Virus record (IMG/VR): IMGVR_UViG_3300025168_000601
Span: 1-25,441 of that record
DNA: 25,441 bases
From: a virus
Direction: 5' to 3' (one strand)
Under the pieces are notes generated by a model, which had not been told where the DNA came from, did not search any database, and saw only the letters and a list, made by a program, of their open reading frames with translations. Positions within the stretch are counted from its first letter, which is position 1, and every line of letters begins with the position of its first letter. Both the position numbers and the translations under genes were made by a program. Shown here piece after piece: positions 1-25,441 of this stretch.

Positions 1-1
1 A

Positions 2-1138
2 CAGACAGCGTCTGGTTTATATTCTCTTTTTATCCCAATGGAGTGGAACTACGAAGGATTTATTGATGAACACGGAATTCCAGTCTTCGATAATCCAGAC
101 CATGATGTCTTTGACCCACACGGAGAGCTGATAGACATAGGTGTTGTAGAGAACTGGCAAAATGAAGCTGATGGTTTAAAAGGAGATCAAGATGCTTTAA
201 ACGAATTTTATAGACAGTTTCCTAGAACAACAGAGCACGCGTTTAGAGACGAAGCTGCTGGAAGTATATTTAACTTAGTTAAAATATATGAACAAATAGA
301 TTATAACGAAGAAATGTCTAACACTTTAGGAGTTACTGTAGGTAATTTTCAATGGGTTAACGGTATAAAAGATAGTCAAGTTATATTCTACCCAGATAAA
401 AAAGGTAGATTTAAAGTGAGCTGGGTTCCACCAGTAAATATACAAAACAATTGTGTTATTAAAAATGGAGTTAAATGGCCTGGTAATGAGCATATGGGTG
501 CTTTTGGATGTGATAGCTACGATATATCAGGAACTGTAGATGGTGTAGGTTCTAAAGGCGCACTTCACGGTTTAACTAAATTTAGTATGGAAGATGCTCC
601 AGCTAATAGCTTTTTTTTAGAATACTTAGCAAGACCACAAACTGCAGAGATATTCTTTGAAGACGTTCTAATGGCTTGTGTGTTTTACGGGATGCCTTTA
701 CTCGCAGAGAACAATAAACCTCGTCTATTGTATTATTTTAGAAGACGTGGTTATAGAGGTTTTAGTATGAACAGACCTGATAAAATATGGAACAAATTAT
801 CTGTAGCTGAAAAAGAAGTAGGCGGAATACCTAATTCAAGTGAAGATATAAAACAAGCTCACGCTGCAGCAATAGAAATGTATATACAAGCTCATGTAGG
901 TATACAGCAAGATGGATCTTTTGGAGATTGTTATTTTAATGAGCTTTTAAACGATTGGTCTAGATTTGATATAAACAAAAGAACTAAACATGATGCCTCT
1001 ATAAGTTCTGGTTTAGCTATAATGGCTAACAACAGGCATCTATATAGACCCAACGCACCAGTACAAAAACCAAAACTAAACATAAGTATTGCTAGGTATG
1101 AAAACAAGGGCGGTACATCTAAATTAATCAAAAAATAA
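2..1138 (+). CDS. terL: Terminase large subunit, C-terminal part (5' end outside window)
   Basis: This is the DNA-packaging motor and nuclease subunit; the visible part is the end of the ATPase region plus the RuvC/RNase H-like nuclease domain. The reading frame is open to the window edge, and the residues before the ATG at 38 (SGLYSLFIPMEWNYEGFID) continue the protein, so that ATG is internal. Counting from it, the nuclease domain has a first acidic strand GCDSYD (residues 157-162), a second acidic position in a helix-strand unit around LLAENN (221-226), and a third near KHDASISSGLAIM (317-329), as expected for a two-metal nuclease. The Walker motifs lie upstream and cannot be seen. The gene ends 2 nt before the portal start, so the two are probably co-transcribed. 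Terminase-portal adjacency is normal in tailed phages. Family assignment is from motif recognition. Confidence 0.87.
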   Translation, partial: QTASGLYSLFIPMEWNYEGFIDEHGIPVFDNPDHDVFDPHGELIDIGVVENWQNEADGLKGDQDALNEFYRQFPRTTEHAFRDEAAGSIFNLVKIYEQIDYNEEMSNTLGVTVGNFQWVNGIKDSQVIFYPDKKGRFKVSWVPPVNIQNNCVIKNGVKWPGNEHMGAFGCDSYDISGTVDGVGSKGALHGLTKFSMEDAPANSFFLEYLARPQTAEIFFEDVLMACVFYGMPLLAENNKPRLLYYFRRRGYRGFSMNRPDKIWNKLSVAEKEVGGIPNSSEDIKQAHAAAIEMYIQAHVGIQQDGSFGDCYFNELLNDWSRFDINKRTKHDASISSGLAIMANNRHLYRPNAPVQKPKLNISIARYENKGGTSKLIKK

Positions 1139-1140
1139 AT

Positions 1141-3561
1141 ATGGCAGAGTCTGTTATAAATAATTATTTTCCAAAACAAACGGTTAGCGATAGCGAAAAA
1201 CAATCTTTAGATTATGGTTTAAAGGTTGCAAAAGCTATAGAGCGTGAATGGTTTAGTATAGAGAACGGAAGTAATAAGTATAAAACTAACACTAATAATT
1301 TCCACAACCTTAGACTATACGCTAGAGGAGAACAATCAATACAAAAATATAAAGATGAGCTGTCTATAAACGGTGATTTATCTTATCTTAATTTAGACTG
1401 GACGCCAGTTCCTATAATATCTAAGTTTGTTGATATAGTTGTTAATGGTATTTCTGAAAGAACATATGATATAAAAGCATATTCTCAAGATCCTTATGGT
1501 ATAGCCAAAAGAACAGAGTTTATGAATGCTGCTATAAAAGACATTCAAAACAAAGAAATAAACGAGGTTGCTTCTAAAGAAATGGGTTTAAACCTTAAGG
1601 AAAGTGAAATGACAGAGCTTCCAGATACTCAAGAAGAACTAAACTTACACATGCAATTGTCTTATAAACAATCTATAGAGCTAGCTGAAGAACAAGCTTT
1701 GAATGTTTTGTTTGACGGAAATAAATACGAGTTAATTAAAAAACAATTTTATTATGATTTAACAGTTTTAGGTATTGGCGCTGTTAAAACAAACTTTAAT
1801 ACTTCTGAAGGTATAACTATAGATTATGTAGACCCGGCTAATTTGGTTTACTCATATACAGAATCTCCTTATTTTGATGATATATATTACGTAGGGGAAG
1901 TTAAAGATATTCCTATAAATGAGTTAATAAAACAATTTCCAGACTTAACATCTTCTGATTTAGAAGAAATAACTAAAAAAAATAGTTATTATAAAACAAA
2001 CTACAATAACAGTAGTGGTAATTCAAGAGAAGAAGATGGTAGTAAATTTCAAGTCCTTTATTTTAATTACAAAACTTATAAAAACGAAGTATACAAAATA
2101 AAACAAACAGGAAGTGGTGGTGACAAGGCTATAGAAAAAACTGATAAATTTAACCCACCAAACGATAAAAACACTAACTTTGAAAAACTAGGCAAAAAAT
2201 ATGAATGTGTTTATGAGGGTGCTTTAATACTAGGCACTAAAAAACTACTTAAATGGAAGCTAGCTGAAAACATGCTAAGACCTAAAAGTGATCACACAAA
2301 AGTTAAAATGAGCTACTCTATAGTTGCTCCAAGAATGTACAAAGGTAGAATAGAGTCTTTAGTAAAACGTATAACAGGTTTTGCTGATATGATACAACTC
2401 ACACACTTAAAACTTCAACAAGTACTATCTCGTATGGTGCCAGATGGTATATATTTAGATGCTGATGGTTTAGCTGAAATAGATTTAGGTAACGGAACAA
2501 ACTACAACCCACAAGAAGCTTTAAATATGTTTTTCCAAACAGGTTCTATTATTGGTAGATCATTTACTTCTGAAGGAGATCAAAACCCTGGAAAAGTACC
2601 AATACAAGAAATACAGTCTGGAAATGGTGGTGCTAAAATGCAAAGTTTAATAGGTACGTATAATTATTATTTACAAATGATAAGAGATGTAACTGGACTT
2701 AACGAAGCTAGAGATGGTAGCACGCCTGATAAAAATGCTCTAGTAGGTATACAAAAAATGGCAGCAGCAAATTCAAATACAGCAACAAGACATATATTAC
2801 AGTCAGGTATATATTTAACTTCAGAAACAGCAGAATGTTTGTCTCTTAGAATATCAGACGTTATAGAGTACTCACCAACTAAAGACGCTTTTATACAGCA
2901 AATAGGAGCTCACAACGTTGGCACGTTAGAGGAGTTGAAAGATCTTCATCTTTATGATTTTGGTATTTTTATAGAGCTACAACCAGACGAAGAAGAAAAA
3001 GCTATGTTAGAAAACAACATACAGATGGCTTTGCAACAGCAAAATATAGAGCTTGAAGATGCTATTGATCTTAGAGAAATAAAAAATATTAAGCTAGCAA
3101 ATCAATTACTCAAAATACGTAGAAAAAAGAAGCAAGCAAAAGATCAAGCAATTCAAGAGCGAAACATGCAGTTACAGTCACAAACAAATCAACAAGCTGC
3201 TCAAGGTGCTGCTCAAGCTGAAATACAAAAAAGCCAAGCGCTTTTAGATCAGAACATGCAAATGGAGCAAATGAAATCTGAAATGGAGTCAGCTAGAATG
3301 CAGCAAGAAGTTATGTACAAAAAAGAACTCATGCAAATGGAGTTTGACATGAATATGCAGCTAAAAACTAAAGAAGCAGAAGTTGTACAACAAAAAGAAA
3401 ACAAGAAAGAAGATCGTAAAGACGAAAGGACTAAAATTCAAGCTACTCAACAAAGTGAAATGATAGATCAAAGAAATACGGACAAAGGGCCTAAAAACTT
3501 TGAGTCTGCAGGTAATGATACCTTAGGAAGCTTTGATTTAGGTGGTTTCGAACCTAGTTAA
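1141..3561 (+). CDS. Portal protein, long (about 800 aa) crAss-like/podoviral type
   Basis: This protein would form the dodecameric ring at the capsid vertex through which DNA enters and leaves. Recognition rests on position (directly after the terminase, before scaffold and capsid), on length, and on the segment around residues 513-550: MIRDVTGLNEARDG followed by TPDKNALVGIQKMAAANSN. I recall this segment as characteristic of large portals in crAss-like and related marine phages. The middle (about 280-350) holds a hydrophilic Asn/Lys/Ser-rich insertion. The C-terminal 160 or so residues (about 640-780) are strongly helical and rich in Gln, Met and Lys, probably an extended barrel or coiled coil projecting into the capsid. 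The ATG follows the terminase stop by 2 nt in an A/T-only context without a Shine-Dalgarno site. At 806 residues it is much longer than T7 gp8 (about 535). Confidence 0.85.
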   Translation: MAESVINNYFPKQTVSDSEKQSLDYGLKVAKAIEREWFSIENGSNKYKTNTNNFHNLRLYARGEQSIQKYKDELSINGDLSYLNLDWTPVPIISKFVDIVVNGISERTYDIKAYSQDPYGIAKRTEFMNAAIKDIQNKEINEVASKEMGLNLKESEMTELPDTQEELNLHMQLSYKQSIELAEEQALNVLFDGNKYELIKKQFYYDLTVLGIGAVKTNFNTSEGITIDYVDPANLVYSYTESPYFDDIYYVGEVKDIPINELIKQFPDLTSSDLEEITKKNSYYKTNYNNSSGNSREEDGSKFQVLYFNYKTYKNEVYKIKQTGSGGDKAIEKTDKFNPPNDKNTNFEKLGKKYECVYEGALILGTKKLLKWKLAENMLRPKSDHTKVKMSYSIVAPRMYKGRIESLVKRITGFADMIQLTHLKLQQVLSRMVPDGIYLDADGLAEIDLGNGTNYNPQEALNMFFQTGSIIGRSFTSEGDQNPGKVPIQEIQSGNGGAKMQSLIGTYNYYLQMIRDVTGLNEARDGSTPDKNALVGIQKMAAANSNTATRHILQSGIYLTSETAECLSLRISDVIEYSPTKDAFIQQIGAHNVGTLEELKDLHLYDFGIFIELQPDEEEKAMLENNIQMALQQQNIELEDAIDLREIKNIKLANQLLKIRRKKKQAKDQAIQERNMQLQSQTNQQAAQGAAQAEIQKSQALLDQNMQMEQMKSEMESARMQQEVMYKKELMQMEFDMNMQLKTKEAEVVQQKENKKEDRKDERTKIQATQQSEMIDQRNTDKGPKNFESAGNDTLGSFDLGGFEPS

Positions 3562-3573
3562 AATTATTAATTA

Positions 3574-3588
3574 TTATTATATTATATT
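3574..3588 (+). repeat. A/T-only leader, copy 1 of a 15-nt direct repeat
   Basis: The 15 bases TTATTATATTATATT lie immediately before the ATGG of the scaffold-like gene. The identical 15 bases precede the ATGG of the gene at 6324. They are likely an unstructured translation-initiation leader, as used in Bacteroidota, rather than a Shine-Dalgarno site. A promoter role is not supported: I see no TTTG / TAnnTTTG pair of the Bacteroidota type. Confidence 0.5.
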
Positions 3589-4743
3589 ATGGAAGAAAAA
3601 TTAGATAACGTAACCGAAGAGGTTACAAAAGTAAACGTATCTGAACAAGAAGAAAACACTGATGATAACGTTGTAAAAGTAAATTTAGATAAACCCCCAA
3701 CACCAAAAGAAAATGAAGTTGAAAAAGATAACCCTGTCAACGAGGGAGTGGTTACAGAGCTTGATAATGCCGAGTCCACAGAAAAACAAGAAGAAGTACA
3801 ACCGGAAGCTGAAACACAAGAAGCTCCAGTATTAGAAGAAATTACTGAAGAAGAGGTCAAGGAGCAAACAGAAGAACTAGCAGAAGAAATAATAGAAGCT
3901 AAAGAAACTGGAAAAGCTCTGCCTGAAAATTTACAAAAAGTTGTAGATTTCATGGAAGAAACTGGTGGTACATTAGAGGATTACGTAAAACTTAATCAAG
4001 ACTTTTCTAGTTATGATGATATGACAATTCTTAGAGAGTACTACAAACAAACAAAATCTCATTTAAACTCAGAAGAAATAGAGTTTTTAATTGAAGACTC
4101 ATTTTCGTTTGATGAAGACGTTGATGAAGAAAGAGATGTTAAAAAGAAAAAAATAGCGCTTAAAGAGCAAGTTGCCAGCGCTAAAAGCCACTTAGACGGG
4201 CAAAAGTCTAAATACTATGAAGAAATTAAAGCAGGTTCAAGGTTAACGCCTGAACAACAGAAAGCAATGAACTTCTTTAATAGATACAACAAGGAGACGG
4301 AAGAGACACAAAAATTAGCAAAAACAAATACAGATATTTTTCAAAAAGAAACTGATAAAGTTTTTAACGACAAATTCAAAGGTTTTGAATACAACGTCGG
4401 GGAGAAAAAATATAGGTTTAATGTTAAGAATACTACTGAAATAAAGGAAGCTCAAAGCGATTTAAATAATTTTACTAAAAAGTTTTTAGATGAAAATTTA
4501 TCATTGTCAGATGCTAAAGGTTACCACAAATCTTTATTCACAGCTATGAATCCTGATGCTATTGCAAACCACTTTTACGAACAAGGTAAAGTAGACGCTT
4601 TAAAAGAAAGTGTTGCTAAAGCCAAAAATGTAAGTATGGATCCTAGAAAATCGTTTTCAAACGATAATACTAGCGGACCAAAAGTAAGAGTGCTTAACGA
4701 TGATTCTTCTAGCTTTAAGTTTAAAATTAAAAACAATAAATAA
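3589..4743 (+). CDS. Scaffold-like capsid assembly protein
   Basis: This is probably the internal scaffold that guides procapsid assembly. The call rests on position (between portal and major capsid protein) and composition. Residues 1-110 are extremely acidic and low in complexity (runs of Glu, Thr, Val and Pro). Residues 110-230 are charged helical segments including a Lys/Glu-rich coiled coil (about 180-215). The C-terminus (about 360-384, ending FKFKIKNNK) is basic. An acidic helical body with a basic tail that binds the capsid shell is typical of scaffolds such as P22 gp8 or T7 gp9, although sequence similarity is not expected. No Ser-His-Asp prohead protease signature is seen here or elsewhere in the window. 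Alternatives are a cargo or other head protein. Confidence 0.55.
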   Translation: MEEKLDNVTEEVTKVNVSEQEENTDDNVVKVNLDKPPTPKENEVEKDNPVNEGVVTELDNAESTEKQEEVQPEAETQEAPVLEEITEEEVKEQTEELAEEIIEAKETGKALPENLQKVVDFMEETGGTLEDYVKLNQDFSSYDDMTILREYYKQTKSHLNSEEIEFLIEDSFSFDEDVDEERDVKKKKIALKEQVASAKSHLDGQKSKYYEEIKAGSRLTPEQQKAMNFFNRYNKETEETQKLAKTNTDIFQKETDKVFNDKFKGFEYNVGEKKYRFNVKNTTEIKEAQSDLNNFTKKFLDENLSLSDAKGYHKSLFTAMNPDAIANHFYEQGKVDALKESVAKAKNVSMDPRKSFSNDNTSGPKVRVLNDDSSSFKFKIKNNK

Positions 4744-4768
4744 ATTATAAATTTAAAAATTAAAAATT

Positions 4769-6250
4769 ATGGCAATTTCAAACCCTGGTGGTTTATTAAA
4801 TAGTGTACCTGCTTCACAGAAGGTTGCATTATCAACAAACTACCTAGACCTTTCTTCTGGCACAAACGCTGGATGGGGGCAACAATATGTACCAGATCTT
4901 ATGGAAAAAGAAGCTGAAGTTTTCGGACCGAGAACTATTTCAGGTTTTCTTGCACAAGTAGGAGCTGAAGAGGCTATGACAGCTGACCAAGTAGTTTGGT
5001 CTGAGCAGTCAAGACTACATTTATCTTACAAAGGTAATATGTCAGCTGACCACGTGTTCACTGTTACTTCTGATATAGATGGTAACAACGACGCGGGATC
5101 AACTTTCGTATCTGCTAACCACGGTGTTAGAGTTAATGATACTGTTCTTATTGCAAATGTAAACGGTGTTTTTAAAGGTATTGTTACTACAATTACAGGA
5201 GCTGCTATTACAGTTAAAGCTTACAATGCTGTAACAATAGCTCAGTTAACAACTGCTGGAGCAACAACTTTATTAGTTTATGGTTCTGAATATGGAAAAG
5301 GAACTGCTTATTCTAATAACACTGCTGCTGATAGAAATGTTAACTCTCACTCTGCTAACGAGCCTGACTTTAAAACTTTTACTAACAAGCCTATTATTAT
5401 GAAGGATTACTATGAGATCTCAGGATCTGATGCTTCAAAAATTGGTTGGGTAGAAATTTCAACTGAAGGTGGTCAAGGTGGTTACTTATGGTACTTAAAA
5501 GCTGAGTCTGATACTAGAGCTCGTTTTAATGACTATATTGAAATGTCTATGCTAGAGTCTGTTAAAGGTGATGCTGCAGGTAGCAACGTAGTTGACACAC
5601 ACTTAGGGCATGCAGGTACAGAAGTTGGTACTGAAGGTTTATTCGCTGCTATTGAGTCAAGAGGTAATGTTACTACTGGTGTTACTGGTGTTAACGCTGC
5701 AACTGATTTAGCTGAATTCGACGCTATCTTAGCAGAATTTGACAAGCAAGGTGCTATTGAAGAGTATATGATGTTTGTTGACAGAGCTACGTCTCTTGCA
5801 ATGGATGATATGTTAGCTTCAATGAATTCTTACGGTGCTGGTGGTACTTCTTACGGAGTATTTAACAACGACGAAAGTATGGCATTAAATTTAGGTTTTG
5901 CTGGTTTCAGACGTGGATCTTACGATTTCTACAAGTCTGACATGAGATACTTAAATGACAAAGCTACAAGAGGTGGTATTAACGCTGCTAACGCTGCAAA
6001 TGCTATTAGAGGGGTTATGATTCCTGCTGGTACTTCTTCAGTTTACGATCAAACTGTTGGAGCTAGTATGAAAAAACCTTTCCTACATGTAAGGTACAGA
6101 GCTTCTCAAACTGATGATAGAAGAATGAAAACTTGGACTACTGGTTCAGTTGGAGCTGCTACATCTGCTTTAGATGCAATGCAATTACACATGTTAACTG
6201 AAAGATGTTTAATTACTCAAGGTGCTAACAATTTCATGTTAATGAAATAA
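4769..6250 (+). CDS. Major capsid protein (HK97-fold type)
   Basis: This is probably the main shell protein. Evidence is its position after the scaffold-like gene, the length of 493 residues, a very regular high-expression look with few charged stretches, and its own strong terminator directly downstream. The N-terminal arm (1-90) includes PDLMEKEAEVFGPRTISGFL. Residues about 205-265 (KPIIMKDYYEISGSDASKIG, then YLWYLKAESDTRARFNDYIE) look like an E-loop leading into the long P-domain helix of HK97-fold capsids, in the style of crAss-like major capsid proteins. Residues about 96-172 form a separate beta-rich, Thr/Val/Ala-rich segment resembling the cassette seen in tail proteins (feature 5054-5284). 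The C-terminal part contains an FDKQGAIEEYMMFVDRATS helix-strand unit. There is no Shine-Dalgarno site; the 25-nt leader is A/T only. Confidence 0.83.
   Translation: MAISNPGGLLNSVPASQKVALSTNYLDLSSGTNAGWGQQYVPDLMEKEAEVFGPRTISGFLAQVGAEEAMTADQVVWSEQSRLHLSYKGNMSADHVFTVTSDIDGNNDAGSTFVSANHGVRVNDTVLIANVNGVFKGIVTTITGAAITVKAYNAVTIAQLTTAGATTLLVYGSEYGKGTAYSNNTAADRNVNSHSANEPDFKTFTNKPIIMKDYYEISGSDASKIGWVEISTEGGQGGYLWYLKAESDTRARFNDYIEMSMLESVKGDAAGSNVVDTHLGHAGTEVGTEGLFAAIESRGNVTTGVTGVNAATDLAEFDAILAEFDKQGAIEEYMMFVDRATSLAMDDMLASMNSYGAGGTSYGVFNNDESMALNLGFAGFRRGSYDFYKSDMRYLNDKATRGGINAANAANAIRGVMIPAGTSSVYDQTVGASMKKPFLHVRYRASQTDDRRMKTWTTGSVGAATSALDAMQLHMLTERCLITQGANNFMLMK
5054..5284 (+). repeat. Divergent beta cassette inside the capsid protein
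   Basis: Residues about 96-172 of the major capsid protein read as alternating beta strands: a Val-Asn-Asp-Thr-Val stretch, then KGIVTTITGAAITVKAY, then TTLLVYG. Their order (GD/ND-T-V, I-T-x-I-x-G-x-x-I-T-V, final L-x-V/F) matches the cassette in the ring-like, muzzle-like and adhesin-like proteins, but identity is low. It falls before the putative E-loop, so it could form an outward-facing insertion or decoration domain on the shell. Relationship to the other copies is inferred. Confidence 0.4.
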
Positions 6251-6264
6251 GCACTGTTTATACT

Positions 6265-6300
6265 AAAGAACCGGGGCTTCGGCCTCGGTCCTTTTATTTT
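6265..6300 (+). terminator. Intrinsic terminator after the major capsid gene
   Basis: A GC-rich stem pairs 6265-6277 with 6282-6294 around a UUCG tetraloop (6278-6281), closed by C-G, the exceptionally stable cUUCGg loop. One A-C mismatch (6269/6290) and one G-U pair (6274/6285) interrupt it. The descending arm runs into TTTTATTTT (6292-6300). It lies 14 nt after the capsid stop and is the only clear Rho-independent terminator in the window. It probably ends most capsid transcripts and separates head from neck/tail expression, possibly with readthrough. Confidence 0.88.
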
Positions 6301-6308
6301 ATTAATTT

Positions 6309-6323
6309 TTATTATATTATATT
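6309..6323 (+). repeat. A/T-only leader, copy 2 of a 15-nt direct repeat
   Basis: These 15 bases are identical to 3574-3588 and abut the ATGG of the gene at 6324. The match ends one base further upstream. This supports a shared translation-initiation element of the Bacteroidota type (A/T-rich, no Shine-Dalgarno). Confidence 0.5.
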
Positions 6324-7169
6324 ATGGCAACAAAAACAAAAACAAAAACAAAAGCTTCATACCAGGGAGACCCTGGAGATGAGCATGTAGAAAAAGTAAC
6401 GGTTAAGGAAACACAAAAACCAAAAGTAAAAGTTGAACCTAAAAAACCAACTTGGCAAATAAAAGATAGGGTTTACAATTTAAAAAGTAACACTAAACCT
6501 CTGTCTTATATGTTAAAATCTTCTAGTATATATTGGTTTGACGAAGAAAAAGGTTACGAAAGAGAACTTAAACACACTTCAAATCAAAGAACTCCTTTTG
6601 TCGACGAAATGAAAGGTGATCAAAGATTAGATCACATTATATTTAGAAACGGAGCTTTACATGTTCCTAAAGAAAAAACAGTGTTACAAAAACTATTATC
6701 TTTATACCACCCTCACAGAGATAATATCTATGAAGAGTATATGCCTGAGGTTGAAGCAGCTGACGAAATAGAAATGTTAGAATTAGAAGCTGACGCAATA
6801 TTAGCGGCTAGACAAATGGATATTGACATGGCAGAAGCTATTATGAGAGCAGAGATTGGTTCTAAAGTAACACAGATGAGTTCTAAGGAACTTAAAAGAG
6901 ATTTGTTACTATTTGCTCGTAACAATCCTTTGTTATTATTAGATCTTTTAAATGATGACAACGTTATGTTAAGAAATTTTGGTATTAAAGCTACTGAAAT
7001 GGGTATATTAAAAATATCTAGTGATCAACGAACTTTTATGTGGGGATCAAATGATAGAAAACTATTAAATGTTCCTTTTGATGAGCATCCGTATTCAGCT
7101 TTAGCCGCTTGGTTTAAAACTGATGAAGGTATGGAAATATATTCGAATATAGAAAAACAATTAAAGTAA
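6324..7169 (+). CDS. Conserved phage hypothetical protein, likely head/neck-associated
   Basis: I do not know a function. The N-terminus (1-45) is a basic Lys/Thr/Pro-rich tail starting with a KTKTKTK repeat encoded by an AAAACA-type simple repeat. Residues 45-125 form a compact domain (WQIKDRVYNL, IYWFDEEKGYERELKHT, HIIFRNGALHVPKEK). Residues 140-215 are helical and acidic, then Lys/Arg-containing (MSSKELKRDLLLFARNN). The C-terminus (230-281) holds SSDQRTFMWGSNDRK and HPYSALAAWFKTDEG. I recall very similar proteins from marine phage contigs at the same place, between capsid and connector genes, without assigned function. It is the first gene after the capsid terminator and shares a leader with the scaffold-like gene. 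A head-completion, decoration or internal role is possible but unproven. Confidence 0.8.
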   Translation: MATKTKTKTKASYQGDPGDEHVEKVTVKETQKPKVKVEPKKPTWQIKDRVYNLKSNTKPLSYMLKSSSIYWFDEEKGYERELKHTSNQRTPFVDEMKGDQRLDHIIFRNGALHVPKEKTVLQKLLSLYHPHRDNIYEEYMPEVEAADEIEMLELEADAILAARQMDIDMAEAIMRAEIGSKVTQMSSKELKRDLLLFARNNPLLLLDLLNDDNVMLRNFGIKATEMGILKISSDQRTFMWGSNDRKLLNVPFDEHPYSALAAWFKTDEGMEIYSNIEKQLK

Positions 7170-7174
7170 AAACC

Positions 7175-7215
7175 TTGTAGAAGCAGTCGCTCTACGGGGC
7201 GATTGCAAACTACAA
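7175..7215 (+). promoter_or_regulatory. Long two-stem hairpin in the leader of the ring-like gene
   Basis: TTGTAG (7175-7180) pairs with CTACAA (7210-7215). Inside it, GCAGTCGC (7183-7190) pairs with GCGATTGC (7199-7206) with one G-U pair, around an 8-nt loop; the stems are separated by a small A-rich internal loop. No U tract follows on the plus strand; an A-rich run and the ATG at 7229 follow instead. It is therefore not a standard intrinsic terminator. GTAGA (7177-7181) can alternatively pair with TCTAC (7191-7195), which excludes the long fold. Possible roles are mRNA processing, stabilisation of a 5' end or translational control. Confidence 0.55.
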
Positions 7216-7228
7216 AACAAAAAAATAT

Positions 7229-8164
7229 ATGGCGGTAAGTGTAGACACAGTGTATCAAAGAGTATTAGCTATGGCTAATAAAGAACAAAGGGGTTATATA
7301 ACACCTCAGGAGTTTAACTTATTCGCTAATCAAGCGCAGATGGAAATATTTGAACAATATTTTTACGATGCAGGTCAGTTCAGCAGAATGCCTAGAGATG
7401 AAACACCTAGAGCTGATGTTGTTCATTTGTTAGAAGAAAAAATAAGTATATTTAGAAGAAGACATCAACCTGTTGTAATTGGCAATATTTATGGTGACGG
7501 TACACTTCCAACTGATGTTTACAGGTTAGATAATCTTTTATCTTACAACACTACTGACACTACTAGAATAATAGAAGAAATAACAGAAGATGAGTTAGTG
7601 ACTTATGGTCAATCCCCTTTAGCTAAACCAACAACTCAAAGACCTGTTTATTTAAGAGTAAGTGCAACTAAAGTAAAAATATATCCTTATGGTGATGGTA
7701 CTAACGGTGCTGCTGTATTTTTCACATCAACAGGTTCTCTTAGGCACAACAGTAATAACAGATTAATAAATATAACTGGATCAAACTTAACTTCTATAAA
7801 AGTTGGCCAAACTATTACTCAAGGAAGCCTTTTAGCTGATACAAAAATCACTGCAATATCTGGTTCTGTTTTAACTATTGATAAAGACGCGCAAACTGGA
7901 GGGTCGGTAACTATTACGTTTGCATCAGGAGATATTAAGTGCAATTATATTAAAAGACCTGCTAGTGTCAACTGGGGGTATACAGAAATAAATGGGTCAG
8001 CACTATACAACAGTGCATCATCTACTGATTTTGAGTTACACGCTTCAGAAGAAATATCTTTAGTGTACAAAATATTAGCATTAAGCGGTATATCTTTAGG
8101 CGGTGAACTTTACAGTATAGGTAGCCAAGAAGATGCAAGGCAACAACAACAAGAAAAACAATAA
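7229..8164 (+). CDS. Connector/ring-like protein (neck), with inserted beta cassette
   Basis: This is probably one of the ring or adaptor proteins that join the portal to the short tail. The N-terminal region (1-60) has VYQRVLAMANKEQRGYITPQ and ANQAQMEIFEQYFYDAGQ, a signature I recall from structural genes of marine podoviruses just upstream of the giant muzzle-like gene. Residues 85-150 form a beta-rich core (LPTDVYRLDN, YLRVSATKVKIYPYG). The core seems to resume at 234-250 (DIKCNYIKRPASVNWGY), and residues about 165-233 between them match the recurrent cassette. The C-terminus (266-311) is helical and ends in a Gln-rich tail. The stop is followed after 3 nt by the next gene, so the two are translationally close. 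A T7 gp11-like adaptor is the nearest functional analogue, by position. Confidence 0.65.
   Translation: MAVSVDTVYQRVLAMANKEQRGYITPQEFNLFANQAQMEIFEQYFYDAGQFSRMPRDETPRADVVHLLEEKISIFRRRHQPVVIGNIYGDGTLPTDVYRLDNLLSYNTTDTTRIIEEITEDELVTYGQSPLAKPTTQRPVYLRVSATKVKIYPYGDGTNGAAVFFTSTGSLRHNSNNRLINITGSNLTSIKVGQTITQGSLLADTKITAISGSVLTIDKDAQTGGSVTITFASGDIKCNYIKRPASVNWGYTEINGSALYNSASSTDFELHASEEISLVYKILALSGISLGGELYSIGSQEDARQQQQEKQ
7721..7927 (+). repeat. Beta cassette in the ring-like protein
   Basis: Residues about 165-233 contain IKVGQTITQGS, TKITAISGSVLTIDKD and VTITFAS, following the same strand order as the copies in the tail proteins. The flanks (VKIYPYG before, IKCNYIKRPASVNWG after) read as two halves of one beta hairpin, so the cassette appears to be inserted in its loop. 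The boundaries are approximate. Confidence 0.6.
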
Positions 8165-8167
8165 TAA

Positions 8168-9046
8168 ATGGGATTACTAGACAATCAAACACAAGCAGAC
8201 TATCAAGGTGGTACTTTAGGAAATTATCAGTTTACTTCTCTTGATAACATTATAGATCAATTTATGGTTGCTTACGTAGGGGAAGATAAATTAATACAAA
8301 AAATTAAAAGAACTGATGTTGCTTTTCATGCTCAAAGAACTTTACAAGAGCTTTCTTTTGATACGTTAAAATCAACTAAGGCACAAGAAATAATAGTACC
8401 TGCTAGTTTAAAAATGATTTTACCACAAGACTATGTTAATTATGTAAAGATTACTTGGCATGACACGGCTGGTGTAGAGCGTGTTTTGTATCCTGCTATA
8501 AAAACTTCTAATCCAAAATCAATAATTCAAGGAACTGATGGGTCTTATACTTTAAGTGGTAATGAGTTACAGTATAATGCTGACTCTAAAACTTGGGAAG
8601 CCTACAAATCTGGTTCTGGGCAAAACAGTAATGATGATTACAACTACAACCACAATACAGACAATTATGATTTAAATAGAGGAGAAAGATATGGTTTAGA
8701 CCCTGCACACGCTCAAACTAATGGGTCGTTTTATATTGATGAGTTGTCAGGAAATATACATTTTAGTTCTAATATTTCAGAAAAAACTGTAACCTTAAAG
8801 TATATAAGCGATAGCTTAGGCACTGATGCTGAAATGCAAGTTCACAAATTTGCAGAAGAAGCTATGTATAAGTGTATAGCATACGCTATTCTATGTACAA
8901 GATCTAACATACAAGAGTATATAGTTAGAAGATTCCAAAAACAAAAATTCGCAGCCGTAAGAACAGCTAAACTAAGATTATCAAATCTAAAAATAGAAGA
9001 ATTAACTCAAATACTTAGAGGGAAGTCTAAGCAAATAAAACACTAG
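8168..9046 (+). CDS. Second connector/ring-like protein (adaptor)
   Basis: This is probably another neck ring or tail adaptor component. The N-terminal half has a helix-strand pattern: TSLDNIIDQFMVAYVGEDK, KRTDVAFHAQRTLQELSFD, then a beta region IIVPASLKMILPQDYVNYVK. The combination of a helical bundle and a beta barrel is reminiscent of gp11/gp4-like adaptors and crAss ring proteins. Residues about 150-180 are a low-complexity Asn/Asp/Tyr-rich linker (NDDYNYNHNTDNYDLNRG). The C-terminal 70 residues are helical and basic (KFAEEAMYKCIAYAILCTRS; RRFQKQKFAAVRTAKLRLSN). The gene ends in TAG, the only non-TAA stop in the window, and is followed after 3 nt by the giant tail gene. Assignment is by order and pattern, not by a search. 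Confidence 0.63.
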   Translation: MGLLDNQTQADYQGGTLGNYQFTSLDNIIDQFMVAYVGEDKLIQKIKRTDVAFHAQRTLQELSFDTLKSTKAQEIIVPASLKMILPQDYVNYVKITWHDTAGVERVLYPAIKTSNPKSIIQGTDGSYTLSGNELQYNADSKTWEAYKSGSGQNSNDDYNYNHNTDNYDLNRGERYGLDPAHAQTNGSFYIDELSGNIHFSSNISEKTVTLKYISDSLGTDAEMQVHKFAEEAMYKCIAYAILCTRSNIQEYIVRRFQKQKFAAVRTAKLRLSNLKIEELTQILRGKSKQIKH

Positions 9047-9049
9047 TAT

Positions 9050-12000
9050 ATGCCTGAGATTAAAAATACTTTCACGTCGGGGAAGATGAATAAAGATCTC
9101 GACGAGAGATTAGTACCCAAGAATGAATACAGAGATGCGTTGAACATTGACATTGCTAACTCAGAAGCTAGTGATGTTGGGTCAGCGCAAAATTCTTATG
9201 GTAACCTAGTTAAATCTAACACCGGTATACTAGGCGCTAAATGTGTTGGTACTGTTTTATACCCAAACAATTCTATTGGCTCTACAAGTGTTATTTGGTT
9301 TATAGCAGGCACGGATGTAAATGCTATTGTAGAATATTTCCCAGATCAGCAAACTGCAGTTCCAATTCTTATAGATGTTAAAAGCGTTGCAACAAATGTT
9401 AATGGTGTTATGGGTAGTGACGATGATACTTTTTTTATAGACAGTCCAAACGGTTTATTTAACAACGTAAGAATAGGTATGGATGCCGTTACTAGTGATG
9501 ATGCTCCTGGTTTCTACCCTAAAGTTAAACAAAAAAACATAAGTACAACTCAAGCAAACGGATCTTCTACATCGAACTCTACAACTGTAAATCTTTCTAG
9601 CGCTAACCACAATATAAGAGCTGGCCAAACCGTTACAAGTACAAACATTTCAAACAATGTTACAGTATCAACTATAGCTGGTACCACTTTAACACTAAGT
9701 GGAGCTCCAGGTGGTACAATAGCGGCAGCTGAAGAGCTAACTTTCACATCAACAAACTCAATTACTATTGATGACTATAGAGGTTTTGTAGATGGTTTTG
9801 ATGTTACATTTAAAGACGATGGGTTTTTAAAGTTTGACGTTAATACAAAAATTACGGCTATAAACGTATTAGATGGCTTGTTGTTTTGGACGGATGGTGT
9901 TAACGAACCTAAAAAAATAAATATAGAATCAATGAAATCTGGTTGTAATACCGATCAAGCCAGGTTTTTTGATAGAACAACAGTTTTAAAAATTAATGGA
10001 TTTAGAAAAGCTGATACTGTTACAGAAAAAGACATAACTGTTATAAAAAAATACCCTTTAAACTCTCCTAATTTAGAAATGGCAGAGTCTATTAGAACAG
10101 GTAAAATAACAGCATCTCTTACAACTCCAGTTAATACTTCTTACGGTTCGTGGGGTGGTATTCACGCTAGAGGTTCTGGAAACAAAGTTATACATAACAA
10201 AATTTTTCAAAGACCTTCTTCTGAGCAGGCTGAAATTGGACAGCGAATAATAAGGTTTTCACCAGTAGTTACCCCTACAGTCAACATAATGCAAGATGGT
10301 ATTCACTACAAAGACTGGAGATCTGTTTCTAGTGGTATGACAGTTTTAGTTGATGGTGTTCAAATAGTGCACTCTACTCTTGGAGGAAATCCTATAAGAT
10401 GGGTTGATTATGAAAACCATTGTATTCACCTGCCTTATGACTTAGAGTCTGTTATACCTAGCGGTTCTGTTATTGAGATGAGGTATTGGTTAAACGCTTT
10501 TAAAAATGAATCTTTTTGGTGTTATAGAACTTTAGGAGATAAAATTTTACCAAAAAAAGTAGGTACTAACTGTGAAGCTCAAACAGGTTTAATAGACGGA
10601 CAAACAAATTCAAGTGGTTTACTTGGTAGACCTATGAGAATACAAGAGTTGCAGTTTGATGGTCAACCAAACTTTTTAACTGGTGACATTATAAAACTAG
10701 TAGCTCCAAACCCATTAGCTGCCGGTAACGAAGACCCAGAGGTAGAAGTTAAAGTTAAACTTTTAGACGAGGTAATAAGTACTACCAGTTTAATGGAGCC
10801 AGCAACACATGCTAATGCTATTGCAAACGTTGGAAGTGAAAAAATTGGTAGCTCTGACAATAAAACTTTTGCAGGTTCAAATGACTGGGAACTTTTCACT
10901 ATGAAAATAACACCTTTTGGTGATGTTGGTGATCTTGTAACCAGTGTAGTAACTAACACAACGGGTAGTGGTGGTTACCTTGAATTTGCCAGCACTGACT
11001 TAAGTGCTAGAAAATTATTTGCAATACTACCAAAAAACAAAATATCACCAAACGCGGATTTCTTTCAAACAAATAAAACCTACCAAATAGAAGTTCAATT
11101 TGACATGGCTAGCTATGTTGAAGGTTCTATAAGGGGTGAAATTACGGTTGGAGGCGCAAGTGGAGCTGCTGGTGTAAACCATTTTGGTTATGATATTAAC
11201 TTAGAAACATCAGCTATAGTTAGTGGTAACCCTGGGGTTAATGCAACAAGCATTACTCTTACTAGGGAAAACGCAGGTATAGAAGTTGGTATGCAGGTTA
11301 GACATGAGGATACTGATGTTGGTAAGGTTTCTGCAATATCTGGTGGAGCCTTAACGTTAAGTAACGTTCCTGGTGGTACGGATCTTGACGCTAATGATGT
11401 TTTAACATTTCATACTTTAAACACTAGCACAAGTGGAATAAAAACTTGCACCTTTTACATTCACACTAAAGACACAAAAACTGAAAACGGTATTGTTATA
11501 AATCCTTACGGGTTTAAAGGTAATGTTAGTTCAGGAAGTAGAAGATACCCAACACCGTTTAGTGGTGTTGATGCTAAGGTTTTGCAAATGGAACCAGCTA
11601 CTGGAGTAGCCGGTGCACCACAAACGCTTGGTACTCTACGTCAAATGATAACGCCTGGAATGAGAGTAACAGGTACAAACGTGCCAGCCGATACATTTGT
11701 AATACATAGAATAAGTAATAAAATAAAAACAAACAATGATGTTAGTGGTGTTGGAACTGGTGATGAGTTAACTTTTTCTGCGTCTTTCCAGCTAAAAGCA
11801 ATGCCTGGTTTCACTAATGACAATGATATAAACTTAAGAGTTAATAACTTTAGTTTTAAAGAATGTGACCCTACTATTGGCAATGGGTTTGGTTTTAAAG
11901 GCACAAACACTTTTGGTGGGTTTTCAAGAAAAGTATTTAATGCCGAAATAACAACAATAGCCGACAAAATAGTTCAACTACCACAAGACGAGGCTATAAC

Positions 12001-15000
12001 TTGGTCGTGTGAAATTGTTAAAGGAGAAACTTTATTTGAAGATAAGTTTCCTAGGTTTGCTTATAGGTGGATGTATTCTGATGGTGAATATTCAGCTATA
12101 TCACCTTTTTCTAAAGTAGCATTTCTACCAAACTCAACTACTGGTTATGAGTATGATGGTCAAGGAGGTTTCAACGTGTCTATGCAAAATAATCTTAGGT
12201 CTTTAAAGCTTGTTAACTTTGATAAAATGCCTTTAGATGTTACTGAGTTTCAATTACTTTACAAAGAATCTGATAGTACAAATATATACCACTACTTATC
12301 TAAAAGAGGTGGTGAGTTAGAGTTTTCAGATATAGATATAACTTCTGAAACTGTTAACGCTGTTTTACCTTCAAATCAACTTCTAAGACCTTATGATAAC
12401 GTTCCTAAATCTGCAAAAGCGCAAGAAATAAGTGCTAATAGATTAATCTATGCTAACTACAAGCAGCAGTATGATATGGTTGGTTATAATAATGACAACG
12501 CAAAGTTTGACTATATATTTAAAAACGTTGCTAACAATATAGTAGATAACAAACCTAAAGAATCAATGAAAGCTTTTAGAAGCTATGATTTAGGAGTTTC
12601 TTTACTAGATAAATATGGTAGACAAACACCTGTTTTTTCTAATGACAACAGGCAAATAAAATTAAAAAATAGAGACGCTAAACAAGGTAACTTTTTTGAA
12701 GCTTTAGTTTCTTCGCGACCAGAAGAGTGGGCTACTCACTACAAGTATTACGTACACGACAAACACAACGATCACTATAACATGGCTTTAGACAGGTTTT
12801 ATCCTGCAGAAACTAGAGAGCATGTTTGGTTATCTTTTGTTTCTAGTGATGCTAATAAAGTTCAGGAAGATGATTTTATAATTCTAAAAAAAGTACACGA
12901 CTCTAACGATTCAGTCCCTGAAGACTTAACAGTTAAATATAAAGTTCTAGAAAAATCTAGCAATGCGCCAGAATCTATAACTGGTATAAAACGTCTTTTT
13001 GGTAGAATAGCAGATGTTGATTTTGGAACAGCTACCACACCCGCAACCAACTTTCCATTATTAGGCACAAGTATAATTAGATTAAGAGGTAGTAGTGTTG
13101 TAGGTAGCGAACTAGAAGACATATACTCTCTACCTCAAGGTAATAAATATATAAGAATAGGTAATAGCGATCAAGTTGTTATATCTAACTATTACAAAGT
13201 AAGTTCTATAGAAAGAGTTGATTCAAACACAAATAGTTTTTTTGGTGATGGTGATGATTACTACGATATAACTTTAGAAACAACTATAGGTGGTGACACT
13301 GGTTTTGTTGGCACATCTTCTGCTCAGACTAACAATTGTTTTATAGAATACTATGAAAAAGTAACTGACGAATACGCTGATGAGTTTGAAGGCAAGTTTT
13401 TTGTTAAAATATTAAAAGACGATAACTTAACAAAATACATATTAAATTCTTCAGCACCAAAAGACGAAATTTACTACACTTTAAAATATACTAAACAAAT
13501 ACGTTGGGCTCACGTTTTTAATACTGGTACTGATAATGTTGGTGACTACCATTCCACGGGAAACTCATCAATAACCGATGTTATGAGCGATGGAAATACT
13601 TGGATGTTGGATACGTACAGTTGGTCGCAAATTTATACTGGTGGTTCTTCTTCTGTTGAAAATCAAACAACAAACACTCCGCCATTCACTGCGCAATGGG
13701 CTTTTTCTAATGAATTATACCCTATATACCACACTTTAGAAGACTCTGATTTAGATGGAACTGTTGGTGGTGGTGACTATACTGATGATCAGTACATGTG
13801 TATTGACAGCGCTTGGAGTTATGGCGATTCTGGTGTTTTAAACCACGGTGAAGATTATGGTGTTGGTGACAGAGCTAAGGCTGGTTATGGTTTTAGAATT
13901 GGTGAAAGCAAGTGTCAGTTTAGATTAGCTAACGTAGGTGATCAACCAACAGGTGTTGATGATATTGTAACAACAACCCCTGTTAGCAGTTATATATCTT
14001 CAGAGTTAAACGGATTATATCAAGACCTAGGAACAATAGGAACCTCTTTTAGATGGTCTGACGATCCAGATGGTACAATATACACTATAAACAACGTTAG
14101 CACTCACGGTGTTAATCAATATAGACATTCTTTAAAAGTAAACAGAGCTTTTACAGATTCAATTTTAGCACAGCCATTCACATCCACCGCTGCATATGCT
14201 GGTAGTTATAACTCAAGCTATAGTACATCTCACAACACTAGGTTAGCTCTAGCTCACGGATCACAAAACTACCCAGACGATCCGACAAGCCCATTGCACG
14301 ATATAACAGTTGGTGATTTAGTTTACAATGTTAGTACCGGTGCTTATATTGTAGATAGTGCTGGTAATAATCTTAAAGTTGCCCATTTTGGATACTACAA
14401 CAATCCTATCGGCTCTCCTTTAAGAATATCGACGTATACTGTTGAGATGAGTTTTGATGGAGTTGCTTCTACGCAAATAACGCAGGGTCAAACTCTTAAG
14501 TTTTACAGAACAGCAACGCACGCGGGTAGTAATGGTAATATAGTGTCAAATGATTTCTTTGAAACAAACGTTGATGCTAGTGATTTTAACAATAAAAACA
14601 ATCAAGGCTGGAGATATGATATAGACTTAAACAAGCTTATAACTTGGTCGCCTACATCTGCAACAAATCAAGACGGTAGTTCTAATACTGGAAGAATGTA
14701 CGCTATGGGAACAAACCCAGGTTTGAACAAAACCTCTACGCTTGAAATACTAAAAATAGATACTGATCCTGTTGGAGAAACTTTCTTTAGTGAAAACCCA
14801 GCCGTGTTTGAAGTAGAACCTCAAAAAGCTATAGATACAAATCTTTATTACGAAACCTCAAACTCTGACGTAATTATAAAGCCAAATATGTTTGTTTCAT
14901 GTGGAGATGTTGTTGGTTTAGGACCAACGTACTCTCCTTTAGCTGGTGACGCTATTATAACTTCAGTAAACTACGAGTCATCTGTTATGACTAACAACCC

Positions 15001-17308
15001 TGGTAACGCTGGTTCCTCTGCTTTAAATGTGAAAATAGACGGTATAGGCGATGGAATACCAGCTGGGCATAAAATAACTATATTTACTAAAGATGAAAAT
15101 GGTGATGTAGACTTATCTCAAGAGTTTACTGTCTTAGTTGGCAACAGTGTGTCGCAAACAGACGGTGGGAGTAACATGAGACAGCTTGATTATACGCCTA
15201 GAGCAAGTGATTCTGCTTTTTTTAATGGTATAAAAATAAGACCAACAAAGTTAGAGTATTTTAATTGTTATTCTTTTGGAAATGGTGTAGAAACTAATAG
15301 ACTTAGAGATGATTTCAATGCTATCACTATAGACAAGGGGCCTAGAGTTTCTACTACTATGCTAGATAAGTATATGGAAGAGAATAAAAAACACAGTTTT
15401 ATATACTCTGGAATATACAACAACATAAGTACACAAAACAATTTAAATCAATTTATACAAGCAGAAAAAATAACAAAAGATTTAAACCCTGTTTACGGTT
15501 CAATTCAAAAATTATTTAGTAGAAACACAAATTTATTAGCTTTTTGTGAAAATAAAGTTTTAAAAGTTTTATCTAATAAAGATGCTTTGTTCAACGCTGA
15601 TGGAAATGTAAATATAACCTCAACAAACAACGTGTTAGGGCAAGCGGTTCCTTTTGCTGGTGATTATGGTATATCAACAAACCCAGAGTCTTTTGCTAGC
15701 TATGGTTATAGAGTTTATTTTTCAGATAAAGATAGAAACTCAGTTTTAAGACTTTCTGGTGATGGTATAACTGACATATCTGAAAAAGGTATGAAAGACT
15801 TTTTTAAAGACAATCTTAACGAAGCCTCTACAATAGTTGGTAGTTACGATATTAATAAAGACTTATACAACTTAACTTTAAACAATAAAACAGTTAGTTT
15901 TAGTGAAAACGTTGGGGGTTGGACAAGTTTAAAATCTTTTATACCTGAAAACGGAATATCAATATCTGGAGACTACTATACTTTTTATAACGGTGAAGTT
16001 TGGAAGCATACGGTCAACACGTTGAGAGGTAATTACTATGGTGTTCAGTATGACTCAAGTATTAAGTTTATTTTTAACGACCAACCTTCTATTGTTAAAA
16101 GCTTTAAAACATTAAACTATGAAGGAACTGAATCTAGAAAATACAACAATGATGGTGAATTAAGTCTTTCAGGTTGGTACGCTAGATCTATAGAAACAGA
16201 CATGCAGTCTGCGGAGGTTAAGCAGTTTTTAGATAAAGAAAATAAATGGTTTAATTATATTAAAGGAACCAGTCTAACTACAGCAAACCTAGACTCTAAA
16301 GAGTTTAACGTGCAAGGTTTAGGTGTTTGCTCTGGTGTTTCAGTTACTTCTGGCTCTCACGTAACAAACTATGTTCACACTACAAGGCTAATACCTTCCA
16401 GCGAAGCTATATCAGTAGTTATGGTTGGCGCTAACTACGGCTTCATTAATACCATTGGTAACCCTGATGACTTTGCTGCAAGTGGAACTGCTGGGTCTAT
16501 ACAACCAGCAACAATAGGAGGCACTAACAACGCAGCGGGTTTTACAGTGAATTCTACAACTCAAATAACAGGTACAATAATAGCAAATAATGTTGCAACT
16601 TTGTCAAGTCTTGGGGTATCAAGCACTACACCTAGTGGCGTTAGATTTTTAAGAGGTGTTGTTACAGATCTAGTTCCTGGACAAACTTACACAGTTTCAG
16701 CTACAATATCAGGTTATACAAAAGGAAGTGGTGGTATAGCCACAGACACTCATGAAGTTGGTTTTGTAGATATTAGCGGTGTTGGAACTACAGCTAGAAG
16801 AAATGCTAACGGTCAAATATCAACAACGTTTACCGCTATAGGTAAAAGACTAGATATATTTAAAGGCGCTTATGTTGCTGCTGTCATGTCAAACATATCT
16901 ATAGTTAAAGAAAACACAAACTTATATCCTAGGTTTATAATAAACAAATCTTTAACAGATTTAACAACAGCTGATACATCTATAACAGTAAACAGAGTGG
17001 CTGGTAGTATATCAAGCCATGACCAAGTGTTTTATATACACGGTCAATCAGTTAGTGGTCAAAGATGGAATCAAATTGCTAGTGGTGTTACTATAACTGA
17101 GGTTTCTGACCCAGGCACTAATATTGGTACAGTTGTAAAAGAAGATGGTTATATAAAAAGCGATGGAACCTTTGATGATGTAGATACGTATCAAAACACC
17201 GCTACAAATGTAATTAGGTTAACAGTTCCTGTTTCAGGTACAATGCCTGCTAATGATTTAACATCTATACTCTCAGCAGCTGTAACATCAAATCTTGTTC
17301 AATCATAA
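9050..17308 (+). CDS. Giant muzzle/nozzle-like tail protein, multidomain
   Basis: This is probably the distal tail (nozzle or muzzle) protein that closes the DNA channel and contacts the cell. The N-terminus (FTSGKMNKDLDERLVPKNEY, then RDALNIDIANSEASDVGSAQ) is a signature I recall from crAss-like 'stabilization'/muzzle proteins and marine podovirus homologues. A second conserved core lies around residues 2155-2260 (LLAFCENKVLKVLSNKDALF; YGISTNPESFASYGYRVYFS; SVLRLSGDGITDISEKGMKD), resembling blades of the beta-propeller-like part of T7 gp12-type nozzles. Between and after these are accessory pieces: cassettes at about 172-233, 724-788 and 844-911, and two jelly-roll-like carbohydrate-binding candidates (about 606-940 and 2473-2622). 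There is no membrane segment or signal peptide. At 2752 residues it is well beyond the roughly 1400 I recall for crAss001 muzzle. The frame is uninterrupted over 8.2 kb. Confidence 0.72.
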   Translation: MPEIKNTFTSGKMNKDLDERLVPKNEYRDALNIDIANSEASDVGSAQNSYGNLVKSNTGILGAKCVGTVLYPNNSIGSTSVIWFIAGTDVNAIVEYFPDQQTAVPILIDVKSVATNVNGVMGSDDDTFFIDSPNGLFNNVRIGMDAVTSDDAPGFYPKVKQKNISTTQANGSSTSNSTTVNLSSANHNIRAGQTVTSTNISNNVTVSTIAGTTLTLSGAPGGTIAAAEELTFTSTNSITIDDYRGFVDGFDVTFKDDGFLKFDVNTKITAINVLDGLLFWTDGVNEPKKINIESMKSGCNTDQARFFDRTTVLKINGFRKADTVTEKDITVIKKYPLNSPNLEMAESIRTGKITASLTTPVNTSYGSWGGIHARGSGNKVIHNKIFQRPSSEQAEIGQRIIRFSPVVTPTVNIMQDGIHYKDWRSVSSGMTVLVDGVQIVHSTLGGNPIRWVDYENHCIHLPYDLESVIPSGSVIEMRYWLNAFKNESFWCYRTLGDKILPKKVGTNCEAQTGLIDGQTNSSGLLGRPMRIQELQFDGQPNFLTGDIIKLVAPNPLAAGNEDPEVEVKVKLLDEVISTTSLMEPATHANAIANVGSEKIGSSDNKTFAGSNDWELFTMKITPFGDVGDLVTSVVTNTTGSGGYLEFASTDLSARKLFAILPKNKISPNADFFQTNKTYQIEVQFDMASYVEGSIRGEITVGGASGAAGVNHFGYDINLETSAIVSGNPGVNATSITLTRENAGIEVGMQVRHEDTDVGKVSAISGGALTLSNVPGGTDLDANDVLTFHTLNTSTSGIKTCTFYIHTKDTKTENGIVINPYGFKGNVSSGSRRYPTPFSGVDAKVLQMEPATGVAGAPQTLGTLRQMITPGMRVTGTNVPADTFVIHRISNKIKTNNDVSGVGTGDELTFSASFQLKAMPGFTNDNDINLRVNNFSFKECDPTIGNGFGFKGTNTFGGFSRKVFNAEITTIADKIVQLPQDEAITWSCEIVKGETLFEDKFPRFAYRWMYSDGEYSAISPFSKVAFLPNSTTGYEYDGQGGFNVSMQNNLRSLKLVNFDKMPLDVTEFQLLYKESDSTNIYHYLSKRGGELEFSDIDITSETVNAVLPSNQLLRPYDNVPKSAKAQEISANRLIYANYKQQYDMVGYNNDNAKFDYIFKNVANNIVDNKPKESMKAFRSYDLGVSLLDKYGRQTPVFSNDNRQIKLKNRDAKQGNFFEALVSSRPEEWATHYKYYVHDKHNDHYNMALDRFYPAETREHVWLSFVSSDANKVQEDDFIILKKVHDSNDSVPEDLTVKYKVLEKSSNAPESITGIKRLFGRIADVDFGTATTPATNFPLLGTSIIRLRGSSVVGSELEDIYSLPQGNKYIRIGNSDQVVISNYYKVSSIERVDSNTNSFFGDGDDYYDITLETTIGGDTGFVGTSSAQTNNCFIEYYEKVTDEYADEFEGKFFVKILKDDNLTKYILNSSAPKDEIYYTLKYTKQIRWAHVFNTGTDNVGDYHSTGNSSITDVMSDGNTWMLDTYSWSQIYTGGSSSVENQTTNTPPFTAQWAFSNELYPIYHTLEDSDLDGTVGGGDYTDDQYMCIDSAWSYGDSGVLNHGEDYGVGDRAKAGYGFRIGESKCQFRLANVGDQPTGVDDIVTTTPVSSYISSELNGLYQDLGTIGTSFRWSDDPDGTIYTINNVSTHGVNQYRHSLKVNRAFTDSILAQPFTSTAAYAGSYNSSYSTSHNTRLALAHGSQNYPDDPTSPLHDITVGDLVYNVSTGAYIVDSAGNNLKVAHFGYYNNPIGSPLRISTYTVEMSFDGVASTQITQGQTLKFYRTATHAGSNGNIVSNDFFETNVDASDFNNKNNQGWRYDIDLNKLITWSPTSATNQDGSSNTGRMYAMGTNPGLNKTSTLEILKIDTDPVGETFFSENPAVFEVEPQKAIDTNLYYETSNSDVIIKPNMFVSCGDVVGLGPTYSPLAGDAIITSVNYESSVMTNNPGNAGSSALNVKIDGIGDGIPAGHKITIFTKDENGDVDLSQEFTVLVGNSVSQTDGGSNMRQLDYTPRASDSAFFNGIKIRPTKLEYFNCYSFGNGVETNRLRDDFNAITIDKGPRVSTTMLDKYMEENKKHSFIYSGIYNNISTQNNLNQFIQAEKITKDLNPVYGSIQKLFSRNTNLLAFCENKVLKVLSNKDALFNADGNVNITSTNNVLGQAVPFAGDYGISTNPESFASYGYRVYFSDKDRNSVLRLSGDGITDISEKGMKDFFKDNLNEASTIVGSYDINKDLYNLTLNNKTVSFSENVGGWTSLKSFIPENGISISGDYYTFYNGEVWKHTVNTLRGNYYGVQYDSSIKFIFNDQPSIVKSFKTLNYEGTESRKYNNDGELSLSGWYARSIETDMQSAEVKQFLDKENKWFNYIKGTSLTTANLDSKEFNVQGLGVCSGVSVTSGSHVTNYVHTTRLIPSSEAISVVMVGANYGFINTIGNPDDFAASGTAGSIQPATIGGTNNAAGFTVNSTTQITGTIIANNVATLSSLGVSSTTPSGVRFLRGVVTDLVPGQTYTVSATISGYTKGSGGIATDTHEVGFVDISGVGTTARRNANGQISTTFTAIGKRLDIFKGAYVAAVMSNISIVKENTNLYPRFIINKSLTDLTTADTSITVNRVAGSISSHDQVFYIHGQSVSGQRWNQIASGVTITEVSDPGTNIGTVVKEDGYIKSDGTFDDVDTYQNTATNVIRLTVPVSGTMPANDLTSILSAAVTSNLVQS
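9563..9748 (+). repeat. Beta cassette 1 of the giant tail protein
   Basis: Residues about 172-233 (AGQTVTSTNISNNVTVSTIA, then GTTLTLSGAPGG, ending LTFTS). It is the copy closest to the second cassette of the 597-aa protein (18484-18678). Over the 40-residue core starting at QTVT/MKVT, I count about 24 identical positions by eye. Confidence 0.7.
11219..11413 (+). repeat. Beta cassette 2 of the giant tail protein
   Basis: Residues about 724-788: ATSITLTRENAGIEVGMQVR, then VGKVSAISGGALTLSNVPGG, ending VLTFH. It has the same order of landmarks as cassette 1: an IxxGM turn, an 'aISGgaLTLS' strand, a proline-glycine turn and a final LTF. Confidence 0.65.
11579..11782 (+). repeat. Beta cassette 3 of the giant tail protein (partly degenerate)
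   Basis: Residues about 844-911. The first half is clear (LRQMITPGMRVTGTNVPADT) and so is the end (GDELTFSA), but the central 'SIxGTTLTLS' strand is replaced by IHRISNKIKTNND. At DNA level it shares the 14 bases GTAACAGGTACAAA with cassette 2 of the 597-aa gene. Confidence 0.5.
16466..16915 (+). other. Second jelly-roll / carbohydrate-binding-like region near the C-terminus
   Basis: Residues about 2473-2622 have the strand pattern of a CBM4/9-like sandwich: NNAAGFTVNSTTQITGTI, then VTDLVPGQTYTVSATISGYT, and the closing strand VAAVMSNISIVKEN. It lacks an inserted cassette in the long loop, so it serves as an internal comparison for the region at 10865-11869. A host glycan-binding role is inferred only. 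Confidence 0.4.
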
Positions 17309-17319
17309 AAATAAAATAA

Positions 17320-19113
17320 ATGGCAGGTATTATAAGATCAACTTTAAAAAATTGTACAGAAACTTTTGGCGCTAGTTATTCTACCGCTGGAACGCCTTTT
17401 ACAACTGCTAATGTTTTTAGCAAAACAATTACTTCTGAAGCTGGTTTTGTTTTTACAACTCCTCCAACTATAGATTTCTCTGGCACAAGCAGAGGTAGCT
17501 ATAGCTTTACTTTTGTTGACACTCCAAGTAATGGTGTTAAAAACAAAAACTTAACATCTAGAGCGTACACTGTTAACTACACTTACGGTTTAACACAACC
17601 AACGCAAGACGTAGTGAAGTTTTTTGCAACAGCTAAAAGAATCCACTCTGACACTACTACTAATGTTTACGGTTATGACTTAAAAGAAAATTCAATAAAA
17701 CAAGGTGGTGAAAAAAGAAATTTACTTGTATATGGAGATGCAGGTGTTTCTTTTAGTGTTTTAGCTAAGGTAACAGGTGGTAGTAATTTAACATCAACAT
17801 CAGCTAGTGTTAAAACAGCTTCTTCAAGCTCTACTATTGTTATTTTAACAGTTTCAAACCCTAAAATATTTGTAGGTATGAGTGTTACCGGTACTGGTGT
17901 TGGTGCTAGTGTTACTGTTGCCGCTATAAGTGGTACAACGTTAACTCTAAGTGCTGCTAAGTCTTTAGATGCAAACACTGTTTTAACTATAGGTGCCACT
18001 GGTTCTTTTACAGCAACATTAGACGGTAACGGTAAGTTTGTTTTACCAATTACATTTCCTAGGGTTTCCTCTCCAGCAAACTACACTGTTACTCTAACTG
18101 AAATAGCTAGTGAATCTTTTTCTGGAAGCTTAACTTCACCAACAAGTATAATAATATATCAATACATCAACACAGTAACAACACTATCCACAACACAATC
18201 TGGTAGTGATTTTGTAATATCTGGAAACAACATAGTTCATACAATACCTGGCAACACCGTAAGACAAACCTCAGATGATATTCTTTTTTACGTAAGTAGT
18301 AATGCTGCCGCTGGAGTAAACGCTGCTGGAACCGCTACTATACGACCTATAAAAACAATAGGTTCATTCAACACGTCTGATCTTGGTGGAATTGAATCTA
18401 TAAGCGGGCAAGGTGCTATATTAACAAACGGTACAGACATTAAAATAACTGGATTAGAAAGATCGTTAAGTCAAGGAACTACAAGAACAACATCTGGAAA
18501 CAGTAGCACAACGGCAATAACATTGTCTAGCACTAACGCTGCTATAAAACCAGGCATGAAAGTAACAGGTACAAATATTAACAATGTTGTAACTGTTGCT
18601 TCTATAACAGGAACTGCTTTAGTATTAAGCGGGGCTCCTGGCGCTACAGTTGCAAGCGGTACTACTTTAACGTTTGCACCGGTAGCAACTATAATAGGTA
18701 GGTTTGGTATAAACAAGAGTGGATCAGCTAATGATACTGTTAGTATATTGGCAAATAATATAATAGCTTTAAACGAAGCGCCTGTAGCTGTTAGTGTAGC
18801 TGCTCAGTCTATTCCATCAAATGACCCTGTCAATGTAAGTCTTCCTGCTACTGATGCCGAAAGTGATAGTTTGATATACGTTATAACACAACTACCGTTA
18901 ACTGTTTCTGGAGATGCTAGTCATGGAACTTTAAAATACGGAGAAGAAAACACAGCTATCACAAGTGTACCAACGGTATTACCTCCTGGAACTAAAGTTG
19001 TAAAATATCAAAAACCAGCAAACAGCACTACAGCTACTGATTTTAAATTTAAAGTAAATGACGGTTATCAGAATAGTAATGAAGCAACTATAATAATGAA
19101 TCTAACAAACTAA
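17320..19113 (+). CDS. Adhesin-like virion appendage with beta cassettes and a cadherin-like C-terminus
   Basis: This is probably a tail appendage or adhesion protein. The sequence is nearly all beta, rich in Thr, Ser, Val and Ala, with very few aromatic or charged clusters. Residues 85-270 look like Ig-like sandwiches (LVYGDAGVSFSVLAKVTGG and GSFTATLDGNGKFVLPITFP flank the first cassette, 162-227). A second cassette occupies 389-453, between IKITGLERSLSQGT and ATIIGRFGINKSG. The C-terminal domain (486-597: NEAPVAVSV, SLPATDAESDSLIYVITQLP, HGTLKYGE, FKFKVNDGYQNSNEATI) matches the bacterial cadherin-like/Big_9 pattern with its Asp-rich calcium-type turn. The gene follows the giant tail gene by 11 nt and precedes the small 133-aa gene by 1 nt, so it is co-expressed with the tail. 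No enzymatic motif is visible. Confidence 0.65.
   Translation: MAGIIRSTLKNCTETFGASYSTAGTPFTTANVFSKTITSEAGFVFTTPPTIDFSGTSRGSYSFTFVDTPSNGVKNKNLTSRAYTVNYTYGLTQPTQDVVKFFATAKRIHSDTTTNVYGYDLKENSIKQGGEKRNLLVYGDAGVSFSVLAKVTGGSNLTSTSASVKTASSSSTIVILTVSNPKIFVGMSVTGTGVGASVTVAAISGTTLTLSAAKSLDANTVLTIGATGSFTATLDGNGKFVLPITFPRVSSPANYTVTLTEIASESFSGSLTSPTSIIIYQYINTVTTLSTTQSGSDFVISGNNIVHTIPGNTVRQTSDDILFYVSSNAAAGVNAAGTATIRPIKTIGSFNTSDLGGIESISGQGAILTNGTDIKITGLERSLSQGTTRTTSGNSSTTAITLSSTNAAIKPGMKVTGTNINNVVTVASITGTALVLSGAPGATVASGTTLTFAPVATIIGRFGINKSGSANDTVSILANNIIALNEAPVAVSVAAQSIPSNDPVNVSLPATDAESDSLIYVITQLPLTVSGDASHGTLKYGEENTAITSVPTVLPPGTKVVKYQKPANSTTATDFKFKVNDGYQNSNEATIIMNLTN
17803..18000 (+). repeat. Beta cassette 1 of the adhesin-like protein
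   Basis: Residues about 162-227: IFVGMSVTGTGVGASVTVAA, then ISGTTLTLSAAKS, ending VLTIGA. The flanking strands on each side read as one Ig-like domain split by this segment. Confidence 0.68.
18484..18678 (+). repeat. Beta cassette 2 of the adhesin-like protein
   Basis: Residues about 389-453: AIKPGMKVTGTNINNVVTVA, then SITGTALVLSGAPGATVASG, ending TLTF. This is the best-formed copy and the closest relative of cassette 1 in the giant tail protein, which suggests copying between the two neighbouring genes. Confidence 0.72.
18775..19110 (+). other. Cadherin-like (Big_9-type) C-terminal domain
   Basis: The last 112 residues of the 597-aa protein carry the landmarks of bacterial cadherin-like repeats: N-E-A-P-V at the start, P-A-T-D-A-E-S-D-x-L with acidic residues for calcium, H-G-T-L in the middle and F-K-V-N-D-G at the end. 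Such domains are common in adhesins of marine bacteria, and Ig-like relatives are common on phage surfaces. Confidence 0.6.
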
Positions 19114-19114
19114 C

Positions 19115-19516
19115 ATGGCAGTAATACAAATAACATTACCAAACCCAGTAAACGTCTCTCTACAAGCTAAAACAGCTACTGTGGCTAGCTCTAGTAGTTA
19201 TATTACAGATAAAGGTTCTTGGGATTTAGTTTACTTTACTAAAATAGACGTTACAGGTAAACAGGTTGGAGGCGTAGTAAAACTAGGTGAGTGTATAGCA
19301 GTTGTTACAGGAGCCACTACATACACAATAGATGTTCAGACAACTGGAACTGAAATACTACCAGTCTCTGGTGACTACGTATTTTTTGGCAAAAACACAG
19401 AGGTAGAAACGTCTGGTATATCTGGTTACTACTCAGAAATAGAAATGGTTAATGACTCGGCAAAACAATCAGAACTTTTTGCTGTTAGTTCTCAAATCAC
19501 TTTAAGTAGTAAATAA
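19115..19516 (+). CDS. Small conserved virion-associated protein of unknown function
   Basis: The product is a 133-residue beta-rich protein. I recall its C-terminal motif, GYYSEIEMVNDSAKQSELFA followed by VSSQITLSSK, from many marine phage contigs beside giant tail genes. No function is known to me. Residues 55-105 (LGECIAVVTGATTYTIDV; PVSGDYVFFGKN) form a short beta barrel-like pattern loosely similar to the recurrent cassette. The start codon lies 1 nt after the preceding stop, a near-overlap that suggests coupled translation with the adhesin-like protein. A small cement, chaperone or tail-fibre accessory role is possible. The next gene starts after a 40-nt A/T-rich gap with no hairpin. 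Confidence 0.68.
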   Translation: MAVIQITLPNPVNVSLQAKTATVASSSSYITDKGSWDLVYFTKIDVTGKQVGGVVKLGECIAVVTGATTYTIDVQTTGTEILPVSGDYVFFGKNTEVETSGISGYYSEIEMVNDSAKQSELFAVSSQITLSSK

Positions 19517-19556
19517 CGCATAAAAAGTGTAATTATAAATAAACAAACACAGAATA

Positions 19557-20357
19557 ATGATAGAATCAATTGAATTAATACAATACATACCTGAAGTTAT
19601 AAAAGCTATGCCGCCATTTCCATTTGCAGCTGTGGCTATAGCTGGTGGTTTATTGGGTTTAAGCTCTGCTAAAAAAGGTAGAGCTATGGCTAGAAGAAAT
19701 ACTGAAGCTTCTTTGGCTCGTCAAGCAATAATGGATCAAAGGTTGGAAAAAGAAACAGATCTTTATAGAAGCATGGAGTTTAATAACCCATATGCTGATT
19801 TAGATAATAATTTTAGAGGTATGACAAATCAATTTGCTGGAATGGAAAACAGTATGGAAGACCTAGAAGTTAATACTCAACAGGCTGATTTCATGCAAAG
19901 ACAGTCACAGCAAAACAGTGCCAACATAATGTCTGGGCTTAGAGGAGCAGCTGGTGGTTCTGGTATAGCTGGTCTAGCACAAACATTAGCAAACCAAGCA
20001 TCACAACAAGCTTCGGCATCCTCTGCGTCTATAGGACAACAAGAGTCTGCTAACGCAAGACTACAGGCTCAAGAAGCAAGTAGAATACAAGGTATGATAA
20101 GAGGAGAAGATTCTAGAATACAGCAAACAATAATGGGTGAAGACGCTAGGCTTCAAATGGCAAGTGCTGGTGGACAAGCAGCTATGGAACAAGCAGAAAG
20201 AGATAGACAAGCAACTTTACTTGGTATGGCTCAAGGTCAATCAGCTGGGGCAAACGCTTCAGTTCAACAAGGTTATGCAAATCAAATGGCAGCTCAATCA
20301 GCTATGACACAAGGCTTGTTTGGTATAGCTGGATCAGCTTTAGGTGGTATAAAATAA
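19557..20357 (+). CDS. Internal virion (ejection) protein, T7 gp14-like
   Basis: This is probably the first of three proteins packaged in the capsid and ejected with the DNA. The N-terminus has one hydrophobic segment (residues about 19-37, PPFPFAAVAIAGGLLGLSSA) followed by basic residues (KKGRAMARR), suitable for insertion in the outer membrane as for T7 gp14. The rest (50-255) is helical, rich in Gln, Ala, Ser, Gly and Met, with repeated heptad-like stretches (RLQAQEASRIQGMIRGEDSR, then IQQTIMGEDARLQMASAGG). A second weakly hydrophobic Gly/Ala helix closes the protein (GLFGIAGSALGG). Order, size (266 against about 196 for T7 gp14) and the downstream transglycosylase gene support the call. 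An alternative start at 19608 (MPPFPF) would still keep the hydrophobic helix. Confidence 0.62.
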   Translation: MIESIELIQYIPEVIKAMPPFPFAAVAIAGGLLGLSSAKKGRAMARRNTEASLARQAIMDQRLEKETDLYRSMEFNNPYADLDNNFRGMTNQFAGMENSMEDLEVNTQQADFMQRQSQQNSANIMSGLRGAAGGSGIAGLAQTLANQASQQASASSASIGQQESANARLQAQEASRIQGMIRGEDSRIQQTIMGEDARLQMASAGGQAAMEQAERDRQATLLGMAQGQSAGANASVQQGYANQMAAQSAMTQGLFGIAGSALGGIK

Positions 20358-20369
20358 AAAACAATAAAT

Positions 20370-21779
20370 ATGGCAGCAGATAAAGCATTAGTAGACGGAG
20401 CTTACAGAGCATCTATGGCAAACGCTACTAAAGACACTACTAAAATTTCAATGATGGAAGGTGCTTCTATAACTAAGTCTTTAGTTGGAGGTATAACTAT
20501 GCAAGCTAAAAAAGCTGCAGCAGCAAGAACGGTTGATAAAGACTTAAAAACAGCTATGGGTAATCTTGCCTATGCTGGTATTGGTGATAAAAAGTTTATG
20601 GCTGCTGGTAAATCTTATTTCTCAAACCTTAACTGGAACAATTTAAGCGCTATGGAGAAAGAAAAAGCAAAAGCAGACACTAAAATGATGGGAGTAGAAG
20701 GCAAGGACTTTGGCACAACGGTTAATAATTTCATACAAAACCCAGACATGTTTAAAACTCTTGAAAGTTCTGGTGGAGATGGGGTTGGACGTGACGGCAC
20801 TAAAGAAAGATTTGTAGACAACTTTAATAAAGATGATGGTTATGAGTTAAGTTATGGTGACAGCAACCAATTGATGATAAAATTTAAAGGAAGTGATGAG
20901 GCTGTACCGTGGAAGCAATGGAAAAGTGAGCATATAAAAGAAAATACAGATAAAGATGACGCTGTTTTTATGAGTGGTTTAAGAAAAGATATTTATAAAA
21001 ACGCATCTTTAGGTCAAGAATTTGAGTTTGGAAGTGCTACTCAAAAAATAACTGAAAATCTATTATCAGAGGATATTGATATAAATCATTTTTCAAGAAA
21101 AAAAGCTTTTAAAATGTCAGATGGTAAAATGGGTACTTTTAAAGACGTTTTAATGAATAACCCAGAGGCTCAAAATGCTATATTAAAATCTCTTCAAGAA
21201 AACCCTAACTTAACGTCTTTAGCTGATGTTGATGGTATTCCTGGGGTTTCTACGTCAGACATGCAAATGCTTATTGCAAACGAACAAAGTGAAAAATATA
21301 CGAACAGCATGTCTGAATTAGTAGATGCTATTACAAACCCTAAAAATCCATTATACAATACTGAGTTTGCTCAAGACGCTTTATCATCAACTATAGCTTT
21401 AGACCTTCAACAAAGCTCACACTCACAGGGTAATAACAAATATAACCAAGGAACAGCTCAAGTTATAAATAGACAAGTTGATGAAGCTTTTAGAACAGAT
21501 CCAAACCTATTAACCGCAGAAAACTATAGTGAAAATGGAGCTTTTGATTTAGGAAAATTAAGTAGAATAAAACCTGGTTACACTGTTGACTTGGTGGAAG
21601 TTGACGGTAAAAAAGAATACCAAATTAGTAAAAGGATTTCAATTGATGGAGTAGCTAGTAATCAAGTAATTAAAAAAATGCCTTTAGAGCCAACAGCTGG
21701 GCAAACTTTTCAAGAGTACCAACAAACATTAATAGAAAAGTTTAAATTAGAATTAGGATCAAAAAACACACAACTTTAA
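20370..21779 (+). CDS. Probable internal virion (ejection) protein, gp15-like by position
   Basis: The 469-residue protein has no motif I recognise. It lies 12 nt after the gp14-like gene and 3 nt before the transglycosylase gene, exactly where gp15 sits in T7. The N-terminal 60 residues are Ala/Lys/Met-rich helices (ASITKSLVGGITMQAKKAAA). The middle (70-200) is charged and helical, with a small Gly/Asp-rich stretch (SSGGDGVGRDGTKERF). Residues 260-330 include short helical repeats (NNPEAQNAILKSLQENPNL), and the C-terminus (395-469) has a beta hairpin (PGYTVDLVEVDGKKEYQISK) and a final helix. There is no signal peptide or membrane segment. The leader AAACAATAAAT-ATGG fits the genome's no-Shine-Dalgarno pattern. 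The function is inferred from order only. Confidence 0.55.
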   Translation: MAADKALVDGAYRASMANATKDTTKISMMEGASITKSLVGGITMQAKKAAAARTVDKDLKTAMGNLAYAGIGDKKFMAAGKSYFSNLNWNNLSAMEKEKAKADTKMMGVEGKDFGTTVNNFIQNPDMFKTLESSGGDGVGRDGTKERFVDNFNKDDGYELSYGDSNQLMIKFKGSDEAVPWKQWKSEHIKENTDKDDAVFMSGLRKDIYKNASLGQEFEFGSATQKITENLLSEDIDINHFSRKKAFKMSDGKMGTFKDVLMNNPEAQNAILKSLQENPNLTSLADVDGIPGVSTSDMQMLIANEQSEKYTNSMSELVDAITNPKNPLYNTEFAQDALSSTIALDLQQSSHSQGNNKYNQGTAQVINRQVDEAFRTDPNLLTAENYSENGAFDLGKLSRIKPGYTVDLVEVDGKKEYQISKRISIDGVASNQVIKKMPLEPTAGQTFQEYQQTLIEKFKLELGSKNTQL

Positions 21780-21782
21780 TAC

Positions 21783-24700
21783 ATGGCAGAGTTAACTAAA
21801 GACGAATTTCTTAAAATACCTGGCGTAGAAGATAAGGTAAACTCAATTGCAGAGAAGTTTGGTTTTTCTTCAGAAGAACTATTGACTACTATTGAGAATG
21901 AGTCAAACTTTGATATAACCGCTAAAAACCCAAAATCTTCAGCTACTGGTCTTATACAGTTTATGGACTCAACAGCTACGGACATGGGCTTTGATCACAG
22001 TAAGCTTTTAGAAATGGACGAGCTAGGACAGCTTGATTTAGTTGAAAAATATTTTGATAGAAATCATAAAGAAGGATCAGCACCTTATATGACAGTTGCT
22101 TTACCTGCTTATGGCGACAAACCTTTAGACGAGGTTTTGTATGATAAAGACAGCGAGCAGGCTAAAAAAAATCCACAGTGGACTGATCCAGATACTGGGC
22201 ATGTCACTAGGCGTGGTGTCGAGGCTTACGGAACTATAAACAAAAGAACATACAAAGAAAAACAACAACAGTTAATTGATGATGGTTTTGATCTTGGTGA
22301 TTCTGGAGCTGACGGTGTTTGGGGTAGAAAAAGTAGAAAAGCGTGGATGGATATGAACCGCGTTAAAGAAGAAAACAAAAAGAAAATAGAGCAAAAAGAC
22401 CCTATAACTGTAAAACCAGACGCTACTATGGTTGCTCCAGTTATAACACCTGAAGTTGACTTTGCTCCAGAACCACTACCACCCAAACAAATACCTATTG
22501 ATGTTCAAGAACCTAAAATAGCACAAGCGTCTCAACAACCAACTATGCTTCCCGAAGTAGAGGTTAGTGGTAAAGAAAAACCAAAAGTACAAGATCCTTA
22601 CTTAAATCCTTCCGCGCCTGCTATAGACGATGGAACTATTGAGCCTGTTAAAATTGACCCAAATGCTGGAAAGCCTTTTGAAACAATTGATAACATAGAC
22701 TCTGAGCTTAAGAAAAAACCTTTAGGCCCAACTGAAGAAGGAGCTCCTAAAAAAGTTGACCCTAAAAATATAAAAGAAGTTGATGGAAAACCTGTTGTTG
22801 AAATACCTAACGACAACGAGTGGTTGCAAGAAAAAAAGAGCGATGGTACTATAGACTACCCTTTTTTCAATAAAGGAGAGGTTGACGTTTTAAACGTGCT
22901 AACGGAAAAATACCCTCAGTTTAGTTTTAATGGTGAGTGGTTTGGCTCTGATGAGAGTGGCGGTTTGTCAGCAATTAAAATCAGTACTAAAGATGGTAAA
23001 AACTCAGCTTCATTTGATGTTAACATAGACGGTTTAAATCTTTATGGTGGGCCAAACTCCCCAACTTCTGAGCAAGGTAGGTTAAAATCTTACAACACAT
23101 TAGTTGGTTTTGTAGAAGAACACACTACAAAGCAAAACATAAGTCTTTATGATGCTAGTAAAAAAGAAAGATCCGTTATATTTAACAAGGTTAATGAAGA
23201 AGTAAAAAAATCTATACAACCTTCTATAGATGGTGTTGAAAAGAAGTATAATGACAAAACATTGTTTAAAGAAACAGAAGAAGTTAAATACGTTCAGCAA
23301 GGTAAACTAGGAATGACACCTCCTAGAAAAATGATTATAAAGAATCAACCTTACCAAAAACAAATAGATCAAGCTATAGGTTATTTTAAAAACAACATGC
23401 CTGACGGTAAAAACTTATCTGATATAACTAGAGAGGAAATTGAAGAAAAAGCTTTAGACTATGTTAAGTTAGATATAAAAAGAGAAGCATTAAAGAAATA
23501 TTGGGAGGAAAATGGAGTAGACAATACTGATAGTTGGTTTTTTGGTGGAAAAAGCCAATTGAACATAAAGTATGAATTAGCCGCAAGAGAGTTTGATATT
23601 GATTTTAAAACAGATCTTTCAATGCTTGAAATATCTAAAAGTGAATTTGAAGAAAGTAAAGGTGCTAAAAAGTTTAATAGCTACATAGAAAAACTTAACG
23701 ACCCTGAATACAACTTCCCTGTTTCTATTGATGACGATCTGGCTTTTTTAGATAGTGGACAAGTGGTTCCTAAAAAAGTATTAAAAGAAATAAGTGGTTT
23801 ACAAAAAGCTTTAGTTAAAAAACATAAAGAGCTAAAAGGAATGGAGGAAGATGTTATGGAAAAACTTCCTACATACATAGATAATCCAATGGCTACTGAA
23901 ATTGCTAGTAAAATATATAATGACGTTGAAAAGTCATTAGCTTTTTTAGCTACTGGTTTTGCTGAAAGATTTTTAGTTGATGTTCCTTATGGTTTAGGTG
24001 TTACTTTTGGTGGGTCAAACTACTCAAACAAAAAAACAGAAGAGACTATTGCTGGTATAAAAAATTATTTTAGAAAAGTTGAAGGGAGTTATAGTCAAAA
24101 CATACAGTTTAAAGATGCTTTTAAAAGCGTAGGGTCTTTTGCAAAGTTTGCTTTTCAAGAAACTATCACTCAAGCCCCTATATTTGCTACTTTAGCAATA
24201 CCAGGTATTGGAATTAGTGTTTTACACGCTGGGTCAGCAGGTAATAGGTATAGCAATTTAGTTGCTAAAAACAATATGCCTGGCGGTGAAAAGCTAACAG
24301 CAAGTCAAATGTGGTGGAACACTCAAGGTTACGCAACTGCAGAATCTGTTTTTAACTATGCTACAACTCTTCCTCTTATAAGAGCCGCTGAAAGAGGTTT
24401 TAGATCAAGCTCTAAAATAACTTCTCTTGGTAAAATGAACAGATCTACTTACTTTAAAGAAAATATAGACTTGTTAGCGTTGGGTATTGCTGGTGAGCCT
24501 ATTGCTGAAGGTTTAACAGGTATAACCCAAAACTTAATTGACAAAAGACCTTGGCATGAAAACTTAGACCACATGATGTTTTCTGGTTTAATGTTTGGTA
24601 CTACATTATCAACGGTTCCATTTGCTAAAGGTATGTATCTAGCAAAGTACAATACATTTGAGCAAAATCAAATTGTTAGAGAAAAAAATAAAACAATACA

Positions 24701-25441
24701 AAGACTTCAAAGGCAAAACGTACAGATACAAAAGTCTATGGATAAAAGCAAAGACGGTGTAGATGCTTTAGGTAGAAATCAAGAAGATATAGACGCTAAC
24801 AATAAACAAATATCAGAGTTAAATAATGATATTAAAATTCATTTTAAAGCAACAGAAAAAAGAGTAAAAGGTTTAAGTCGTTTAGGAACTGCAGAATATT
24901 TTAACATTCTCCAAATGCAAGAGGTTTTAAGGTCTAAAGCTGAAAGTATTCAAAACCAAAAAAACCTAACAAAAAAAGTTAAAGATAAAAAACTTAAAAC
25001 TCTTCAGTCTCAAATGGCTTATTTTGATTCTCAGCTAGAAGTGTTTTTAACTCCATCTACTTTTGGAGATCCATTTGTTCTGTACGCTGCTGATGAAAAA
25101 AACAATGATAATGTTCTTAGAATAAAAGCAGAAGCGGTTGACAGGCTTGATTCAGAAGGAAATAAAAATCCTACAGAAGAAGAAATAATGGATAAAGCTA
25201 CAGATGTATATGTAGAGGAAGTTATTATAAAAGATCATAAAGAGTCTGGTAAGAAAGGCTTAAACAACTCTAAAATGTCTATGACTATAGATGAGGGTGT
25301 TAAAGAGATAGATACTATTATAAACAAACGTATCGCAGCTTTAAACAGACTTGAAGGAGATTACACCTCTGATATTAAAGAGCTTGAGCTGGTAAGAAAA
25401 GAAGCTATTTCTAATATCAAAAGAGGTGATAATGGTATTAG
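21783..25441 (+). CDS. Giant internal virion protein with lytic transglycosylase, gp16-like (3' end outside window)
   Basis: The frame is open from the ATG at 21783 to the window end: 1219 codons without a stop, continuing outside. The N-terminus is an SLT-type lytic transglycosylase. The catalytic Glu is probably E40 in IENESNFDITAKNP, followed by ATGLIQFMDSTATDMGF (54-70) and the later VALPAYGD. Residues 161-192 (LIDDGFDLGDSGADGVWG, then RKSRKAW) match the peptidoglycan-binding-domain pattern G-x-D-G-x-x-G-x-x-[TS]-x-x-A. A Pro/Lys-rich linker follows (about 205-330). The long remainder is helical, with hydrophobic Gly/Ala stretches near 717-744, 795-818, 897-914 and 930-952 and a coiled coil at about 965-1033. 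T7 gp16 is likewise a giant ejected protein (1318 aa) with an N-terminal transglycosylase, so local opening of the cell wall during DNA entry is the likely job. The start lies 3 nt after the preceding stop. Confidence 0.75.
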   Translation, partial: MAELTKDEFLKIPGVEDKVNSIAEKFGFSSEELLTTIENESNFDITAKNPKSSATGLIQFMDSTATDMGFDHSKLLEMDELGQLDLVEKYFDRNHKEGSAPYMTVALPAYGDKPLDEVLYDKDSEQAKKNPQWTDPDTGHVTRRGVEAYGTINKRTYKEKQQQLIDDGFDLGDSGADGVWGRKSRKAWMDMNRVKEENKKKIEQKDPITVKPDATMVAPVITPEVDFAPEPLPPKQIPIDVQEPKIAQASQQPTMLPEVEVSGKEKPKVQDPYLNPSAPAIDDGTIEPVKIDPNAGKPFETIDNIDSELKKKPLGPTEEGAPKKVDPKNIKEVDGKPVVEIPNDNEWLQEKKSDGTIDYPFFNKGEVDVLNVLTEKYPQFSFNGEWFGSDESGGLSAIKISTKDGKNSASFDVNIDGLNLYGGPNSPTSEQGRLKSYNTLVGFVEEHTTKQNISLYDASKKERSVIFNKVNEEVKKSIQPSIDGVEKKYNDKTLFKETEEVKYVQQGKLGMTPPRKMIIKNQPYQKQIDQAIGYFKNNMPDGKNLSDITREEIEEKALDYVKLDIKREALKKYWEENGVDNTDSWFFGGKSQLNIKYELAAREFDIDFKTDLSMLEISKSEFEESKGAKKFNSYIEKLNDPEYNFPVSIDDDLAFLDSGQVVPKKVLKEISGLQKALVKKHKELKGMEEDVMEKLPTYIDNPMATEIASKIYNDVEKSLAFLATGFAERFLVDVPYGLGVTFGGSNYSNKKTEETIAGIKNYFRKVEGSYSQNIQFKDAFKSVGSFAKFAFQETITQAPIFATLAIPGIGISVLHAGSAGNRYSNLVAKNNMPGGEKLTASQMWWNTQGYATAESVFNYATTLPLIRAAERGFRSSSKITSLGKMNRSTYFKENIDLLALGIAGEPIAEGLTGITQNLIDKRPWHENLDHMMFSGLMFGTTLSTVPFAKGMYLAKYNTFEQNQIVREKNKTIQRLQRQNVQIQKSMDKSKDGVDALGRNQEDIDANNKQISELNNDIKIHFKATEKRVKGLSRLGTAEYFNILQMQEVLRSKAESIQNQKNLTKKVKDKKLKTLQSQMAYFDSQLEVFLTPSTFGDPFVLYAADEKNNDNVLRIKAEAVDRLDSEGNKNPTEEEIMDKATDVYVEEVIIKDHKESGKKGLNNSKMSMTIDEGVKEIDTIINKRIAALNRLEGDYTSDIKELELVRKEAISNIKRGDNGI

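Follow-up and report, generated by a model that had tools for sequence, protein, structure and literature searches.

A small beta-rich cassette of about 58 residues (range 55-60) is a removable insert in the virion proteins of a marine crass-like phage and its relatives: homologous ring, second-ring, muzzle and Ig-rich proteins have either the cassette or a short turn. The window analysed here, a stretch of 25.4 kb that comprises the whole virus record, is the structural block of a fragment of such a phage and holds six copies in three proteins. Judging from profile matches, the cassette does not appear to be confined to virions, since the same module is also found in flagellar hook-junction proteins and in giant bacterial surface proteins. 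Taken together, the data make it probable that the cassette is a passive decoration or spacer of the exterior, a mini beta-barrel that spreads by recombination and has been repeatedly gained and lost.

Six cassette copies in the window

Coordinates are those of the window, and all features lie on the + strand. The block encodes a terminase, a portal (phrog_6547), a scaffold-like protein, a capsid protein, a conserved protein of unknown role, two ring-type proteins, a muzzle and an Ig-rich protein, besides more genes, and its annotated relatives, Maribacter phage Panino and the Flavobacterium 'elemo' phages, show less than 40% identity. The first cassette host is a tail-barrel ring protein of the crassvirus type (7229..8164; phrog_14543, 2e-28). 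Residues 3-292 of its model match the phicrAss001 ring protein (7qoj_E) with a Z of 13.6 and 4.2 Å over 201 aligned residues, and the predicted fold is that of the phicrAss001 protein. The second ring protein (8168..9046; phrog_13977, 6e-39) has no cassette in the window, and its relatives carry one or two. The second host is a muzzle protein of 2752 aa (9050..17308; Pfam crAss_MUZ_C, 2e-11; phrog_14478, 3e-113), which scores 44 bits against PF25729 (crAss_MUZ_C), above the cut-off of 27, and is thus a crassvirus muzzle. The third host, an Ig-rich, 'adhesin-like' protein of 597 aa (17320..19113), is described from its AlphaFold2 model, almost entirely beta, with matches of the Ig/FnIII and complement/A2M types. 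Foldseek with the whole model gave generic Ig-chain matches only, and an IMG/VR peptide-pattern search for this protein found no relatives, these being found instead in the ring and muzzle loci.

Copy 1 lies in a beta-hairpin of the ring protein (7754..7924; profile E 1e-15). The muzzle contains copy 2 at its N-terminal site (aa 176-233, 9575..9748; E 9e-20), copy 3 (aa 731-788, 11240..11413; E 3e-19) and copy 4, the most divergent (aa 859-909, 11624..11776; E 5e-17). Copy 5 interrupts an Ig/FnIII-like domain of the Ig-rich protein (17827..17991; E 2e-19), which also holds copy 6 (18505..18678; E 3e-18). An earlier note on this DNA had listed six such segments in the same proteins; all of them are in frame, and each was recovered independently by a six-frame profile search of the window, which returned exactly these six matches and nothing else. 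The consensus reads approximately 'ssttitltsanttgikvGMtVtGtGIpagttVtsitsgttitLSaaatttatnvtlTFt'.

The recurrence claimed in that note also held in a leave-one-out analysis, where an HMM built from five copies was tested on the sixth. Four left-out copies scored 31-50 bits (copy 2, 40.3; copy 3, 31.0; copy 5, 36.5; copy 6, 49.7), the ring copy 11.8 and copy 4, the third of the muzzle, 7.9. Among 1300 shuffled proteins, derived from 13 window proteins, the best score was 5.5-8.7 bits across runs, so copy 4 falls inside the shuffle range (best 8.7) and is borderline on the window data alone. With a wider profile of 24 related sequences, copy 4 itself included, it scores 57 bits. At the DNA level, copies 2 and 6 are the sole notable pair among the six (67% over 126 nt), and their proteins are mutual nearest neighbours with 54% identity; because of this similarity, one transfer within the genome is possible.

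Filled and empty sites in phage and bacterial proteins

An alignment of the ring protein with 80 relatives places the cassette, in the window and in loci L001-L019 (divergent in L018), between a strand ending '..KIYP' and a strand starting 'CNYIKKP..W'. Nearly all other homologues have a short turn at this site; in L031 and L049 the exact spot is occupied by unrelated inserts, and L037 likewise has an unrelated insert at ring sites. Along the portal tree, presence of the ring cassette switches 4-5 times, and the hypothesis of one clade is rejected (p-AU 2e-42). For example, L051, without the cassette, stands beside L004, which has it, and L017 carries it inside a cassette-less group. Moreover, the cassette is retained through most of one ring clade. 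The second ring protein has two tandem cassettes at one site in L031, L032, L034, L052, L054, L055 and L072 and a single one, at another site, in L053; both sites stand empty in the window protein.

Among muzzle homologues of at least 1200 aa, 18 of 111 (window included) contain cassettes, at positions scattered from ~120 to ~2570. At the N-terminal muzzle site, many homologues have just 17-26 residues; the others have inserts of about 55-150 residues, many of which look cassette-like by eye and are too diverged for the HMM. Copy 5 of the Ig-rich protein is present in L006 and missing in L207, L215 and L051, and copy 6 is kept in all five aligned close homologues. In the most closely related pair examined, L046 versus L057/L060, the difference is a diverged recombination patch; since the flanks diverge too, it reads as allele replacement and not as a clean insertion.

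For phages at large, IMG/VR was scanned with a degenerate DNA pattern for GMxVTGTGIP, the counts being lower bounds that are biased to copies with the exact motif. At least 120 loci were found, and an iterated HMM recognized at least 280 domains in at least 132 proteins of 64-4718 aa from 119 of these loci, with 1-8 cassettes per protein, the best reversed-sequence decoy having an E of 0.05. Once cassettes are masked, all the carrier proteins fall into at least 67 groups without detectable similarity, a number that links below the BLAST threshold would lower. Among the matches listed, hosts are the DUF3383 tail sheath, where the cassette occupies residues 164-220 between two aligned stretches, the head closure protein Hc3, with two cassettes, a T7-type nozzle, a tail tube, tail fibres, a collar and internal virion proteins. 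PHROGs gave only weak partial matches to the cassette, in large virion proteins. Also, tblastn of the consensus against annotated phages found no match, probably because the low-complexity filter masked the Thr/Ser-rich sequence, and this result therefore does not speak for absence.

A scan of 84,980 species genomes of bacteria and archaea with the same DNA pattern gave 47 loci, many of them in Verrucomicrobiota and Planctomycetota, and the phage-trained HMM detects cassettes in 40 proteins from these loci, mostly long surface-type proteins. At E 1e-7, only 2 of 198 genomes of one bacterial phylum give a match, which speaks for the specificity of the profile. In Geobacter sp. OR-1 (L294), an FlgL-type protein (Flagellin_N) has seven cassettes and FlgK (FlgK_D1, Flg_bbr_C) has one, and all matches in this genome at E 1e-4 are confined to these two genes. 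Three cassettes are found in an FlgE/F/G-type protein (L310) and one in a fragment with Flg_bbr_C (L309). FlgK proteins of G007, G010, G011 and G012, of the same family as Geobacter sp. OR-1, carry the cassette; the FlgK matches of G009, G013, G014 and G015 skip this stretch, and the two of them that were read through (L352, L353) are without it. A relative of FlgL (L336) has two cassettes. In a few Geobacter relatives the cassette is variably present at a fixed FlgK site and repeated about 2-7 times in FlgL.

This flagellar pattern parallels that of the phage ring, sheath and muzzle proteins, and may point to exchange between phage tails and flagella or to a surface pressure that acts on both. 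We consider the chances roughly even that phage tails and bacterial flagella, two kinds of self-assembling tube, have their exteriors fitted with one and the same transferable mini-barrel cassette. The literature searched contains no printed version of the cassette motif and no report that joins the flagellar hook, FlgK and the phage tail in this way.

The pattern expected of a mobile inserted domain is thus found on both counts: orthologues differ in whether they have the cassette at a given site (ring, second ring, muzzle, copy 5, FlgK), and the same domain occurs in unrelated hosts (sheath, Hc3, nozzle, tube, fibre and flagellar families). The proposal of a single structural module, mobile across virion proteins, is borne out by these defined sites and unrelated hosts, and the lack of the cassette in most ring and muzzle homologues favours an insertable module.

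Predicted fold and probable role

AlphaFold2 models of the ring and Ig-rich proteins had pLDDT values of 79 and 81, respectively; the ring cassette reached only about 66-85, and copy 6 about 90. The predicted strands are 179-183, 195-197, 205-211, 214-217 and 225-232 in copy 1, and 399-402, 414-417, 424-430, 433-436 and 449-452 in copy 6. Their order and spacing agree, so that the suggestion of one common fold is not refuted by the predictions in these two hosts. The VIA-align rows for the cassette, which cover listed folds only, are small beta-barrels (EF-Tu domain 2, riboflavin synthase, UBA1), and the ring cassette also matches many small barrels of the translation-factor type. The cassette is therefore predicted to belong to the small beta-barrel class rather than to the Ig sandwiches, with the reservation that, at the Z of 6-9 reached by single cassettes, a small beta-barrel arrangement of a common kind would be enough to give the match. 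In the Ig-rich model, an FnIII/Ig-type match to RbmA has a Z of 9.0 with only 93 residues aligned across 115-284, as would fit an insertion of copy 5 (about 165-226) into an Ig/FnIII-type domain.

From these data, a mechanism can be outlined. The cassette would be a mini beta-barrel domain that folds on its own, about 58 residues long and with five core strands. Since empty sites are closed by short turns, we infer that its ends are adjacent, and because they would adjoin each other, the cassette could replace a beta-turn and leave the host fold undisturbed. Recombination would move it between sites and between phages, with repeated gain and loss. Once in place, it might protrude from the outside of a tube or shell as an inert bump rich in Thr, Ser and Gly, and alter spacing, stiffness and the exposed surface. 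Such a generic job seems the most likely one because the cassette is tolerated in ring, muzzle, sheath, cement and flagellar junction proteins. The exterior position is suggested by its relative in Arthrobacter phage Bridgette, a capsid cement protein that bridges capsomers (PMC13033339).

The same relative, the sole solved one by sequence, is also what would favour a role as cement or stabiliser, in which the cassette touches adjacent subunits and strengthens the tail or shell. This is an unlikely role, given that close relatives are without the cassette at the same site and that the hosts differ widely in symmetry, so that interfaces would presumably have to evolve anew at each site. It is likewise improbable that the cassette is a neutral or near-neutral insert, a well-folding segment that persists since insertion into an exposed turn costs little. 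The patchy presence, the scattered muzzle sites and the unrelated inserts at the ring sites would fit such an insert; however, the retention of copy 6 and of the ring cassette through most of its clade speaks against it, and conservation of the motif in many hosts argues that at least its folding is maintained.

The composition of the cassettes bears on a role in binding. Compared with the rest of the same proteins, they have less Trp/Tyr (1.1% versus 5.4%) and fewer charged residues (8.5% versus 17.7%) and more Ser/Thr (31.5% versus 19.0%). Moreover, the conserved consensus positions are Gly and hydrophobic residues, structural-looking, with no sign of a conserved binding site. The earlier suggestion of glycan or mucus binding is not supported by these features. 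A specific module of this kind, concentrating virions on host or particle surfaces, would account for the presence of cassettes in fibres, collar, Ig-rich proteins and giant bacterial surface proteins and for their variable number per protein among the matches listed. Nonetheless, it is quite improbable, as the consensus contains no conserved polar or aromatic patch and the cassette also occurs in proteins of the sheath, head closure and ring, where adhesion is not usually located. Finally, that the cassette is an integral piece of each host domain, alike merely through beta-rich Thr/Ser/Gly sequence, might be read from its low-complexity composition and its generic barrel matches, but is hardly credible, being contradicted by the empty sites in homologues, by shuffled and reversed controls that score far lower and by the rarity of the cassette in bacterial genomes.

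The cassette accounts for some of the variation in length among crass-like ring and muzzle proteins; for the muzzle, this variation arises from insertions able to affect surface properties (PMC10172136). The process is of a known kind, since domain shuffling is established in phage receptor-binding and baseplate proteins (PMC10684548). As far as the searched libraries and literature show, the novelty lies in the domain itself, in the variety of its hosts, from sheath and head-closure to ring and muzzle proteins, and in its occurrence in flagella. Neither Pfam nor NCBIfam has a model for this common domain, which could serve as a marker for tracing the trade of surface parts among virion proteins below the gene level. 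Homology of the flagellar copies, if real, would tie the surface evolution of phage tails to that of flagella, and phage virions and bacterial flagella would share a pool of plug-in surface parts.

Comparison with known structural modules

The nearest solved relative of the cassette is the capsid cement protein of Arthrobacter phage Bridgette (PDB code: 8eci, chain 1), whose residues 5-77 superpose on the ring cassette. The comparison gives a Z of 7.7 over 72 residues, with 2.9 Å and 26% identity, values for which a common arrangement may suffice; Foldseek gives a probability of 1.00 and 30% identity. Unlike the cassette, the Bridgette domain is part of a free-standing cement protein of 126 residues and not an insert, and the sequence link is weak, residues 18-71 matching two cassette profiles with E values of 0.0064 and 0.0066. 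At the level of the fold, the cassette also matches a sub-domain of the Mystique tail tube (9n71_A, 103-178; Z 7.6 with the ring cassette) and of the Chi tail tip (8vjh_B, 233-309; Z 6.2 with the ring cassette, Z 8.7 and 2.3 Å with copy 6). In these two cases there is no sequence-profile match, and the likeness possibly reflects just a shared common fold.

The I-domain of the capsid protein (5030..5314), proposed in the earlier note as a weaker copy, corresponds to the E-loop I-domain described as a widespread crassvirus feature (PMC10172136). Like the cassette, the crassvirus I-domain is a beta-barrel inserted in a virion protein, with similar G-x-V ... I-x-V landmarks (PMC10172136). As a member of the cassette family the segment was rejected: it scores at most 4.9 bits in leave-one-out, the profile-profile probability from hhalign is 15%, which is not significant, and the stretch is never missing in the aligned capsid homologues and is thus an integral domain. 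The hhalign P of the module profile against it is 0.0018, lower than the 0.27-0.58 of four control families, so a remote relation of the two folds is possible.

The closest parallel in behavior is that of the Ig-like domains, which, as Fraser and co-workers reportedly described in 2006, hop among phage virion proteins. Both are promiscuous small beta domains, optional and attached to unrelated head and tail proteins, the function of the Ig-like domains being mostly unproven. The cassette differs from them, as the earlier note had maintained: the six sequences match no Ig family and nothing else above the cut-off in Pfam, and nothing in NCBIfam, and the cassette is shorter, with about 58 residues, a GMxVTGTGIP signature of its own and barrel-like structural matches.

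Separate and joined forms of the muzzle gene

In the window, the Ig-rich protein is encoded by its own gene (17320-19113), whereas in six phage relatives (L209-L211, L046, L057, and L059) the muzzle gene includes it as its C-terminal part, as in L209:8001-14693, L046:11637-17786, L057:11178-17504, and L059:9655-15333. This difference between the separate and joined arrangements would be a fission or fusion of tail-tip genes. Moreover, the family phrog_18548 matches the muzzle (aa 2280-2431) with its N-terminal part (3-141) and the 133-aa protein encoded at 19115-19516 with its C-terminal part (172-237), and this spanning of both proteins likewise points to pieces of the muzzle having been split and fused.

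Other inserts and jelly-roll-like stretches

Longer inserts unrelated to the cassette occupy the same ring-protein sites as it does in phage relatives, the hosts being the ring protein (L031:8240-9295 and L049:7402-8577) and the second ring protein (L037:10791-12347). The ring-protein hairpins concerned appear to accept inserts of various kinds, as general docking sites. By eye, one of the unrelated inserts resembles a jelly-roll binding domain. Also by eye, a jelly-roll-like domain in the muzzle (10850-12050, aa ~600-1000) apparently encloses cassettes 3 and 4 and seems to be itself an insert, which would make a nested insertion, and a second such stretch, beginning GQTYTVSATISGYTKG, lies near the muzzle C-terminus (16640-17080, aa ~2530-2680).

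Flagellar carriers of the cassette

A few bacteria also carry the phage cassette in flagellar proteins of the hook junction and of hook type (FlgK, FlgL, and FlgE/F/G type), with the regions on the minus strand at L294:893-4869 (Geobacter sp. OR-1), L310:1-1272, L309:7147-7998, and L336:1051-3165. One FlgK site is filled by the cassette in some Geobacter relatives and empty in others.
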